From assembly GCA_015654535.1 (NCBI GenBank), contig JAATGU010000118.1, forward strand, positions 1 through 64,000: a stretch of 64,000 nucleotides of DNA. The letters run 5' to 3'. Below, in pieces: positions 1 to 64,000 of this stretch. How positions within the stretch are numbered: the stretch's first letter is position 1; the number at the start of each line of letters is the position of its first letter. The translations under genes were made by a program, and so were the position numbers. This DNA comes from Bacteroidales bacterium (GTDB lineage Bacteria; Bacteroidota; Bacteroidia; Bacteroidales; Bacteroidaceae). Below the pieces are notes generated by a model. The model was not told the DNA's origin and ran no database searches. It saw only the letters and a program-made list of their open reading frames with translations.

Positions 1-971
1 AAATAGAATGTCGGATCAGGACTTATTTTATATACAGGATCTCCATAAGAGTCCTGCTTTCTGAATAACCGTCCTGATGGCGTATATCTGATACCTGTTT
101 TTGCAGTGATCAGAAAGTAGTTAGCCACAAGGTGTTCATAGACCAATCCTGAATTAATATCCAATTGTCTGTACTGGTATTTTTGATCTGTACCGTCTAT
201 ATTATAGAGGTAAAAAGTTGTCCGGTCCATTTCTGTCCCCAAGGATATTCTGCCATTGGTAAAAATATGTTTTCTCAAATACATATTTTTGGGAAGAACA
301 ATATCTGCTATAAAGCCATTCCTGAATTTATGCTCATAAGAAAAAATCGGAATGACAGGTATTTCGGAAAGCGGATCGATATTGACAGCTATCCCGACAC
401 TCATTTTTGTCCGTTCATTGGCTCTGAGTACCATTGTCCCCGACAATAAACCTCTTACCCTTTCGAAATACTTTTCACTACCATCCGCTATAATACTGGA
501 TGTGAATATTGTCCGTTTATTGAACAGGGTTGAAAAATAAGCGAAGTTTACTCCGGCATGAAAGTAATGGAAATCATTCTCCACCCTCTTCATCTCCCCG
601 GAAAAAGGTTCTGTCATATCAGCTTCCACGGAGGTATAATCATATCCGAGAGTAGTACCCAAAAGCCAGTTCCTTTTCTTTATAAAGTTGATATTGGCAC
701 TAATTTTTACTTGAGAAAAATTCTTGACCTTACTTTCAGGTAACGAATTGTCTCCCTTTTCCGACGTGAAGTTATATGGGGTGGAATGAGTGAATTCAAT
801 ATTCAAAGGACGGGCAATTGCGAATTTTTCGGCAGCAACAGCGGCTGCCCGACGGGAGCGGCTCAAACTTCCCTGAACTTCTTCCGGAATAGTGTCATTG
901 TTTTGTGAGAAAGATTCAATCGAGAAGATTAAAATTCCAAGTACTAACACTGTTCTTTTTATTGCTTCCAT
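1..971 (-). CDS. Outer-membrane beta-barrel protein, DUF6268-like (partial, runs off left edge)
   Basis: An uninterrupted reading frame starts at the ATG at 971 and continues leftward out of the window, so the C-terminus is missing. The first ~22 residues form a signal peptide (MEAIKRTVLVLG, hydrophobic core, then ESFSQ). The rest alternates short polar and aromatic strands, such as KISANINFIKKRNWLLGTTL and MVLRANERTKMSVGIAV, as expected for an outer-membrane beta-barrel. From memory it resembles the DUF6268 family of Bacteroidetes outer-membrane proteins, whose function is unknown. It diverges from the LytS/LytTR pair, with 242 bp between them, so that regulator could control it; that is inference. 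The barrel type is likely; the family name is tentative. Confidence 0.7.
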   Translation of the reverse strand, partial: MEAIKRTVLVLGILIFSIESFSQNNDTIPEEVQGSLSRSRRAAAVAAEKFAIARPLNIEFTHSTPYNFTSEKGDNSLPESKVKNFSQVKISANINFIKKRNWLLGTTLGYDYTSVEADMTEPFSGEMKRVENDFHYFHAGVNFAYFSTLFNKRTIFTSSIIADGSEKYFERVRGLLSGTMVLRANERTKMSVGIAVNIDPLSEIPVIPIFSYEHKFRNGFIADIVLPKNMYLRKHIFTNGRISLGTEMDRTTFYLYNIDGTDQKYQYRQLDINSGLVYEHLVANYFLITAKTGIRYTPSGRLFRKQDSYGDPVYKISPDPTFY

Positions 972-1153
972 AAATATATTATTAAAAATTTGAAGTTCTT
1001 GATTACAAAATAATATGGTACACCGCAAAGAAGAGGATAATATCATTGCCTTTTTTTGTTTTTATACCAAACCCGCCACATTTTATACTAAAGCCGTATT
1101 GATTTAAACTTCATTTCAAATTTTGTATAGCAGTTAAGGCGTTTCGTATAATA

Positions 1154-1187
1154 TTTGAATAATGGGGTTGTTATTCTCTTATCTTTG
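1154..1187 (+). promoter_or_regulatory. Bacteroidetes-type promoter for lytS/lytT
   Basis: TTTG at 1154-1157, then 22 bases, then TAtcTTTG at 1180-1187. This matches the -33/-7 pattern of Bacteroides housekeeping promoters. Transcription would start around 1194, just ahead of the kinase start at 1214 or 1229. Confidence 0.55.
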
Positions 1188-1213
1188 TTTAAATTTGATG
1201 CGTACAGGATCTT

Positions 1214-2299
1214 ATGAGATACGAACCAATGGAAATAAAGAATACAAAGATCATCCGGTTGATGGTTGATAGACGGCATAGGATACTACGTCATGTGGTA
1301 CTCTTACTGGGAGTTTTTGCAATTATTTTCTACTCTGACCAGTTATTATCGGGATATTCAGGCGTCTACAGATATTACCGGTTGTTCTGTGTGTATATCA
1401 TATTGATAATAACATTTTATGTCAACATGAACATTTTGGTTCCCCGGTACTTCTTTAAAAACCGGTATATCATTTATCTGATACTACTGTTTTTGTTGGT
1501 GCAAATTTGTTTATTTGCCATGAGGTTCTTCTTAAACGGCTTTTGGGATCCAATGCACATAGGGGTGTATCGCGATAAAAATGACGGAAACAAGGGCGTT
1601 TATGAAAGTACAATCATGATAGTTTCTGTTATATTAGTCACTACGATGATAAAACTTTTTCAGAGATGGGTACACGATAATGAGAAGATAACCGAACTGA
1701 ATAACATTACGTTGATGATGGAAATGAACGAGTTACGGAACCAGATCAATCCTCATTTTCTTTTTAATATGCTCAACGGGATCAAGGCGCTGGTTCGCAG
1801 TGATCCCGAGAAAGCAATCATAGTTATTATGAAACTATCCGAGTTCCTTCGCTACCAGCTTTATGAGAACAATGAAGAAAAGGCATTGCTGAAGTCAGAG
1901 ATTGTTTTTCTTATCAACTTCCTTGATCTGGAGAAGCTCAGAAAGGACAACTTATCTGTTGAAATCAGTCCTTGTAAAGATGATCTTTTTGTCCTCAATG
2001 GTATTTTTATCCCGCCTAACCTTTTTACCACATTTGTTGAAAATGCAGTAAAACACAGCGTGAACATTACCGGAACAGAATCTTATATTAAGATCAGCAT
2101 AGAAATCAAAGAAAATAGACTTTACTTCAGCTGTACTAATTCGATAGACCCGCAATATAAATCCTTGCAGGCAAAAAGTAGTGGACTGGGACTGGTTAAC
2201 ATAAAAAGGCGCCTTGCACTTTTATACGGCGAGAATCACACTCTTGAGATCAATTCCACAGGAAATGAATATAACGTTAAATTAATAATTCCATTATGA
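1214..2299 (+). CDS. LytS-type sensor histidine kinase
   Basis: Membrane sensor kinase of the His_kinase (PF06580)/HATPase class that pairs with LytTR regulators. The N-terminal ~160 residues hold about four membrane segments with no large extracytoplasmic domain. A kinase box follows, with NQINPHFLFNMLN carrying the phospho-accepting His at residue 181 counted from 1214. The C-terminal ATPase shows an N-box (TTFVENAVKHS) and a G-box (SGLGLVNIKRRL). The start may be 1214 or the ATG at 1229 (MEIKNTK). Its stop overlaps the ATG of the response regulator in an ATGA, which implies translational coupling. The signal sensed cannot be told from sequence. Confidence 0.92.
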   Translation: MRYEPMEIKNTKIIRLMVDRRHRILRHVVLLLGVFAIIFYSDQLLSGYSGVYRYYRLFCVYIILIITFYVNMNILVPRYFFKNRYIIYLILLFLLVQICLFAMRFFLNGFWDPMHIGVYRDKNDGNKGVYESTIMIVSVILVTTMIKLFQRWVHDNEKITELNNITLMMEMNELRNQINPHFLFNMLNGIKALVRSDPEKAIIVIMKLSEFLRYQLYENNEEKALLKSEIVFLINFLDLEKLRKDNLSVEISPCKDDLFVLNGIFIPPNLFTTFVENAVKHSVNITGTESYIKISIEIKENRLYFSCTNSIDPQYKSLQAKSSGLGLVNIKRRLALLYGENHTLEINSTGNEYNVKLIIPL

Positions 2300-3021
2300 A
2301 CTGTATTATTGTAGATGACGAGCCTTTGGCAAGGGAAGAAATGCAAGCGCTTATAAAAGAAGTATCCCTGGTAGAAATATTAGGAAAGTTCTCCAATGCT
2401 CCCACTGCCATAGATTTCCTAAAGGAAAATGAAGTAGACCTTATTTTCCTTGATATTGAGATGCCTATGGTTACTGGTCTGGAGTTTGCCGCCCAACTGC
2501 CTAAGAAAACCCTGACTATTTTTACAACGGCATATCCACAGTATGCTTTAAAAAGTTATGAACTGGATGCCATCGATTACCTTTTGAAACCCATAGCAAA
2601 GGAGCGGCTGAAAAAAGCAATCAGCAAGGCTGAAACATATAAAAGGTTGCTTTCAGATGATACTGCAAAAGGTACAATAGAAGCTGGTACCAGTGACTTT
2701 TTACTTATTAAATCGGAGCGCAGGTTTTACAGGATTAATTTTTGTGATATCAGGTATATAGAAGGATTAAAGGATTACGTAGTCATACATACAGCCAATC
2801 AAAAGCTTATTACGGCTATGAACTTAAAAACCATCCATCAAAAAATGCCACAAAATATCTTCTTACGCGTAAGTAAGCCCTACGTGGTAAATATAAACTA
2901 TATAGAATCATTTGATCATCACAGTATATATATCGGTGGATATGAGATCTCATTGGGCGAAGTTTATAAAAAAGATTTCTTTACTATATATTCAGGTGGA
3001 ACCCTCAATTCCGAAGGATAA
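2296..3021 (+). CDS. LytTR-family response regulator
   Basis: Response regulator with an N-terminal receiver (residues ~1-120) and a C-terminal LytTR DNA-binding domain (~135-235). The receiver shows the acidic pair D7-D8, the phospho-acceptor D53 in IFLDIEMP, the Thr of TIFTTAYPQYA and the Lys of YLLKPIA. The LytTR part starts at FLLIKSERRFYRI and carries the typical IRYIEGLKDYVVIHT strand. It overlaps the kinase by four bases. It ends 62 bp from the end of the convergently transcribed RND pump operon. Likely targets are itself, the divergent outer-membrane gene or the pump, but none is shown by a visible site. Confidence 0.93.
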   Translation: MNCIIVDDEPLAREEMQALIKEVSLVEILGKFSNAPTAIDFLKENEVDLIFLDIEMPMVTGLEFAAQLPKKTLTIFTTAYPQYALKSYELDAIDYLLKPIAKERLKKAISKAETYKRLLSDDTAKGTIEAGTSDFLLIKSERRFYRINFCDIRYIEGLKDYVVIHTANQKLITAMNLKTIHQKMPQNIFLRVSKPYVVNINYIESFDHHSIYIGGYEISLGEVYKKDFFTIYSGGTLNSEG

Positions 3022-3082
3022 AAATTAATTCCTTTTTCAATCACAGTTGCCTTAAAATGAGTTGATTTATAAGCCTGCTTAC

Positions 3083-6000
3083 TTAATGATCAATCTTTTT
3101 CTTCCCAGATATTCTAGCCAATAGGTTTTCTACTATAAGATACATGCTTGGCACCACAAATAGTGTCAGGATCATAGAACTGGTGAGACCTCCTATGATC
3201 ACCCAGGCCATACCGTTCTTTATTTCAGATGCAGCACCGCCCGCCATGGCAATGGGTAGCATTCCGAAGATCATGGCAAGGGTCGTCATCAAAATTGGGC
3301 GCAGCCTCTCTTTCCCGGCCTCCACAAGGGCTTCTTTTACACCGTAACCTTCCTCCTTTAGCTTATTGGTGAAGTCCACGATTAGAATTGCGTTTTTTGC
3401 CACAAGCCCAAGCAACATAATCATCCCGATAATAGTAAAAATATTGAGCGTTTCCATCGTTAATGCCAAGGCCAATAGCGCCCCGACAAGGGCTACGGGT
3501 ATTGAAAACAGCACAACGAAAGGATATACAGCGTTTTCGTACAGCGCCACCATGATCAGATAAACCAGAATGATAGCAGTTATAAATGCTAGTCCCAAGC
3601 TGCCGAAAGCATCACCCTGATTTTTAGAATCACCGAGATACTCTATACTGATACCATTTGGGACCTTGATAGATTGAGCTTTTGCCTTAATCTCATCACT
3701 GACCGTGCCTGTGGGTCTGCCTATCACATTAGCTTGTACGGTAATTGAACCCATGCGGTCTATCCGTTGAAGGGTAGTTTCTCCAAGGGTTTCGGTCACC
3801 TCTGCAAACTGGTTCAGCAATACCGTCTGTCCTTCGGAGTTGACAAAGGGCAGATTACCCACGTTTTTAATATCCGAGCGGTTAAATTTATCCAGACTGA
3901 CCAAAATATTGTACTCATTACCATCCTGTTTAAACTGGCTTTTATCATTCCCGCTAAATGCATTCTGAAGGATAACTCCCACCTGGCTGACATTAAGTCC
4001 CAAAAGGCTCATTTTTTCCCGATTCAGCTTTATATCTATTTCAGGTTTTCTATCCTTAACGGATAATTTCACAAATTGTGTGCCCGCTATTCCCGTTATC
4101 ATTTTCTGGTATACTTCGGCAACCTGGCGTACCTCTTTAAGGTTCAGTCCTTTTACAGCAATCTGTATGGGAGCACTACTCACATTCCCTGTTATGGAAG
4201 TGGACGATGCGGTAAATTTGACTCCCGTAATAACATTACTGAGTTTTTTCTGTATAAGAGAACCTAATTCTTCGGCTGTCAAACTACGGTTTTTCTTATC
4301 CACCAGGGTCAGGGTGAGTTCCGCAAGGTTAGCATTGCTGCTGGTACCGGAAACATTTCCGCTCACAAAGCCGACACTGGAAAATACCTTTTCGACTTCA
4401 GGCTGTTCCAGAATGATCTTTTCAGCCTGTTGTACAAGCATATTGGTCTTGTAAATGGTCGCCGTGGGCTCCAGCTCCATATTAATAATCAAATCGCTCT
4501 GGTCTGTTTTCGGGATAAATGCCGCACCGATAAACCCAGTAGGAATAAGGATTATGGCTCCGATGATCAAAAACAATGCACCCAACAAAAGCCATCTCTT
4601 CCTATTGAGTACTTTCTGCAATATTTTTCCATAGTCCTCTTTTACGATATTTATAAAACGCTCGAATCCCAGATTGACCTTTCCCCAGAAGGTATTGTTC
4701 TTCAAATGCTCTAATTTACCAAACCGGCTGGCAAGGACAGGGGTAACAGTAAAAGAAACAAAAAGACTCATCAGGGTTGAAAATACAACTACCAGTGAAA
4801 ACTCGCGGAGTATAGATCCGATCATTCCCCCGGTCAGCGCCAGCGGAAGGAATACCACCACATCTACCGAGGTGATGGAAAGAGCCGTAAATCCAATTTC
4901 ATTGCGGCCTTCAAGGGCCGCCTTCCGTTTATCCGATCCCTTTTCCATATGCCGGTAGATATTCTCCAATACGACAATGGAGTCGTCCACCAAAATACCC
5001 ACGACCAATGACATAGCCATCAGGGTCATCAGATTTAGTGAAAGCCCTAAGACATACATGGCAATGAAAGTAGGGATAATAGACGAAGGCAATGCTAGCA
5101 GTACGAACATCGAACTTCTCATGCTATGCAGGAAAGCCAGCATGACAAAACCAACGATAATAATGGCCAGCACAAGGTCTATCATTACCGCATCTGCCGC
5201 ATGGAGCGTATATACACTTTGGTCGGAAGATATATTGAATTTCAGGTTCTGCAATTTATATTGTTCTTCAATAGAGGCGAAGGCTTTTTTGACCAGCCGG
5301 CTGACATCAACGGCATTAGCATCGCTTTGCTTGATGATCTGTACGCCGATAGAGGGAATGCCGTTAATATGGTTGATGGCTGTCGTTTTCGCTGTAGCAT
5401 CGACTACTTCGGCAATATCGCGCAGATAGATAACCCCTTGTCTGGGATGTTGCAGTATGACAAGGTTACGTAATTGTTCCAGTGAATTCACATTGGCATC
5501 GTAACGGATAGAAAGCTGCTGGTTTTTCGTTTCGATACTACCCGCAGGGAAAGACAAGTTTGCGTTATTGACCGCCTGTGTGACCTGCGCAATGGAAAGC
5601 CCGAAAGAAAGTAACTTTTGCTGATTTATATTGATTTGAATCTCTCGTTCATCACCACCAATGATATTTACCTGCCCCACACCAGATACATTTTGCAATA
5701 CCGGTCTGAGTTGGTTATCTACAAGGTCGTACAGGTTACGAGGAGCCATTTTGGCGGTTACCCCCGCCTTGATAACGGGCGTTTCTTCCAAATTCACTTT
5801 ATTTACCTGCGGCCTTTCGGCGTTATCCGGAAGGTCATTCATCGCCTGGTCCGCCTTACGCTGTACGTCGCGTTCAGCCTTATCTATGTCAGTACCACTT
5901 TTAAAGGATATGGTGATGATCGAAACGCTTTCCTGCGAAGTGGAAGTGATCTGGTCAAGTCCCTCTACTGAAGAAAATGCATCTTCCAACTTTTTGGTGA

Positions 6001-6187
6001 CGGTGGTTTGTACCTCTGCTGCAGAGGCACCCGAATAAAGGGTACTCACGGAAACAGTCGGCACTTCTATCTTGGGAAGCAGGTTATAATTCAGGCTTAG
6101 ATACGACTGTATCCCGAAAAGGATCAGTACCGTAAATATGACGATAAGCAACAATGGCCTTTTAATGACAATTCCGGTTAATGACAT
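3083..6187 (-). CDS. RND multidrug efflux transporter, AcrB/HAE1-like
   Basis: Inner-membrane proton-driven pump subunit of a tripartite exporter. At 1034 residues it has full AcrB length. The N-terminus (SLTGIVIKRPLLLIVIFTVLI) is the first membrane helix, followed by a large periplasmic porter domain. The proton-relay pair DD lies in VVGILVDDSIVVLENIYRH (TM4, about residue 400) and the relay Lys in GLVAKNAILIVDF (TM10, about residue 929). Both halves of the internal duplication are intact. It is the last gene of an operon with a membrane-fusion protein and an outer-membrane factor. Substrates may be drugs, bile acids or detergents and cannot be predicted. The GC content looks higher by eye than in the panB region and beyond, which may mean separate ancestry. 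Confidence 0.93.
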   Translation of the reverse strand: MSLTGIVIKRPLLLIVIFTVLILFGIQSYLSLNYNLLPKIEVPTVSVSTLYSGASAAEVQTTVTKKLEDAFSSVEGLDQITSTSQESVSIITISFKSGTDIDKAERDVQRKADQAMNDLPDNAERPQVNKVNLEETPVIKAGVTAKMAPRNLYDLVDNQLRPVLQNVSGVGQVNIIGGDEREIQININQQKLLSFGLSIAQVTQAVNNANLSFPAGSIETKNQQLSIRYDANVNSLEQLRNLVILQHPRQGVIYLRDIAEVVDATAKTTAINHINGIPSIGVQIIKQSDANAVDVSRLVKKAFASIEEQYKLQNLKFNISSDQSVYTLHAADAVMIDLVLAIIIVGFVMLAFLHSMRSSMFVLLALPSSIIPTFIAMYVLGLSLNLMTLMAMSLVVGILVDDSIVVLENIYRHMEKGSDKRKAALEGRNEIGFTALSITSVDVVVFLPLALTGGMIGSILREFSLVVVFSTLMSLFVSFTVTPVLASRFGKLEHLKNNTFWGKVNLGFERFINIVKEDYGKILQKVLNRKRWLLLGALFLIIGAIILIPTGFIGAAFIPKTDQSDLIINMELEPTATIYKTNMLVQQAEKIILEQPEVEKVFSSVGFVSGNVSGTSSNANLAELTLTLVDKKNRSLTAEELGSLIQKKLSNVITGVKFTASSTSITGNVSSAPIQIAVKGLNLKEVRQVAEVYQKMITGIAGTQFVKLSVKDRKPEIDIKLNREKMSLLGLNVSQVGVILQNAFSGNDKSQFKQDGNEYNILVSLDKFNRSDIKNVGNLPFVNSEGQTVLLNQFAEVTETLGETTLQRIDRMGSITVQANVIGRPTGTVSDEIKAKAQSIKVPNGISIEYLGDSKNQGDAFGSLGLAFITAIILVYLIMVALYENAVYPFVVLFSIPVALVGALLALALTMETLNIFTIIGMIMLLGLVAKNAILIVDFTNKLKEEGYGVKEALVEAGKERLRPILMTTLAMIFGMLPIAMAGGAASEIKNGMAWVIIGGLTSSMILTLFVVPSMYLIVENLLARISGKKKIDH

Positions 6188-6199
6188 ATTCCTCTGTTT

Positions 6200-7258
6200 T
6201 TATTTTGAAACATTAATTAATGCGCCATCTTTCAGGTTTATCTGACCGGATGTGATGACCTGTTCATCCGGTTTCAAACCCTCGGTCACCTGGATATTGC
6301 TACCATATTCCCCTCCAACCTTTATATTGCGCAAAACGGCCTTACCGTTCTGCACCACATACACCGAAGCATCCTGTATACTGCTGTTGAGGGCTTCGCG
6401 CGGAATTAACAATATTTTCTGTGAGGTATGTTTTGAAAAATCGGCATAGACGAAAGTACCGGAACGTAAAGGGGTATCCTCATCGTTAACTGCTGTAATC
6501 TCCACTTGGTAATTATAAGCCTGATTAGTTTGTGGACTGATAAAAGTGACTTTCCCTATAAAGATTTTATCAGGATAAACATCCGTTGTCAGTTTGATTT
6601 TTTGTCCCAAGGCAATCTGATAGACTTCCGTCTCGGTAAGATATACCTGCACTTTCAACTGGGAAAGATTTACGATGGATGCGATTTCCGTACCAGATGT
6701 CACAAACATGCCTTCTTCGACCAGTTTACTTCCAATGATGCCGCTGGTAGGAGCTTTAATACTGGCATCGGCTATCTGTCTGCGTAATTGGCGAGACAGA
6801 TTTAAAGCGTCACCGTAGTTCTGGCGTATCTCATCGACCTTTTCCCGGGTTGTAGCATTTCCCTGTAACAGTTCGGTATAGGTTTGCAGATCACGTTTTA
6901 ATTTTGATACATTGGACTCGGATTTCTGAAGGTCAAGTTCCAATAACCGTGTGTCAATGACGGCAAGGGTCTGCCCTTTACGAACATTATCTCCAAGCTC
7001 GAAAAGCAGACGTTGTACATTCCCGCTGCTTACCGATAAAACCTTTGCTTCCTTAAAAGGGGTAAAGGTTCCGGTCTTGACTATCCCCACCTGCTGTATT
7101 TCCTGTGTAGCTGTGGCAACAGTTACGGGAATCTGTATATTTTCAACTTGTACGGGCTGGTTCTTTTCGTCTATCTTCTTTTTGTTGGATGCCAGCTTAA
7201 ATATGATGACACCAATAATACCGATACAAACCAATGTTACTATAAGTTTTTTTCTCAT
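6200..7258 (-). CDS. RND efflux periplasmic adaptor (membrane fusion protein)
   Basis: Adaptor linking the RND pump to the outer-membrane channel. It is 352 residues long. An N-terminal membrane anchor (KLIVTLVCIGIIGVIIFKLA) is followed by a split lipoyl/barrel-sandwich domain (VLSVSSGNVQRLLFELGDNVRKGQTLAVID), a coiled-coil hairpin (~residues 110-165), the second lipoyl half (SIKAPTSGIIGSKLVEEGMFVTSG), a beta-barrel and a membrane-proximal domain. The stop lies 13 bases upstream of the pump start, so the two are co-translated from one mRNA. Family: AcrA/MexA-like HlyD_D23. Confidence is high for the role, none for the substrate. Confidence 0.92.
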   Translation of the reverse strand: MRKKLIVTLVCIGIIGVIIFKLASNKKKIDEKNQPVQVENIQIPVTVATATQEIQQVGIVKTGTFTPFKEAKVLSVSSGNVQRLLFELGDNVRKGQTLAVIDTRLLELDLQKSESNVSKLKRDLQTYTELLQGNATTREKVDEIRQNYGDALNLSRQLRRQIADASIKAPTSGIIGSKLVEEGMFVTSGTEIASIVNLSQLKVQVYLTETEVYQIALGQKIKLTTDVYPDKIFIGKVTFISPQTNQAYNYQVEITAVNDEDTPLRSGTFVYADFSKHTSQKILLIPREALNSSIQDASVYVVQNGKAVLRNIKVGGEYGSNIQVTEGLKPDEQVITSGQINLKDGALINVSK

Positions 7259-7264
7259 CGCGTT

Positions 7265-8593
7265 TTAAAGTGAATTATAAAAGGTTTTTAATGTGCCTGC
7301 TGCCTTTTCAAGGTCAATTCTGGCCTGATAATAATTATATAATGAGTTCAGGTAACTGTTCTGTGCCTCTTTGAGCGAATTCTGCGTATTCAGCCAATCC
7401 GTCAGGTTGGTTATCCCTTTCTGGAACTGGAGGTCGGTGACCTCGAGTACCGATTCGGCAAGGGCTACGTTCCTGCGGTCATTTTCCATATTGGCCTGTG
7501 CCTGTAAAAGTTTAGTGTAGACATTCTCATATTCAACCCTATACTTACCTTCGGACAGCCGGAGGTTTTCTTCAGCATTGATGCGGTTAATTTCCGCCTG
7601 TTTGTACTGGGCATTGCGTTTGAAGAAATTGAAGATGGGGATGGTCAACTTTATCCCTACTGCCGAATATGGCATAATGTCATTATAAGAACCTTTGAGA
7701 TTATCGCCCAGCCCAAGCCCTCCGTAGCGGAAGTAAGCGTTTAGTTTGGGTAGCGCCTCTGCCCTTATACGGGACTGCTCTGTTTCAAGTACCTTTATAT
7801 TAAGTTCGGATAACCTATAATCAATCCTTGATACCGGAGAAAATTCGCGGGAGGTTTCTTTCAATAATACGGGGATTTCCAGATTCATCGAAACATCCAC
7901 TACCAACAGATCATTTATCGGGTAACCCATCTCGTATTTCAGTTCATTTTCGGCCAGTTGTAGATTGCTTTGCGCCACCCGTATCTGGGAAACGGTATTA
8001 TTATAGTCCACACTGACCTTGTCCATGTCTTTTTGCAATACAGTTCCCTTAGTTACCTGAAGCTGGTATATCTCGATTTGCTTTTCATAGGTCGCCTTAT
8101 TGAAGTCCAGTAACTCTAGTTGCTGATGGTACACAAAGATATGAAAGTAAGCGGTACTGATATTGTAGATGATAGCTTCTTGGCTCTGGTGTACATTGAG
8201 TTCGGCTTGTTGCTTGTTGTATTTATTGGCTTTAATTCCTATAATCAATGACTGGTCATATATCACCTGGTCGAGTTGTGCCACAGTGTTCATATTGTAT
8301 TGCTTGGAAAGTGATACCCTCATTTCATCCGGCCCAAAGATTCCCGCCGGTATGACCGTCTGTTGCAATTTCAGGTTGTTGTCAAGTGTGGAGGTAAGAC
8401 TCACTTGCGGCAGGTAATCGGCCAATACCTCCCTAGCCTTTGCATCAGCGGCACGCTTTTGATTGGCATAAATGGCATTATTACGGTTGTTCTTCAAACC
8501 ATAATCGATACACTGTTTTAATGTCCAGTTTTCCTGGGCATTGGCATTTAGCCAGAAACTGAATATAAGTAATACAATAAATTTCTTGTCCAT
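7265..8593 (-). CDS. TolC-like outer-membrane efflux protein
   Basis: Outer-membrane channel of the tripartite RND pump and first gene of the operon. A signal peptide (MDKKFIVLLIFSFWLNANAQ) is followed by the typical OEP opening ENWTLKQCIDYGLKNNRNN. Two repeated helical regions rich in Ala, Gln and Asn then give 442 residues in total, the usual family size. The adaptor begins six bases after the stop. The start at 8593 is supported by the signal peptide. I could not find a clean TTTG/TAnnTTTG promoter in the 341 bp upstream. Confidence 0.92.
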   Translation of the reverse strand: MDKKFIVLLIFSFWLNANAQENWTLKQCIDYGLKNNRNNAIYANQKRAADAKAREVLADYLPQVSLTSTLDNNLKLQQTVIPAGIFGPDEMRVSLSKQYNMNTVAQLDQVIYDQSLIIGIKANKYNKQQAELNVHQSQEAIIYNISTAYFHIFVYHQQLELLDFNKATYEKQIEIYQLQVTKGTVLQKDMDKVSVDYNNTVSQIRVAQSNLQLAENELKYEMGYPINDLLVVDVSMNLEIPVLLKETSREFSPVSRIDYRLSELNIKVLETEQSRIRAEALPKLNAYFRYGGLGLGDNLKGSYNDIMPYSAVGIKLTIPIFNFFKRNAQYKQAEINRINAEENLRLSEGKYRVEYENVYTKLLQAQANMENDRRNVALAESVLEVTDLQFQKGITNLTDWLNTQNSLKEAQNSYLNSLYNYYQARIDLEKAAGTLKTFYNSL

Positions 8594-8934
8594 ATAATAA
8601 AACCTCTTGTTTATCCTGTCTTTCGGTCACTGTGACGCAGGTGCTGTTATATGGACGCTAAAGTAGCAAATAGGATAATTGCTATTTCGTTTATTATACG
8701 AAGGCCATTCATTCTTATACCAAACGTATTCTAATTACAACTCAATTTTTGAATCTGCCGTGAAATGGAGCAAGAAGAATCCTTTATATTTTATAGAAAA
8801 CAGTTGAGTTTGGACAACCAATGGTAAGAAAGGAGAAGAGTGAACAGTAGTAGTTGAGTAAATCAAAGTATTGAAACTCTGATGGAATCAGAATATGATA
8901 AAAATAAATCGGGGCAAATGACTTTATATGAATA
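8594..8934. other. Intergenic stretch between efflux operon and duplicated hxlR segment
   Basis: This stretch holds the 5' leader of the efflux operon (to about 8700), then AT-rich sequence with no plausible gene. The last 38 bases already belong to direct repeat copy A. I see no terminator or tRNA. Confidence 0.5.
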
Positions 8935-9270
8935 TCACTTGGTAACCTCCTCGAAATGCTCCTGTGCCCAGTTAATCATCATCTGTACGGCAGGCATAAG
9001 GCTTTTACCCATTTCCGTAATAGAATATTCTACACGTGGAGGAATTTCTGCATAGGCTTCCCTTTTTATCAAATGATATTTTTCTAAATTCTTTAACGCA
9101 TTAGTTAACATCTTCTGTGAGATGTCAGGAATAGCATTCTTTATCTCACCATAACGCATTATTTTATCAGGAAATAGTGTGCATAATACTAATAACGACC
9201 ATTTATCACTAAATCGGCTAAGTACATTCCTGATGGGACAAGTAGGGTGTTATAAATCTAATTCTTCCAT
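8935..9270 (-). pseudogene. HxlR-family regulator, inactivated by nonsense codon 7
   Basis: This is the counterpart of the intact hxlR at 12871-13206. From the homologous ATG at 9270 it reads M-E-E-L-D-L and then TAA at 9250-9252, where the intact copy has CAA (Gln). The rest of the frame, including the conserved CPIR and DKWSLLVL segments and the wing, stays open to the normal stop. Starting at the internal ATG at 9159 would give 74 residues without the sensor Cys and the first helices, so activity as a regulator is doubtful. Its promoter (9293-9323) is intact. The gene lies at the left boundary of a small accessory island. The nonsense codon is seen directly; loss of function is inferred. 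Confidence 0.8.
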
Positions 9271-9292
9271 TGTTTTTAATCATATTTTCAGG

Positions 9293-9323
9293 CAAATATA
9301 CTATACTCTCTAAAAGGGTGCAA
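9293..9323 (-). promoter_or_regulatory. Promoter of hxlR copy A
   Basis: Read on the minus strand: TTG (complement of 9321-9323), 20 bases, then TATATTTG (complement of 9293-9300). The spacing is ideal for a Bacteroides promoter, and the same pattern is preserved in copy B. Confidence 0.6.
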
Positions 9324-9391
9324 CTTTAAAAAGGATTATTATTTTCTATAAGTTAAAGCTGGTTAAAGTAGTAATTGGCAATACATTGATA

Positions 9392-9406
9392 ATCAGCATT
9401 ACTAAC
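9392..9406. promoter_or_regulatory. Operator-like motif shared by three hxlR loci (copy A)
   Basis: Plus strand ATCAGCATTACTAAC, which is GTTAGTAATGCTGAT on the minus strand. The identical 15-mer lies 12 bases upstream of the third hxlR gene (38888-38902), and copy B has it with one change. It sits between the divergent promoters of hxlR and the 9511 reductase, as an operator would. Confidence 0.5.
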
Positions 9407-9430
9407 CTTATATGTTCGTAATAAACCGAC

Positions 9431-9461
9431 TTGTACAAACTATGTAACATTACTAATTTTG
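9431..9461 (+). promoter_or_regulatory. Promoter of the 9511 reductase gene
   Basis: TTG at 9431-9433, 20 bases, then TAatTTTG at 9454-9461. It lies just outside the duplicated segment and reads toward the reductase gene, giving a leader of about 40 bases. Confidence 0.6.
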
Positions 9462-9510
9462 AAGAAATTATTAGAATAATAAAATATTAACCGTCTAAAA
9501 GAATAAAGTT

Positions 9511-10158
9511 ATGAAAGTGGCAGTAATTGGAACCGGAAATGTAGCACAGGCTTTGATAAACGGATTAATCAGCGAAGGTTATGATGTCAAAGTGGGTTCA
9601 CGCAATTCAGGAAAAGACAGTGAGAATATTACTAAACTTAAGGAAGCACATAGTAATGTCAGCATCACAAGTTATGTTAAGGCTGTAGAATTTGGAGATA
9701 TTGTGGTATTACCCATTCCCGGTGCATCTTTGGTAGATGTAATACAGGAAATCGGAGTTCAGAAATTCGAGGGAAAAATACTTTGGGATATTACCAATGC
9801 TTTTTCGGCAGATGCGCCTGCTAACGGAGTCATCAAATTAATAACAACTCCGGATGAATCACTCGCTGAAAAAGTTCAGAAACTACTTCCTTCAACCCAT
9901 GTTGTTAAGGCAATGAATACGGTAGGTGCACACCTGATGTACAAACCTGTCTTTGGTGAAAACGGGACAATCTTTCTTGCCGGGAACGACGGTTATGCAA
10001 AAGAAAGAATTTCAGAAATTGCTAAAAAATTCGGATGGGAATCTTATGATGCAGGAAAGATTGAATCTTCACGTGCATTAGAATACATGGGGCAACTATA
10101 TGTTGCACAAGGTATTCTTTACAATGGATGGAGTAGCACATTCAAATATGTGAAATAA
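9511..10158 (+). CDS. NAD(P)-binding reductase, F420H2:NADP oxidoreductase-like
   Basis: A 215-residue Rossmann-fold protein. It opens with MKVAVIGTGNVAQALINGL, a classical dinucleotide-binding GxGxxA loop, and the KVGSRN that ends the second strand suggests NADP preference. It belongs to the family annotated as NADPH-dependent F420 reductase or NADP oxidoreductase, also found in bacteria without F420. There the electron partner is unknown and may be another flavin or quinone. It is transcribed away from the broken hxlR copy, across an operator-like motif. HxlR proteins often control neighbouring oxidoreductases, which fits. The substrate cannot be named. Confidence 0.82.
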   Translation: MKVAVIGTGNVAQALINGLISEGYDVKVGSRNSGKDSENITKLKEAHSNVSITSYVKAVEFGDIVVLPIPGASLVDVIQEIGVQKFEGKILWDITNAFSADAPANGVIKLITTPDESLAEKVQKLLPSTHVVKAMNTVGAHLMYKPVFGENGTIFLAGNDGYAKERISEIAKKFGWESYDAGKIESSRALEYMGQLYVAQGILYNGWSSTFKYVK

Positions 10159-10310
10159 AAGCTCTTTGGATTTGAAATGATAAATGAGTGGGCATTATTC
10201 TCGATGCCTGCTTATTTTTAGTAAATTGTGCTGTAGCCTGTTATACCTGCCACAAAAAAGATAAAATAGAGATAAGATTTAATAATTGAATCATAGAAAA
10301 AATCAACATA

Positions 10311-10985
10311 ATGAAAAGAACCAAATTTTTAATTTTGTGTTGTTTTGTACTATTAACCTATGGGTTACATTCACAAACTGCAGACTTGAAAAAGGAGAAC
10401 CTAAAAGCGGTAAACTCATTTATGTCGTTAGAAAAATTGGATGGAGAAAAAGTGGTCAGAGTCATTAAAGATCCAATCATAAAAGAATTTGATGAACCGA
10501 CGTTTGTTCGCATCAATAATTTAGATTTTACGAATGGAACAATAGAAATGACAGTTTTGAGTAGGCTTTTGCCCGATGCTCCGGATTTCTCACGGGGATT
10601 TATCGGAATAGCATTTCATATTAACGATGACTATTCGAAATTTGAGAGTATTTATATTCGCCCCACCAATGGCAGAGCTGACAGTCAGGTACGGAGGAAT
10701 CATAGTATCCAATACTTTGCTTATCCTGATTATAAATTTCAACGGTTGAGGAAGGAATCGCCCGAAATGTATGAATCTTATGCAGATATGGGATTAAACG
10801 AATGGATTCAGATAAGAATAGAAGTACATGGTCAGAAAGCCAAGTTATATATAAACAATAACAAACAACCATCGTTAATCGTCAACGATTTAAAATTGGG
10901 AGATAATATTCAGGGAGCTATTGGACTTTTTGTTGATGTGGGTACTGAAGGTTTTTTTAAAGATCTTAAAGTAAGACCAACTTAA
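10311..10985 (+). CDS. Secreted LamG/DUF1080-like protein
   Basis: 224 residues, beginning with a signal peptide (MKRTKFLILCCFVLLTYGLHSQ). The mature part looks like one concanavalin-A-type beta-sandwich: it contains GTIEMTVLSRLLP, RGFIGIAFHINDDYSKFESIYIRPTNGRAD, WIQIRIEVHGQKAKLYINN and a closing GAIGLFVDVGTEGFFKDLKV, the pattern of DUF1080/LamG domains. It probably binds or acts on sugars in the periplasm or outside the cell, but I see no catalytic motif. It follows the reductase on the same strand after 152 bp. Confidence 0.7.
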   Translation: MKRTKFLILCCFVLLTYGLHSQTADLKKENLKAVNSFMSLEKLDGEKVVRVIKDPIIKEFDEPTFVRINNLDFTNGTIEMTVLSRLLPDAPDFSRGFIGIAFHINDDYSKFESIYIRPTNGRADSQVRRNHSIQYFAYPDYKFQRLRKESPEMYESYADMGLNEWIQIRIEVHGQKAKLYINNNKQPSLIVNDLKLGDNIQGAIGLFVDVGTEGFFKDLKVRPT

Positions 10986-11108
10986 TCGTTTCTCCAACTG
11001 TTCACATGATGCTTTTCTCGAAAATTTTTCAGCAGTATGAGCTGTGATCGAAGTTTTTCTTAAAGCAAATTCTAACAATAATTCTTAAACAATAAAAAAT
11101 AAAATATA

Positions 11109-11453
11109 ATGGACAATATCGTAGAAAAGGTTCTGGCGCATCACCTAACCGCATTCGGAAATAATGATCTTGATGAGATTATGAAGGACTATACAGAAAC
11201 ATCTGTGGTTATGACTCCCAATGGTAGCATCAACGGATTGGTTGCTATCCGCATATTTTTTGAAGATTTCTTTGCCATAATTCCAACTGGTTCTGCCTTC
11301 AGCATGAAACAAAAAACAATTGTGGGCCACGTAGCTTACATCGCTTGGGTAAGTGAATCCGTTCAAGCTAAAATACCAATGGGTACAGATACTTTTGTAT
11401 TCGAAAACGACAAGATAAAATATCATACCGTTGCCAATTACAGGATAAATTAA
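11109..11453 (+). CDS. NTF2/SnoaL-like small protein
   Basis: 114 residues with a cone-shaped NTF2-like fold. HHLTAFGNNDLDEIMKDYTETSVVMTPNGSINGLVAIRIFFEDFF is the typical SnoaL opening, and a sheet follows (TIVGHVAYIAWVSE, DTFVFENDKIKYHTV). Family members bind small hydrophobic ligands; some are isomerases or cyclases, and many have no known activity. No signal peptide, so cytoplasmic. It sits in the run of plus-strand genes between the duplicated hxlR segments. Confidence 0.75.
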   Translation: MDNIVEKVLAHHLTAFGNNDLDEIMKDYTETSVVMTPNGSINGLVAIRIFFEDFFAIIPTGSAFSMKQKTIVGHVAYIAWVSESVQAKIPMGTDTFVFENDKIKYHTVANYRIN

Positions 11454-11496
11454 TCACGTCTCTTTTATAGTTTTTTTAAATATTAAATACGCGATT

Positions 11497-11750
11497 ATGA
11501 AAGTAAAGTATAGAAATCTAGCATTAGCCGTATTGATGATGACAGGATTGCAAGTAAGTATTCAAGCACATGAATATCGATCTACGATTACACCGGTTAA
11601 AGCGAGTAAAGCACCGGAAATGACGAAGCACTACATATCGAAGTCGGCTGTTTTGATTATCAACGGAAGGAATTTCTCGTAATTCCTATTGATTCGGCCG
11701 AAGTGACATCATTTACGGGCGGCATTGCTTGGTGTAATAAAAACCGATAG
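11497..11750 (+). pseudogene. Small exported protein, apparently frameshifted
   Basis: The ATG at 11497 opens a frame with a good signal peptide (MKVKYRNLALAVLMMTG then VSIQA) that stops at 11682. From about 11611 the overlapping frame, ending with TAG at 11748-11750, reads ALHIEVGCFDYQRKEFLVIP and continues with a well-composed IDSAEVTSFTGGIAW, more protein-like than the tail of the first frame. The simplest reading is one small secreted protein broken by an indel around 11600-11620. No family recognised. Alternatively the 61-residue ORF is a real small exported peptide. Confidence 0.45.
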
Positions 11751-11854
11751 CACATACGCACATGACTGCCTCCTTAAAAGATGATTCGGTGAAAATCTTA
11801 TTCCTTTTTTACCTTTTCCAATTAATTATTTCAATAGAAATTAATATTAAAAAG

Positions 11855-12673
11855 ATGTCAACCTATACAGAAGATAAAAGAAAAGTCACAACTCATAGAC
11901 TTTTAGAAATGAAACAACGTGGAGAAAAAATATCCATGCTTACAGCCTATGATTATTCAATGGCTAAGATAATAGATGAAGCTGGAATCGATTCTATTCT
12001 AGTGGGCGATTCAGCTTCCAATACAATGGTGGGTAACGCAACAACTCTGCCAATGACACTTGACCAAATGATATATCATGCCCGTTCGGTAGTCAATGGA
12101 GCAAAAAGAGCACTAGTTGTAGTTGATATGCCTTTTGGTACATGTTCTGGAAATCCAAGACAATCATTAGAAGCAGCTATTCGCATAATGCAAAAAACGG
12201 GAGCTGATGCACTTAAAATTGAAGGAGGACAAGAAATACGAGAAGACGTAAAAAAGATAATTAATGCAGGAATACCTGTAATGTCACATTTAGGTTTAAT
12301 GCCACAATCAATTAATAAATACGGAACTTATACAGTTAGAGCAAAAGAAGAGAAAGAAGCACAAAAACTTGTTGATGACTGTTTGCTGATGGAAGAACTC
12401 GGATGCTTTGCAATAACTTTAGAAAAGATTCCTGCAACACTTGCATCTGAAATCACACAAAAAGTAAAAATACCTGTAATTGGTATCGGGGCAGGTTCAG
12501 GTGTTGACGGTCAGGTGTTAGTGATACATGATATGATGGGTATAAACAAAGATTTTTCCCCTAAATTTTTACGACGATATGCTGATTTACATGCTATAAT
12601 GACAGTAGCAACTCAAAATTATATTCGAGATGTAAAAGAGAGCGATTTTCCCAATAAATCAGAAAGCTATTAA
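11855..12673 (+). CDS. panB: Ketopantoate hydroxymethyltransferase (PanB)
   Basis: Makes ketopantoate from 2-ketoisovalerate and methylene-tetrahydrofolate, the first step of pantothenate (coenzyme A) synthesis, in the cytoplasm. From the ATG at 11855 (MSTYTEDKRKV) it is 272 residues, the family length; an upstream ATG at 11762 would add a hydrophobic 31-residue extension that PanB proteins lack. Landmarks are ISMLTAYDYSMAKIIDEAGIDSILVGDS (Mg-binding Asp), VVVDMPFG, ADALKIEGG, the catalytic Glu in ITLEKIPATLA, and IPVIGIGAGSGVDGQVLV. No panC or panD is nearby, so the gene is isolated from its pathway. It is AT-rich and lies inside the island between the hxlR repeats. Confidence 0.92.
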   Translation: MSTYTEDKRKVTTHRLLEMKQRGEKISMLTAYDYSMAKIIDEAGIDSILVGDSASNTMVGNATTLPMTLDQMIYHARSVVNGAKRALVVVDMPFGTCSGNPRQSLEAAIRIMQKTGADALKIEGGQEIREDVKKIINAGIPVMSHLGLMPQSINKYGTYTVRAKEEKEAQKLVDDCLLMEELGCFAITLEKIPATLASEITQKVKIPVIGIGAGSGVDGQVLVIHDMMGINKDFSPKFLRRYADLHAIMTVATQNYIRDVKESDFPNKSESY

Positions 12674-12800
12674 TTTATAACATGGGAACAATGTGGATGA
12701 AAAACAAATGTGCAGCATAAATGATAAGCATAAAAAAAAGAAGAGGGCACTTCCATCTTTTCCCCCATTGTTAGAATTGCGCCCTTAATTATGAAATCCC

Positions 12801-12825
12801 CGAATAATCCTCTAAAAATTATTCG
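12801..12825. terminator. Hairpin downstream of panB
   Basis: CGAATAAT (12801-12808) pairs with ATTATTCG (12818-12825) across a nine-base loop. It lies between the convergent ends of panB and hxlR copy B. There is no strong U-run, so terminator function is only plausible. Confidence 0.35.
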
Positions 12826-12870
12826 AGAATAGGATAAAAATAAATCGGGGCAAATGACCTTATATGAATA

Positions 12871-13206
12871 TCACTTGGTAACCTCATCGAAATGCTCCTC
12901 CGCCCAGTTAATCATCATCTGTACGGCAGGCATAAGGCTTTTACCCATTTCCGTAATAGAATATTCTACACGTGGAGGAATTTCTGCATAGGCTTCCCTC
13001 TTTATCAAATGATATTTTTCTAAATTCTTTAACGCATTAGTTAACATCTTCTGTGAGATGTCAGGAATAGCATTCTTTATCTCACCATAACGCATTGTTT
13101 TATCAGGAAACAGTGTACATAATACTAATAACGACCATTTATCACTAAATCGGCTAAGTACATTCCTGATAGGGCAAGTAGGGTATTGTAAATCTAATTC
13201 TTTCAT
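12871..13206 (-). CDS. HxlR-family transcriptional regulator (intact copy)
   Basis: Winged-helix regulator of 111 residues, the usual HxlR length. It starts MKELDLQYPTCPIRNVLSRFSDKW; the Cys in CPIR is the position that senses electrophiles or disulfide stress in characterised relatives. The recognition helix region is PDISQKMLTNALKNLEKYHLI and the wing is REAYAEIPPRVEYSITEMG. It is divergent from the repeat-peptide/radical SAM cassette with 219 bp between the start codons, and its own promoter and the shared operator-like motif lie there. It probably represses or activates both itself and the cassette; that is inference from layout and family. Confidence 0.92.
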   Translation of the reverse strand: MKELDLQYPTCPIRNVLSRFSDKWSLLVLCTLFPDKTMRYGEIKNAIPDISQKMLTNALKNLEKYHLIKREAYAEIPPRVEYSITEMGKSLMPAVQMMINWAEEHFDEVTK

Positions 13207-13228
13207 TGTTTTTAATCATATTTTCAGG

Positions 13229-13259
13229 CAAATATACTATACTCTCTAAAAAGATGCAA
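13229..13259 (-). promoter_or_regulatory. Promoter of hxlR copy B
   Basis: On the minus strand: TTG (complement of 13257-13259), 20 bases, TATATTTG (complement of 13229-13236). Identical in layout to copy A. Confidence 0.6.
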
Positions 13260-13327
13260 CTTTAAAAAGGATTATTATTTTCTATAAGTTAAAGCTGGTT
13301 AAAGTAGTAATTATCAATATATTGATA

Positions 13328-13342
13328 ATCAGTATTACTAAC
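13328..13342. promoter_or_regulatory. Operator-like motif (copy B)
   Basis: Plus strand ATCAGTATTACTAAC, one base different from copy A and from the motif at the 38.9-kb hxlR gene. It lies 24 bases upstream of the -33 box of the peptide promoter. Confidence 0.45.
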
Positions 13343-13365
13343 CTTATTGGTTCGTAATAAACCCA

Positions 13366-13398
13366 TTTGTTTTACTCTTAGTATTGCTATTATATTTG
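13366..13398 (+). promoter_or_regulatory. Promoter of the repeat-peptide cassette
   Basis: TTTG at 13366-13369, 21 bases, TATATTTG at 13391-13398: a near-perfect Bacteroides promoter, starting just after the end of duplicated copy B. Transcription would begin about 20 bases before the peptide start codon. Confidence 0.65.
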
Positions 13399-13425
13399 TT
13401 CAATATTTTGTATAACTAATTAAAA

Positions 13426-13722
13426 ATGAAGATCATGAGTAAATTAAATTTCTTGAATGGATGGACAGGCGTTAGCAAGTATTTTTCACGCCACAGTGCC
13501 CAAAGCTATATGGGTACTAATCAGCTTGCATTTGCTGCATCAAACGGTGGTTCATCATGTGGGTCGGACGATGATAGTAAACCTCAACCTTCTGCATGTG
13601 GTGCAGGGGATGATGAAAAACAAAATCCTCCGGCTTCTGCGTGCGGAGCAGGGGATGACACTCCACAAACACAAAAACCTTCTTCATGTGGTTCAGGCTG
13701 CGGAGCAGGAGATGGCAAGTAA
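13426..13722 (+). CDS. Candidate RiPP precursor with Cys-Gly-x-Gly-Asp-Asp repeats (ACGX type)
   Basis: A 98-residue peptide (or 95 from the ATG at 13435) with a conventional N-terminal leader (~residues 1-42: NFLNGWTGVSKYFSRHSAQ) and a low-complexity C-terminal core. The core has five Cys at 45, 58, 73, 88 and 92, each followed by Gly: SCGSDDD, ACGAGDD, ACGAGDD, SCGSG, CGAGDG. Pro/Gln/Lys/Ser linkers give a period of 13-15 residues. No signal peptide. The gene is 69 bp ahead of a radical SAM/SPASM enzyme, the arrangement of ribosomally made, radical-SAM-modified peptides. As I recall, TIGRFAMs names an 'ACGX-repeat peptide' family with a partner radical SAM enzyme; this fits, but I could not check it. 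The modification and biological role are unknown. Confidence 0.8.
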   Translation: MKIMSKLNFLNGWTGVSKYFSRHSAQSYMGTNQLAFAASNGGSSCGSDDDSKPQPSACGAGDDEKQNPPASACGAGDDTPQTQKPSSCGSGCGAGDGK

Positions 13723-13729
13723 TAATCAA

Positions 13730-13762
13730 AATCATCCCGATAGATTAACTGTCGGGATGATT
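13730..13762 (+). promoter_or_regulatory. RNA hairpin between peptide and radical SAM genes
   Basis: AATCATCCCGA (13730-13740) pairs perfectly with TCGGGATGATT (13752-13762), an 11-bp stem with an 11-base loop. No U-run follows, so it is not a standard terminator. Such hairpins between a precursor gene and its enzyme gene usually protect the 5' mRNA or reduce read-through so that peptide exceeds enzyme. The stem is seen; the role is inferred. Confidence 0.6.
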
Positions 13763-13791
13763 CAATCAATCAATGTTTTTAATGATATAAG

Positions 13792-14817
13792 ATGGAATAC
13801 TTTGCATTTCAATGGCATATAACAGACAGTTGTGACCAGCGTTGCCTACACTGTTACATATTTTCAGAAAACATTCATTTCAAGGTAAAAGAAATGTCTT
13901 GGGCTGAGATTGAATCGGTTTTTGGCAATTGTATGGATATGTGTCAAAAAGCAAACCGTATCCCATATTTTTATATTACAGGTGGCGATCCCATACTGCA
14001 TAGCCGTTTCTGGGATTTAATGGAGCTTTTCAAAAATAACAATATCACATTCACAATACTTGGTAATCCTTTTCATCTAACTGACGAGGTTTGTCACAGA
14101 TTGAAGGATTGTGGTTGTGAGAGATACCAGCTTTCCATAGATGGTTTGCGCGAAACTCATGACGCTATGCGTAAACAGGGTTCATTCGATACGACATTGG
14201 AAAAAATAAAAGTGCTTCGGGATGCCGGAATACGCTGTGCCATTATGACGACTGTTTCTGGAACAAACGCACATGAAATTCCCAGTATCATAGACCTTGT
14301 TGTAGAACATAAAGCTGATGTTTTTGCTTTTGCCCGCTATTGTCCCACAAGCCTTGAAAAAAGCACCCACCTTACGCCTGAGCAGTACAAGAAACTACTG
14401 GAGATCTGTTGGCAGAAATTTGAACAGTATAAAGATAGCAAAACAAACTTCAATTTAAAAGACCATTTATGGACTCTTTTCCTTTACGAGAAAGGCTTAT
14501 TCCGGATACCGGAAGGCCTGAACCAAAATATGATATATGAGGGCTGTAACTGTGCAAACTGCCATATGACAATATTGCCAAAAGGTGATGTATATGCCTG
14601 CCGGCGATTGGAAAGTAATGTCGGCAATGTATTCGCAGAAAAGCTATTTGACATATTCACAGGAGATCGTATGAATTATTTCAGGGATTATGACAAATTT
14701 GAAAAATGTTCGAAATGTGAACTGAAGCGTTTTTGCCGTGGCTGCCCGGCAGTAGCATATGGCTATACAAGGAATTTTTATGCGGCCGATCCACAATGTT
14801 GGAAACAAATCAGTTAA
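13792..14817 (+). CDS. Radical SAM/SPASM peptide-modifying enzyme
   Basis: 341 residues. The N-terminus carries the radical SAM cluster motif CDQRCLHC (C14, C18, C21) that binds the 4Fe-4S and SAM, followed by the GGDP motif (YFITGGDPI-like, YYITGGDPILH region). The C-terminus is a SPASM domain for auxiliary Fe-S clusters: C-x12-C with GDVYAC, then CSKCELKRFCRGC and a last Cys in DPQCW. A CNCANC cluster adds further Cys. SPASM proteins beside Cys-rich peptide genes install thioether or similar crosslinks. The upstream repeat peptide is the likely substrate, perhaps at its Cys residues. Fits the ACGX-system maturase as remembered. It starts 69 bp after the peptide and ends 12 bp before the next enzyme. 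Confidence 0.88.
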   Translation: MEYFAFQWHITDSCDQRCLHCYIFSENIHFKVKEMSWAEIESVFGNCMDMCQKANRIPYFYITGGDPILHSRFWDLMELFKNNNITFTILGNPFHLTDEVCHRLKDCGCERYQLSIDGLRETHDAMRKQGSFDTTLEKIKVLRDAGIRCAIMTTVSGTNAHEIPSIIDLVVEHKADVFAFARYCPTSLEKSTHLTPEQYKKLLEICWQKFEQYKDSKTNFNLKDHLWTLFLYEKGLFRIPEGLNQNMIYEGCNCANCHMTILPKGDVYACRRLESNVGNVFAEKLFDIFTGDRMNYFRDYDKFEKCSKCELKRFCRGCPAVAYGYTRNFYAADPQCWKQIS

Positions 14818-14829
14818 TAAGTATATAAT

Positions 14830-15801
14830 ATGAAAGCAGTCGTATTATATAAAACTGGGAAACCGGAAGTTCTTACAGTTAGTGATATTCCTATACCGAA
14901 AGTAAAACCAGGTTGGGTACTTGTAAAAGTAAAATCCTTCGGCATAAACCGCTCCGAATTAATGATGCGTGGATTTGAAGGCGATGCGCCCTATATTCAA
15001 TTGCCCCGGATCATAGGTATAGATTGTGCCGGAATAGTGACTGAACCTTCCGATAGCGGATTAAGAAAAGGTCAAATGGTAGTTGCCCTGATGGGTGGCA
15101 TGGGACGCAGCTTTGACGGGAGCTATGCCGAATATGCATTATTACCTGCAAAAAATATCTTTCCTGTTGATACAGATTTAAGTTGGGAAGAACTCGGGGC
15201 TATACCGGAAACTTATTTCACGGCTTATGGCTCGTTATCCGATTGTCTGCAAATAACCTATGGAGATACATTGCTGATCAGAGGTGGTACGAGTGCTGCC
15301 GGATTAACAGCCATACAAATCGCCAAAAGCATCGGTGCTACTGTATTGGCTTCAACAAGAAAAGAAAGCAAGGCTGAGTTCTTGAAATCACAGGGTGCTG
15401 ACCATGTACTGATTGATAATGGCGCTTTAACTGAACAACTATACAGACTTTATCCCCATGGTATAGATAAGATACTCGAGCTTATCGGTGCATCCACATT
15501 ATTGGAATCTCTAAAACTTGCCGCTTATCATGGTATAGTCTGCCATACCGGAATGTTGGGTAAAAAAGGAACTCTCGATGGTTTCGATCCGATAAAGGAT
15601 ATACCCAACGGGGTGTATCTTACCGGATTTTTCAGTAACTATCCAACGCAACAAGCCATAGATGCCATATTCAAACTGATAAAGGAAAAGAACCTGCATC
15701 CGGTCATTGCAAATGTATTTTCGTTAAATGAAATAGCTGAGGCGCACGAACTGGCAGAAAATAACGAAGCGAATGGAAAAATAGTTGTCAAAATAGAATA
15801 A
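14830..15801 (+). CDS. Quinone oxidoreductase-like medium-chain dehydrogenase
   Basis: 323 residues of the zinc-independent quinone oxidoreductase branch of the medium-chain dehydrogenases. The N-terminal GroES-like domain (MKAVVLYKTGKPEVLTVSDIPIP, VKSFGINRSELMMRGF) lacks the zinc ligands. The Rossmann part has LLIRGGTSAAGLTAIQIAKSIGATVLAST, an NADPH-binding loop. It follows the radical SAM gene by 12 bp, so it is probably co-transcribed. It could supply or remove reducing equivalents for the peptide system, or be a separate HxlR-regulated detoxifying enzyme like those beside other hxlR genes. I cannot distinguish these from sequence. Confidence 0.86.
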   Translation: MKAVVLYKTGKPEVLTVSDIPIPKVKPGWVLVKVKSFGINRSELMMRGFEGDAPYIQLPRIIGIDCAGIVTEPSDSGLRKGQMVVALMGGMGRSFDGSYAEYALLPAKNIFPVDTDLSWEELGAIPETYFTAYGSLSDCLQITYGDTLLIRGGTSAAGLTAIQIAKSIGATVLASTRKESKAEFLKSQGADHVLIDNGALTEQLYRLYPHGIDKILELIGASTLLESLKLAAYHGIVCHTGMLGKKGTLDGFDPIKDIPNGVYLTGFFSNYPTQQAIDAIFKLIKEKNLHPVIANVFSLNEIAEAHELAENNEANGKIVVKIE

Positions 15802-16088
15802 TAATACCCGTTAGAGGGATTAATCAAACGCATATTTGACTCTTCCAGAAAATCACGTTGATATTCTGCCTCCAATTTATTAAAAAGATAATTCTCACCA
15901 TCTATACTCAGCGATTCAGAAGTAAAACTTAAGACGATTACTCCTAAATCTGAGCTAAATTGCTTGTATATATCAAATGTTTTATCGAATATTGTCTTCA
16001 AATTGTGCATATCGGTACTATATTTTAGTTGTTTGGGCACTACTAAAATACTAAAAGCTAATGATATGTGTGGCTTTTTATCAATCAT
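15802..16088 (-). pseudogene. Truncated gene of unknown function (5' fragment)
   Basis: From an ATG at 16088 the minus strand reads a well-composed protein (MIDKKPHISLAFSILVVPKQ, then FDIYKQFSSDLGVIVLSFTSE and NKLEAEYQRDFLEES) for about 95 codons. The frame then runs into the antisense of the quinone oxidoreductase, where the composition becomes shadow-like. It looks like the 5' part of a gene cut off where the peptide cassette ends, marking an island boundary. No family recognised. It could also be a small intact gene whose 3' end overlaps the convergent neighbour. Confidence 0.4.
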
Positions 16089-16136
16089 TTTCTTACAATT
16101 CTAATTCCTCCAACGGATTATGTTTATAATTTTTTA

Positions 16137-16144
16137 TATCTTTG
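16137..16144 (+). promoter_or_regulatory. -7 element upstream of PNPOx gene
   Basis: TATCTTTG fits TAnnTTTG and lies 40 bases ahead of the ATG at 16184. Its last TTG has been read as a start codon (16142) of a longer frame, which this element makes unlikely. Confidence 0.45.
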
Positions 16145-16183
16145 ATCATTAATTTACGACTTTGGAAAATAGACAAAAGAAAT

Positions 16184-16669
16184 ATGCAAAAATATCATCT
16201 ACAGAATAGACCTAATCGCGAAATCTCAGAAAAAGCTGAGATTGCAGAAATATTGAAAAAAGGGAGATATACTGTAATTTCAATGTGTCGCAACAACGAA
16301 CCTTACATCGTCACTCTGAGCTATGGCTATGATCATGAGAATAATTCATTATATTTTCACTGCTCAACTCAGGGATTAAAGCTTGATTTTATAAATGAAA
16401 ATCCTCAAGTTTGTGCTACAGTAATAGAAGATGGTGGATATATTATTAATGAATGCGGACATAATTACCGGACAGCCGTTTTTTGGGGTAAAATAGAGAT
16501 TGTAACTGATTTAAATGAAAAGAAACATGGGATGACAGTCTTATTAAATCATCTTGAAAATCAACCAATAATCATAAAAGAAAAGTTGTTAAAATCAGAT
16601 GACTTGTACTCAAAAATGGTAATATTAAGACTCAACATTACTCAGATTCATGGAAAAGCTGGAAGGTAA
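16184..16669 (+). CDS. Pyridoxamine 5'-phosphate oxidase-family flavoprotein, NimA-like
   Basis: 161 residues from ATG 16184 (MQKYHLQNRPNREIS). The split-barrel FMN-binding fold of this family is visible: EIAEILKKGRYTVISMCRNNEPYIVTLSYGYDHENNSLYFHCSTQG, then KLDFINENPQVCATVIEDGG and the closing strand with VILRLNITQIHGKAG. Relatives include Nim proteins, which reduce nitroimidazoles, and many uncharacterised small flavin- or heme-binding enzymes. The TTG at 16142 is part of the promoter, so the shorter start is preferred. A MazG-like gene follows after 50 bp. Confidence 0.82.
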   Translation: MQKYHLQNRPNREISEKAEIAEILKKGRYTVISMCRNNEPYIVTLSYGYDHENNSLYFHCSTQGLKLDFINENPQVCATVIEDGGYIINECGHNYRTAVFWGKIEIVTDLNEKKHGMTVLLNHLENQPIIIKEKLLKSDDLYSKMVILRLNITQIHGKAGR

Positions 16670-16719
16670 AATAAAAAACAGAGCCAAACAAATAAATAAA
16701 CAATCTAAAAAAAATAAAG

Positions 16720-17049
16720 ATGAAGAAAGAAATAAACTTAAGCGATATAATATCCCGTTCACAAAAAATCAGGGAACATTACCATCTGTTAGAACAGCAA
16801 TATCACGGGAGTAAATGGAGCGTAGAAGAAGATGCATTGGCATTCCTTACAGATGCCGCGTTAGTAGGTCGTCTTACAATGTCTCAGCAAGGACGATGGC
16901 CTGAAGATAAAAATACTATTCCTGAATTAGAACATAAATTGGGTGAATGCATTTGGTGGCTCATTGTTTTAGCCAACCGCATGGATATAGATATCAATGA
17001 AGCATTGGAAACATTCCTGAGTAAAACAGAAAAACTGCTGGATAAATAA
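16720..17049 (+). CDS. MazG-like nucleotide pyrophosphohydrolase
   Basis: 109 residues, all helical. The MazG-like signature is seen in EHKLGECIWWLIVLANRMDIDINEALETFL, which holds an Exx(E)-type metal-binding stretch and the D of MDID; the earlier ALAFLTDAALVGRL part supplies the first helices of the fold. Family members cleave nucleoside triphosphates or house-cleaning substrates to monophosphate and pyrophosphate. Substrate unknown. It follows the PNPOx gene on the same strand and may be in its operon. Confidence 0.75.
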   Translation: MKKEINLSDIISRSQKIREHYHLLEQQYHGSKWSVEEDALAFLTDAALVGRLTMSQQGRWPEDKNTIPELEHKLGECIWWLIVLANRMDIDINEALETFLSKTEKLLDK

Positions 17050-17231
17050 TTTTAAATCCTACTAATTTATTAAACATAAAGCTTTCATATCGTTATTTTA
17101 TCAAAAGGAAAAACGAGGAAAAGAAAAGTGGAGGTATAATAATGATATCCTGAAATCGACTCCTATAATTTGTTAATATCACAAAATAGAACTACTTCTT
17201 TAAAAGTTAATTATCTATTTATCTAAATTTG

Positions 17232-17263
17232 TTTGCTTCATTAAAATACTTTATTTAGTTTTG
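17232..17263 (+). promoter_or_regulatory. Promoter of the pectate lyase gene
   Basis: TTTG at 17232-17235, 20 bases, TAgtTTTG at 17256-17263. Consensus spacing; the start codon is at 17285. Confidence 0.65.
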
Positions 17264-17284
17264 TAGAAACTAATCTTTTGCATC

Positions 17285-18391
17285 ATGAAAACATTATTAT
17301 TAGGATGTTTCTTTAGCTTATTTACTCTGGGTTTATGGTCTCAAAAAAATGATTCTCCAATCTCTGTAGATTATTTTTCAGATGGCATTCATCATTGGTA
17401 TTTAGATCATCCCGATCGAAAATATACACGTTTTCAACCAACTCAAGTAAAAAATATTGCTAACAATCTAGTAGCCTATCAAAATGCAGATGGTGGTTGG
17501 CCCAAAAATATAGACTGGCTTGGACAGCTAAATCCCGATTCGGTTAAAGCTACATTAAGTGAACATTATCGTACAAGTACACTCGATAATAGAAATTGCT
17601 ATACCCAAGTAGATTATCTGGCAAAAGTATATACAAATACGGGAGATGAGAAGTATAAACAATCTGCTTTAAAAGGACTCAATTATATACTTTCTTTGCA
17701 ATATCCAAACGGAGGATGGTGCGGATGGGATGTGGATGCCATTACTTTTAATGATAATGTAATGTCTGGTGTGCTCAATTTATTGCTGGATATCATACAA
17801 AAGGAACCACAGTATGTATGGGTGGACAATTCTACCTACACTAAAGTAAAAAAGTCTTTTGATCGTGGATTGGACTTAACACTTCGTTGCCAGATTGTTG
17901 TGAACGGTGTAAAAACTGCTTGGGCACAACAGCATGATCATAAAACGCTTGCACCGGTTGGGGCAAGGACCTTTGAACTGGTAAGCATTACTGCAAACGA
18001 GAGCTGTTCGGTTATTCAATTACTGATGAGAATTGATAATCCTTCTCCACAAATTGTTGAGGCTGTAAGGTCTGGGATTGCTTGGCTAAAGAAATCTGCT
18101 ATTCAAGGCATACGTGTAGAGAAGATCACAATCTCAAAAGATCAAATTATAAATAAGGAATATCCGTATGATAATGTAGTGGTAAAAGACAAACAGGCAA
18201 AACCTATATGGGCTCGTTATTATGAAGTAGATACTAATCGTCCTTTTTTCTGTACACGTAAAGGCCAAAAAGTATATTCCCTGGCAGAAGTAAATCCGGA
18301 GCGTAGAACAGGATATGCCTGGTACGGTTCATGGCCTGATAAAGTTTTAAAGGAATATCCCGGTTGGTTGAATAAGGTGATAAAAAGATAA
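17285..18391 (+). CDS. Pectate lyase, polysaccharide lyase family 10
   Basis: 368 residues with a signal peptide (MKTLLLGCFFSLFTLGLWSQ), so exported. It follows the PL10 pattern: YQNADGGWPKNIDW, TLDNRNCYTQVDYLAKVY, LQYPNGGWCGWD with FNDNVMSGVLNLLLDI (catalytic Asp region), TAWAQQHDHKTLAPVGARTFELVS, and the C-terminal YEVDTNRPFFCTRKGQKVYS with ERRTGYAWYG. PL10 enzymes cleave polygalacturonate by beta-elimination with calcium. No SusC/SusD pair is near, so this is a lone pectinase rather than a classical polysaccharide utilisation locus. The next gene, 45 bp on, encodes a TonB-plug protein. Confidence 0.9.
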   Translation: MKTLLLGCFFSLFTLGLWSQKNDSPISVDYFSDGIHHWYLDHPDRKYTRFQPTQVKNIANNLVAYQNADGGWPKNIDWLGQLNPDSVKATLSEHYRTSTLDNRNCYTQVDYLAKVYTNTGDEKYKQSALKGLNYILSLQYPNGGWCGWDVDAITFNDNVMSGVLNLLLDIIQKEPQYVWVDNSTYTKVKKSFDRGLDLTLRCQIVVNGVKTAWAQQHDHKTLAPVGARTFELVSITANESCSVIQLLMRIDNPSPQIVEAVRSGIAWLKKSAIQGIRVEKITISKDQIINKEYPYDNVVVKDKQAKPIWARYYEVDTNRPFFCTRKGQKVYSLAEVNPERRTGYAWYGSWPDKVLKEYPGWLNKVIKR

Positions 18392-18436
18392 CCGGTATAC
18401 TTTACGGCAGTTTATATTGAAATAAATAGAAAACCG

Positions 18437-20860
18437 ATGAAGGAGATAATAAAAAAAAGAATTATAATCATTCTTTTTCTCTTGATAGGAATTAACTCTT
18501 GTTCGTATGCTTTGGGAATTCCATCCATCAAGGATTCTATCATTTCTTATTTCAATTATTTTCAAATGATTCCACAAGATAAGCTCTACCTCCATTTGGA
18601 TAAACCATATTATGGTGCCGGAGAATCGATCTGGTATAAGGGCTATTTACTAAGTGCCGTAACTCATAAAGATGACAGACGATCAAATTTCATTACGGTA
18701 GAACTCATTAGTCGTAAAGATACGATTATAGAAAGTCAGAAAATAAGACGTGAGAATGGAATCTTTCAAGGCAAATTTTCTTTGACAGCAGATCTTCCTG
18801 CCGGTGAATATTACATCAGAGCCTATTCTAATTGGATGCTTAATGAAGATGCTGCTTTTTTCTATAACAGAAAGATTAAGATTGGCAATGCTATTGATAC
18901 TAGTCCCGCAATAAAGGAAAAAAAGAAGAAACAACGTGTTTCTTCTGATTATAGTGTGACCTTTTTCCCTGAAGGGGGAGACCTGCTCAATTTGCCCAAT
19001 CAGATTCAGATAGTAGCATTTAAAGTACAAGGAAGTGATGGCCTTTCGAAAAAGGCGCGCGGATTAATCTTAAATGAAAAGAACGATACATTAGCTTTTA
19101 TACAGACGTTACATAACGGCATGGGTTATTTTCCCATTACTACGAAGGAAGGAGAACATTACCATGCTGAGGTAATATCTGACAATGAGGTATCCAAACG
19201 GTTTGAACTCCCTGCGGTACAAACTCAAGGTATAAAATTAACAATGGGATCTCATAAAGGACTATTCTTATATAAAATATTAAAAACCGCTAATATTGTA
19301 TGGCCAGACTCTCTCTACCTGGTTGCTCATACACGAGGTAGATTGCAAATTATAAAGCATTTAACTCCTTCGGATACTATAGGACGTTTCAATGAAAGTC
19401 TTTTTGAAGATGGCATTACACATTTTTTGCTAATTGATGGAAAGGGAATGCCTTTAAGCGAACGATTAATATTTATCTATCATAGAAATCAACCCAAGTG
19501 GACGGTAACAACTGATCATCCTTCCTATGATAAACGCGAAAAAGTAGGCATGCATATTGCACTTGCTGACGAAATGGGGAATCCGTTGTCTGGAAACTTT
19601 TCCATCAGTGTAACAGACAATAGTGTAGTCAACATTGATCCTCAAAATGAAAACATCCTTTCCAACCTCTTACTTACATCAGATCTTAAAGGATATATTG
19701 AGACCCCTGGATTCTATTTTCAGGATCATACGCCCATTACGGAAGAGTGTATAAATCTACTGATGCTTACACACGGATGGCGAAGGTTTGACATAAAAAA
19801 TATACTGGAAAAGCCTCATATCAACACAACAAATTACATAGAAGTGGGGCAAAGTATAGGTGGAAAAATCAAAGGACTTTTAGGGAATAAAGTAAAGAAT
19901 GCCCCCGTAGTTGCCTTATGTTTGAAACGCAAACTATTGTTGAGCACATTAACAAACGATAAAGGAGAGTTTCTATTTGATGGCATTAGTTTTCCGGACA
20001 GTACATCGTTTGTAATTCAGGCACGCACCAAACATGGCTTTGCAGGAGTCGATGTTTTAATAGATAATCCAAACGTTCCCACCCCAAAATGTATTTCACC
20101 TTTCACCGACGACTCTCTTAAGTCTATAAACAATTATTTATTAGCAGTCAGAGACGAATACTTTAACACTGGTGGTATGCATGTGATAAAACTCAAAAAT
20201 ATTGTTGTTACAGCAAAGCGCAAGGTCGTGCCACCACCCTCTCCCCAAAATGAAATTTATACTAGTATGCCCGATTATACTATTTCTGGAGATGAGATAA
20301 CTAATATGGGCGGAATGTCAATCTATGATTTGTTACAAAGAATGCCTGGAGTTCTTGTGAGTAGCGATCACCATATAAGTATCAGAGGTAGTAAATATCA
20401 GCCTGCCATGATCATCGACGGAATTTATTATGATAATGAGATGGACGAATCCTTGCTGTCATCCATAAGTCTGAATGAAATAGAAAGAGTTGATTTAATT
20501 AAAGGTGCAGGTGCTTCAATCTTTGGGATGAGAGGTAGCGGAGGAGGCATTGTAATTAGCCTTAAATCGGGAGTAAATGTCAATGCAACAAAAACGTCTG
20601 CCGGATTAGTTACTATTTCACCCAAAGGATATAGCAATTCCGTTCATTTCTATGAACCAGTATATGTCACTTCAGAGCAGAAAAACACAGCAACGCCAGA
20701 TTTACGTACAACAATTTACTGGAATCCCGCACTAAAGCTTGATGCTACAGGAACAGCGAATGTTGAATTCTATACCAACGACAAAAAGACTTCCCAACAT
20801 GTTATCATTGAGGGCATCACGACAGAAGGAAGAGTTTGCCGGTACAGTAAAGACTTCTGA
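18437..20860 (+). CDS. MG-domain and TonB-plug protein of the cell envelope
   Basis: 807 residues. An N-terminal export signal (IIIILFLLIGINSC, a possible lipobox Cys) leads into an alpha-2-macroglobulin-like MG domain (QDKLYLHLDKPYYGAGESIWYKGYL). Further beta-domains follow, then a carboxypeptidase-regulatory-like domain (~480-540). A TonB-receptor plug comes next (YTISGDEITNMGGMSIYDLL, ISIRGSKYQPAMIIDGIYYD, ERVDLIKGAGASIFGMRGSG). There is no room for a 22-strand barrel after the plug, so it cannot itself be a TonB channel. Such plug-bearing proteins are common in Bacteroidetes and unexplained. It sits directly behind the pectate lyase and may share its transcript. Confidence 0.82.
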   Translation: MKEIIKKRIIIILFLLIGINSCSYALGIPSIKDSIISYFNYFQMIPQDKLYLHLDKPYYGAGESIWYKGYLLSAVTHKDDRRSNFITVELISRKDTIIESQKIRRENGIFQGKFSLTADLPAGEYYIRAYSNWMLNEDAAFFYNRKIKIGNAIDTSPAIKEKKKKQRVSSDYSVTFFPEGGDLLNLPNQIQIVAFKVQGSDGLSKKARGLILNEKNDTLAFIQTLHNGMGYFPITTKEGEHYHAEVISDNEVSKRFELPAVQTQGIKLTMGSHKGLFLYKILKTANIVWPDSLYLVAHTRGRLQIIKHLTPSDTIGRFNESLFEDGITHFLLIDGKGMPLSERLIFIYHRNQPKWTVTTDHPSYDKREKVGMHIALADEMGNPLSGNFSISVTDNSVVNIDPQNENILSNLLLTSDLKGYIETPGFYFQDHTPITEECINLLMLTHGWRRFDIKNILEKPHINTTNYIEVGQSIGGKIKGLLGNKVKNAPVVALCLKRKLLLSTLTNDKGEFLFDGISFPDSTSFVIQARTKHGFAGVDVLIDNPNVPTPKCISPFTDDSLKSINNYLLAVRDEYFNTGGMHVIKLKNIVVTAKRKVVPPPSPQNEIYTSMPDYTISGDEITNMGGMSIYDLLQRMPGVLVSSDHHISIRGSKYQPAMIIDGIYYDNEMDESLLSSISLNEIERVDLIKGAGASIFGMRGSGGGIVISLKSGVNVNATKTSAGLVTISPKGYSNSVHFYEPVYVTSEQKNTATPDLRTTIYWNPALKLDATGTANVEFYTNDKKTSQHVIIEGITTEGRVCRYSKDF

Positions 20861-21083
20861 AGTTGTAACAAAGAAAGATAATCCAAAGATTAAACAAAAG
20901 TAGATTGTACCAAGAGCATGCTTACTAAGATATGAAAATGCAGGCTTGATTACAAAAAAACTTTAAAAATGCGCTACGCTTACCACATTTTTATGTACCT
21001 GCGTAACTATAGAAAAAACAATTATGTATATTTGGAATCTACTTTCATAGTATAGTACAAAGTCGAACCAAATAATTACTACG

Positions 21084-21644
21084 ATGCAAACAATTGATAA
21101 TTTTTATTTGAACGCAACGCATATGTTACTTGAACCTGGTCCAGTCGTTTTGGTAACAACAGCCTATCAGGGCAAATACAATATTATGGCCTTGAGCTTT
21201 TTAACCATGCTTGAACAGAATCAACCGTTTTTGTTAGCCTTGGTTATGGGACCATGGGATTATAGTTATAGCGCTTTACAAAAGACAGGTGAATGTGTAA
21301 TTTCAATTCCAACCGTTGACATGGCTTCTACCGTAGTTGAAATTGGTAACTGTTCAGGCAGTGATATCGATAAATTCAAAAAATTCAATCTGACGCCACT
21401 CCCTGCAAAAGAAATCAAGGCACCTCTGATTTCTGAATGCCTTGCTAATATTGAATGTCAGGTAACTGATACTTCATTGGTAAAAAAGTACGGTTTGTTT
21501 ATTTTACAAACGGTTAATGTTTGGACAGATCCGGACCGCAAGGAACGCCGTATGCTCCATCACAAAGGAGACGGTACTTTTGTTGTAGATGGAGAAACTA
21601 TAAACCTTAAAGATAAAATGGTAAAATGGCCGGAATACTTGTAA
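21084..21644 (+). CDS. Flavin reductase-family protein (flavoredoxin-like)
   Basis: 186 residues with the FMN-binding split barrel of the flavin reductase-like family: GPVVLVTTAYQGKYNIMALSFLTMLEQNQPFLLALVMGP, YSALQKTGECVISIPTVDMA, then LIAN-type strand ISECLANIECQVTD. Flavoredoxins carry electrons using FMN, while flavin reductases make reduced flavin with NAD(P)H. The exact role is unknown. It stands alone on the plus strand, 223 bp after the TonB-plug gene and convergent with tag. Confidence 0.85.
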   Translation: MQTIDNFYLNATHMLLEPGPVVLVTTAYQGKYNIMALSFLTMLEQNQPFLLALVMGPWDYSYSALQKTGECVISIPTVDMASTVVEIGNCSGSDIDKFKKFNLTPLPAKEIKAPLISECLANIECQVTDTSLVKKYGLFILQTVNVWTDPDRKERRMLHHKGDGTFVVDGETINLKDKMVKWPEYL

Positions 21645-21776
21645 TGAAAATATTCTCTTTTGAATTATAAGGGAGAGATCTTATGCATTTTTTTGAAAAT
21701 GCTTAACTCTCTAATTTATGAAGGGAATGATTTATATCTGCTTATATCAGTATAAAGTAATTTTCATCATAACCAT

Positions 21777-22346
21777 TTATCTATAATAGCAATCGACCAA
21801 GTGATCATTAACAAAGCCAACAGCTTGCAAATGAGCATAACAAATAGTTGTTCCAAAAAATTTGAATCCTCTCTTTTTCATATCCTTACTTATGACATCG
21901 GATAAATCGGTAGATGCAGGGATTTGATCCAATGTTTTCCAATGATTAACAATTATTTTCCCTTCCGGCAAAAAAGATTTCAAGTAGGAACAGAAAGTGC
22001 CAAACTCTTTTTGAACTTCCAGAAAGTGATAGGCATTGGATATAGTGGATGCTATCTTTAATCTATTACGAATAATTCCCGAGTCTTGCATCAGACGCTC
22101 CACATCCTCACCCGTGAATTGAGCTACTTTATGAACATCAAAATCAGCAAATGCTTTTCGATAATTTTCCCGTCTTTTTAAAATGGTACTCCAGCTCAGT
22201 CCGGCCTGTGCTCCTTCTAAAACAAGGAACTCAAACATCTTATGATCATCGGTTACTTCGCGTCCCCATTCTTCATCATGATATTTCACATATAGCGGAT
22301 CTGTTCCGCACCACCCACAGCGTTGCTTTTCTAAGTTCTGCTCCAT
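21777..22346 (-). CDS. tag: DNA-3-methyladenine glycosylase I
   Basis: Removes 3-methyladenine from alkylated DNA, starting base excision repair. From the ATG at 22346 (MEQNLEKQRCGWCGTDPLYVKYHDEEWG) it has 189 residues, matching E. coli Tag. A frame extending to 22415 adds 23 residues with no family counterpart. Zinc ligands are the N-terminal Cys (RCGWCG) and the C-terminal His/Cys pairs (CYAHLQAVGFVNDHLVDCY). The central FEFLVLEGAQAGLSWSTILKRRENYRKAF is the conserved core. It is divergent from tcdA. Confidence 0.94.
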   Translation of the reverse strand: MEQNLEKQRCGWCGTDPLYVKYHDEEWGREVTDDHKMFEFLVLEGAQAGLSWSTILKRRENYRKAFADFDVHKVAQFTGEDVERLMQDSGIIRNRLKIASTISNAYHFLEVQKEFGTFCSYLKSFLPEGKIIVNHWKTLDQIPASTDLSDVISKDMKKRGFKFFGTTICYAHLQAVGFVNDHLVDCYYR

Positions 22347-22457
22347 CTCATTTTTGCTTTTGATAATTGGCACAAATTTATTAAAAATAATGATATTATC
22401 GCAACTTAGAGTCACTTAACATTTCTAATTTTCTTTAGAGATGCTCGCATCTAACCA

Positions 22458-22488
22458 TTTCAAATATAGAATATTTATTGTATTTTTG
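22458..22488 (+). promoter_or_regulatory. Promoter of tcdA
   Basis: TTTC at 22458-22461 (one base off TTTG), 19 bases, TAttTTTG at 22481-22488. The start codon is at 22515. Confidence 0.5.
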
Positions 22489-22514
22489 CGCCTAAATTTA
22501 TTGAGGACAAACAG

Positions 22515-23336
22515 ATGGGATTAGAAAGAGGGCTTTTCAATAGAACAGAACTATTGTTAGGTAATGAATTAATGGATAGGATTACTAATATCCGTGTTAT
22601 TATATTGGGCGTAGGTGGAGTTGGCAGTTGGTGTGCTGAAAGCCTTATCAGATCTGGCGTAAAGTATTTGACGATTGTTGATTCTGATCGCATTTGTGTG
22701 ACAAATATCAATCGACAGTTAATGGCTACTACCAAAACAGTGGGACAAGTTAAAGTAGATGCGCTCAAATCACGCCTTTTAGAAATTAACCCCACAGCAG
22801 AAATTACCGCTCTACAACAAATATACAATACTGAAACATCAGATTCTTTTCAGCTCGATACTTATGATTATATTTTAGACGCTATTGACAGCTTGGAGAA
22901 TAAAGCAGAACTAATTCGGACTGCAACAAAAACAAAGGCTACTTTCTTTTCTTCCATGGGTGCCGCACTGAAAATGGATCCAAGTAGAATTAAAGTAGCA
23001 GAATTTTGGAAAGTAAATGGATGTCCACTTGCCGCTGCTCTCCGCCGTAAAATAAAAAAAGGAGAAATGCCCACCAAGAAGTTCCTTTGTGTTTTTAGTG
23101 ATGAGCTATTAGAGAATAAAGGAGCAAACTCATCCTGCGGTACAGAGAAGTGTCTTTGTCCCAAAGCACAGAAAGGACCAGGAGATCCTGACCTCATAAA
23201 CCATGAGTGGTGTAGCATGAAGGCAAGAATAAATGGAACATTGGCTCATACCACTGCTATATTCGGATTTACTCTAGCCGGATTAGTGATGCAAGATATT
23301 TATAAGAAAAAGGATATAGCTCTTAATAAAGGCTAA
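22515..23336 (+). CDS. tcdA: tRNA threonylcarbamoyladenosine dehydratase (TcdA/CsdL)
   Basis: An E1-like ThiF-fold enzyme that uses ATP to cyclise t6A to ct6A at position 37 of ANN-decoding tRNAs. 273 residues. Landmarks are FNRTELLLGNELMDRITNIRVIILGVGGVGSWCAESLIRSG (nucleotide-binding GxGGVGS with the adjacent helix), VDSDRICVTNINRQ (the ATP-contacting Asp and the Arg), and YDYILDAIDSLENKAELI. The Cys-rich insert near residues 165-225 (CGTEKCLCPKA) is typical of the family. It is divergent from tag and reads alone toward the phosphate genes. Confidence 0.93.
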   Translation: MGLERGLFNRTELLLGNELMDRITNIRVIILGVGGVGSWCAESLIRSGVKYLTIVDSDRICVTNINRQLMATTKTVGQVKVDALKSRLLEINPTAEITALQQIYNTETSDSFQLDTYDYILDAIDSLENKAELIRTATKTKATFFSSMGAALKMDPSRIKVAEFWKVNGCPLAAALRRKIKKGEMPTKKFLCVFSDELLENKGANSSCGTEKCLCPKAQKGPGDPDLINHEWCSMKARINGTLAHTTAIFGFTLAGLVMQDIYKKKDIALNKG

Positions 23337-23530
23337 CCCATTATCAAAGTAACAATAAAAAAGTACATTCCTTCTGTTAATTCTATTAGGAATTATATAT
23401 CTTTACTTCTTATAATATGAGTCTATTATAGAAGCTGAATTTAAGGCATTTATAAGAAAAAAAATCTAACATCATTTATTTACATGATTTTACAATTGCA
23501 TTTTTTTTGAATTTTATTGGTTAAATAATA

Positions 23531-23561
23531 TTGCACGAACAATATGAATGATCTATATTTG
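23531..23561 (+). promoter_or_regulatory. Promoter of the phosphate pair
   Basis: TTG at 23531-23533, 20 bases, TAtaTTTG at 23554-23561; the DUF47 start codon follows at 23586. Confidence 0.6.
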
Positions 23562-23585
23562 CATTCGAATTAATATGGACTACTG

Positions 23586-24236
23586 ATGAAAATTAATACT
23601 TTATTGAGCATTTTCGCTCCAAAAGATGTTAAGTTTTTCCCTCTATTGGAAGAAACAGCGTCTATTCTTGTTCAATCATCCTCACTACTTCAGGAACTCT
23701 TTTCTTCAACTGATGCAGACCGAAGAATAGAACTGTGCAAATTAATTAAAATAGAAGAAGTTAAAGGTGACAAAGTTACCGGAGGTATTTTTAAAGCGTT
23801 AAACAATACATTTATCACTCCTTTTGATAGAGAAGATGTTCATGCTCTAGCCGATGTGATGGACGATGTTATTGATGTGATGAACCGCTGTGCACAGAAA
23901 GTGCTCCTATATTCACCACACAGGCTGCCTGAATATACTGTTACATTAGCAAATATTGTTAGAAAAGGAAGTGATGAAATTCAAAGCGCAGTAAATGAAC
24001 TATCTAACATGAAGAAGACTGATTTTCGTCTTCGCAGTCATTGCAAAGAGATAAAAAGATTAGAAGAAGAGGCGGATGCTGTGTATGAAGAAGCTATTAT
24101 GAGCATTTTCAGAGAAGAGACAAGCACCGTGGAACTTATTAAACTGAAAGAAATTATTCAAGAACTTGAAAAGACTGCAAATAAAATCAACAGCACCGGA
24201 AAAGTTATCAAAACTATTCTTGTAAAATACGCCTGA
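23586..24236 (+). CDS. DUF47/PhoU-like regulator of phosphate transport
   Basis: 216 residues, all helical, of the PhoU-related DUF47 family (TIGR00153-like). Signature residues are in EEVKGDKVTGGIFKALNNTFITPFDREDVHALADVMDDVIDVM, with two acidic, likely metal-binding motifs (E/D-rich helices), and in EIKRLEEEADAVYEEAIMSIF. These proteins sit next to PiT phosphate permeases and are thought to modulate them. The PiT gene begins 14 bp downstream, confirming the pair. Confidence 0.9.
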   Translation: MKINTLLSIFAPKDVKFFPLLEETASILVQSSSLLQELFSSTDADRRIELCKLIKIEEVKGDKVTGGIFKALNNTFITPFDREDVHALADVMDDVIDVMNRCAQKVLLYSPHRLPEYTVTLANIVRKGSDEIQSAVNELSNMKKTDFRLRSHCKEIKRLEEEADAVYEEAIMSIFREETSTVELIKLKEIIQELEKTANKINSTGKVIKTILVKYA

Positions 24237-24250
24237 TAAAAAGAACATAT

Positions 24251-25255
24251 ATGACTTTATTAATAATTGTTGTTATTTTAGGAATATTATTCGACTTTAT
24301 CAATGGTTTTCATGATGCAGCCAATTCAATTGCAACCATCGTTACCACGAGGGTGTTAACTCCTTTACAAGCAGTAATATGGGCAGCGATGTTTAACTTT
24401 ATTGCCTTCTTTATTGCTAAATATGTTATTGGTGAATTCGGTATTGCCGATACCGTTTCTAAAGTTGTACTAAAAGAATATATAACCCTGCCAATTATTC
24501 TATCCGGACTGATTGCTGCCATTGGATGGAATTTGTTTACTTGGAAATCGGGCATCCCTTCTTCTTCTTCTCACACACTGATCGGAGGATTTGCCGGAGC
24601 AGCCATTTGCGGAGGTGGATTTCAATCTATTCACACCGCTGTAATCGTAAAAATTGCATCTTTTATCGTTTTGGCTCCCGTGATTGGTATGGTAATCTCT
24701 TCTGCCATTACCATCGGAGTTTTATGGTTATTTAAAAATGTAAATGCCCGAACGGCAGAAAATTCATTCAGAAAACTACAACTAGTATCTTCTGGATTAT
24801 TCAGTTTGGGACATGGATTGAATGATTCTCAGAAAGTAATGGGTATTATTGCCACAGCAATGATTGCTTCTGGCAAAATAGAATCTGTTGAATCGATGCC
24901 AGACTGGATTCCTTTGACTTGCTTTGCAGCTATCGGATTAGGAACTATGATGGGTGGTTGGCGTATTGTGAAAACAATGGGAAGCAAAATCACCAAGGTT
25001 ACCGCATTAGAAGGTGTTTGTGCTGAAATGGCTGGTGCATCAACATTATTCCTTACTGAACTTCTTAAAATACCAGTAAGTACCACTCACACCATTACCG
25101 GTGCCATCATGGGAGTTGGTGCAGTAAAAAGACTTTCCGCTGTACGCTGGGGAGTTACCTTTAACCTACTTTGGGCTTGGATTCTAACAATACCTGTTAG
25201 TGCCGTGCTTGCCGCAATTATTTATTTACTAGTGACTTTTATCGGAATAAAATAA
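24251..25255 (+). CDS. Low-affinity inorganic phosphate transporter (PiT family)
   Basis: 334-residue integral membrane permease with about ten helices. The two family signatures are visible: GFHDAANSIATIVTTRVLTPLQAV near the N-terminus with the repeated form HGLNDSQKVMGIIATAM in the second half, and PSSSSHTLIGGFAGAA matched by PVSTTHTITGAIMGVGAVKR. It moves phosphate or metal-phosphate complexes with protons or sodium. It is co-transcribed with the DUF47 protein and followed 11 bp later by an S1-domain protein, which suggests a three-gene transcript ending at the terminator at 26149. Confidence 0.93.
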   Translation: MTLLIIVVILGILFDFINGFHDAANSIATIVTTRVLTPLQAVIWAAMFNFIAFFIAKYVIGEFGIADTVSKVVLKEYITLPIILSGLIAAIGWNLFTWKSGIPSSSSHTLIGGFAGAAICGGGFQSIHTAVIVKIASFIVLAPVIGMVISSAITIGVLWLFKNVNARTAENSFRKLQLVSSGLFSLGHGLNDSQKVMGIIATAMIASGKIESVESMPDWIPLTCFAAIGLGTMMGGWRIVKTMGSKITKVTALEGVCAEMAGASTLFLTELLKIPVSTTHTITGAIMGVGAVKRLSAVRWGVTFNLLWAWILTIPVSAVLAAIIYLLVTFIGIK

Positions 25256-25266
25256 TAATATCCCGC

Positions 25267-26115
25267 ATGAGTATAGAACTTGGGAAACAGAATGTACTTG
25301 AGGTTGTAAAGACTGTTGATTTCGGCGTTTATCTAGACGGGGGCGAAGAAGGAGAGATTTTACTTCCCACTCGTTATGTTCCTGAAGAGTGCAATATTGG
25401 CGATTTCTTAAAAGTTTTTATCTATTTGGATAACGAAGAACGCTTGATCGCAACCACTCTTATTCCTTATGTACAAGTAGGAGAATTTGCTTGTCTTGAA
25501 GTCTCTTGGGTCAATCAGTTTGGCGCATTCTTAAATTGGGGATTAATGAAAGATCTTTTTGCACCTTTCCGCGAGCAAAAAATGAAAATGCTGGTGGGTA
25601 ACAAATATGTTATTCATGCCCATATTGATGAAGAAAGCTACCGCATCGTGGCTTCGGCTAAAGTAGAACGGTACTTGTCACAAGAGATGCCTGATTACGA
25701 AGAGAATGATGAAGTTTCCATCCTTATCTGGCAAAAGACCGACCTTGGATTTAAAGCAATTGTTGAGAATCAATTTAGCGGGTTACTTTATGAAGGAGAG
25801 ATCTTTCAACATTTACAGACAGGAATGACGCTTAATGCTTTTGTAAAACAAGTTCGGGAAGATGGCAAGATAGACCTAATGCTTCAAAAACCGGGATTTG
25901 AAAAGATAGACGATTTTGCGGAAACTCTACTATCCTATCTTAAAGAAAATGGTGGAAGTATTCCGCTAAATGACAAAAGCCCGGCCGAAGATATTTATGA
26001 CACATTTGAGGTGAGTAAAAAGACATTCAAAAAAGGAGTGGGAGATTTATATCGAAAGCGATTGATCACTCTTGAGGCCAATGGTATTCGTCTGACAAAA
26101 GAAAAGAAAAAATAG
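25267..26115 (+). CDS. S1-domain RNA-binding protein, CvfB-like
   Basis: 282 residues with tandem S1-type OB folds and a C-terminal winged helix. The first S1 unit is NVLEVVKTVDFGVYLDGGEEGEILLPTRYV, the second reads EVSWVNQFGAFLNWGLMKDLFAPF, and a third is VKQVREDGKIDLMLQ. The tail (YDTFEVSKKTFKKGVGDLYRKRLITL) is the winged-helix part. CvfB binds RNA and affects virulence-gene expression in Staphylococcus; its role in Bacteroidetes is unknown. It follows PiT closely and probably shares its transcript by chance of layout. Confidence 0.87.
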   Translation: MSIELGKQNVLEVVKTVDFGVYLDGGEEGEILLPTRYVPEECNIGDFLKVFIYLDNEERLIATTLIPYVQVGEFACLEVSWVNQFGAFLNWGLMKDLFAPFREQKMKMLVGNKYVIHAHIDEESYRIVASAKVERYLSQEMPDYEENDEVSILIWQKTDLGFKAIVENQFSGLLYEGEIFQHLQTGMTLNAFVKQVREDGKIDLMLQKPGFEKIDDFAETLLSYLKENGGSIPLNDKSPAEDIYDTFEVSKKTFKKGVGDLYRKRLITLEANGIRLTKEKKK

Positions 26116-26148
26116 GGGAATCCCTATATACTATTGGGGATAATCATT

Positions 26149-26177
26149 AGGGCGAGGAGTTTTCTCGCCCTATTTTT
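26149..26177 (+). terminator. Rho-independent terminator after the S1 gene
   Basis: AGGGCGAG (26149-26156) pairs with CTCGCCCT (26164-26171), loop of seven, followed by TTTTT at 26173-26177. A strong, classical terminator for the phosphate/S1 operon. Confidence 0.85.
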
Positions 26178-26211
26178 GTAGTATCAAAATAATCATTAAA
26201 ACTGTTGAGTT

Positions 26212-27369
26212 ATGAAAAAGATGATATTCACTCTAATCGCCATCGGTATGGTTACCATGAGTTCCATGAGTATGGCTGCCATGAGCATAAATAAAGTGCG
26301 CAAAGAGACTCGTTTCCTGACAGATAAAATGGCTTATGAACTGAATCTTACGTCAGAACAATATGATGATACATATGAGATCAATTATGACTTTATCTAC
26401 AGCGTTCGTGATATTATGGATGATGTGGTAGATGGTTACGATTATGCTCTGGATGAATATTACAATGCCCTTGATGTTCGTAATGATGACCTTCACTGGG
26501 TAATGGCAGACTGGCAATATGAACGATTCCTTGATACTGAATATTTCTATCGTCCCATATATTCAGACGGAAGTTCATGGAGTTTCAGAGTTTATATAAC
26601 CTACACGAATCCTTTCATGTTTTATTTCGACAGACCACCTCAATATAATACTTATAGTGGTGGACACTATCGCACACATTATAATAATATTAGCTATTAC
26701 TCAAACCGCTATAAACATGATGTATACAAAGGAACTTTCCAAACAAGAAATGCAAACGTTTATATAAACAATCGTCGTTCTGATTTTGGCATAACAACTC
26801 CTCGAAGTGGTTCATCAACGAATAACAACAGAAGTTCTTCACCAAGAATATCAAATGATGATCTGTATAACACCGGTCGCAGTTCAGGCTCATCAGTAAG
26901 AGCAGGAAGTGCTTCTGGAGTAAGTCGCCCAGCTAATAATACAAATAACCAATCTTCGGGAAGATCATCTTCTTCTAACAGAACGGAGAATAGCACGAGC
27001 GGTAGCACAAGAACCGGAAATGCAACAGGTAGCAGTACCTACACAAGGCCTTCTTCTTCAAGCAGAACTGATAATAATACCGGAAGTAGCACAAGAAACG
27101 GGAACACAGGTAGCAGTACCTATGCACGTCCTTCTTCTTCAAGCAGGACTGATAATAATACGGGAAGTAGCACAAGAACCAGCACTGAGACTCGCTCACC
27201 AGCAAGTACTGAAAGAACTTCTACAAACAATAGTCAACCTTCTGCTCCATCGGTAAGAAGCAATAGTGCTCCCAGAAGTTCGGCATCGGAGAGAGGTCAA
27301 AAAGAAAATAGCAGCAGCCGCAGTTCATCGGGCACGTCTACCAGAAGCAATGACAAACCAAGGAGATAG
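26212..27369 (+). CDS. Exported Ser/Thr/Asn-rich repeat protein
   Basis: 385 residues. A signal peptide (MKKMIFTLIAIGMVTMSSMSMAA) is followed by a folded part of ~170 residues rich in Tyr and Asp. It includes MAYELNLTSEQYDDTYEINYDF, reminiscent of the LTxxQ motif of Spy/CpxP-type chaperones. From about residue 180 the chain is low complexity (Ser, Thr, Asn, Arg, Gly), with a 27-residue tandem repeat (SSTYxRPSSSSRTDNNTGSS). Likely a periplasmic or surface protein with a disordered tail; function unknown. It lies between two strong terminators, so it is a single-gene unit. Confidence 0.8.
   Translation: MKKMIFTLIAIGMVTMSSMSMAAMSINKVRKETRFLTDKMAYELNLTSEQYDDTYEINYDFIYSVRDIMDDVVDGYDYALDEYYNALDVRNDDLHWVMADWQYERFLDTEYFYRPIYSDGSSWSFRVYITYTNPFMFYFDRPPQYNTYSGGHYRTHYNNISYYSNRYKHDVYKGTFQTRNANVYINNRRSDFGITTPRSGSSTNNNRSSSPRISNDDLYNTGRSSGSSVRAGSASGVSRPANNTNNQSSGRSSSSNRTENSTSGSTRTGNATGSSTYTRPSSSSRTDNNTGSSTRNGNTGSSTYARPSSSSRTDNNTGSSTRTSTETRSPASTERTSTNNSQPSAPSVRSNSAPRSSASERGQKENSSSRSSSGTSTRSNDKPRR
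27028..27189 (+). repeat. 81-bp tandem repeat inside the Ser-rich protein gene
   Basis: Two copies of an 81-base (27-codon) unit, 27028-27108 and 27109-27189, nearly identical over their first ~70 bases. The period is a multiple of three, so changes in copy number keep the reading frame. Confidence 0.8.
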
Positions 27370-27401
27370 TTTCATTTATATAGTTTAATAAACAATTTTA
27401 T

Positions 27402-27440
27402 ATAAAGGCATTCGCTGTGAAGTGGTTGCCTTTATTTTTC
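27402..27440. terminator. Bidirectional terminator between convergent genes
   Basis: ATAAAGGCA (27402-27410) pairs with TGCCTTTAT (27427-27435), 16-base loop, followed by a T-rich run on the plus strand; the minus strand also ends in Ts. The right arm contains the stop codon of the transglycosylase gene (27432-27434). Confidence 0.7.
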
Positions 27441-29375
27441 GTTTTCTTCGGGCTCCAGAACTACGATAGTCGTATCTTTTGGTAGAGAAAAACTGTTCAT
27501 CGCAGCACCTGTAACTTGTATTTCCGGACGAATATTGGCGGCTTGTTCCTCAGAAATCAGTCCTTTTTTACAGAGTCGATTGGCTATTAATCGATAATAA
27601 CTACCCAACCATGGTTTAAGTTGCATATTCTCATCGAAAGAACTCCTGAAATGTTTCGGTTTAGGGATAATAGATGCCAGAAAAATAGCTTCTTCTACCG
27701 TCAGTTGGGAAGGTTCTTTCTGAAAATAATAGTGAGAAGCCTCAGCTGCGCCATAGATTAATGGTCCCCACTCTGCTATGTTGAGATAGACTTCGTACAT
27801 CCGATGCTTAGACGTAATGCCTTCGTTCTCAATAAGCCACACCACACAAGCTTCTTCAAGTTTACGAAGTAGGTTTTTATTTCTGTTTAGGAATACATTC
27901 TTTACCAGCTGCATAGAGATAGTACTTCCACCACGGGCAAATTTTTTGGATTTAAGGTCGTAAATCAATGCTTTTCTCATAGCATCCAAGCGGAATCCCC
28001 TGTGACTATAAAAGGAACCATCTTCAGATTGCATCACTGCCGTTTGGAGTAGTGGTGAAATGCTGTCCAACGGACGAAAGTTAGGATTCTGGGGACCAAC
28101 AATAAAACTACGTACCGGACGCCCATTTTCGTATGCCGTATATAAAAAAGATCCATTCATCTTAGCCAGATTTTCATTTCCATAGTTGAGCATTTTAAAA
28201 CCTTGACTTTTCAGTTCCGATTCTAACTTCAGTGCGTTCAGATTATTAAAATCAACATCCAGAAGAAAATGGTAGGCCAAACGACCATTTGTCTTTATCC
28301 CGTCCAAACTATTAAAAAGTCCTTTGGGCAGAGAAGAGAATAGCTCGTCGGCTGGAAAAGAAGGTTTATCAATGGCAACGATGATATGCCATTTATCTTT
28401 TTTCTGTGCTCGCACATAGGGATGAAACTGTAATTTATTGAACTGAACAATCGTAGCACTATCCAGTTCTACAAAGTCTTTTCCCACGTTGACGGTGTAA
28501 CTAAAACGTCCTCGGTTAAGATCAATTACTTCCGGAGAAAGAGCAGGATGATAAAGTTCCAGCCCGCTGACTTCAGCTTTTCCGGTCAAAGAAATCTTTC
28601 CACCGCCCAACTCACTTTCTGTGAGGCGATAAGCAAGTGTATCAAATGCCACCTGCATACCATAATGTTTATTCAGATAAGGAAGCGATACTTTTCCAGG
28701 AAGCTTTGAATAAATTTCGGCTTCCAGCGTCTTTTCGCCGTTGTGCAAACGTCCCCTACTCATCCAGTAGCGCACCGTACTATCTTCCTTAACAGTAATC
28801 TCGGTTTCAAAACGGTTTTCTTTGATGTGAAGTATAGGAACCTGTACTTCCATATAAGTTGCGTCTCGCCGGTAACTCACTCGAAAATCTTTCAGATTAC
28901 CATTTTCTGGTAGAAAACCAAATATTAAATTCAATGAGTTAGACACTCGCTGGGCATAATCTTTTTTATTTTCATCCTCTATCTTCTTTTTATCTTTTTT
29001 AAACAAGAAGTCATAGTTGGAAAGAGAATCTTTCTTTACGAAACTAACATGAACCCCGTCGGCTGCTACCTTCTTTACTTCTGCCTTGAAAATAAGCATT
29101 TTCCAAAAATTAAGATCAACCTGCATAGAATGTAACTCTATGAGCGTATCTCTATTATTAGGTACCACAGATAGTTGCTCAATCTCTACTTCGCTGATTC
29201 CCGGCATGTGAAGACGGGCATAACTGATTTTTAGTCCATATTCTTTTTCTAAATCTTCAAATTTACCTTCTGCATAGTGATTTAATAACGTGTCTCTGCA
29301 CACATATGCAACAATACCTGTCACAATAAGTAGGCTAAGAGCAACCAAAATCCCTATTTTTGTTTTATGTCCCAT
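27432..29375 (-). CDS. Biosynthetic peptidoglycan transglycosylase with long N-terminal region
   Basis: Polymerises lipid II glycan strands at the outer face of the inner membrane (GT51 fold). From the ATG at 29375 (MGHKTKIGILVALSLLIVTG) it has 647 residues with an N-terminal anchor. The TTG at 29417 belongs to the promoter. The GT51 motifs are C-terminal: QSEDGSFYSHRGF with the catalytic Glu (about residue 450), ARGGSTISMQLVKNVFL, RKLEEACVVWLIE and KHRMYEVYLNIAEWG. No transpeptidase domain follows. Monofunctional MtgA is about 240 residues, so the ~400-residue, beta-rich, periplasmic N-terminal part is extra; it resembles AsmA/DUF-type domains and may bind partners. Confidence 0.86.
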   Translation of the reverse strand: MGHKTKIGILVALSLLIVTGIVAYVCRDTLLNHYAEGKFEDLEKEYGLKISYARLHMPGISEVEIEQLSVVPNNRDTLIELHSMQVDLNFWKMLIFKAEVKKVAADGVHVSFVKKDSLSNYDFLFKKDKKKIEDENKKDYAQRVSNSLNLIFGFLPENGNLKDFRVSYRRDATYMEVQVPILHIKENRFETEITVKEDSTVRYWMSRGRLHNGEKTLEAEIYSKLPGKVSLPYLNKHYGMQVAFDTLAYRLTESELGGGKISLTGKAEVSGLELYHPALSPEVIDLNRGRFSYTVNVGKDFVELDSATIVQFNKLQFHPYVRAQKKDKWHIIVAIDKPSFPADELFSSLPKGLFNSLDGIKTNGRLAYHFLLDVDFNNLNALKLESELKSQGFKMLNYGNENLAKMNGSFLYTAYENGRPVRSFIVGPQNPNFRPLDSISPLLQTAVMQSEDGSFYSHRGFRLDAMRKALIYDLKSKKFARGGSTISMQLVKNVFLNRNKNLLRKLEEACVVWLIENEGITSKHRMYEVYLNIAEWGPLIYGAAEASHYYFQKEPSQLTVEEAIFLASIIPKPKHFRSSFDENMQLKPWLGSYYRLIANRLCKKGLISEEQAANIRPEIQVTGAAMNSFSLPKDTTIVVLEPEENEK

Positions 29376-29414
29376 ACTGAATAAAAATTCTTTTGTATAG
29401 TTAGTTTTGCGTTG

Positions 29415-29422
29415 CAAAAGTA
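29415..29422 (-). promoter_or_regulatory. -7 element of the transglycosylase promoter
   Basis: On the minus strand TACTTTTG, consensus TAnnTTTG, 40 bases ahead of the ATG at 29375. Its TTG is in frame with the gene, which makes a false start codon. Confidence 0.55.
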
Positions 29423-29620
29423 GCTGTTTCTATTGTATATTGTTCATTATTTTAAAAGAATTAGAAAGCTAAGAGTATGAGATTTGGAATATTGATAAGA
29501 TAGTCTACAGTATAATATCAAATAGTGTACACTTACATTATTTTAAGCGTACAGCTTTTTATTATTTACCGTAGCTATTCTATATTATATCTAAGGAAAG
29601 ATTCCCTTAATACTAAGCTC

Positions 29621-31237
29621 TCAAGGTAAAAAGAACTTGTTTGTCAATGCTCTTTTCCCATTGAATACACGAATTAAATAAAAACCTTTCTGCAAAGAAG
29701 CCGTGGGAAGAAGAAAATATTCACCAGGAGTAGCGTTTGCAGATGAGAAGACCATTTGGCCACTGATCGTCAATATTTCGACCCTATCTATTTGCCCGGC
29801 ACTAAGAGTAAGGTATCCGTTAGAAGGATCACCAAATATCTGAAGCTTATCTGCTGCCTCCTGCGTTGCATTCTCAATGCCAGTGCCATTATTACCCAAA
29901 CTAAGGCCTGTTACAATGGGGTCGTGGTCAGAACAACGGTAAGGGTCAGCGGAGTAATAAGTGGAGGAAGTATACTCCAAATAAGTGGGTTCGTCCGCAT
30001 TAATATGCCATGGGCGGGCACCGGTCACTTGTTTACTAAGACTAGAGGTTGCTTGCGAATGATCTAAATAACCTACGTTCCCCCGATAAACATAACTATA
30101 ATCTTTAGGGGAAAAAAGTTGCAGCTCATTAACCAGTCCATTGTTTGCATACACTTTAATAGGATCTTCCATGGAATAAGCATTCATATCTCCTACTACC
30201 AGAACATCAGGATCATTATAGTAACTAGTAAGAGTATTCAATGCATTTACAACCAGATTAGCCTCAATTACCCGATCATAATTATAAATACCCTGCCCAT
30301 CTCCCTGGTCGGCATTATTCCCTGAGCCAGAGCCCGATTTAGCTTTGAGATGATTCACTGCTATAATTACCCGTTCTCCATTGCTTTTCAGATCAAAAGC
30401 TTGCGCTACCTGCCGCAATTTCAAGCTACCACTTCCATAGATATAAATATCTCTATAAGGAGCAACCTTTGTTTTATTATAAATAAATACATTCTTGGTA
30501 TAGGTAGTTTCTTCGTTGTTATTATCAGTAACATAAGCATAGTTGCTGGAAGAAGTCACTTCATTTAATCCATTAACCAGATCCGAAACGGAAGCATTTC
30601 CTTCGCCGACTTCACAAAGGGCATAAATATCAGCGTCCAATCCTTTCAGTGCCGCTAACACTTTTGATCGCTGGCGGTTAAAGGCCTCTTGATTGTCAGC
30701 TCCATATCCTTTTCCCCATTGAGTGCTGCTGGCAATATAATATTCAATATTAAAGCTTGCAACTTTCAGATTATAGCTACCCACATCCCCTGGAGAAACA
30801 GTACGCTCATTACCCTCAAAAATAGGCTGAACAGTAGGAGATAAAGAATATGTGCCGTTGCTATAAGTTAAGATACCTCTCAATCCCGTTACTTTACTTC
30901 CTGTTCTCAACGTTCCGTTCGCATCAACATAAGAAGAACTACTCTTCAAGGTCAATTTCCGCTGAGCATTCCAGCTAATCATACTAATTGCTTCACTTCC
31001 AGGCAAAGCCACCTCTGTAGGAGAATAAAGAAGCCCGGGAGAAAGGATTATATCTCCCGAAGGCTTACTATAATATGTCTGAGTTACTGTGAGAGGCAAA
31101 GTAAAGATAACCTCTTTTCCACTTAGGGAAGGCGACAAATCATCGATGAAAGATTTTATCTCTGTCTGTGAAAATGCAGACATACAAACCGAAAAGTTGC
31201 ACCACAGTACCGTAAGTCGCAGTAAACTTTTTTTCAT
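29621..31237 (-). CDS. Secreted endonuclease/exonuclease/phosphatase-family nuclease with sorting-type C-terminus
   Basis: 538 residues, signal peptide MKKSLLRLTVLWCNFSV...AFSQ. An OB-like N-terminal domain (~25-150) precedes an ExeM-type EEP domain (~155-450) with LKVASFNIEYY, DADIYALCEVGEG, VNHLKAK, VVGDMNAY and CSDHDPIVTG, which supply the metal and catalytic Asn, Glu, His and Asp residues. The last ~75 residues form a small beta-domain (LQIFGDPSNGYLTL, VEILTISGQMVFSS, GFYLIRVFNGKRALTNKFFL), the look of type IX secretion C-terminal signals. It likely degrades extracellular DNA. Its own -7 element is at 31268. Confidence 0.86.
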   Translation of the reverse strand: MKKSLLRLTVLWCNFSVCMSAFSQTEIKSFIDDLSPSLSGKEVIFTLPLTVTQTYYSKPSGDIILSPGLLYSPTEVALPGSEAISMISWNAQRKLTLKSSSSYVDANGTLRTGSKVTGLRGILTYSNGTYSLSPTVQPIFEGNERTVSPGDVGSYNLKVASFNIEYYIASSTQWGKGYGADNQEAFNRQRSKVLAALKGLDADIYALCEVGEGNASVSDLVNGLNEVTSSSNYAYVTDNNNEETTYTKNVFIYNKTKVAPYRDIYIYGSGSLKLRQVAQAFDLKSNGERVIIAVNHLKAKSGSGSGNNADQGDGQGIYNYDRVIEANLVVNALNTLTSYYNDPDVLVVGDMNAYSMEDPIKVYANNGLVNELQLFSPKDYSYVYRGNVGYLDHSQATSSLSKQVTGARPWHINADEPTYLEYTSSTYYSADPYRCSDHDPIVTGLSLGNNGTGIENATQEAADKLQIFGDPSNGYLTLSAGQIDRVEILTISGQMVFSSANATPGEYFLLPTASLQKGFYLIRVFNGKRALTNKFFLP

Positions 31238-31267
31238 AACATTCTTTGTTAAAATATAAAATATTCA

Positions 31268-31275
31268 CAAAGATA
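31268..31275 (-). promoter_or_regulatory. -7 element upstream of the nuclease gene
   Basis: On the minus strand TATCTTTG, 31 bases upstream of the ATG at 31237, in the short gap after the TolC-like gene. It suggests separate transcription of the nuclease; no -33 box is clear. Confidence 0.4.
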
Positions 31276-31286
31276 GTTTTTTCTTT

Positions 31287-32603
31287 CTACTGCGCCAGTG
31301 ATATACCTTTATAAAAATCTAAAATTTTCGTTCTAAAAAGATAATCATACTTTGCCTGAATCTGATCGGAAGAAGCTTTCATCAAATTGACCTTTGCCTC
31401 ACTAAACTCTACAGAAGTTGCTTTGCCGTTCTCATACTTTTCACGCATCAGTTTAAATGATTCTTCATTAGCCTCAACGGCAGTCTTACTAGAAGTATAT
31501 TTTGCCTGAGCTGCCACCGCATTATAATATGCCTGCTGAATTTCTTTATAAAGACTTTTCTTTGAATCTTCTAATTGAAGCGCTTGTGTGCTGTATTGCA
31601 AGCGGGCGGTTTTCACTTTGTTACGGGTATCAAAGCGATCAAAAATAGGAATACTCAATGACAGACCAATATACTTATTGAAGTTATCTCCCCATTGCTG
31701 TCCAAAATTCCGGCTGGTAATTCCGGACATAGTATAATATCCGGTACTCAATCCTCCATTAAAAGAAAGGGTAGGATAATAGGCTCCCCGAGCAATCTTG
31801 ATGCTTCTATCGGTTCCCTCTAAGCGATATTGGGCAGCCAGTACTCCCGGTCTAATTACAATAGCTTGGGTGTAAATATCCTCTGGAGCACTCAACTCAG
31901 AAAACTGAGGATCCACCTCAGGGAAAACAACAGAAAAGCCTTCAGGACTAGGTAATTCTAAAAGTTGTGTTAAGTCCAAAACTGCTAATTTACGAGTATT
32001 CTCAGCTTGCACAGCCGAAAGTTCATCTTGTGCCAATCGTGCCTTTAACTCATAAACCTGCGACGTAGAAGCTTTACCCACCTCTTCCATACGAGCCATT
32101 CTATCCAATTGTTCCTTACTTAGCTTTATTTGTTCCTGAGCTACCTTACATAATTCTTCATTAAAAAGTACCTGCAAAAAAGCGGAAGTTACATTTATAC
32201 TGATATCTTCTTTAGCTTTCTTCAAGTCCTCTGTAGCAGCTTTCAGATTCAGTTTACTTAGCTCTATATTGTTAGGTATCTGAAAACCGGTAAAAATAGG
32301 AACAGTGGTACTGAGCCCAAAGCTACTATTGCTGCTATTACTATCTACATAAGAGTTATCTTTAGGAGAAGCGGCACGTCCAAAACTAAATGATTGAGAG
32401 ACACTACCATTTAAATCAGGTAACCTTTTATTCTTGGCACTATTCAAATCCACTTTCTGTTGTTCAGTTGTGATCTCTTGTTTTTGAATCTGAAGGCTAT
32501 GTTTTATCGCATAATCTATGCAATCTCTAAGAGTCCAGTTTTGCTGGGCAAAGGTCCCTCCAGAGAATAACAATAGGACAATAAGAATTATATTTTTTTT
32601 CAT
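31287..32603 (-). CDS. TolC-like outer-membrane efflux protein
   Basis: 438 residues, last gene of an ABC-type exporter operon. A signal peptide (MKKNIILIVLLLFSGGTFAQ) is followed by QNWTLRDCIDYAIKHSLQIQ and two OEP repeats with long Ala/Gln-rich helices. It forms the outer-membrane tunnel that receives cargo from the MacA-like adaptor, whose stop lies eight bases upstream. It is paralogous to the TolC at 7265-8593, which serves the RND pump. Confidence 0.92.
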   Translation of the reverse strand: MKKNIILIVLLLFSGGTFAQQNWTLRDCIDYAIKHSLQIQKQEITTEQQKVDLNSAKNKRLPDLNGSVSQSFSFGRAASPKDNSYVDSNSSNSSFGLSTTVPIFTGFQIPNNIELSKLNLKAATEDLKKAKEDISINVTSAFLQVLFNEELCKVAQEQIKLSKEQLDRMARMEEVGKASTSQVYELKARLAQDELSAVQAENTRKLAVLDLTQLLELPSPEGFSVVFPEVDPQFSELSAPEDIYTQAIVIRPGVLAAQYRLEGTDRSIKIARGAYYPTLSFNGGLSTGYYTMSGITSRNFGQQWGDNFNKYIGLSLSIPIFDRFDTRNKVKTARLQYSTQALQLEDSKKSLYKEIQQAYYNAVAAQAKYTSSKTAVEANEESFKLMREKYENGKATSVEFSEAKVNLMKASSDQIQAKYDYLFRTKILDFYKGISLAQ

Positions 32604-32611
32604 AGACTTAC

Positions 32612-33736
32612 TTATTTTTTATCCTCCTTTAAAGGCTTCTTTTCCTCAACAATAGCCCCGCGGACTTTCTCTTTTACTGTAATTCCACTTTTTATTTCTA
32701 TTTTAATGCCATCACTCATTCCCAAAATGACCCTGCGTCTTTCAAATGTCTGAGTCGGCTTTTCACTCTTCAACACATAGACAAATGTAGAATCTCCTGA
32801 AAATTCAACAGTACTTTCCGGCACAGTTAATACTTTATTGGCTCTACCCAATACTATTTCTGCATTCGCACTATATCCTGAACGAATTTCAACATCAGAA
32901 GGAGCATTTATGGCAGCTTTTATTTCGAAGAGATTCGCTCCATTCTCTGCAACTCCTTTGGGAGAAATATATTCCAGTTTTGCATTAAATTTTAGATTCT
33001 GTAAAGCACCAATAGTCAGTTTCAAAGGCATTCCTTCTTTAATACGTCCTACTTCTGTTTCATCTATCTTTCCTCTAAAAATAAGATCTTTCATGTTGGC
33101 TACTGTCGCAACAGTTGTTCCATCATTAAAAGTATTACTCATTATTACAGAACTACCTTTCTTAACAGGTATATCCAAAATTAATCCATCAATAGTGGAA
33201 CGAATCATAGTGTTACTGAAACTTGCCGAATTTTTAGTGATCCCTTCTTTTATAATATCCAGACTTTCTTTTGCTGTTGAAGACTCTTCTCTAGCGGTTT
33301 TCATAGTGACTTCACTTTTCTCATAGTCCTCCTTACTAATCAATTTGTCCTTAAACAACTTCTTCTGACGTTCAAATTCCTGTTTTGCCTGCCTATAGTT
33401 AATGTCAGCAACACGAACACGACTTTCTGCAGTATTCAGCTGACCTAATTCCGGAATAACTTTCACCTTAGCAATTACATCCCCCTTCTTAATTAGCTGA
33501 CCGGCTTCTTTATATACCTCTACCACAATACCGGAGATTTGTGGTTTAATTAAGATCTCGTCACGTGGTTCTACCTTGCCTGTAGCCACTGTACTTTTCT
33601 CTATATCCGTAACCTTTGGAGTTACAAGCTCATACACAATTGCCTTTGGTTGAGATTTAACATAAAGGAATGCGAAAGTGCTAATGAATATGGCGACTAT
33701 GACCACAATCAATGCGATTTTAAGATACTTCTTCAT
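32612..33736 (-). CDS. MacA-like periplasmic adaptor
   Basis: 374 residues of the HlyD/MacA class: an N-terminal membrane helix (ALIVVIVAIFISTFAFLYV), a lipoyl motif (GIVVEVYKEAGQLIKKGDVIAKV), a coiled-coil hairpin (~100-170), the second lipoyl half (IDGLILDIPVKKGSSVI), then beta-barrel and membrane-proximal domains (VLTVPESTVEFSGDSTFVYVL). It bridges the two MacB-type permeases and the TolC-like channel encoded on either side of it. Confidence 0.92.
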   Translation of the reverse strand: MKKYLKIALIVVIVAIFISTFAFLYVKSQPKAIVYELVTPKVTDIEKSTVATGKVEPRDEILIKPQISGIVVEVYKEAGQLIKKGDVIAKVKVIPELGQLNTAESRVRVADINYRQAKQEFERQKKLFKDKLISKEDYEKSEVTMKTAREESSTAKESLDIIKEGITKNSASFSNTMIRSTIDGLILDIPVKKGSSVIMSNTFNDGTTVATVANMKDLIFRGKIDETEVGRIKEGMPLKLTIGALQNLKFNAKLEYISPKGVAENGANLFEIKAAINAPSDVEIRSGYSANAEIVLGRANKVLTVPESTVEFSGDSTFVYVLKSEKPTQTFERRRVILGMSDGIKIEIKSGITVKEKVRGAIVEEKKPLKEDKK

Positions 33737-33788
33737 ACAATTATTGTTACTATTATTTTATTTACTTACGTTATATTTTAGCTTAATA

Positions 33789-35033
33789 TTATTCATCTCG
33801 AATAGCCTCAATTGGTTTTATCGACATAGCTCGGTAAGCCGGTGCCAATCCTGCCAACATTCCTAATGAAAGAAGTAAAAGTGTCATTCCGATTGCCATC
33901 CAGAAAGAAACCTGAAAATGAACATCTGTTCCACCTGCCCTAATGCCGACCTCGGCAACCTGAAGAACCAATACAGCAAATGAGATACCTGTTAATCCCG
34001 CAATGGAAGTTAACACCATACTTTCAGAAAGTATCTGCTGCATAATTTCTTTTGGACGGGCACCTATTGCCCTACGGATACCAATTTCTCCCGTTCGCTC
34101 ACGAACTGTAACCATCATAATGTTACTCACGCCAATGGCACCAGCTAATAAAGTGCCTAATCCAACGAGCCAGATGAGTATACGAATGCCGGCAAACAAA
34201 TTATCCATCATTTTAAACATCTCTTCCATATTAAGTACCATCAACGCTTGTGGATCTGTTGGAGAAATCAAATGATTGGACTTTATCAGCTTCTGTATAT
34301 CCGGCTCCATGGTACTAATGAGTGTACCCTCCTTAGCGGTAATACAAATAATATGTACTTCCTTTCCATAATTATAAGCTTGCTGCATCGTAGTGAAAGG
34401 AATAGTTACCGTTTCTTCACTAGATCCACCTATATTAATGTTACTCACACCAGAACAAACACCCACAACCTGATAGTAAATGCCATCCACGCGAATAAAC
34501 TCTCCACAAGGATTTTGTCCTTTTTTAAAAAGAGTTTGATAAATACGAGTACCGATGGTACAGACTTTACGTTGCTCACGAATATCTACATCATTAATAA
34601 AGCGTCCAAACCGCATACTTTGCTGCTCAATATAATCATATTCAGGATATGCTCCCCGAGCTACAAATGAGCCTTTTTCTTCTCCTCGGACAACCGAAGC
34701 CCCCCATCGACTAAGACATGGAGTAATATGCTCAATATTAGAAATATTATTGCGAAGTATTTCCACGTCATGATTCTCTAAATTCCAGGTTCGGCCTTTA
34801 CGGAATCCTTTATAAGGTTCGCTTGTCTGCTGACTAATCAGGAAACAGGAGTTTGTGGCAAAGCCGGCAAAGTTACTGCTCATCATTTGCTGCATCCCAT
34901 TTCCTCCGCCAATAAGAGCTACCAGCATAAATATTCCCCAAAAAATTCCGAAAGCAGTTAACAGACTACGTGTCTTGTTTCGAGTAATGGTTACAAGGAC
35001 TTCCTCCCACCGATCTATATCTATTATTCTCAT
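33789..35033 (-). CDS. MacB/FtsX-type ABC permease
   Basis: 414 residues: an N-terminal helix (RSLLTAFGIFWGIFMLVALIGGGNGM), a large periplasmic MacB core domain, and three C-terminal helices of the FtsX type, with the conserved GVSNIMMVTVRERTGEIGIRRAIGA loop and the ending PAYRAMSIKPIEAIRDE. Unlike E. coli MacB it carries no ATPase; that is a separate gene in the operon. It follows its paralogue after two bases. Exported cargo unknown. Confidence 0.91.
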   Translation of the reverse strand: MRIIDIDRWEEVLVTITRNKTRSLLTAFGIFWGIFMLVALIGGGNGMQQMMSSNFAGFATNSCFLISQQTSEPYKGFRKGRTWNLENHDVEILRNNISNIEHITPCLSRWGASVVRGEEKGSFVARGAYPEYDYIEQQSMRFGRFINDVDIREQRKVCTIGTRIYQTLFKKGQNPCGEFIRVDGIYYQVVGVCSGVSNINIGGSSEETVTIPFTTMQQAYNYGKEVHIICITAKEGTLISTMEPDIQKLIKSNHLISPTDPQALMVLNMEEMFKMMDNLFAGIRILIWLVGLGTLLAGAIGVSNIMMVTVRERTGEIGIRRAIGARPKEIMQQILSESMVLTSIAGLTGISFAVLVLQVAEVGIRAGGTDVHFQVSFWMAIGMTLLLLSLGMLAGLAPAYRAMSIKPIEAIRDE

Positions 35034-35035
35034 AA

Positions 35036-36298
35036 TTATTCTGCTCTTAATGCTTCAATTGGTCTTATCTTCACAGCTTTACGCGCCGGGAAAAACCCCG
35101 CTAACGTTCCAGCAATAATCAAAGTTACAGTAGCCTGTATGGCAACACCTATATTTACTGTGGGATCTTTGAAAACAGTCATTTGCATTGGTCCCACTGT
35201 TTGAGCTCCTGCAACGACGCTCATATATTCAGTAACTCCGATTCCCGCTACCATGCCTATATACCCAAAAATAGTCGTTATTAAAATACTTTCCAGAATA
35301 ATTAACCATAACACAGATGCCGGAGAAGCACCTAATGCCTTACGGATTCCAAATTCTTTAGTACGTTCTTTCACCGTAATCAACATAATATTACTCACAC
35401 CTACAATGCCACTTAATAAAGTAAATATTCCAATCACCCAAATGGCTGTATTCAGAATATTCATTGCAGTCATCTGTTGCAAGTAATTTGTAAAGCGGTT
35501 CCATATCCATATCCCATTCTCATCTGAAGGGTCAAAACGATGTCGGCTAGCAATTGCTTTGCGATATTCTTGTTCAAAGTCTTTATTCGCTTTTTCGGTA
35601 TTCAGCCCACGAGTGGTAAAGATTATATTATCTAACGTATCCGCCTTATTATAGATAGTCTGAGCAGTAGTAAAAGGGATAAAAGCAGTTCTTGCGTCCT
35701 GATTGCCTCTATCCTTATAAACGCCAACAACTTGATAGGCTACTGCACCTGCATTTACAAACTTGCCAATCGCACTTTCTTTACGAAAAAGAACATCTCT
35801 CGTTTTTTTGTGAATTACAATAACTTTTCTACGCTGATTAATATCCAAGTCATTAATAAACCGGCCGCCATTTTCGTCTATCTTACAAGGTTCAACATCT
35901 GTATACGAAGGATTCACTCCATCTAACTCCAAAGATACATACTCATCTTTATAAGAGAGAGTCACGCCACTTTGGCTCACCGTAGCTCCAGCCAAAATAA
36001 CATTCTCATGAAACTTATTTTTTGTAAGGCTCACATCTTTGTTATCCAACTGTATTCTTCTTCCCGATTCCAATCCATCATAAGTTTTGCTTGTCATCCC
36101 CGGAAAGATCTTAATGGAATTTTTTGCCATATCCGATGAAGATTCCTCAAAAGCATGGATCAGTCCATTTCCTGATCCTAACAAGACTATCAACATAAAG
36201 ATTCCCCAAGATACGGAAAATCCAGTAAGAAATGTACGCATCTTATTCCGCCTGATTGTACTGTATATTTCTTGCCAAATATCTATTCCTATTTTCAT
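35036..36298 (-). CDS. MacB/FtsX-type ABC permease (paralogue)
   Basis: 420 residues with the same architecture as the downstream gene: first helix in KMRTFLTGFSVSWGIFMLIVLLGSGNG, MacB core, then GVSNIMLITVKERTKEFGIRKALGASP and the ending PARKAVKIRPIEALRAE. Together the two could form a heterodimeric channel driven by the ATPase encoded upstream (three bases between the genes). Tandem permease duplication is common in Bacteroidetes exporters. Confidence 0.91.
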   Translation of the reverse strand: MKIGIDIWQEIYSTIRRNKMRTFLTGFSVSWGIFMLIVLLGSGNGLIHAFEESSSDMAKNSIKIFPGMTSKTYDGLESGRRIQLDNKDVSLTKNKFHENVILAGATVSQSGVTLSYKDEYVSLELDGVNPSYTDVEPCKIDENGGRFINDLDINQRRKVIVIHKKTRDVLFRKESAIGKFVNAGAVAYQVVGVYKDRGNQDARTAFIPFTTAQTIYNKADTLDNIIFTTRGLNTEKANKDFEQEYRKAIASRHRFDPSDENGIWIWNRFTNYLQQMTAMNILNTAIWVIGIFTLLSGIVGVSNIMLITVKERTKEFGIRKALGASPASVLWLIILESILITTIFGYIGMVAGIGVTEYMSVVAGAQTVGPMQMTVFKDPTVNIGVAIQATVTLIIAGTLAGFFPARKAVKIRPIEALRAE

Positions 36299-36301
36299 AA
36301 T

Positions 36302-37015
36302 TTACTTCATTAGTCCATTACCAAATAGAGAGTCCTTATGGACCACATTATTTTCTATTGATTCAATTATTCCGTCTTTTATATGGATAATTTTATTCGT
36401 TTGGTTGGCTACACCCGATTCATGAGTAACCACAATCAAAGTCATACCCGTATCATTCACCTCTTTCAAAAGTTGCATTACCTCAACGGATGTTTTGCTA
36501 TCCAAAGCTCCAGTCGGTTCATCGGCAAGAATAATTTGTGGATTTGAAATTAGTGCACGGGCAATAGCCACCCGCTGTTTCTGACCTCCTGAAAGCTCAT
36601 TGGGCATGTGATGCGCCCAATCTTTCAAACCCAATTTATCTAAATATTCCATTGCCAAGATGTTGCGTTTCTTCCTACTCACATTTTGATAAAAGAGTGG
36701 TAATGCAACATTTTCCACTGCATTTTTAAAAGAGATCAGATTAAAAGACTGGAAAATAAAACCAATCATCCGGTTACGGTATTCAGCCGAACGTGTCTCA
36801 CTTAAGTTTTTAATCAAAACATCATTGAGATAATAATTCCCGGTATCATAATTATCCAGAATGCCTAGAATATTAAGTAGGGTAGATTTACCCGAACCGG
36901 AAGCTCCCATGATGGAGACAAATTCACCCCGTTCAATATCCAAATTTATACCTTTTAGCACATGAAGGGGGGCTCCGTTGTGATAAGTCTTGTTAATGTC
37001 TTCTAAATGTATCAT
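36302..37015 (-). CDS. ABC transporter ATPase, MacB/LolD type
   Basis: 237 residues, cytoplasmic. Walker A GASGSGKSTL, Q-loop FIFQSFNL, signature LSGGQKQRVAIARAL, Walker B ILADEPTGALDS, and a switch His in VVTHESG are all intact. It is the first gene of the five-gene exporter operon (ATPase, two permeases, adaptor, TolC). It diverges from the ROK kinase. Cargo may be a peptide, lipoprotein or drug. Confidence 0.93.
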   Translation of the reverse strand: MIHLEDINKTYHNGAPLHVLKGINLDIERGEFVSIMGASGSGKSTLLNILGILDNYDTGNYYLNDVLIKNLSETRSAEYRNRMIGFIFQSFNLISFKNAVENVALPLFYQNVSRKKRNILAMEYLDKLGLKDWAHHMPNELSGGQKQRVAIARALISNPQIILADEPTGALDSKTSVEVMQLLKEVNDTGMTLIVVTHESGVANQTNKIIHIKDGIIESIENNVVHKDSLFGNGLMK

Positions 37016-37160
37016 GTATCATCACTGTTTTTTTCTATTAGACGCACCAATAGTTCAAAAAGTTGCAGATATAGAAAATAAAATTTCAAAAAGATTTTGT
37101 AGAGTCGATCTTCTTTACGTTATTTGTAATCAAGTAACTAACCAAATAATTAATTATATC

Positions 37161-38141
37161 ATGATTTCAAACATGGAAAAGCCCTACGTAGTAGGCATTG
37201 ACATCGGTGGAACAAATTCTGTTTTCGGTATTGTAGATACCCGAGGAACTATTTTATGCAGCGGTTCAGTAAAGACACAAGTATACGACAAGGTTGAAGA
37301 ATATGTAGACGCTGTATGCAAAAATTTACTTCCGCTAATCGAATCAGAAGGTGGAGTAGAAAAAATAAAAGGCATTGGTATTGGAGCTCCTAACGGCAAT
37401 TATTATAGTGGAACAATTGAATTTGCACCTAATCTTCCTTGGAAAGGAATCATCCATTTAGCAGAAATGTTTGAGCAGAGGTTAGGAATCCCTACTGCGT
37501 TAACTAACGACGCAAACGCTGCTGCTGTTGGCGAAATGACTTATGGGGCTGCCCGAGGAATGAAAGACTTTATTATGATAACTCTTGGTACAGGAGTTGG
37601 TAGTGGTATCGTTATTAATGGACAAGTGGTTTATGGTCACGATGGATTTGCCGGTGAATTAGGGCATGTCATTGTACGCCGCGAGAATGGAAGAATGTGT
37701 GGTTGCGGACGTAAAGGGTGCTTGGAAGCCTACTGTTCTGCTACAGGAGTAGCTCGCACAGCCCGTGAATTTTTAGTTGCACGTTCAGATAAAAGTTTAT
37801 TGCGTAATATTCCGTCCGAAGAAATTGCATCAAAGGATGTATATGATGCCGCAGTAAAAGGAGATAAACTTGCTCAAGAAATATTTGAATTTACAGGGCA
37901 TCTTTTAGGTGAATCTTTGGCCGATTTTGTTGCTTTTTCAAGTCCTGAAGCAATCATTTTATTCGGTGGATTGGCTAAATCCGGTGATTTCATTATGAAA
38001 CCTGTTCAAAAAGCACTTGAAGAAAATGTGTTAAATGTGTTCAAAGGAAAGACCAAACTTCTAATTTCTGAATTAAAGGATTCTGACGCAGCAGTCCTTG
38101 GAGCCAGCGCTCTTGGCTGGGAACTGAAAGATATTAAATAA
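37161..38141 (+). CDS. ROK-family sugar kinase (glucokinase-like)
   Basis: 326 residues from ATG 37161 (MISNMEKPYVVG; ATG 37173 is also possible). Phosphorylates a hexose, most likely glucose, with ATP. It has the ATP-binding VGIDIGGTNSVFGIV, the sugar-binding region NDANAAAVGEMTYGAARG, GTGVGSGIVINGQVV with GELGHVIV, and the ROK zinc motif CGCGRKGCLEAYCSATG. The frame is open further upstream, but that part is unlike ROK proteins. A strong terminator follows at 38165. Confidence 0.92.
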   Translation: MISNMEKPYVVGIDIGGTNSVFGIVDTRGTILCSGSVKTQVYDKVEEYVDAVCKNLLPLIESEGGVEKIKGIGIGAPNGNYYSGTIEFAPNLPWKGIIHLAEMFEQRLGIPTALTNDANAAAVGEMTYGAARGMKDFIMITLGTGVGSGIVINGQVVYGHDGFAGELGHVIVRRENGRMCGCGRKGCLEAYCSATGVARTAREFLVARSDKSLLRNIPSEEIASKDVYDAAVKGDKLAQEIFEFTGHLLGESLADFVAFSSPEAIILFGGLAKSGDFIMKPVQKALEENVLNVFKGKTKLLISELKDSDAAVLGASALGWELKDIK

Positions 38142-38164
38142 TAAGCTTCCTCGTAGCATAAATT

Positions 38165-38206
38165 AAAAAGAGATATAGGCGCTCAGCGTCTTATACCTCT
38201 TTTTCT
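38165..38206. terminator. Strong bidirectional terminator
   Basis: A stem of about 20 base pairs: AAAAAGAGATATAGGCGCT (38166 onward) pairs with AGCGTCTTATACCTCTTTTT with one mismatch and one wobble, leaving almost no loop. It ends in T-runs on both strands and separates the convergent ROK kinase and oxidoreductase genes. Confidence 0.85.
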
Positions 38207-38211
38207 TTATA

Positions 38212-38736
38212 TTACTTTGTTACATAACTCACATAATTCATAGCAGCTTCTTTAAGAGTTTCCTCAGAAGGATTGCCTAAAGCACCATGAAATATATAGG
38301 CTGATTCAAATTTTGAATGAGTATAATTGGCTGTCGCAACAATGGTCTGCGTTAGTCCTTTTGATGTTATGGCATTTTTATCGCTTTCAGCATAAGCCTC
38401 TGCAATTCCACCTGTAGAAATAGCCAAGCCAATTTCTTTTCCTTCAAGTTTATCCCCACCAGGACCATAACACCATCCATAAGCATAAACTTCATCAAAC
38501 CATTTCTTCATTAATGGAGGCATATTATACCAATATATAGGATATTGGAAAATAATCCGGTCATGACTCTCTAATAATGCCTGCTCTGCTTTCACATCAA
38601 TCTTCCAATCCGGATAAGCCACATAGATATTATGCACTGTGATATCTTTATTTTCTTTGGGAAGTATTTCAATCCACGATTTATTAATCACTGACAGCGC
38701 AATATCAGGATGAGCTAAAAGAATAAGAGTCTTCAT
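38212..38736 (-). CDS. NAD(P)H-dependent oxidoreductase, flavodoxin fold (KefF/MdaB-like)
   Basis: 174 residues. MKTLILLAHPDIALSVINKSW is the FMN phosphate-binding start of the flavodoxin_2 family, and IIFQYPIYWYNMPPLMKKWFDEVYAYGWCYG is its characteristic centre. Such enzymes reduce quinones or other electrophiles by two electrons, and some regulate Kef potassium efflux. It diverges from an HxlR-family gene with 178 bp between the starts, a classical regulator/target layout. Expression is likely induced by electrophilic or oxidative stress. Confidence 0.9.
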   Translation of the reverse strand: MKTLILLAHPDIALSVINKSWIEILPKENKDITVHNIYVAYPDWKIDVKAEQALLESHDRIIFQYPIYWYNMPPLMKKWFDEVYAYGWCYGPGGDKLEGKEIGLAISTGGIAEAYAESDKNAITSKGLTQTIVATANYTHSKFESAYIFHGALGNPSEETLKEAAMNYVSYVTK

Positions 38737-38751
38737 ACTTTCTATGTTTTA

Positions 38752-38781
38752 TTGTTTATTTAAAATAATTGGTTACTTTTG
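38752..38781 (+). promoter_or_regulatory. Promoter reading toward hxlR (38915)
   Basis: TTG at 38752-38754, 19 bases, TActTTTG at 38774-38781. It would give a leader of about 125 bases containing further GTTACT/AGTAAC-like half-sites and the shared 15-mer. Confidence 0.4.
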
Positions 38782-38887
38782 CAACATTAATATCTATTAT
38801 ATATATTAGTAACTTTTCGAGAGCAAAGGAAGATAAAAATGAAATATAAAACAAGAAGGCACATTTAAGAAACATAGTTACTCAAAT

Positions 38888-38902
38888 GTTAGTAATGCTG
38901 AT
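38888..38902. promoter_or_regulatory. Operator-like motif (third hxlR locus)
   Basis: GTTAGTAATGCTGAT, identical to the complement of 9392-9406 and one base from 13328-13342. It ends 12 bases before the hxlR start codon. A related ATTAGTAAC lies at 38805-38813. Confidence 0.5.
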
Positions 38903-38914
38903 AATAAAAAGCTT

Positions 38915-39289
38915 ATGGATAAAAAAAACTTGGAAAAATTTTCAGATAGTTCCCATTGCCCTATTCGCCATGTACTTGATCGCTTTGGCGATAAATGGTC
39001 TATACTTGTACTTGAGCTACTTAATGAAGGAGGGATTCTGAGATTTAATGAAATCAGTAAAAATATAGGCGATATATCTCAAAAAATGCTGACTGTCACT
39101 CTACGTTCACTGGAAGCCGACAGTTTGATTTCAAGAAAGATATACCCAGAAGTACCACCTCGCGTAGAATATAGTTTAACTAATCTTGGAAGAACGTTAC
39201 TCCCTCACATTGATGGTCTTGCATCATGGGCATATGAAAACATGTCCACTATAATAAAAAACAGGGAAAAGTACCAGCAAAGAAAATAA
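38915..39289 (+). CDS. HxlR-family transcriptional regulator
   Basis: 124 residues. HCPIRHVLDRFGDKWSILVLELL gives the sensor Cys and first helix; IGDISQKMLTVTLRSLEADSLI is the recognition-helix region; ISRKIYPEVPPRVEYSLTNLG is the wing. It shares its recognition segment (DISQKMLT) with the HxlR at 12871, which fits the shared operator-like 15-mer. Divergent from the flavodoxin-fold oxidoreductase it probably controls. Confidence 0.92.
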   Translation: MDKKNLEKFSDSSHCPIRHVLDRFGDKWSILVLELLNEGGILRFNEISKNIGDISQKMLTVTLRSLEADSLISRKIYPEVPPRVEYSLTNLGRTLLPHIDGLASWAYENMSTIIKNREKYQQRK

Positions 39290-39302
39290 AGCACATAAAA
39301 AA

Positions 39303-39340
39303 AATGCTCTAATATTTAAAACTATCAGGGCATTCTTTTA
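39303..39340. terminator. Terminator between hxlR and ackA
   Basis: AATGCTC (39303-39309) pairs with GGGCATT (39328-39334), seven pairs with one wobble, followed by CTTTTA. The A-run on the left would serve the convergent ackA transcript. Confidence 0.5.
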
Positions 39341-39358
39341 TATAAATCAAAGGCGATT

Positions 39359-40561
39359 TTATTTACCTTTCAATATTTCCATCGCATCAGAAGCAATCAT
39401 AAATTCTTCATCAGTAGGAATCACAACCACTTTCACTTTAGAATCAGGAGTACTAATAATAGCCTCATCACCATGAATTTTATTATTCTTTTCTTGGTCA
39501 AGATGAACTCCCATGTATTCCAAACCTTCACATACTTCCGAACGACACTTTGATTGATTTTCACCTACTCCGCCAGTAAAGACTATAACGTCAACGCCAC
39601 CCAGTGCAGCAGTATAAGCACCTACATATTTTTTGATGCGGTAATAATACATTTTTTCTGCAAGTATTGCACGCTCATTTCCTTCCTGACATGCAGCATC
39701 AAGCTCACGCATATCACTAGAGACTCCTGATACCCCAAGAATGCCACTATGTTTATTTAGCAATGTAGAAATAGACGCTGTGCCAATCATTTCTTTATCC
39801 ATTATATAAGAAACAACTCCGGCATCAATATCTCCGGCACGAGTTCCCATCAATAAACCTTCTACAGGAGTAAATCCCATTGAAGTATCCATAGATTGAC
39901 CATCTTTTATAGCGGAGATGGACCCACCATTACCTACATGGCAAGTAATGATTCGTTGCCCTTTGGGAGAAATTCCGAGAAAGTCACATACACGTTGTGA
40001 CACATAACGATGACTGGTTCCATGAAAACCATAACGGCGAATGCCATATTTTTTATAAAGTTGGTAAGGAATGCCATACATATACGCATAATCGGGCATA
40101 GTCTGATGAAAAGCTGTATCAAATACGGCAATTTGGGGTGCATTAGGCATCAGATCTGATACCGCCCGAATACCCTTTAAATTAGGAGGATTATGGAGCG
40201 GTGCAATATCTATGCATTCCACTATTTTCTCTATTACCTGATCAGTAATCAATACTGATTTATTAAATTTCTCTCCTCCGTGTACCACACGATGACCAAC
40301 AGCATTGATTTCATCCAAAGACTTGATGCAACCATACTTTTTACTGATCAAAACGCCAAGAATATATTCAATTCCAGCTGTATGTTCCAAGATTTCGCCT
40401 TCAAGCATCACTTTATTCCCATTGGGGAGGGTGAGTTTAAGGAAGGAACCTTTTAATCCAATTTTCTCTATTCCGCCTTGAGCCATCACCTCTTTCGTGT
40501 CCATATTGAACAATTTATATTTGATGGATGAACTACCGCAGTTGAGCACTAATATTTTCAT
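39359..40561 (-). CDS. ackA: Acetate kinase
   Basis: Interconverts acetyl phosphate plus ADP and acetate plus ATP, the energy-yielding last step of acetate fermentation. 400 residues, the family length. Landmarks: ILVLNCGSSSIKYKLFNM, AVGHRVVHGGEKF, PQIAVFDTAFHQTMP, RRYGFHGTSHRYVS with the catalytic His, ITCHVGNGGSISAI, and VIVFTGGVGENQ. It is the last gene of the pta-hydroxyacyl-CoA dehydrogenase-ackA run. Confidence 0.95.
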   Translation of the reverse strand: MKILVLNCGSSSIKYKLFNMDTKEVMAQGGIEKIGLKGSFLKLTLPNGNKVMLEGEILEHTAGIEYILGVLISKKYGCIKSLDEINAVGHRVVHGGEKFNKSVLITDQVIEKIVECIDIAPLHNPPNLKGIRAVSDLMPNAPQIAVFDTAFHQTMPDYAYMYGIPYQLYKKYGIRRYGFHGTSHRYVSQRVCDFLGISPKGQRIITCHVGNGGSISAIKDGQSMDTSMGFTPVEGLLMGTRAGDIDAGVVSYIMDKEMIGTASISTLLNKHSGILGVSGVSSDMRELDAACQEGNERAILAEKMYYYRIKKYVGAYTAALGGVDVIVFTGGVGENQSKCRSEVCEGLEYMGVHLDQEKNNKIHGDEAIISTPDSKVKVVVIPTDEEFMIASDAMEILKGK

Positions 40562-40567
40562 AGTTTT

Positions 40568-41539
40568 CTATTTTTTATCATTCTCTTTTTTTATACGGTT
40601 TCCTTCTTCGTCATAGGCGTAAAAGCCCACGCCAGTACGAACGCCCCAATGTTTTGCACGATTCAGGCGAAGCAATAGTGGAGACGGCTTATATTTCAAA
40701 GAGCCAAATTCTTTATATAAATCTTCCATTTGAGGAACTATTTTTTCAATACCCATTTGGTCGGCAATACAAAATACACCTTGGCGTTGTCCTAAACCAA
40801 ATTTAATGATTGAATCAATCTCAATAGTAGTAGTCAATCCCTCCTGAAGGATAGCACAAGCCTCATTCAACAAGATAAAGAACAGACGATTACAAACCAG
40901 TCCGGCAGAATCTTCTACTGTAACAAAATCATAACTGATTAACTTAGCAAACTGACAAACCTTATTATAACAAGTATCCGAAGTATAAAGTCCACGAACA
41001 ATTTCCATTACTCGGCTTTGAGGTTGCATCATTACAAAGTGTAAACAAACACAACGATCCTTGTGTTGCAATTCAGATGCCAACTCTGTAATTACTACAG
41101 ATGAAGCATTGGTAGCAATGATAGCATCTTTCTTTAAAACCTCTTCCAGGTTCCGGAAAATCTCTTTGCGATGGTTCAAGCTTCTTTCACCATTTTCATC
41201 ATAACGAACTGCTTCAATTACAAAATCACAATCTTTGAATGCGCTAAAAGTCAATGTGCCTGTAATACGCCCCAGAATTGTTTTCTTCTCGGACTCGGTA
41301 AGCCCCCATGTAGCGATACGATGATCTAGTTCAGCGCCAATTTTATTAAATGCTCTTTTGATCCTCTCATCGCTAATTTCCAAAAACACGACTTCAATGC
41401 CCGCCGTAGCAGCCACTGTAGCTATTTTAGAGCCTTCTTTCCCGCAGCCCACGATACCAATTCTAGAGAAGAGCGTTTTTTTACGGTCTTTTGAACTTAA
41501 CCCGTAGCTCTCAATTGGCTCTTTAATCATTTCTGCCAT
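40568..41539 (-). CDS. 3-hydroxyacyl-CoA dehydrogenase (3-hydroxybutyryl-CoA type)
   Basis: 323 residues: an N-terminal NAD-binding domain (RIGIVGCGKEGSKIATVAATAGIEVVFLEIS; the usual GxGxxG reads GCGKEG), the catalytic region with the Ser/His pair (ATNASSVVITEL, CLHFVMMQPQSRVMEIVRG), and a C-terminal domain (DSAGLVCNRLFFILLNEACAILQEG and GVGFYAYDEEGN). It reduces acetoacetyl-CoA or oxidises 3-hydroxybutyryl-CoA. Lying between pta and ackA, 6 and 14 bp from them, it is translated with the acetate pathway. No other butyrate or beta-oxidation genes are in the window, so its partner pathway is unclear. Confidence 0.9.
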   Translation of the reverse strand: MAEMIKEPIESYGLSSKDRKKTLFSRIGIVGCGKEGSKIATVAATAGIEVVFLEISDERIKRAFNKIGAELDHRIATWGLTESEKKTILGRITGTLTFSAFKDCDFVIEAVRYDENGERSLNHRKEIFRNLEEVLKKDAIIATNASSVVITELASELQHKDRCVCLHFVMMQPQSRVMEIVRGLYTSDTCYNKVCQFAKLISYDFVTVEDSAGLVCNRLFFILLNEACAILQEGLTTTIEIDSIIKFGLGQRQGVFCIADQMGIEKIVPQMEDLYKEFGSLKYKPSPLLLRLNRAKHWGVRTGVGFYAYDEEGNRIKKENDKK

Positions 41540-41553
41540 ATCTTTTTACGTTT

Positions 41554-42564
41554 TTATTGTTTCTTTGCTCCAATAGCCTGATTAGCTGTAATAGCTATCA
41601 TTTTATAAATATCATCGGCTGAGCAACCACGTGAAAGGTCATTCACTGGAGCAGCCATTCCCTGAAGAACGGGACCAATAGCTTCCGCTCCGCCCAAACG
41701 TTGCACAAGTTTATAAGCAATATTACCGACCTCAAGAGAAGGGAAGATCAATGTGTTTGCATGCCCCGCAATAGAGCTTCCAGGAGCTTTACTTTCTCCA
41801 ACAGATGGAACAAGCGCTGCATCTGCCTGAAGTTCACCATCAATCTGCATAGTAGGATCCAGTTCTTTTGCCAATCGAGTTGCTTCTACTACCTTGTCTA
41901 CCATTTCATTTTTTGCACTTCCTTTGGTAGAGAAACTAAGCATCGCAACTTTTGGTTCTACGTTTGCGAGCACGCGGGCAGTATGACCAGTAGCCACAGC
42001 TATTTGTGCAAGTTCTTCTGCTGTAGGGTTAGGAAGAACAGCTACATCCGCAATAACTAAAAGTCCGTCTTTTCCATATTGATGCGCTTTTGTTAAAAGT
42101 AACATAGCACCAGAAACAACACTAATACCCGGAGATGTCTTTATTATTTGCAATGCTGGACGAAGTACATTACCAGTTGTATTTTGTGCACCAGCCAATT
42201 GACCGTCGGCATCACCACTTTTAATAATCAGGCAACCTAAATACAATGGATTAAGAACCAGTTTCTGAGCTTCCTCAATCGTCATGCCTTTTTTCTTACG
42301 AAGTTCGCAAAGCAACTCCGCATATTGTTCTTTCTTTGGATGATTAACCGGATCAATAATCGTGGCCTTTTCTAAATTCTTCAGTTCCCATTCTACAACT
42401 AGTTTTTTAATTTCTTCGGGATTTCCAAGAAGAATTATATCGGCTACACCATCAGCCAACACGCGATCAGCAGCTTTCAAAGTACGTTCTTCCGTTCCTT
42501 CCGGAAGAACAATGCGTTGGCGATCAGCTTTCGCCCGCGCAATAATTTCATTCATTAAATCCAT
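41554..42564 (-). CDS. pta: Phosphate acetyltransferase
   Basis: Converts acetyl-CoA and phosphate to acetyl phosphate, the substrate of AckA. From the ATG at 42564 (MDLMNEIIARAKADRQRIVLPEGTEERTLKAADR) it has 336 residues, the size of the short Pta class; the 19 residues upstream are unlike the family. Later landmarks: LNPLYLGCLIIKSGDADGQLAGAQNTTGNVLRPALQII, MLSFSTKGSAKNEMVDKV, and NTLIFPSLEVGNIAYKLVQRL. First gene of the operon; its -7 element is at 42619. Confidence 0.95.
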   Translation of the reverse strand: MDLMNEIIARAKADRQRIVLPEGTEERTLKAADRVLADGVADIILLGNPEEIKKLVVEWELKNLEKATIIDPVNHPKKEQYAELLCELRKKKGMTIEEAQKLVLNPLYLGCLIIKSGDADGQLAGAQNTTGNVLRPALQIIKTSPGISVVSGAMLLLTKAHQYGKDGLLVIADVAVLPNPTAEELAQIAVATGHTARVLANVEPKVAMLSFSTKGSAKNEMVDKVVEATRLAKELDPTMQIDGELQADAALVPSVGESKAPGSSIAGHANTLIFPSLEVGNIAYKLVQRLGGAEAIGPVLQGMAAPVNDLSRGCSADDIYKMIAITANQAIGAKKQ

Positions 42565-42618
42565 GATAGAATAATATATTAATGTGTTTTGATATCGAAG
42601 GAATTGACTTTCACAATG

Positions 42619-42626
42619 CAAAAGTA
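42619..42626 (-). promoter_or_regulatory. -7 element of the pta operon
   Basis: TACTTTTG on the minus strand, 54 bases upstream of the pta ATG. No -33 box at the right distance; the nearest is 24 bases away. Confidence 0.4.
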
Positions 42627-42732
42627 CATATTATTGCAATATCTACATTACAAAATCAAATATAATTTAATCTATCGGACTAAGAAAGTTGCAATCTTTA
42701 ACATTGTACAGAAAAAAAATAGATTATTTAGC

Positions 42733-43605
42733 TTAGCCTCCTATTCCCGTAAAAACTTTCAATGCATAACCTATCAAAAAACTGATAGCTGCCACTCCAA
42801 AACTTAGAATTGCCATTTCCGTAAAACGCTTTCTAAAACTTTCACTTCTTGCTACTGAATAATAATAATTGAACAGTCCGATTATCGACAATGCTATTAC
42901 AAGCATAACTCCCAATGCCAATAATACATTAGAAATCAAAATAAAAGGAACAACTAAAGCAACAACAGTAACAACATAAGCAAAACCTGTATAAATAGCC
43001 GCCTTCACAGGGTGTTTACTTTTATCTCCTTCAGATTTAGTAGAAAGATACTCTGAGGAAGCCATAGAAAGTGCAGCAGCAATGCCTGTAATACTCCCAG
43101 TCAATGCGATAAGTTTAGAATCACTCAAGGCAAGCGTAAATCCAGCTAAAGCGCCGGTAAATTCAACTAAAGCGTCATTTAATCCTAATACCACAGAACC
43201 CATATATTCTAAGCGTTCTTCATTAATCAGGCCAATAAGCTTCTGTTCATGTTCTTCTTCTTCACGACCTAAACGAAGTAATTCGGGAAAATCAGTATAT
43301 TGCTCATAATCCTCATGTGCATCCGATTCACTTGCCTCCATTAACTTAATAGCAAAAGTAAGTCCCAAAATACGAGCAAACCAATAGAATTTAGCAACTT
43401 TCCACTTATTAGAAGTTATAGTTTGATGTGTATATTTCTTCAGTATTTGATAGTGGGCAGCCTCATCAGCAGCAATTTTGAAGAGAACCTCTTTATTTGC
43501 GCTATTCTTTTCTATCGAAGCAAGACGAGCATAAACCATACTTCCGGTTATCTCATCCCGCTGAAAGCGAATAAAATCTTTTTTTATTTTTTCATCTATA
43601 TCCAT
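42733..43605 (-). CDS. Ferritin-like domain fused to VIT1/CCC1 metal transporter
   Basis: 290 residues from ATG 43605 (MDIDEKIKKDFIRFQRDEI). The N-terminal ~135 residues form a rubrerythrin/ferritin-like four-helix domain with Glu and His iron ligands (DEITGSMVYARLASIE, IAADEAAHYQILKKY, GREEEEHEQKLI). The C-terminal half is a VIT1/CCC1 transporter of about five helices (MGSVVLGLNDALVEFTGALAGFTLAL, MASSEYLSTKSEGDKSKH). The layout matches membrane-bound ferritin (MbfA) proteins that export iron or manganese and limit iron toxicity. Stands alone; good promoter at 43634. Confidence 0.88.
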   Translation of the reverse strand: MDIDEKIKKDFIRFQRDEITGSMVYARLASIEKNSANKEVLFKIAADEAAHYQILKKYTHQTITSNKWKVAKFYWFARILGLTFAIKLMEASESDAHEDYEQYTDFPELLRLGREEEEHEQKLIGLINEERLEYMGSVVLGLNDALVEFTGALAGFTLALSDSKLIALTGSITGIAAALSMASSEYLSTKSEGDKSKHPVKAAIYTGFAYVVTVVALVVPFILISNVLLALGVMLVIALSIIGLFNYYYSVARSESFRKRFTEMAILSFGVAAISFLIGYALKVFTGIGG

Positions 43606-43633
43606 TGCAAATATGTTTGAGTTGATTATATCA

Positions 43634-43664
43634 CAAATATACAATTAAATTATTCGTTTTTCAA
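43634..43664 (-). promoter_or_regulatory. Promoter of the ferritin-VIT1 gene
   Basis: On the minus strand: TTG (complement of 43662-43664), 20 bases, TATATTTG (complement of 43634-43641), 29 bases ahead of the ATG. Confidence 0.6.
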
Positions 43665-43922
43665 GGAGAAAAATTTAAAACTGAAATTTATTAATAAAAC
43701 AACCATTTTGTAATCGATAATTCTGCTCCATCAAAAAGAGGAATGTTAAATCGTCTTTTGTCAAGCATGAACAGAGCTATTGATTGACTTTTTCCGAAAA
43801 ACGCCGCGTTCAAATTTGCATATTACTAAGGAGTTCGTTAATTACGATTCATTCTTGTTTTTCAGTGATCAAGTAGTTTTTTTTTGAGATAGAAAACACT
43901 CATTATAGCAACATTAATATAT

Positions 43923-43993
43923 TTATAAGATAAATTCGGATGAAATGGAGCATCGGAACATTTTTTTGAGGCATGGACGCATTTATCTTATAA
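43923..43993. repeat. 13-bp perfect inverted repeat
   Basis: TTATAAGATAAAT at 43923-43935 and its exact complement at 43981-43993, 45 bases apart. It could fold as a hairpin or mark the ends of a small element. Confidence 0.7.
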
Positions 43994-44034
43994 TGAGGAA
44001 GTAATAGCTATTTTCAAACTTTTTTCTAATTCAG

Positions 44035-44159
44035 GCGCGGAGGGTGCGGAGGGTTTTTCTTAGACTTTATATACTAATATAGATAGATATGATTTATATT
44101 ATAGTATCTATAGTATAAGGCTTAAGAAAACGCCTCCGCACCCTCCGCATCCTCCGCGC
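44035..44159. repeat. GC-rich inverted repeat (CGGAGGGTG units)
   Basis: The left arm (44035-44053) holds two CGGAGG units and the right arm (44131-44159) three in inverted orientation, written GCGCGGAGGRTGCGGAGG. The pairing continues imperfectly inward (TTCTTA..CTTATA on both arms), leaving an AT-rich centre of about 40 bases. It would form a very stable cruciform or hairpin in an otherwise AT-rich region. Confidence 0.75.
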
Positions 44160-44221
44160 TTATAACCAGTTTCAATTTCTTTGTTGCTTTTTCCTACGTT
44201 TTTTTTAGTCTTGCTAAAAAT

Positions 44222-44287
44222 ATATCTGGACTTCTTATTCAAGATGTCTGGAGTCTTTGCGAGAAATGTCTGGACTTATTTTTAAGG
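44222..44287. repeat. Three direct repeats at an exact 22-bp period
   Basis: Units begin at 44222, 44244 and 44266. They share ATRTCTGGA, followed in units 1 and 3 by CTTnTT and in unit 2 by GTCTTT. Two helical turns per unit puts all copies on one face of the DNA, as in iterons or multimeric operators. Confidence 0.65.
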
Positions 44288-44656
44288 AGTTTTTGATTCA
44301 TCCACTCAATAACGAAACGATATGTTATAAATGAAGTAAAAAACGAGAATTATATATTTTTATGTATATCAAAAACCTTTATAAAAATAAGAATAGAACC
44401 CCAGGGAGTGTGTATCTAATTATAAATTTATTTAAATCAACCACTCTTTTTTAATTGCCTGAAATTACCTAACCGTTATTCTAGCCTTCCCGGGGTTCAA
44501 TTACTTATCGGATGCAAATTTGAGAAATAAAAAACAATTTAAAGAAAAAAAGAGGTAACAATATCATAAATATAACTATCTAATAAACAGCAAATTAATA
44601 CATTACAAGCAAGACATAGGGTAACAAAACAAAATTTAATGTATCCAGAAATAAAA

Positions 44657-46291
44657 TCAGAACTCTTCTAAAAAAATATCAAGGGTCATATTTTTATCAA
44701 TTATTCCCATTTTATCTTTTTTGATTCGGTACTTTGTTGTTTTAACACTCTGCGGAGTCATACAAAATATATTTGCCAAGTCATTCCGTGCAACTTTTAT
44801 CTTAACCAAACAACAAAGATGAACTTCTTGAATACTTAGATTAGGATAAGTATTCATCAATCGATCAGTAAAATGATCATAAGCGACATCTATATTTTTT
44901 ATAAGTTCAGCCCATTCTTTATCAGTCAATAATATTTTTGTTGCAGATAAAAATATATCTGCTCCGTCTTTAGTGGAACTTAGTGAAGGAATTTGTTTGA
45001 TACTATTAAGTTTTTTAAAAAAAACCTCTCGCAATTGAGTCTCTTTTTGACGCAATCTAATTAGTTTATTTTCTTGTTCTAAAAGAATTTTACTTTTTTC
45101 TAAAAGTTCCTTTCTTTTTCTGTTTCGATATACAAAAAAAGTTGCTGCCAACAAAAGCAATAATACGATGGAAAAAATGCCTAATCTATAATAACGAATT
45201 GTTTGCTCTTGTTTTTCCAAAATTAAGTGCTGAATCTTTTCTTTTGATTTTCCATGTTGATAGATATTTTCCATTTCAACTATAGCTGCACTCTTTGTCT
45301 GTGTGTCAATGGAATCTCTACATACATTAAAAATCTGCATCAACTTAAATGCACCTTTATAGTCTCCCTTTACGGAATAAAGACTGGCTAACCGACTATA
45401 ACTAGATGCTCTTGTATATTGATTCGGACTTTGAATCGTTTTATTATAATAATAAATTGCAGAATCATATTGCTGTAGATTAAAATAAATCTCAGCTTTT
45501 ATTACATAGCAATAAAAGAGCCTTACACCTACTGGTTTCAACCCAATGGCTTTATTCACAAATTGATTCGCATGAAAATAATCACTCCTATGATTATATA
45601 TGCTTCCTATTTCATTATATAAAGTAATAAGAGTAGCAGTATCAGTCGCAGGCAATATATTCAATGCCTGATAATAAAAATTCAAGGCACTATCATTATT
45701 GCCCTTTGCAGTATAAGATATAGCAATATTTCTTCGTGCATAGGCCATATAAGTTTTGTTATTCAGTAAATGGGAATAATAATATGCTTTCTGCTGTGTA
45801 TCTAATGCTAAGTCATACAAATTTTCATTAACATAAAGATCACTCAAATAATAGTAAATAAGGTACTTCAAATTATAATCTACACTATTTTCCGCAAAAT
45901 CGGCTGCCTTTAAGAAAAAGTCCATTGCTTGTTTTGCATTCTGCATCTCTTGGCTCACCCGACCAGCATAAAAATAAGTTTTTGCTTGAATTGCAGAGTC
46001 TTCTTTATCTTTAAAATAGTTTAAAGCCACATCAATAAGAGAATCAGAGGTAATAGGGATACTATTCTTGATCATTGCCTCTGTCATTAATAAACAATAA
46101 CGAGCGTTATCCGATATAGACAAAGAAGCAGAATTGATCACATTCAACAAAACAAGAGCACTATCAGGGCGCTCTGCCAACATTAATTCCGCTTGTTGTA
46201 ATGTAACAACTGAATTATTTTTTTGGTGACAAGAAAAAAAAATACTTATTATAGATAATAAAGCCAAAAAACACAAAATAAAGTATCTCAT
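44657..46291 (-). CDS. Membrane TPR regulator with C-terminal HTH-like domain
   Basis: 544 residues. A lipoprotein-type signal (LLSIISIFFSC) is followed by tetratricopeptide repeats (~30-355; QAKTYFYAGRVSQEMQNAKQAMDFFLKAADF, NNDSALNFYYQALNILP), one membrane helix (~370-392) and a coiled coil. A C-terminal domain then reads LSIQEVHLCCLVKIKVARNDLANIFCMTPQSVKTTKYRI, which looks like a helix-turn-helix. The topology suggests a periplasmic sensor with a cytoplasmic DNA-binding tail. Its close paralogue is at 47440-49104; two small proteins lie between them. Ligand and targets unknown. Confidence 0.8.
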   Translation of the reverse strand: MRYFILCFLALLSIISIFFSCHQKNNSVVTLQQAELMLAERPDSALVLLNVINSASLSISDNARYCLLMTEAMIKNSIPITSDSLIDVALNYFKDKEDSAIQAKTYFYAGRVSQEMQNAKQAMDFFLKAADFAENSVDYNLKYLIYYYLSDLYVNENLYDLALDTQQKAYYYSHLLNNKTYMAYARRNIAISYTAKGNNDSALNFYYQALNILPATDTATLITLYNEIGSIYNHRSDYFHANQFVNKAIGLKPVGVRLFYCYVIKAEIYFNLQQYDSAIYYYNKTIQSPNQYTRASSYSRLASLYSVKGDYKGAFKLMQIFNVCRDSIDTQTKSAAIVEMENIYQHGKSKEKIQHLILEKQEQTIRYYRLGIFSIVLLLLLAATFFVYRNRKRKELLEKSKILLEQENKLIRLRQKETQLREVFFKKLNSIKQIPSLSSTKDGADIFLSATKILLTDKEWAELIKNIDVAYDHFTDRLMNTYPNLSIQEVHLCCLVKIKVARNDLANIFCMTPQSVKTTKYRIKKDKMGIIDKNMTLDIFLEEF

Positions 46292-46329
46292 TATTTATTT
46301 CTACGTGTGTGTAGCCAACAAAAAAAATA

Positions 46330-46743
46330 TTATTTCATTATTTTCCACGTAGAGACACCCGTCCCTACCTGAACATTCATAAGATATTTTCCATTGGGTT
46401 GAGAAGAAATATCGACAAAAGTCCTAACTTCTGTCACATTTATCATTTGTAATAATGTTCCTGTGAGCGTAAATATAAATATAAAAGCACCCTTATCCAT
46501 TAAAAGACCAATGATCTCAACGACTAACAGTCCATCCACAGGATTTGTATATACACGAATTTGTTGTTCAAGTAACCTATTCGTATTAGGTTGCACTTCT
46601 TTGATCTTAATCGCTTTTTTAGGCATCTTTTTATTAGCAATATGAGTTGAATTGGCCCAAATAACACTTAGCTTACGGAAGCTACGGCTTTCCATTTTAT
46701 CATATTTATATATATGATCAATCATATATTGCATTTGTATCAT
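46330..46743 (-). CDS. Small protein with sorting-domain-like C-terminus, unknown function
   Basis: From ATG 46743 about 137 residues; ATGs at 46734, 46725 and 46695 are alternatives. The C-terminal ~75 residues read IRVYTNPVDGLLVVEIIGLL, TGTLLQMINV, GKYLMNVQVGTGVSTWKIMK, the same small beta-sandwich type as DUF3244 and Por-type C-terminal domains. Unlike the neighbouring DUF3244 protein it has no signal peptide from any visible start. It may therefore have lost its N-terminus or act in the cytoplasm. Lies between the two TPR regulators, 38 bp before the downstream one. Confidence 0.55.
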   Translation of the reverse strand: MIQMQYMIDHIYKYDKMESRSFRKLSVIWANSTHIANKKMPKKAIKIKEVQPNTNRLLEQQIRVYTNPVDGLLVVEIIGLLMDKGAFIFIFTLTGTLLQMINVTEVRTFVDISSQPNGKYLMNVQVGTGVSTWKIMK

Positions 46744-46759
46744 ATTTATATTCACATTA

Positions 46760-46775
46760 AAAAAGGTACCTTTTT
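46760..46775. repeat. 16-bp perfect palindrome
   Basis: AAAAAGGTACCTTTTT, centred 25 bases upstream of the small-protein ATG. Could be a dimer binding site. Confidence 0.5.
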
Positions 46776-46776
46776 A

Positions 46777-46817
46777 TTGTATACACACAAGCCTAGAGAA
46801 GCTTGGTGTGTATACAA
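46777..46817 (-). promoter_or_regulatory. Strong hairpin between the DUF3244 gene and the next small gene
   Basis: TTGTATACACAC-AAGC (46777-46792) pairs with GCTT-GGTGTGTATACAA (46801-46817): 12 plus 4 pairs with one bulged base and an eight-base loop. It lies downstream of the DUF3244 stop. No proper U-run follows on either strand, so it may be an mRNA-stabilising or processing element rather than a terminator. Confidence 0.55.
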
Positions 46818-46867
46818 CAAAAATTGAATGACAAACAACAGTTTGCTCATCATTAGAGACACTTTCA

Positions 46868-47245
46868 CTACTTATCAAATTCTCCGTACCACATTTTACT
46901 CGATGTCGACACTTCAATTAGATAAGTCCCATCTTCCATACCAGCTAAAGATATTGGTAGAGTGTAATCCCCTTGAATATCCAATGTATTCTCAAAAACA
47001 ACTACACCATAAGAATCTTCTATTTTAATAGTGGTAGATCCTAATCCTGTAGAAAAGTTTACAGTTAAGAGATCTTCATCGATACTTGCTGAGAAAGGAA
47101 TCACAGCTGTTTTTACAGATAAAGGCTTAATACTTTTATCAATTCTTGCTTTTAATTCAATATCTTTCTGCGTCTCTGTTTTAGCGTTGACTAACGAGAC
47201 ACAAAAGAGAGAGCAACAAAATGCAATTAATAATAACTTTTTCAT
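46868..47245 (-). CDS. DUF3244-family exported small protein
   Basis: 125 residues from ATG 47245. A signal peptide (MKKLLLIAFCCSLFCVSLVNA) leads into a short beta-sandwich with SASIDEDLLTVNFSTGLGSTTIKIEDSYGVVVFE and DGTYLIEVSTSSKMWYGEFDK, the DUF3244 pattern seen in Bacteroides. Function unknown. It is placed between two membrane TPR regulators, so it may be a periplasmic ligand or target of them. A near-perfect promoter lies at 47288-47319. Confidence 0.82.
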   Translation of the reverse strand: MKKLLLIAFCCSLFCVSLVNAKTETQKDIELKARIDKSIKPLSVKTAVIPFSASIDEDLLTVNFSTGLGSTTIKIEDSYGVVVFENTLDIQGDYTLPISLAGMEDGTYLIEVSTSSKMWYGEFDK

Positions 47246-47287
47246 AACGGCTAAAATTTTAAATGTTAGGTTCAAATTTCTTGGTTA

Positions 47288-47319
47288 CAAAAATAGAGAA
47301 TAAAGCTCATTATTTCAAA
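47288..47319 (-). promoter_or_regulatory. Promoter of the DUF3244 gene
   Basis: On the minus strand: TTTG (complement of 47316-47319), 20 bases, TATTTTTG (complement of 47288-47295). Consensus spacing; leader of about 35 bases. Confidence 0.65.
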
Positions 47320-47439
47320 AAAAGCCTTGGACAAATGAAAATAGGCTTATTTAGCTGTTATACAGATAAATAAGCCTAAAAATTGTAATTATTATAGAAT
47401 GCCATATTGGACAAATGATGAGGAGCATTACCGAAAAAG

Positions 47440-49104
47440 TCAAAACTCAGCAAGAAATTGCTCTAAAGACCTACCATCTTCGATCTTCATCTTATTTTTT
47501 CTAATTCGTTCTTTTCTTTTAGAAATAGCATCTTTAGTCAGGTTATAAACAGAAGATAATGTACCTAATCCTAACTTCATTTTTACTAAGCAACAAAAAA
47601 GGATCTCATCTCTTCTTAACTCGGGGAAGGCCTCAGCCAATCGATAAGAAAAGTAGTTAAATGCCGCATCTGTATTTTTTACAATTGCATTCCAGTCTTC
47701 ATCGGTTAAGCTCAAACCAACCCCACCCTGTTCATTTATGGTTAGAAAAGGAAACGTAAGATTGTTTAGTCTATTAAAAAAATCTGTGCGAAGTTCCATT
47801 TCCTTTTCCAATAATTCTTTCTCCTTTTTTACTCGTATGAGCTCACTCTCTTGCAATCGTACTTTTGCCATTTGAGATTCTTCTTTCTCTTGCCGTAATG
47901 TCAACTCCAGTTCACTTGTTTGTCTCTCTTTCCTATTCCGATATAGCAGAAGCATACTCACTAAAAAAAACAATAGACTCACTGAGATAGCGCTAATTAA
48001 ATATAGTATTATTTTCTGTTGATTCTTTTCCAAGGTTAAATATTGAATCTTCTCAACGGTTTTTTTATGTTGATAAATGTTTTGCATCTTAATGACCATG
48101 TCTGAATGTAATTGTTTCTCTAAAGAATCCCTATAACTTAAATAAATGTCATTATAATTAAATGCCTTCAACAAATTCCCCCGTCTTTTTTCAATTTTTG
48201 ACAATTTATAATAGCTATCTGCTTTAGTATATAAATCTTTGCTGTACAAAGTCTTATTATAATAATAAGTCGCAGAATCATATTGAAGTAAATTATAGTA
48301 AGCATAAGCTTTTATTATATAAGGATAAGAGAGGTCAGTACTGGACTGTTTTAGCTCTAAAGCTTTATTTACAAGTTGAATAGCTCGACCATAATTTCCT
48401 TCTTCATTATAAGTACCTGCTATTTCATTCATCAAAGTAACAAGTGTCATAGTATCTGATTTAGGCAAAACATTCAGGCTTCTATAATAATAGATTAGGG
48501 CACTATCATTATTCCCTTTGCCTGAATAAGCTATCGCTGTATTTCTCAGCGCATATGCCATATAATCTTTGTTATTTAGCAAACGAGAATAATAATACGC
48601 TATTCGATGCATTTTTAATGCAGAATCATAGAGGTTTTCCTGAAAATAAAGATTACCCAAATAATAGTGAATGAGATACTGCAATTTATAGTCGTTCCCT
48701 CCTTCCGCAAAATCAGCCGCTTTTAAGAAATATTCCATTGCCTGTTTTGTGTTCTGCATCTCTTGATTAACCCATCCTGCATAGAAGTAGGTTTTTGCTT
48801 TAGTATCTATATCTCCTTTATCATTAAAATACTCTACTGCTACACTAATTAATGAATCAGAGGTTATTGACAAATGATTTTTCCCAATAGCTTCCGTCAT
48901 TAGCAAACAATAACGGGCATAATCTGCCGTAGACAACAAATCTGGTTTCAAATTTTTCAATAAGATTAAAGAACTATCGGGATGTTCTTCCATCAAGATT
49001 TCGGCATGCTGCAATGCAAAAACAGACTGCCTATTTGGACGGCAAGAAAAAGACATGCTCACAAGGAACAATAGAACGAGAGTATGTAGAAACGTTTTCT
49101 TCAT
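47440..49104 (-). CDS. Membrane TPR regulator with C-terminal HTH-like domain (paralogue)
   Basis: 554 residues with the architecture of the 44657 gene: lipobox signal (LVSMSFSC), tetratricopeptide repeats (KTYFYAGWVNQEMQNTKQAMEYFLKAADFAE, NNDSALIYYYRSLNVLP), membrane helix (~366-390), a longer Glu/Lys-rich coiled coil, and a C-terminal domain with LRRDEILFCCLVKMKLGLGTLSSVYNLTKDAISKRKERIRKNK. The putative recognition helices of the two paralogues differ, so they may have different DNA targets. First gene of the four-gene minus-strand cluster; TAAATTTG at 49127-49134 could be its -7 box. Confidence 0.8.
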   Translation of the reverse strand: MKKTFLHTLVLLFLVSMSFSCRPNRQSVFALQHAEILMEEHPDSSLILLKNLKPDLLSTADYARYCLLMTEAIGKNHLSITSDSLISVAVEYFNDKGDIDTKAKTYFYAGWVNQEMQNTKQAMEYFLKAADFAEGGNDYKLQYLIHYYLGNLYFQENLYDSALKMHRIAYYYSRLLNNKDYMAYALRNTAIAYSGKGNNDSALIYYYRSLNVLPKSDTMTLVTLMNEIAGTYNEEGNYGRAIQLVNKALELKQSSTDLSYPYIIKAYAYYNLLQYDSATYYYNKTLYSKDLYTKADSYYKLSKIEKRRGNLLKAFNYNDIYLSYRDSLEKQLHSDMVIKMQNIYQHKKTVEKIQYLTLEKNQQKIILYLISAISVSLLFFLVSMLLLYRNRKERQTSELELTLRQEKEESQMAKVRLQESELIRVKKEKELLEKEMELRTDFFNRLNNLTFPFLTINEQGGVGLSLTDEDWNAIVKNTDAAFNYFSYRLAEAFPELRRDEILFCCLVKMKLGLGTLSSVYNLTKDAISKRKERIRKNKMKIEDGRSLEQFLAEF

Positions 49105-49126
49105 TATCTTAATTAGTGTAGATCCG

Positions 49127-49134
49127 CAAATTTA
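49127..49134 (-). promoter_or_regulatory. -7 element of the TPR regulator gene
   Basis: TAAATTTG on the minus strand, 22 bases before the ATG at 49104. No clear -33 box. Confidence 0.35.
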
Positions 49135-49330
49135 AAAATTAATATTAGAATCAGAAAGGATTCAGCAGTTATAATTTTCTTTGTTTCCCTTTCTTACAAG
49201 GCGTTTGAGAAAAAACAAGGATCATTTTTGATCATAAAAATAATATTCATTACAATCTTTTTATCTTTTCATAAATTAGGTAATAAACATCATTTATCAC
49301 TCATTATTCGGTTCGTTTGCTATTTATGTC

Positions 49331-49338
49331 TACTTTTG
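49331..49338 (+). promoter_or_regulatory. -7 element of the lrgAB-like pair
   Basis: TACTTTTG, 25 bases upstream of the LrgA-like start codon at 49364. No TTTG at the ideal distance. Confidence 0.45.
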
Positions 49339-49363
49339 CACCCGTTTTTAATAGGATAATAGT

Positions 49364-49702
49364 ATGATACGTCAGTGTGCCATTTTATTTGGTTGTTTAG
49401 CTTTAGGTGAATTAGTTGTATTTCTCACGGGAATAAAGCTCCCGTCCAGCATCATTGGAATGTTGCTGCTCACCTTTTTTCTTAAAATAGGTTGGATCAA
49501 ACTGCAATGGGTGCAGGGAATGTCCGATTTTTTAGTTGCTAATCTGGGATTCTTCTTTGTTCCACCAGGTGTCGCACTAATGCTTTACTTTGATATAATA
49601 ACAGCTCAGTTTTGGCCAATTATGATTGCTACTTTAATTAGCACCATCTTAGTCCTTCTGATAACTGGATGGGTGCACCAATTAATGCGTAAAATCAAAT
49701 GA
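49364..49702 (+). CDS. CidA/LrgA-family membrane protein
   Basis: 112 residues, four membrane helices. LGELVVFLTGIKLPSSIIGMLLLTFFLKIG and the FLVANLGFFFVPPGVALMLYFD segment are typical of the CidA/LrgA holin-like family. With LrgB-type partners these control murein hydrolase activity in Staphylococcus or transport of pyruvate and other short acids in Bacillus. Its stop overlaps the start of the LrgB gene in ATGA, so the pair is translationally coupled. Confidence 0.9.
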   Translation: MIRQCAILFGCLALGELVVFLTGIKLPSSIIGMLLLTFFLKIGWIKLQWVQGMSDFLVANLGFFFVPPGVALMLYFDIITAQFWPIMIATLISTILVLLITGWVHQLMRKIK

Positions 49703-50394
49703 ACTATTTAGAAGATCCTTTTTTCCTTTTGGCATTAACATTTGGGCTCTATTTTTTTGCCAAATTAATGCAGCGAAAAACAGGTTGGGTATTGCTCAAT
49801 CCTATTTTACTTACAATTGCAGTGTTGATTGTATTTCTTAAATTATGCAATATAAGCTATGCAACATACAATGTTGGTGGTCACTTGATTGAGTTTTGGT
49901 TAAAACCCTCTGTTGTGGCACTGGGAGTTCCTCTATATCTACAATTAGAAAAAATAAAAAAACAACTATTACCCATCCTATTGTCTCAGTTGGCTGGATG
50001 CATCATTGGAATTGTTTCTGTTGTACTTATTGCTAAACTGCTTGGAGCAAGCAAAGAAGTTATTCTCTCTCTTGCTGCCAAATCTGTTACTACCCCTATT
50101 GCAATAGAGGTAACAAAAACACTGGGAGGTATTCCATCACTTACTGCCGCCGTAGTAGTTTGTGTAGGACTCTTTGGCGCTATTTTTGGTTTTAAAATAT
50201 TAAAGCTCTTAAAAATTGACAGTCCTATTGCTCAAGGGCTTTCAATGGGAACCGCCGCACATGCGGTAGGAACTTCTACCGCAATGGATATAAGTAGCAA
50301 ATATGGTGCTTATGCCAGTTTAGGACTAACATTAAATGGCATCTTTACGGCGCTCTTTACTCCCACAATTTTACGATTAATGGGATTGCTATAA
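49699..50394 (+). CDS. LrgB/CidB-family membrane protein
   Basis: 231 residues with about six to seven helices. Signatures: LKPSVVALGVPLYLQLEKIKKQ, LAAKSVTTPIAIEVTKTLGGIPSLTAAVVVCVGLFGAIFG, and GLSMGTAAHAVGTSTAMDI. It partners with the overlapping LrgA-like protein. The role here may be export of fermentation acids or control of autolysis; neither can be chosen from sequence. Confidence 0.91.
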   Translation: MNYLEDPFFLLALTFGLYFFAKLMQRKTGWVLLNPILLTIAVLIVFLKLCNISYATYNVGGHLIEFWLKPSVVALGVPLYLQLEKIKKQLLPILLSQLAGCIIGIVSVVLIAKLLGASKEVILSLAAKSVTTPIAIEVTKTLGGIPSLTAAVVVCVGLFGAIFGFKILKLLKIDSPIAQGLSMGTAAHAVGTSTAMDISSKYGAYASLGLTLNGIFTALFTPTILRLMGLL

Positions 50395-50426
50395 CAATTT
50401 TAAAAATTATTTGTTAATAGAAATAT

Positions 50427-51314
50427 ATGATAAAGTTTAAAGATATAACTCTTCAAGATAAAGAGGTTATTACTTCCATTACAATGAATAGTGAGAGAAA
50501 AAATTGTGATCTTTCATTTTCTAATTTATGTAGCTGGCGATTTATGTATGGTACTCAATTTGCCATTGTAGATAATTTTTTAGTATTTAAATTCCACATA
50601 GATGGAAAACTGGCATATATGATGCCTGTGGGGAAAGGCAATGTGAAAAACATTCTACAGAGCCTAATAGAAGATGCCTCAGCTGAGAATGAGCCTTTTC
50701 GCATGCAAGGTGTTTGCAACAAGATGCGGGCAGAGATTGAAAGTAATATGCCTGGAAGATTCGAATTTCAAACGGATCGAGACTATGCCGATTATATTTA
50801 TTTGCGTACAGATTTAGCTGATTTAAAAGGAAAAAAATACCAATCAAAGCGTAACCATGTGAATAAATTTAAGAAAACATATGCAGATTATAAGTATACA
50901 ACCATCACTCCTGATCATATCAATGAGTGCTTGAAACTCGAAGAAGAATGGTACAACAACCAAGAACATAAAAGAGAACTAGGTAATGAGCGTAAATCAT
51001 TAACTTATGCCTTAAACCACTTTGAAGAACTAGGACTAACAGGTGGAATACTTCATGTTAATGGAAAGATTGCAGCGTTTACCTTTGGTATGCCTATTAA
51101 TCAGGAAACCTTTGGTGTACATGTAGAAAAAGCAGATACAAGTATTGAAGGAGCTTACACAGTTATTAACCAAGAATTTGCTCGCCATATACCCGAACAA
51201 TATATTTATGTAAACAGAGAAGAAGATTTAGGGATTGAGGGATTAAGAAAAGCAAAATTGTCTTATCAGCCCAACATTCTATTAGAAAAATGTGTTGCCT
51301 TATTAAAAGAATAA
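50427..51314 (+). CDS. DUF2156/phosphatidylglycerol lysyltransferase-like acyltransferase
   Basis: 295 residues with two GNAT-like folds, the DUF2156 architecture shared with the catalytic part of MprF. Visible: NCDLSFSNLCSWRFMYGTQFAIVDNFLVFK, DYIYLRTDLADLKGKKYQSKRNHVNKFKKTY, and GEAYTVINQEFAR-like GAYTVINQEFARHIPEQYIYVNREEDLGIEGLRKAK at the end. There is no membrane domain. It probably transfers an aminoacyl group from tRNA or another acyl donor. It sits six bases upstream of another GNAT gene and likely shares its mRNA. Confidence 0.86.
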   Translation: MIKFKDITLQDKEVITSITMNSERKNCDLSFSNLCSWRFMYGTQFAIVDNFLVFKFHIDGKLAYMMPVGKGNVKNILQSLIEDASAENEPFRMQGVCNKMRAEIESNMPGRFEFQTDRDYADYIYLRTDLADLKGKKYQSKRNHVNKFKKTYADYKYTTITPDHINECLKLEEEWYNNQEHKRELGNERKSLTYALNHFEELGLTGGILHVNGKIAAFTFGMPINQETFGVHVEKADTSIEGAYTVINQEFARHIPEQYIYVNREEDLGIEGLRKAKLSYQPNILLEKCVALLKE

Positions 51315-51320
51315 AATGAT

Positions 51321-52364
51321 ATGAAAGAGGAAGTCAGAGCTCTATGGGACTTATGCTTTGGAGAAGACGAAGCATTTACTGAATTGTATTTTACCAAGCG
51401 ATATAACGACGACGTGAATCTTGTAATCCAAGAAAATGGTAAAATTATTTCTGCCTTGCAAATGCTTCCTTACTCTATGACTTTTTGTGGGGATATAATT
51501 CCTACAGCTTACATATCAGGGGCTTGCACCCATCCTGAATATCGAAATAAAGGAACAATGAAACAACTCTTGGCGGATTCATTTTTTCAAATGTTCAAAA
51601 GTAATATACCATTAACGACACTAATTCCAGCGGAAGAATGGCTTTTTAAATATTACTCAAAGGTAGGATATACCCCTATCTTTGAGTTCTCTAATCACTT
51701 TCTAAAGGCAGAGGAGCTCACTCCCTGTGCTGAATATCACATCACAGAATTCTTTTCCCCTCAAACAGACATTTATCTCTTCTTTAATCAAAAAATGAAA
51801 GAACGCCCTTGTTGCATACAGCATACTGAAGAAGACTTCAATGTAATTTTAGAAGATCTCCATTTAGGAAAAGGGAAATTATTAGTCGCAAAATTAAAAG
51901 AAGAAATCGTAGGTTTAGCATTCTGTCATTTAAAAGACAGGACACTTCATGTTTCTGAACTTTTTTTTGAAAACGAATCTATTAGAGATACTCTTTTGTA
52001 TAAAGCTATAGAACTGATGGGAGCAAACAAAATAAATTGCATTATCCCTCCAACCAAGGATAAAAATAAAGCCCTTGGTATGGCACGCATTCTAGATGCA
52101 GAAAAAATGCTACATTTATATGCCTCTTATCACAAAGAATTGGAAATTTCATTTAACCTTACGGATGACCTTATTAAAAAGAATAATGCTTTTTATTCGA
52201 TGAAAAGGGGAGAAATATACAAAAAAGGGACAAAGGCATCTTCTTTAAAAATAAACATTCAGCAACTTACTCAAGCACTTATGGGATATAAAATAGATTT
52301 GTTGCCAAATGAACTACAGATTTTCCCTGAGCAAAAACCTTATATGAGCTTAATGCTAAATTAA
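51321..52364 (+). CDS. GNAT-family N-acetyltransferase (Eis-like)
   Basis: 347 residues. The first half is a GNAT domain with the acetyl-CoA loop (YISGACTHPEYRNKGTMKQLLADSFFQMF) and GYTPIFEFSNHF. The second half is a degenerate second GNAT domain and a small C-terminal domain, the Eis/DUF4111-like layout. Substrate unknown. Its stop overlaps the end of the convergent cdaA gene by four bases. Confidence 0.82.
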   Translation: MKEEVRALWDLCFGEDEAFTELYFTKRYNDDVNLVIQENGKIISALQMLPYSMTFCGDIIPTAYISGACTHPEYRNKGTMKQLLADSFFQMFKSNIPLTTLIPAEEWLFKYYSKVGYTPIFEFSNHFLKAEELTPCAEYHITEFFSPQTDIYLFFNQKMKERPCCIQHTEEDFNVILEDLHLGKGKLLVAKLKEEIVGLAFCHLKDRTLHVSELFFENESIRDTLLYKAIELMGANKINCIIPPTKDKNKALGMARILDAEKMLHLYASYHKELEISFNLTDDLIKKNNAFYSMKRGEIYKKGTKASSLKINIQQLTQALMGYKIDLLPNELQIFPEQKPYMSLMLN

Positions 52365-53125
52365 TTTTCCTTTGTTAAAATACTTTCCAGTTCTTCAGCA
52401 CTCAGACTTAAAAAGAATTGTCCATGATAAGCCACAGATATGGCTCCTGTCTCTTCGCTGACAATCACTGCATGAGAATCTGTTACTTGAGAAATTCCCA
52501 TTGCCGCACGATGACGAAGGCCTAATTCTTTTGGAATATCTAAATTATGAGAGACTGGTAAGATGCAACCGGCCGCTTTGATTCGTTTTTTACTGATTAC
52601 CATCGCACCATCATGCAAAGGGCTATTTTTAAAAAATATATTTTCTATCAAGCGCTGATTAATGTTTGCGTCAAGAAGTTCTCCTGTACGGACAATGTCA
52701 TAAAGAGGGATGCTACGCTCTATAACTATTAAAGCCCCTATCCTTTGTTTACTCATATTAAGACAAGCTAATACCACAGGCATAATATCATCTTTCTCAA
52801 ATAGCTCTTTTTTATTACCTGCAAGGAATCGTACCAAAAGACTCGCTCGCTGATGAGAACCTAAAGTAATCAAAAAATGACGAATCTCATCCTGAAAAAG
52901 AATAAGAAGCGCAAGTACTCCTACACTTACCAATTTGTCGAAAATAGACCCCAATAAACGCATTTCCAGAATCTGTGAAACAACAAGCCAAATAAGAATA
53001 AACACTAATATTCCTACAAACACGTTTATAGAGCCAGATGCTTTCATTAGCTTATAGGTGTAATATAGCAAAAAAGCGACTAACAGTATGTCAATAAAGT
53101 CTTTTACTCCAAATTCAATAAACAT
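52361..53125 (-). CDS. cdaA: Diadenylate cyclase CdaA
   Basis: Makes the second messenger c-di-AMP from two ATP. 254 residues: three N-terminal membrane helices (FIDILLVAFLLYYTYKLM, INVFVGILVFILIWLVV, LVSVGVLALLILFQDEIR) and a cytoplasmic DAC domain with the catalytic DGA (SPLHDGAMVIS, about residue 171) and RHR (LGLRHRAAMGIS, about residue 205). It follows folP after 11 bp on the same transcript. c-di-AMP controls potassium balance and cell-wall stress in other bacteria; a Kef-type antiporter is encoded 5 kb away. Confidence 0.94.
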   Translation of the reverse strand: MFIEFGVKDFIDILLVAFLLYYTYKLMKASGSINVFVGILVFILIWLVVSQILEMRLLGSIFDKLVSVGVLALLILFQDEIRHFLITLGSHQRASLLVRFLAGNKKELFEKDDIMPVVLACLNMSKQRIGALIVIERSIPLYDIVRTGELLDANINQRLIENIFFKNSPLHDGAMVISKKRIKAAGCILPVSHNLDIPKELGLRHRAAMGISQVTDSHAVIVSEETGAISVAYHGQFFLSLSAEELESILTKEN

Positions 53126-53135
53126 GGTAATCTAT

Positions 53136-53984
53136 TTATTTATTTCTGCACTTTTCAACGATCTTCACTACTTGGACAGCTTCCTTTACATCATGTACTC
53201 TGAGAATATCTGCTCCTTTTTCCAAAGCAATAGCATGAACTACCGTAGTGCCGTTCAACGCTTCATCAGAAGTGACTCCCAGTAATTTACTGATCATCGA
53301 CTTTCTGGAAACACCCACTAACAAAGGTAATTCAAAAACTCCTAATTCTTGGAGATTAGTAAGCAATTCGTAATTATGATCCAACGTTTTACCAAAACCA
53401 AATCCTGGGTCAAGAATAATATCATTCACTCCTTTATCATGAAGTCTTTGCACCTTTTCTGCAAAATAAAGAAAAATCTCTTTCAATAAATTGTCGTAAT
53501 GGGGAGTAAGTTGCATATTCTGAGGAGTTCCTTGCATATGCATCATAATATACGGAACTTGTAAGCGAGCCACAGTATCAAACATTTTTTTGTCCATCTC
53601 ACCCGCGGCAATATCATTAATAATTGCCACACCATACTCTTTTACACAGACTTCTGCTACGTTTGCACGGAAAGTATCGACCGAAATAATAGCCTTTGGA
53701 TAATCAAGGTTTAGTTTTTTGAGTGCGGGACGCAATCTGTTCAATTCTTCTTCTGAAGAAATATGTTCGGCATTAGGACGTGAAGAATAAGCACCAATAT
53801 CAATAATAGAAGCTCCTTCTTCTACAATTTGTGAAATACGAGCCGCAATAGTTGATTCCGTCTGTGCCCTACAACCAGCATAAAAAGAATCAGGTGTCAC
53901 ATTAAGAATGCCCATCACTTGAGGAGTTGACAGATCTAGAAGTTCTCCATTAACATTGATATATTTTGAGAATGATTGACTCAT
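53136..53984 (-). CDS. folP: Dihydropteroate synthase
   Basis: Condenses p-aminobenzoate with dihydropterin pyrophosphate in folate synthesis; the target of sulfonamides. 282 residues. Landmarks: QVMGILNVTPDSFYAG, EEGASIIDIGAYSSRPNAEHIS, ISVDTFRANVAE, IINDIAAGEMD, MMHMQGTPQNMQ, IILDPGFGFGKTLDHNYELL, LVGVSRKSMISKLLG. First gene of the folP-cdaA pair, divergent from murF. Confidence 0.95.
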   Translation of the reverse strand: MSQSFSKYINVNGELLDLSTPQVMGILNVTPDSFYAGCRAQTESTIAARISQIVEEGASIIDIGAYSSRPNAEHISSEEELNRLRPALKKLNLDYPKAIISVDTFRANVAEVCVKEYGVAIINDIAAGEMDKKMFDTVARLQVPYIMMHMQGTPQNMQLTPHYDNLLKEIFLYFAEKVQRLHDKGVNDIILDPGFGFGKTLDHNYELLTNLQELGVFELPLLVGVSRKSMISKLLGVTSDEALNGTTVVHAIALEKGADILRVHDVKEAVQVVKIVEKCRNK

Positions 53985-54012
53985 TTTACAAATTCTTTAA
54001 ATTAGCTTGTTG

Positions 54013-54046
54013 CAAAAGTACATAATTTTTTCATTCTTCATTCAAA
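54013..54046 (-). promoter_or_regulatory. Promoter of folP-cdaA
   Basis: On the minus strand: TTTG (complement of 54043-54046), 22 bases, TACTTTTG (complement of 54013-54020), 28 bases ahead of the folP ATG. Confidence 0.5.
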
Positions 54047-54053
54047 TTATCTA

Positions 54054-54061
54054 TATCTTTG
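54054..54061 (+). promoter_or_regulatory. -7 element of murF
   Basis: TATCTTTG, 29 bases before the murF ATG at 54091. It lies back-to-back with the folP promoter, so the two share a 70-bp control region. Confidence 0.5.
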
Positions 54062-54090
54062 CACTGAAAAATACTTTAAAAATATATGAT

Positions 54091-55389
54091 ATGACTATAT
54101 CAGCTCTTTACCAACTCTATCTGCAATATCCCATCGTAACAACAGATAGCCGCAACTGCCCGGATGGCTCTATTTTTATTTCTTTAAAAGGTGATACTTT
54201 CAACGGAAATACTTTTGCTGCAAAAGCATTAAAAGATGGATGTGCCTATGCAGTGGTAGATGAACCTCAATATGCCGACCAGGAAAACAAACACATTATT
54301 TTAGTAGATGATTGTCTGAAAACACTTCAGGAATTAGCTAATTATCATCGCAAACAATTAGGGACAAAGGTTATCGGCATCACAGGAACGAATGGGAAAA
54401 CCACAACAAAAGAGCTTATTGCCGCAGTGCTATCTCAAGCACATAATGTACTTTATACCCAGGGAAATCTAAACAATCATATTGGTGTACCTCTCACTTT
54501 ACTGAAACTTCGGGCTCATCACGATCTGGCAGTAATTGAAATGGGAGCAAACCATCCGGGAGAAATAAAAGCACTGGTGAATATAGCTGAACCTGACTAT
54601 GGTATTATTACTAATGTAGGAAAAGCTCACTTGGAGGGTTTTGGTTCTTTTGAAGGAGTTATAAAAACTAAAGGAGAACTTTACGATTTCCTACGTCAAA
54701 AAGGAGATTCAATTGTTTTCATTCAAAATGAAAATCTTTTTTTGATGGACATAGCTCAAGGTCTGAATCTAATTCATTATGGAGTAGAAGAAAATCTTTA
54801 TGTCAATGGAAAAATTATCTCTTGTTCACCCTATCTTGCTTTTGACTGGAAAGCTGGGAAAGAAGGAAATGTACATCACGTACAAACTCAATTGATTGGA
54901 GAATATAATTTTGATAATGCTTTGGCAGCGGTGACAATTGGTCGCTTTTTTGGAGTGGAACCTACCAAAATAGATGATGCATTAACAAACTATATCCCCC
55001 AAAACAATCGTTCCCAGCTTAAAGAGACCGAAGACAACAAATTAATAGTCGATGCTTATAATGCTAATCCAACCAGTATGATGGCGGCTCTGAAAAATTT
55101 TAAGAAGATGGAAATAAAACACAAGATTGCTATTTTGGGCGACATGAAAGAACTTGGAGATACTAGTGTAAAAGAACATCAAAATATTGTAGATTTCATT
55201 GACCGTTGCCATTTCGAAAAAGTGATTCTGGTAGGAGACCAATTTGCGCAAACAGCTCATTCATATGAAACCTATACAAATGTTTCGGAAGTAATTAAGG
55301 CCATTAATGAAAATAAACCAAAAGGATGCTATATTCTCATTAAAGGTTCAAACAGCATGAAACTAGGACAAATTGCTGAACATTTGTAG
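54091..55389 (+). CDS. murF: UDP-N-acetylmuramoyl-tripeptide--D-alanyl-D-alanine ligase
   Basis: Adds D-Ala-D-Ala to UDP-MurNAc-tripeptide in cytoplasmic peptidoglycan precursor synthesis. From ATG 54091 (MTISALYQLYLQYPIVTTDSRNC) it has 432 residues; the 28 residues upstream are hydrophobic and overlap the promoter. Landmarks: DGSIFISLKGDTFNGN, the P-loop VIGITGTNGKTTTKELI, LNNHIGVPLTLLKL, AVIEMGANHPGEI, TNVGKAHLEGFGS, GEYNFDNALAAVTIG, and VDAYNANPTSMMAAL. Confidence 0.94.
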   Translation: MTISALYQLYLQYPIVTTDSRNCPDGSIFISLKGDTFNGNTFAAKALKDGCAYAVVDEPQYADQENKHIILVDDCLKTLQELANYHRKQLGTKVIGITGTNGKTTTKELIAAVLSQAHNVLYTQGNLNNHIGVPLTLLKLRAHHDLAVIEMGANHPGEIKALVNIAEPDYGIITNVGKAHLEGFGSFEGVIKTKGELYDFLRQKGDSIVFIQNENLFLMDIAQGLNLIHYGVEENLYVNGKIISCSPYLAFDWKAGKEGNVHHVQTQLIGEYNFDNALAAVTIGRFFGVEPTKIDDALTNYIPQNNRSQLKETEDNKLIVDAYNANPTSMMAALKNFKKMEIKHKIAILGDMKELGDTSVKEHQNIVDFIDRCHFEKVILVGDQFAQTAHSYETYTNVSEVIKAINENKPKGCYILIKGSNSMKLGQIAEHL

Positions 55390-55415
55390 TCTCTCTGGAA
55401 AAGACTGACTAATCA

Positions 55416-55796
55416 TCAGAAGAACTTTGGTTTAACAAAGAAATAGGCCACTGTTCCAGCCAAAATTATGCCAAAAGAATTTGCTAAAAAATCAAACCAG
55501 TCACCGCCTCTATAATTGGTGCAGTATTCTTGTATCAGTTCGATGCAACCACTAAATATAATTGGAAGAATAACTGCTCCAATAAAAACGTGTTTTAATC
55601 TGAACTGACGCCGATGATTTTTCATATATTCGAGCCAAAGCATGCCGGACATGCCAAAGTACATACAGACATGGACAATCTTATCAAAGTTAGCCACCTG
55701 ATCTAGAGGTGTCTTAGGTGGTTTAAAGAGAGAAAGATAAATCACTATTAGAATAATGAATAAGGAAAACGGATATTTTCGAAGGTGCTTAATCAT
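55416..55796 (-). CDS. VanZ-like membrane protein
   Basis: 126 residues from ATG 55796 (MIKHLRKYPFSLFIILIVIYLSLF), with four membrane helices. The VanZ-like pattern is in NFDKIVHVCMYFGMSGMLW (buried His) and GCIELIQEYCTNYRGGDWFDFLANSFGIILAG. Family function is poorly known; VanZ itself raises teicoplanin resistance. A TTG at 55823 in the same frame is part of the promoter -7 box, so the shorter form is preferred. Confidence 0.84.
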   Translation of the reverse strand: MIKHLRKYPFSLFIILIVIYLSLFKPPKTPLDQVANFDKIVHVCMYFGMSGMLWLEYMKNHRRQFRLKHVFIGAVILPIIFSGCIELIQEYCTNYRGGDWFDFLANSFGIILAGTVAYFFVKPKFF

Positions 55797-55820
55797 AATC
55801 ACTGGTTTACTGATAGAGCA

Positions 55821-55828
55821 CAAAAATA
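55821..55828 (-). promoter_or_regulatory. -7 element of the VanZ-like gene
   Basis: TATTTTTG on the minus strand, 25 bases upstream of ATG 55796. Confidence 0.5.
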
Positions 55829-55847
55829 CAGAATATTTTATATTATC

Positions 55848-55863
55848 CGTGATTTAAATCACG
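55848..55863. promoter_or_regulatory. CRP/FNR-like palindromic site
   Basis: CGTGATTTAAATCACG is a perfect 16-bp palindrome, extending to 22 bp with one mismatch. It has the GTGA-N6-TCAC half-site layout of CRP/FNR-family operators and lies between the divergent VanZ-like and helix-hairpin-helix genes, 20 bases from the VanZ -7 box. Confidence 0.55.
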
Positions 55864-55894
55864 AATCTAACGAATAATTAAGGATAAGACAAAA

Positions 55895-56797
55895 ATGTGG
55901 AAGGATTTTTTTTATTTTACTAAAGCCGAACGAATGGGATTTTACACTCTTGTAGTATTAATATTCTTAGCATTACTAGTTTGTTGGGGATTGTCATTTA
56001 TCCAACCGTCTTTACCAACAAATGCCCAGATTGATGAAGATACTTATGAGAAATTTCTAGCTTCTGTTCATCAAAGAGATAAGAACTGGAATTTTAATGA
56101 CTACTATTTCCACAAAAAACAAGAAATAATCCTTGCGCCCTTCGATCCAAACACTGCTGATTCTATAACCTTTGTACGTTTAGGACTTCGTCCCTATATC
56201 GCCCGTAACATATTACATTACCGTGCTAAAGGAGGTAAGTTTCACACGCCTGAAGCTTTTGCCAAAGTATATGGCCTTTCGCCTGAGCAATATAAAATAT
56301 TGAGACCTTATATCACTATCGGCTACGCTTTCTTAAAAAAAGCAGATTCTCTACATCGATTTCCTCCCAAAGCAGAACGAGACACGCTGAAGTATTACAA
56401 ATATCCGATGGGAACAGTAATTAGTCTGGACCAAGCTGACACCACCGAACTTAAAAAAATACCAGGTATTGGCAGTGGCACTGCCAAACGAATTATTGCG
56501 TATCGTCAATTATTAGGTGGATTTTACAAAGTGAATCAGTTACAAGAAATTTCTCATCTTCCAACAGATCTTAATAAGTGGTTTTGCATTAAAAAATCCC
56601 CTATTCATCGAATAAACTTAAATAAATATAATATTGAGCATTTAACGTCTCATCCATATATTAACTTTTATCAGGCAAAAGTAATAGTAGAATATAGAAA
56701 AAAGAAAGGAGCACTAAAAAGCCTCAAGGAACTATCTTTATATGAAGAGTTCACCTCTAAAGATTTTGAACGGCTAGCTCCTTATGTTTGTTTCTAA
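55895..56797 (+). CDS. Helix-hairpin-helix (ComEA-like) membrane-anchored protein
   Basis: 300 residues. One N-terminal membrane helix ([21 protein letters not shown]) is followed by repeated helix-hairpin-helix units. They read [67 protein letters not shown] and [33 protein letters not shown]. The motifs bind DNA backbone in ComEA, the DNA-uptake receptor. This form with three units is common in Bacteroidetes. It may act in DNA uptake or cell-surface DNA binding. Its stop overlaps the end of the convergent LolD-like gene. Confidence 0.86.
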
Positions 56798-57444
56798 AGA
56801 ATTAGACCATCTACCATGTGAATGGTTCTATCGGTTATGCTCGCTAAACTTTCATCATGAGTAACAATTACAAAAGTCTGCTCAAATTTATCCCGAAGAT
56901 CAAAAAATAGCTGGTGTAATTCTTCTTTATTATGTGTGTCCAAACTGCCTGATGGTTCATCAGCCAAAATCACAGAAGGATGATTGACTAAAGCACGAGC
57001 CACAGCGACTCGTTGTTTTTCCCCTCCTGAAAGTTCATTTGGTTTATGAGAAGAGCGCTCAACCAATCCCATAAAATTTAGAATTTCTTTGGCCCGTATC
57101 ATTGCTTCTTTTGTTGAAACACCTGCAATAAAAGCAGGAATCATTACATTTTCAAGTGCGGTGAATTCTGGCAAAAGTTGATGAAATTGAAAAACAAAGC
57201 CAATATGCTTATTCCGAAAAGTCGCTAATTCTTTCTCTTTCATGCGACTAATCTCTAAGTTATTCATGTATATCTTTCCTGCATTGGGCTTATCCAATGT
57301 TCCCATAATTTGGAGTAGTGTAGTCTTCCCTGCTCCGCTAGGTCCCACAATGCTCACCACTTCACCTTTGGCTATTTCCATATCAATGCCTTTCAATACT
57401 TGTAGTGTGCCAAAACTTTTTTTTATTCCTTCTAGTTTTATCAT
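56794..57444 (-). CDS. ABC transporter ATPase, LolD-like
   Basis: 216 residues. Walker [12 protein letters not shown]-loop [14 protein letters not shown], signature [15 protein letters not shown], Walker [13 protein letters not shown], switch VVTHD. Closest in type to LolD, which powers release of lipoproteins from the inner membrane; the LolC/E-type permease is not adjacent. It is a separate paralogue of the exporter ATPase at 36302. Confidence 0.9.
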
Positions 57445-57508
57445 CTCTTTATTTTATCTGTCATTAGCTCTTCTTAAACCATTTATGAAACCATTGTCCC
57501 ATCTTGTC

Positions 57509-59596
57509 CTAATTCAAGGCCTCATTGTGACCACGAGGATCAGAGAAAGAAATTGTATCCTGAGGGTTTCCATACTGATCAGGATAAATAACTAACAAAC
57601 TATTATTAGAAAAATATTTGGACAACTGAGCGGGCAAATGCTCAAATGAAATGTCATAAGAAACAGATCCCCGACGGGCACTGACCACCACCAATAGATG
57701 GTCATAGTTTACCTGACCAGTGAGTAAAAGTAGATCTTCCCAATTGGCCAATTCAGAAAGTTCACTTCTTATTCCTCTATAGTTTTTACTAATTAAAACT
57801 TTGAGACAAATTAACGTTTGTGGATTTGCAAAGAAATGTACTCTGCAACCCAGTTGACCTCCCATCCTGCACACATGCTCTACCCATTTCGGGAATCCAG
57901 CTTCATATTCAGCTTTCGGAGGAACAGCAATGATAATACGACGAAGTGTGTTGACTGGCATCAAGCATTTTACAATCATAACCTGACGATGAGTCTTTTT
58001 TAATAAGTTTTCTACTGTGGATCCAAAAAATGAATCTACTAAATTTGTTTTATGATGAAAACCAACCACTATATCCGAAATATTATGTTCTTTAATAGTA
58101 TGGATAATGCCAGAAACTATATCCAGATCATAACGACTAACCGTATGCATAGTCACATCTGCAGCAGCAGCAAGCATTGCCGTTTTTTCGAGATATTTTT
58201 TCCCTTGTGCCACCTTTACTCCAGAACTATTATGATCATTCACCACATTTAAAGCAATTAATCCATCTTTAGTTTTAGACTCTTTAAAAATCAAGGCTAT
58301 ACTAACCAAATCAACAATCGTATCGGGGTTAGATATCGAGATAAGTATATTTTCTTCTGAATTCGTTCCATCCACTTTAGCCTGTTCTTCTTTTTTCATT
58401 GCAATTTGACGAGCCGCACGTTCAGTAACAAAAGAACTAAGAACGCAAGTGAAAAAAATCATCATCACCGTACCATTCAACACTTCATCATTCAATAACC
58501 TCTCTCCATTAGCCAAAATAATTTGGTGCCCAATCAGCACTGCTGCAAGAGTGGCAGCAGCTTGTGCATTACTCAATCCGAAAATCATTCTTCGCTCACT
58601 AGGAGCCATCTTATAAATTTTCTGAGTCATCCAAGCAGCAATCCATTTACTCAGAATAGCCACAACCGTCATTACAACAGCAACCTTAAGAGCTTCACCT
58701 TCTGTAAAAAAGCTCCTTACGTTAATAATCATTCCCACTCCAATAAGGAAATAAGGAATAAAAAGCGCATTGCCTACAAACTCTAAATGATTCATTAACG
58801 GAGAGACATGAGGAATAAGACGATTAAGAACCAACCCTACTAAAAAAGCGCCTAAAATGCCTTCCAATCCAGCCAATTGAAGAATTCCACCTCCGAGAAA
58901 GACCATTGAAAGAACAAAAACAAATTGCATTACATGATCCTCATACCGACGAAAAAACCAACGCCCTATCCGAGGAAAAAAGAATATAATTACAAAGCAG
59001 GCCACAGCAATCTTTGCAATAAGCAAAATCCAAAACCACTGATCAATTTCGCCTTTATACATTCCGGCAATTATGGCCAATACAAGTAGCGCAAGTGTAA
59101 TTGTAACAGCCGTTCCACCAATGGCTATATTCACACTCCTTGATCGGGTAAGTCCGTAACGACTAATAATAGGATAAGAAATTAATGTATGGGAGGCATA
59201 CATACTGGCCAATAAAATAGAGCTAGTTAATCCAAAATTTAAAAGAGTCATACTACTCCACACCCCCAATATCATGGGAATAATAAAAGTTAGCAAACCA
59301 AAAAACAGCGATTTTAGCCGATTTTTATTAAAGTCATCCATATCCATTTCAAGCCCTGCAAGAAACATGATATAATAAAGACCAACTCTACCAAACAATT
59401 CAAAACTACTGTCTCGCTCCAATATATTGAAACCATATCCACCTACTACCACACCTGCTAAAATCATTCCAATAATGTGAGGAATATGCAAACGACCCAA
59501 AACCATTGGGGCAAAAAGAATAATAATCAACACTAAGAAAAAAATCCAGGTGGGGTCCGTTACAGGCAACTGTAAGCTAAAATCAAACAAATGCAT
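57509..59596 (-). CDS. Kef/NhaP-type cation:proton antiporter with USP tail
   Basis: 695 residues. The N-terminal ~400 form a CPA2 monovalent cation:proton antiporter of about 12 helices (VLGRLHIPHIIGMILAGVVVGGYGFNIL, LYYIMFLAGLEMDMDDFNKN, and the ion-site region ASMYASHTLISYPIISRYGLTRS). The C-terminal ~290 residues hold two universal-stress-protein-like domains (ILISISNPDTIVDLVSIALIF and GFHHKTNLVDSFFGSTVENLLKKTHRQVMIVKC). USP domains bind nucleotides and could gate the channel. Possibly linked to potassium or pH balance. Confidence 0.9.
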   Translation of the reverse strand: MHLFDFSLQLPVTDPTWIFFLVLIIILFAPMVLGRLHIPHIIGMILAGVVVGGYGFNILERDSSFELFGRVGLYYIMFLAGLEMDMDDFNKNRLKSLFFGLLTFIIPMILGVWSSMTLLNFGLTSSILLASMYASHTLISYPIISRYGLTRSRSVNIAIGGTAVTITLALLVLAIIAGMYKGEIDQWFWILLIAKIAVACFVIIFFFPRIGRWFFRRYEDHVMQFVFVLSMVFLGGGILQLAGLEGILGAFLVGLVLNRLIPHVSPLMNHLEFVGNALFIPYFLIGVGMIINVRSFFTEGEALKVAVVMTVVAILSKWIAAWMTQKIYKMAPSERRMIFGLSNAQAAATLAAVLIGHQIILANGERLLNDEVLNGTVMMIFFTCVLSSFVTERAARQIAMKKEEQAKVDGTNSEENILISISNPDTIVDLVSIALIFKESKTKDGLIALNVVNDHNSSGVKVAQGKKYLEKTAMLAAAADVTMHTVSRYDLDIVSGIIHTIKEHNISDIVVGFHHKTNLVDSFFGSTVENLLKKTHRQVMIVKCLMPVNTLRRIIIAVPPKAEYEAGFPKWVEHVCRMGGQLGCRVHFFANPQTLICLKVLISKNYRGIRSELSELANWEDLLLLTGQVNYDHLLVVVSARRGSVSYDISFEHLPAQLSKYFSNNSLLVIYPDQYGNPQDTISFSDPRGHNEALN

Positions 59597-59718
59597 AGGC
59601 TGTAGATGTTATTTATATTGCATTTCTTATGCAAAAGAACAAAAAAATCAGGAGACTACAAAGAAGAGACCTAAAAAAGAATCGAGTGAATTTATTTCCA
59701 TTTAAAGGAGCTCCTTTA

Positions 59719-62385
59719 TTATCTGATTACTGCAAAAGGAAGCTTATATGTCTTTGTTTTCCCTATTGCATTATGTATTTCAATATAAGCCACGTAAAGA
59801 CCTATCCTACTGAGATTGCCACTTCGTTCTTTTCCGTCCCATTCAATAGTTCCTTCTGCTGATAACACCTGACTATCCGCTAATGAACAAACTTCACGTC
59901 CAGATGCTTCATATATATGGATATTGGCCACAAAACCATCGTCTAACAGTGAATATATAATCAACAATTTATTATTTTCACTTGCAGTAGGTGAAAATGA
60001 TTTTCTTTCCAATTGGAATTCGGTCTTATCAGTAGAAGGTGCTTGTTCGGAACACCGATTAGGCAGTCCCGGTGTACCATAGCCAGATAAAAAAGACGCT
60101 GACGCCCAGTTTGAAGATTCCTTGGAAAGAAGTTCAGGAGTTTTTTTCTCCAAAGAAATACCACATTTGTCTTTTAATGGAGTTGTGTGCATTGATTCGG
60201 AATAAGCCAATTCATCAAGTAACTCACCCTGAGCAGAAAAGAGATACAAAGTTCCTTTTTTTATCGGAATTTTAGGAAAATCAGAGACTTCCACCCCATG
60301 AGAAATATCAGAATGGTACTGTGATGCAACAAGTGCTATATGATCTGTAAAAAAGAATTCAGAATGTGGTGGGAAGCTTTCCGGAGTTTTACTTAAAACA
60401 ATTGCTGCCGTCTGAGTTCCGTCTTCTTTTAATAAAGAGAAAGATAGCTGATTAAAAGATAATACTTTATCGGAAATATTCGATAATTCAAAATAGGCAG
60501 TTCCACCTACACGAGGATTAAACAATAATTCATTGAATAATATATCACCAACTTCCATTTGCTCAGGAAGGTTTACTTGTAACTGAATAGGAGCTAACAG
60601 AATATTCCCCGAAGCATCAGATAAATCATTTAATTCAACTTCCAATTTTTCATCTGCTTTCAATGGTACATTCAATATAAGAGTCACACTTCTTCCACAA
60701 GGATAATCGGGCAAAGCTGTAATAAATGAAAAGTTATTATTTGAAAAATGATAATGGCTAAGATCAGCAAGTGATAAAATATTCATTGCCTTATTAAAAT
60801 TGATCACAAGCGTATCTGGGGTTTGCAAAAAAGAAGAAAGAACCTTTATTTCCTGTTTATCGGGATTACTATTTCTTACAGAATTCACTGTCCCCGGAGT
60901 TCCTCCTTTTTCATCGAGGGTAGCCTGCCAATTAGAAATATCATTTGACAGGTTATCCGGATCAATGCATTCCAGAGAATACCCCCCATTTTTCTTTTTA
61001 CTATCTTTATACCAAGTATCAGAGTATTCCACCCAAGAAATTAGATTACCTTGCTCATCTTCCAACCAAAGGAGTTTTCCTGTATTTAATAAGGATGGAA
61101 AAGAAGACATCCCGGTGACTGAAATTCCGCTAGCAGACCAAAGTTCTTTATATTTTTGATTGCAAAGAATTACAAAACCTTGCGGTTCCATCGTCAAATC
61201 TGGCATCAAATAATGCTTTCCTCCATAAACGAGAGTGCAATGATTCAAAGAAACAAGTGTATCCATGCGGTTAAACAATTCAATATATTCTGATTCCGGA
61301 AGGCCTTTTACATCATTAGGGTTCACCATGATTTCATTAAATATAACTGAACCAAAATTATGGAAAGCCATCGTTTGTTTATGATAAGTGAATAATTCGC
61401 TGGATGCATGAATCGCATTTCCATTTAAGTCTTCAATCCCACTAAAAAGAAGTTCATATAACAGACCTTCCTCTAAATGCGAAGATAAAGTCAGAAGACA
61501 TTTTTTTTTGTTCGAGTCAAGCTTTTTGCCTTTTATCAAGCCCTCTTCTCCATTTATAGCAAAATATGCAGTCTTTAAAGTAATCTCTTCACTAAAATCA
61601 ATGGAGAGAGTCGAGTCCGTAAGAGCTGTGACGGAAGTAATAGTGGGAGGTATTTTATCGTTAGAATCAGGATCGGGGGTATCAGAATCTCCTCCATCAT
61701 TTCCACCGGTATCATCAGCTGTCTTGTAAATAGAAACATCATCTACATATAATAAGGTAGAATTACCAGCACTATATTTGCAAAATAATCCTGCATATTG
61801 AGATTCATTAATTGACTTATCTGTCACGTTACCTTCTTCTTTCCAATCAGTATCTTCATCTTTGACTTTAGAATAAAGAGTCCATTTGCCTGTATCGCTA
61901 CATGTCACCTTTATCAAGACTGTACACTGAGGCATGTCTAATGATGTTTTATTTCCTGAAATCAGAAGTTGAGTCTTTACGCCATCTTGCCGGAAAAGCG
62001 ATATATTTTTTCCAGTTCCTCCTAACAGCAAATAATATCCATTCATCTCACTCGTTAAATCTTGCTGAGAAGATACCAAATAGAATTTTAAAAACGATTT
62101 ATTCCCAGGATTAAAAGTATAAAAAAAAACTTTAAATTCCCAAGTCGCTCCTCGGAGAAGAGTTGAAGGAGTAGAGAGATATGCCTGTCCTGCTGTGTTA
62201 GGATCGTAAAGTTGAAGACCATACGCTCCTTTCTCTATACTATAATCTTCTGAAACTCTAAATTTACCTGCATCTCCTTCCCAAACTGGATTTTTAGTGA
62301 AATTACCGTCAGAGAAAGAGTCATTGACCTGAGAAAAACAAAAAACAGAGGAGAAAAAACAAAGGATGAATATAATTCTTTTCAT
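59719..62385 (-). CDS. Large exported lamin-tail-domain surface protein
   Basis: 888 residues with a signal peptide (MKRIIFILCFFSSVFCFSQ). A LamG-like N-terminal domain (~20-215) is followed by an acidic linker and SbsA-type Ig domains (PPTITSVTALTDSTLSIDFSEEI; IKVLSSFLQTPDTLVINFNKAM). Two lamin-tail domains follow (VIFNEIMVNPNDVKGLPESEYIELFN; ILFNELLFNPRVGGTAYFELSN). The C-terminus is a FlgD/type IX-sorting-like domain (IYEASGREVCSL, GTIEWDGKERSGN, GLYVAYIEI). Likely secreted or surface-attached; function unknown. Divergent from asd. Confidence 0.84.
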   Translation of the reverse strand: MKRIIFILCFFSSVFCFSQVNDSFSDGNFTKNPVWEGDAGKFRVSEDYSIEKGAYGLQLYDPNTAGQAYLSTPSTLLRGATWEFKVFFYTFNPGNKSFLKFYLVSSQQDLTSEMNGYYLLLGGTGKNISLFRQDGVKTQLLISGNKTSLDMPQCTVLIKVTCSDTGKWTLYSKVKDEDTDWKEEGNVTDKSINESQYAGLFCKYSAGNSTLLYVDDVSIYKTADDTGGNDGGDSDTPDPDSNDKIPPTITSVTALTDSTLSIDFSEEITLKTAYFAINGEEGLIKGKKLDSNKKKCLLTLSSHLEEGLLYELLFSGIEDLNGNAIHASSELFTYHKQTMAFHNFGSVIFNEIMVNPNDVKGLPESEYIELFNRMDTLVSLNHCTLVYGGKHYLMPDLTMEPQGFVILCNQKYKELWSASGISVTGMSSFPSLLNTGKLLWLEDEQGNLISWVEYSDTWYKDSKKKNGGYSLECIDPDNLSNDISNWQATLDEKGGTPGTVNSVRNSNPDKQEIKVLSSFLQTPDTLVINFNKAMNILSLADLSHYHFSNNNFSFITALPDYPCGRSVTLILNVPLKADEKLEVELNDLSDASGNILLAPIQLQVNLPEQMEVGDILFNELLFNPRVGGTAYFELSNISDKVLSFNQLSFSLLKEDGTQTAAIVLSKTPESFPPHSEFFFTDHIALVASQYHSDISHGVEVSDFPKIPIKKGTLYLFSAQGELLDELAYSESMHTTPLKDKCGISLEKKTPELLSKESSNWASASFLSGYGTPGLPNRCSEQAPSTDKTEFQLERKSFSPTASENNKLLIIYSLLDDGFVANIHIYEASGREVCSLADSQVLSAEGTIEWDGKERSGNLSRIGLYVAYIEIHNAIGKTKTYKLPFAVIR

Positions 62386-62414
62386 TAGATAGCTATTTAT
62401 ATTGCAAAATGTTA

Positions 62415-62422
62415 TAGTTTTG
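62415..62422 (+). promoter_or_regulatory. -7 element of asd
   Basis: TAgtTTTG, with a 71-base leader before the ATG at 62494. No -33 box at the ideal distance. Confidence 0.4.
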
Positions 62423-62493
62423 CAGTCAAATCTTTACGGTTGTAAAGGTAGGATAAATAAAGGTATTAATTACAACAAAAGAAAAAGAAAAAA

Positions 62494-63501
62494 ATGAAAG
62501 TAGCTATTGTTGGCGTTAGTGGAGCCGTGGGACAAGAGTTCCTACGTGTGCTTGATGAAAGAAACTTCCCTATGGATGAGTTAGTATTATTTGGTTCCAA
62601 ACGTAGCGCTGGAAGTAAATACACCTTCCGTGGTAAAGAAATTGAGGTCAAACTCTTACAACACAACGACGATTTTAAAGGTATTGATATCGCCTTTACT
62701 TCGGCAGGTGGCGGAACTTCATTGGAGTTTGCAGATACTATTACTAAATATGGGGCTGTGATGATTGACAATTCCAGTGCTTTTCGTATGGAGAAAGACG
62801 TACCTTTAGTTGTTCCAGAAGTCAATCCAAAAGATGCTAAGGATCGTCCTCGTGGGATTATTGCCAATCCGAACTGTACAACCATCCAGATGGTAGTAGC
62901 ATTAAAAGCAATCGAAGGTCTTTCACATATTAAGAAAGTACATGTCTCAACCTATCAGGCAGCAAGTGGAGCCGGAGCAGCAGCAATGGATGAACTTTAT
63001 GAACAATACCGTCAGGTACTTGCCGGAGAAAAAGTTACAGTGAACAAGTTCGCTTATCAACTAGCATTCAACCTAATCCCGCAGGTAGATGTGTTTACCG
63101 ATAATGGTTATACAAAAGAAGAGATGAAGATGTATAATGAAACACGGAAAATTATGCATTCCGATATAGCAGTGAGCGCAACTTGTGTACGTGTGCCATC
63201 ACTGAGAGCACATTCTGAAAGCATTTGGATAGAAACGGAACATCCCATTTCTGTGGAAGAAGCCCGAAAAGCATTCTCTACGTGTGAAGGATTAGTATTG
63301 CAAGATAACCCAGCTAAAAAAGAATATCCAATGCCTTTGTTCATTGCGGGGAAAGATCCGGTATATGTTGGCCGTATCCGCAAAGATTTGACTAATGAAA
63401 ACGGATTAACATTCTGGGTGGTAGGAGACCAAATTAAAAAAGGAGCAGCTTTGAATGCTGTCCAGATTGCAGAATATCTAATTAGAGAAAAAAATCTTTA
63501 A
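62494..63501 (+). CDS. asd: Aspartate-semialdehyde dehydrogenase
   Basis: Reduces aspartyl phosphate to aspartate semialdehyde with NADPH, the branch point to lysine, diaminopimelate, threonine and methionine. 335 residues. [26 protein letters not shown] is the nucleotide-binding start; [13 protein letters not shown] and [21 protein letters not shown] follow. The catalytic Cys is C128 in NPNCTTIQ, and the substrate Arg/His segment is [16 protein letters not shown] strong terminator follows at 63544. Confidence 0.96.
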
Positions 63502-63543
63502 TAACATCCTCTGTACTAATGAAGTACATTAAATATTAAATCT

Positions 63544-63595
63544 ATAGAATTTTGTGTAAAAAGGTCAATTCCTCTACACAAAGTTCTATTTTTTC
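63544..63595 (+). terminator. Strong terminator after asd
   Basis: A 15-bp stem (63544-63558 with 63575-63589, one G-T wobble) and a 16-base loop, followed by a run of Ts at 63590-63594. Confidence 0.85.
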
Positions 63596-63599
63596 TACC

Positions 63600-63645
63600 T
63601 ATATTTGCAAAGAAGGTCATTAGCAAATGGCTTTTTTTTTGCTAA
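63600..63645 (+). promoter_or_regulatory. -7 element and leader hairpin of the hdrC-like gene
   Basis: TATATTTG at 63600-63607 starts a leader of about 80 bases. Within it TTAGCAAA (63620-63627) pairs with TTTGCTAA (63638-63645), a hairpin with a T-rich loop. It could be an attenuator or stabilising 5' structure. Confidence 0.4.
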
Positions 63646-63690
63646 ATTGCTATAAACTAATTAATTATTATTAACTTTTTTCAAGTAAAC

Positions 63691-64000
63691 ATGGAAAACA
63701 TTAACAAGATTTCCGAGGATTTACTCTTGCATACCAGCGTAGACGTGGCTCGCTGTTATCAATGTGGTAAGTGTACCGCCGGATGCGTTCTTGCTTCAGA
63801 AATGGACTTTCCGCCCAGTTATTTGATGCGACTGCTACAAACAGGAACAGCAGAAAACTATGAACGGATACTTCATTCCAACACTATTTGGCTCTGTCTG
63901 AATTGTGAGAATTGTTTGGGCCGTTGCCCCATGGAGATTGATATTCCCAAAGTAATGGATTATCTTCGTGAAGAATCGCTAAACAAAAAGAAGCTTCATC
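63691..64000 (+). CDS. Heterodisulfide reductase subunit C-like iron-sulfur protein (partial)
   Basis: Starts at ATG 63691 (MENINKISEDLLLHTSVDVARC) and runs off the right edge after 103 codons. Two 4Fe-4S motifs are complete: CYQCGKCTAGC and CLNCENCLGRCP, spaced as in HdrC and other ferredoxin-type electron carriers. HdrC-like genes outside methanogens usually head an hdrCB(A) cluster that moves electrons to quinones, ferredoxin or thiols. The rest lies outside this window. Confidence 0.88.
   Translation, partial: MENINKISEDLLLHTSVDVARCYQCGKCTAGCVLASEMDFPPSYLMRLLQTGTAENYERILHSNTIWLCLNCENCLGRCPMEIDIPKVMDYLREESLNKKKLH

Follow-up and report, generated by a model that had tools for sequence, protein, structure and literature searches.

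The locus described here lies in a stretch of 64,000 nucleotides (the window) at the start of contig JAATGU010000118.1 from a Bacteroidales bacterium. Its cassette (13426-15801) holds, on one strand, genes for a short Cys-Gly repeat peptide, a radical SAM/SPASM enzyme and a quinone-oxidoreductase-like enzyme (QOR) of the MDR family, with an HxlR regulator gene running divergently from them (Table 1). A first-pass annotation of this DNA had given positions for all of these genes, and each was borne out when re-read from the window sequence, as were the small same-strand gaps (69 bp from peptide to radical SAM gene, 12 bp from there to the QOR gene), the intact and divergent regulator, and the radical SAM/SPASM call, the enzyme carrying both CDQRCLHC and the SPASM Cys set. 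The resemblance to the ACGX peptide/maturase families suggested at that stage was confirmed by a TIGRFAM/NCBIfam profile search, in which the score of the enzyme with the acgM model is far above the cut-off of 400 and the peptide reaches 27.7 bits with the acgA model when taken alone (cut-off 28) and 29.1 bits with its frame neighbours. Targeted literature searches on the ACGX pair found no study of the cassette, no experiment on any member and, as had been supposed, no described product.

Table 1. Features of the ACGX locus and its surroundings (positions in the window)
Feature	Position	Strand	Size or basis
Near-copy of hxlR gene and control region	8890..9434	.	95.6% over 545 bp of 12826-13370
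HxlR/DUF24-family regulator, intact, conserved Cys11-Pro12	12871..13206	-	111 aa; PF01638 106.9 bits
Perfect 20-bp palindrome, possible second operator	13310..13329	.	sequence read directly
Operator-like element CTAACCTTATTGGTTCGTAATAAACC	13338..13363	+	also in the Bacteroidota ACGX loci closest to the window
Bacteroidota-type promoter-like sequence TTTG-N21-TATATTTG	13366..13398	+	pair also in relatives
acgA-type ACGX-repeat peptide, SAQSY-type leader block, five Cys-Gly units	13426..13722	+	TIGR04341; relatives
Hairpin, 14-bp stem, between peptide and radical SAM genes	13730..13762	+	-22.3 kcal/mol, z -5.87
acgM-type radical SAM/SPASM enzyme	13792..14817	+	341 aa; TIGR04340 588.9 bits
MDR-family quinone-oxidoreductase-like enzyme	14830..15801	+	323 aa; PF08240/PF00107

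The annotated peptide ORF encodes 98 residues, and since the first residue of close relatives corresponds to Met4 (MSKLN...), the start is probably at 13435, which gives 95 residues. The Cys-Gly units are at C45, C58, C73, C88 and C92, with spacings of 13, 15, 15 and then 4; the 13-15-residue rhythm earlier ascribed to all five thus holds for four of them, the fifth forming a C-x3-C pair with the fourth, and two of the five match the CGxGDD sequence exactly. TIGR04341 matched 46 of 53 ACGX precursors at E <= 0.01, these being the ones submitted from about 84 peptides. What is invariant among the peptides is Cys-Gly, found at 447 of 454 core cysteines (L029 and L034 were read from a too-early start in these statistics, which adds two non-core CG units). 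Purifying selection on the peptide is strong: of 61 close pairs, 44 allowed dS to be estimated, and their median dN/dS is 0.037, the pairs not being independent of one another. Only the Cys form of the [A/S/G]-[C/U]-G core unit was seen; selenocysteine was rejected after L025 and L034 had been inspected with stops shown, and the peptide of L034 is an ordinary one, its frame being continuous with an upstream Sir2-like gene.

A neighbourhood survey showed the peptide to be conserved next to the radical SAM gene across genomes. It was found upstream of the enzyme in 84 of the 85 loci for which 600 bp or more of upstream sequence is available, 81 times automatically within 1.4 kb and three times by eye (L017, L039 and L053), and L025 has no repeat peptide in its 646 bp upstream. 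These linkage counts omit L128, one of nine Bacillota loci, for which motifs gave no orientation, and retain L126, which is the same locus as L024. Under a uniform 700-bp rule, a peptide lies by the radical SAM gene in 73 of 77 cases as against 3 of 392 other genes of the same loci. The peptide family is present in 33 of the 151 Methanobacteriota genomes searched as well as in Bacteroidota and Bacillota, and the hosts of the enzyme, judging by their taxa, are presumably mostly anaerobes, with the Neobacillus locus L035 as an exception. Wide genome searches scored the best four to five candidates per genome. The peptide and the enzyme are almost certainly a RiPP-like pair, and by comparison of the loci the whole is one gene-order unit of a selected repeat peptide, a dedicated radical SAM/SPASM enzyme and an oxidoreductase, to which HxlR is linked.

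The linkage to HxlR is general, as such a gene is found in the examined flank of 74 of 89 ACGX loci, in three gene orders, and the window's own genome has only four HxlR matches. The N-terminal Cys (Cys11) is present in all 64 linked HxlR proteins that cover the position, which fits the control by electrophilic or redox stress proposed in the first-pass annotation. According to PMC6943732, the DUF24 regulators HypR, YodB and CatR detect HOCl, quinones and diamide through their N-terminal Cys and have regulons that include AzoR1 and the nitroreductase YodC; the same source gives B. subtilis HxlR itself as more specific to aldehydes, which counts against the reading favoured here. Redox control of the operon by HxlR is considered highly probable. 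A promoter upstream of the peptide gene had been predicted, and the promoter-like sequence found there contains a TT(T)G/TAnnTTTG pair that is also present in 10 of 12 other window-like regions. Directly upstream of it, both here and in the closest relatives, is the operator-like site, and from this position HxlR is taken to be an activator. Of 13 Bacteroidota intergenic regions of the window's type, which are from its closest loci and not all Bacteroidota, 12 have the core of the site, TAACC-N5-GGT (mean over shuffles 0.018). AACC-N5-GGT occurs in none of the remaining 37 of the 50 intergenic regions, an absence that counts against the reading favoured here; the own genome has only two sites of the operator-like element. 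A Clostridium-type operator pattern, composed after inspection of the sequences, is descriptive, and the 20-bp palindrome is absent from 14 other intergenic regions inspected. The near-copy of hxlR has a stop at codon 7 and precedes another oxidoreductase gene.

Between the peptide and radical SAM genes, a hairpin with z < -2 was found in 45 of 52 tested loci compared with 7 of 51 and 5 of 52 controls. The 52 were drawn from 81 loci, of which 18 have gaps under 40 nt, too short for a hairpin and so a point against such a role in general, five have gaps over 260 nt and six have no automatic peptide. Stem lengths from the count across loci are not used, since the counter also takes long multi-part helices. 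A strict terminator reading was rejected, a run of at least four T within 12 nt being found for 12 of the 45 stems, and no known RNA element appeared in 12600-16200 at Rfam gathering scores. In most loci the hairpin may serve to keep the peptide transcript above that of the enzyme.

An NAD(P)H or flavin oxidoreductase is encoded directly downstream of the radical SAM gene in 78 of 82 loci, and also in all 20 methanogen loci examined, which were 20 of 35 matches and include several genomes already in the set (L057, L070, L074 and L077). The type of partner, MDR or nitroreductase, switches 11 times on the tree, with six of the switches forced by supported branches, and the QOR is found together with the radical SAM enzyme in 6 of 61 genomes, counting its own, and is missing from the 55 others at E 1e-40. 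So tight a link, maintained through changes of enzyme family, and the co-occurrence of the QOR with the radical SAM enzyme could mean that the modified peptide is a redox carrier like the peptide-derived mycofactocin and PQQ, shuttling electrons for the adjacent oxidoreductase, which would be a partner devoted to the peptide and not a detoxification enzyme in its own right. This is improbable given that each peptide has several Cys units, that the recurring neighbours contain no peptidase to free a small cofactor, and that swapping the partner for an unrelated fold is more easily squared with a common outcome, detoxification, than with the docking of a specific partner. The position directly after the radical SAM gene would also suit an oxidoreductase that takes part in tailoring, changing the oxidation state of the modified residues, with all three genes then needed for the product; in other RiPPs, azoles are completed by dehydrogenases with a nitroreductase fold, and some lanthipeptides have their dehydro residues reduced by MDR enzymes. 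Tailoring is given equally little credence, as MDR and nitroreductase enzymes replace each other at least six times, and the loss of four hydrogens occurs with SbtM alone in the assays of PMC11002830.

Neighbour annotation covered clusters present in at least four loci, with clusters 7, 17, 19 and 22 excluded as apparent antisense or precursor ORFs and L004-L007 omitted from the clustering as close relatives of the window or duplicates of named loci. Among these annotated recurring clusters there is no immunity gene, no metal or metal-transport gene, no MNIO (DUF692) enzyme, no peptidase and no transporter with a fixed place, in keeping with the earlier remark that the cassette has no dedicated peptidase or transporter. 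Macrodomain genes are neighbours in 11 of 81 loci, and the Roseburia locus has a macrodomain plus Sir2, company that fits a stress operon. The sole transporter cluster is an ABC one in 6 of 81 loci, 3-6 kb off and on either strand. Radical SAM peptides offer general precedent for a secreted antimicrobial or signalling RiPP, and this cluster could be counted in its favour, but with a peptide under such purifying selection and a redox-type regulator, that reading has very little to recommend it. The antimicrobial form was rejected, as peptidase and immunity genes are both missing from the recurring neighbours and the location of the transporter cluster is not fixed.

The chemistry was approached through the relatives of the enzyme, which scores 172.5 bits with the SbtM model TIGR04082 (below its cut-off of 350) and 56.4 bits with the PapB model NF047865 (below its cut-off of 340) and, on this sequence evidence, is much nearer to the thiooxazole-forming SbtM than to the thioether-forming PapB. 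SbtM takes off four hydrogens and yields a thiooxazole on a Cys substrate (PMC11002830). In the tree, the ACGX enzymes are the sister group of SbtM with support of 100/99 (SH-aLRT 95 for this join in an earlier quick tree); the trees took in 22 of 81 ACGX and 13 of 25 SbtM loci, leaving out L098, L144, L150 and L156, and their ACGX+SbtM join alone is used, since seven 'other' radical SAM rows are long-branched. Eight signature residues, among them C51, are found in at least 90% of the ACGX and SbtM rows and in 0 of 20 other SPASM rows. Visual inspection of 25 SbtM loci gave putative substrates with [S/G]-[U/C]-G units in 11, two of which also carry a C-x3-C pair, GCGxSCG. Mean identity between the two groups is only 29%, and the N-terminal ~195 residues of SbtM are missing in ACGX, so the chemistry may differ; and as no HxlR, QOR, nitroreductase, PNPOx or macrodomain match lies within about 1.5 kb around the 25 SbtM loci, the physiological roles differ as well. 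A PDB sequence search at 1e-10 returned only SkfB (55.9 bits) and the 'Radical SAM' entry 5v1q (47.6 bits), both too distant to name the chemistry. Thiooxazole-type chemistry is put here at an even chance.

The main rival is a ranthipeptide-type maturation, in which each Cys sulfur would be joined to an Asp or Glu four residues on (C-x3-D/E), at its beta or gamma carbon, to make a string of small thioether rings. The precedent is PapB, which joins C-x3-D on PapA, accepts Glu and tolerates spacings of 0-6 residues (PMC9413430). In ACGX peptides D/E stands at +4 in 217 of 285 CG units, counting only those without Cys at +4, and this acidic residue, unneeded for a thiooxazole and needed for a thioether, counts against the thiooxazole. 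For the earlier view of CGxGDD as a possible acceptor for a Cys crosslink the picture is mixed: among the methanogens, the four peptides included carry D/E at +3 instead, and 0 of their 29 CG units have it at +4. Seven peptides moreover terminate in ACGAK, without an acceptor residue, and Cys follows at +4 in 162 of the 447 CG units; with the kept part being Cys-Gly and the enzyme scoring closer to SbtM, thioether formation is judged unlikely. Metal binding by the product, also raised in the first-pass annotation, is possible, although the annotated recurring neighbours contain no metal-transport gene.

The reading favoured here, tentatively and at slightly less than even, is an HxlR-controlled RiPP-like system, mostly of anaerobes, in which the cysteines of Ala/Ser-Cys-Gly would become 5-thiooxazoles or something similar, giving a soft nucleophile or metal-binding polymer in the cytoplasm. 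Electrophile or redox stress would act on HxlR and turn the operon on, and the enzyme, like its sister SbtM, would strip four hydrogens from each Ala/Ser-Cys-Gly to leave a thiol-bearing 5-thiooxazole. Since neither an export signal nor a peptidase nor a transporter with a fixed place goes with it, the product would stay in the cytoplasm as a multivalent soft nucleophile or ligand, trapping electrophiles or soft metals, and the QOR or nitroreductase partner would reduce quinone- or nitro-type toxicants. For 5-thiooxazole peptides, PMC12668002 describes absorbance near 305 nm, alkylation by iodoacetamide and copper binding. That the product acts as a cytoplasmic sponge is itself plausible but somewhat doubtful. 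Still more speculative is the broader proposal of ACGX as an O2-independent counterpart of the O2-dependent 5-thiooxazole peptides: an encoded, HxlR-induced thiooxazole-thiol polymer, spread horizontally among gut bacteria and methanogens, that would be a sink for electrophiles or soft metals in hosts possibly devoid of thiols of the glutathione type, with the hairpin, conserved in position, setting the peptide:enzyme ratio in most loci. If this were true, anaerobes, archaea included, would make by radical SAM chemistry the type of thiol heterocycle that aerobes derive with O2, its synthesis would be under redox-type control, and a peptide family named by NCBI, for which no description was found in the literature searched, would gain a function and a product.

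Among known systems, the HxlR/DUF24 stress modules YodB-AzoR1/YodC likewise have an N-terminal-Cys HxlR beside a quinone or nitro reductase (PMC6943732). In ACGX, the maturase-peptide pair sits between regulator and reductase. QorR and HypR-HypO are further HxlR/DUF24 modules of quinone or disulfide stress. With the PapB-type ranthipeptides, ACGX has in common a SPASM radical SAM enzyme, repeated Cys motifs and the frequent C-x3-D/E, whereas the acceptor position is not kept and the enzyme, with 13 residues ahead of its first cluster Cys, leaves no space for a recognition domain at the N terminus. The MNIO (DUF692) systems employ O2-using enzymes, in contrast to the radical SAM enzyme of ACGX and its hosts, taken to be mostly anaerobes, and common ancestry is not implied. 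Their captophorins, oxazolins and bufferins are described in PMC12668002 with repeated Cys-Gly (EGKCG), a stress or metal-response setting and the 5-thiooxazole product that for ACGX is predicted. Closer is the SbtA/SbtM thio(seleno)oxazole system, with its sister enzyme, signature residues and [A/S/G]-[C/U]-G substrate units, from which ACGX differs in leader and gene neighbourhood, in having no Sec seen and in its enzyme without the N-terminal extension. The ACGX system of TIGR04341/TIGR04340 has the same peptide repeat, enzyme family and gene order, with the peptide adjoining the radical SAM gene; its NCBI entries name the pair only, and the linkage counts, the association with HxlR and a switching oxidoreductase, the operator, the hairpin, the selection on the peptide and the kinship with SbtM are the additions made here.

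All four genes of the cassette, which the first-pass annotation had read as a peptide, a radical SAM/SPASM enzyme (rSAM) and a quinone-oxidoreductase-like enzyme (QOR) on one strand with a divergent HxlR regulator, were found in the window, as described in the table. It had also likened the pair to the ACGX families of TIGRFAM/NCBIfam, and a profile search bore this out: the rSAM scored 588.9 bits against TIGR04340 (acgM; cut-off 400), and the peptide scored 27.7 bits against TIGR04341 (acgA; cut-off 28) alone and 29.1 bits with its frame neighbours. The second of two possible peptide starts appears the likelier, as close relatives begin at the equivalent of Met4 and not at position 13426. The acgA/acgM pair is already known by name at NCBI. 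A Roseburia plasmid annotation, which uses these names, places a divergent gene for a helix-turn-helix protein ahead of the pair, and behind it genes for a nitroreductase, a 4Fe-4S protein, an ADP-ribose hydrolase, Sir2 and DUF1848.

Features of the ACGX cassette and of the other HxlR genes in the window
Feature	Position	Strand	Remarks
HxlR gene	12871-13206	-	divergent from the three-gene set
Operator-like element	13338-13363		TAACC-N5-GGT core
Promoter-like pair	13366-13398		TT(T)G/TAnnTTTG type
Peptide ORF (acgA type)	13426-13722	+	98 residues; likelier start 13435
Radical SAM/SPASM enzyme (acgM type)	13792-14817	+	341 residues; TIGR04340
MDR/QOR-like enzyme	14830-15801	+	323 residues
Second HxlR gene	8935-9270		before F420_oxidored-type gene (9511-10158); frame with stop at codon 7
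Third HxlR gene	38915-39289		divergent from Flavodoxin_2-type oxidoreductase gene; pair spans 38212-39289

A scan of genome contigs confirmed 460 relatives of the rSAM, and the best 80 of these, together with the window and eight of nine Bacillota loci, made up a set of 89 loci. The neighborhood survey that the first-pass annotation had proposed gave a clear answer, with a Cys-Gly repeat peptide upstream of the rSAM in 84 of the 85 loci that have at least 600 bp there (81 detected automatically; L017, L039 and L053 by eye). The one exception was locus L025, where no such peptide was found upstream. When the same 700-bp rule was applied to both, a repeat peptide stood by the rSAM in 73/77 cases, as against 3/392 of the remaining genes (200 aa or longer) from the same loci. 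Within the core, Cys is followed by Gly at 447 of 454 positions, and Ala or Ser precedes the Cys-Gly unit in 426 of the 447. Differences between close relatives are almost all synonymous, with dN below dS in all 44 pairs (of 61, not independent of one another) with estimable dS, and a median dN/dS of 0.037. In locus L034 (6712-7920), a Sir2-like frame, named by eye, stays open all the way into the ACGX peptide, which may reflect a fusion or an overlapping start.

What the enzyme does to these units is suggested by its kinship. After its own model, the best NCBIfam matches of the rSAM were SbtM (TIGR04082), the rSAM of the Sbt thio(seleno)oxazole system, with 172.5 bits, then AhbD with 133.5 and PapB with 56.4. 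SbtM was sampled at 25 loci (matches in 27/297 genomes) and other SPASM enzymes were added, giving a tree of 55 rows (22 ACGX, 13 SbtM, 5 AhbD and 15 other) in which a branch with a support of 100/99 separates ACGX and SbtM together from all other rows. Eight residues (F4, Q7, D15, C51, P93, M152, R271 and S275) occur in at least 90% of both ACGX and SbtM, and in 0/20 of the other rows. Peptides with [S/G]-[U/C]-G units, inferred to be the SbtM substrates, were seen by eye near SbtM in 11 of the 25 loci, and two SbtM loci carry GCGxSCG pairs that resemble the ACGX peptides. SbtM converts Cys to thiooxazole with the loss of four hydrogens (review PMC11002830, in part). O2-using MNIO (DUF692) enzymes make 5-thiooxazole from Cys-Gly repeats; such peptides absorb near 305 nm, as modified SbtMa does too, react with iodoacetamide and bind copper (PMC12668002, in part). 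From this kinship and chemistry, the ACGX enzyme is predicted to take 4 Da from each Ala/Ser-Cys-Gly. A thioether from Cys to the acid four residues on, of the kind formed by the ranthipeptide enzyme PapB, has real support as well, with an acid at that place in 217 of 285 units, though not in the methanogen peptides; PapB itself accepts other spacings (PMC9413430, in part).

The survey likewise upheld the proposed links to an oxidoreductase and to HxlR. An oxidoreductase follows the rSAM in 78/82 loci (QOR in 46, nitroreductase in 28, PNPOx/4Fe-4S in 4); the others are L022, L035, L042 and L054, the last two with a QOR or nitroreductase 1-2 kb further along. Mapped onto the rSAM tree, this partner switches between QOR and nitroreductase 11 times, with six or more of the switches on supported branches. 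Across the host and 60 relatives, rSAM and QOR occur in one and the same set of genomes: five were identified by HMM, and the sixth is G008, a relative whose QOR lies at a contig edge with the rSAM tail in front; no QOR was found at 1e-40 in the other 55 of the 61. Twenty methanogen loci had QOR in 20/20, peptide in 19/20 (the remaining locus has just 85 bp upstream) and HxlR in 11/20 within a short flank.

HxlR itself lies in the flank (up to 8 kb) of 74/89 loci, and is divergent within 2.3 kb in 51 of the 77 with enough upstream sequence. Three gene orders were seen among 81 loci: divergent upstream (52), co-directional downstream (7) and co-directional upstream (7). Every linked HxlR protein that covers the position (64/64) has Cys11-Pro12. 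In the whole host genome there are just four HxlR matches, and the window accounts for three. Both other HxlR genes of the window adjoin redox genes, the third forming another regulator/reductase pair with its Flavodoxin_2-type neighbor. The cassette's hxlR gene and its control region are duplicated over 545 bp (8890-9434 and 12826-13370, 95.6% identity).

Of 13 hxlR-acgA regions from window-like Bacteroidota loci, 12 carry the TAACC-N5-GGT core, its distance to the start codon being almost constant (Markov shuffles: mean 0.018 of 13, maximum 1), and the promoter-like pair follows in 11 of the 13. AACC-N5-GGT is absent from the other 37 of 50 such regions, and the element is therefore specific to the window's own group. 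A pattern built from the window element finds two sites in its genome, here and at 9402-9427, and the reversed pattern none. This candidate operator lies upstream of -33, which would fit activation, as with HypR or B. subtilis HxlR. Descriptively, 10 of the 50 have in common another element, which ends in a GTGC(C/G)TACTT-like sequence; these 10 belong to Bacillota, Planctomycetota, Spirochaetota and Thermodesulfobacteriota.

Between the peptide and enzyme genes, a strong hairpin (z < -2) was found in 45 of 52 tested loci with a median z of -4.2, compared with 7/51 upstream of the peptide and 5/52 inside the enzyme gene; in 18 more loci the gap is below 40 nt, too short to hold one. The window hairpin has a 14-bp stem (-22.3 kcal/mol, z -5.87). 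Stem sequences vary from group to group, and among methanogen loci the hairpin is present in L074 and absent in L057, L070 and L077. As only 12 of the 45 stems are followed by a T run, processing, 3'-end protection and leaky termination are all possible roles, any of which would keep the peptide above the enzyme.

Recurring neighbors among 81 loci were macrodomain and PNPOx/4Fe-4S proteins (11 each), beta-helix (8), ThuA-like (7), cupin, ABM, AraC regulator and ABC transporter (6 each, the transporter 3-6 kb away), carboxylesterase (5), and PanB, DUF5131, DUF1848, rhamnosidase and hexapeptide transferase (4 each). A macrodomain gene follows the cassette in a subset including L028, L013, L016 and L072, and L197 has Sir2 and DUF1848 as well; these neighbors may link the cassette to ADP-ribosylation stress operons. 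The CoA-pathway gene panB (ketopantoate hydroxymethyltransferase; 11762-12673) lies less than 4 kb from the window cassette and, on either side, from those of L010, L012 and L018. Just past the window cassette is a NimABCDEF-like PNPOx-family protein (16184-16669; 58.1 bits, cut-off 260), absent from the neighbor clusters listed for the compared loci.

The rSAM occurs in 33/151 Methanobacteriota genomes (31 over the cut-off) and 9/398 of Bacillota, in the host genome only among 395 of its class, and in 5/61 in the search of relatives. The 80 named loci comprise Bacteroidota (54), Bacillota (15), Methanobacteriota (5), Thermoplasmatota (2) and single loci from Synergistota, Planctomycetota, Spirochaetota and Thermodesulfobacteriota. 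Four plasmid records carry it, two being versions of one Methanosphaera plasmid with the rSAM annotated in two pieces, and Bacillota, Synergistota and Planctomycetota bins from one sample series (Nc350) cluster in the tree. Patchy presence, plasmids and this cross-phylum grouping point to horizontal transfer, with binning error possible for these MAG contigs. A 24-kb IMG/VR contig filed as viral (L165) holds a complete cassette of peptide, rSAM, ABM protein, nitroreductase-like protein and HxlR. A very large viral contig, of 504 kb (L166, IMGVR_UViG_3300028886_000026), has an ACGX-family rSAM at 5001-6026 that scores 480.3 bits (cut-off 400). A tail-collar gene lies close to it, but no Cys-Gly repeat peptide was found in the 11-kb piece around it, and a named phage collection gave zero matches. 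By eye, its start resembles the ACGX leader (WKSWTND), and it is possibly a phage enzyme working on the host's peptide.

No publication was found on ACGX, TIGR04340/TIGR04341, acgM/acgA or HxlR with radical SAM, most subscription papers being outside the scope of the search; the papers that did match used the word in other senses or treated other topics, as judged from titles and the opening of abstracts. None of the papers retrieved on SbtM, thiooxazole and ranthipeptides names the system in its title, and the main text of a Bacteroidales RiPP survey, in the portion covered, leaves it unmentioned (PMC10352776). As far as this literature goes, the HxlR/oxidoreductase linkage, the operator-like element, the hairpin, the SbtM kinship and the resulting prediction are new.

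The first-pass annotation saw no dedicated peptidase or transporter, and across the 81 loci no peptidase or metal-transport family was found among the annotated recurring neighbors. Since export genes have no fixed position, the simplest reading of the predicted product would be a cytoplasmic scavenger or buffer. In the DUF24 regulators HypR, YodB and CatR, an N-terminal Cys serves to sense HOCl, quinones and diamide, and the genes they control include those for the azoreductase AzoR1 and the nitroreductase YodC, whereas HxlR itself is associated with aldehydes (PMC6943732, in part). To a module of this kind, the ACGX cassette adds a poly-Cys-Gly peptide and its maturase.
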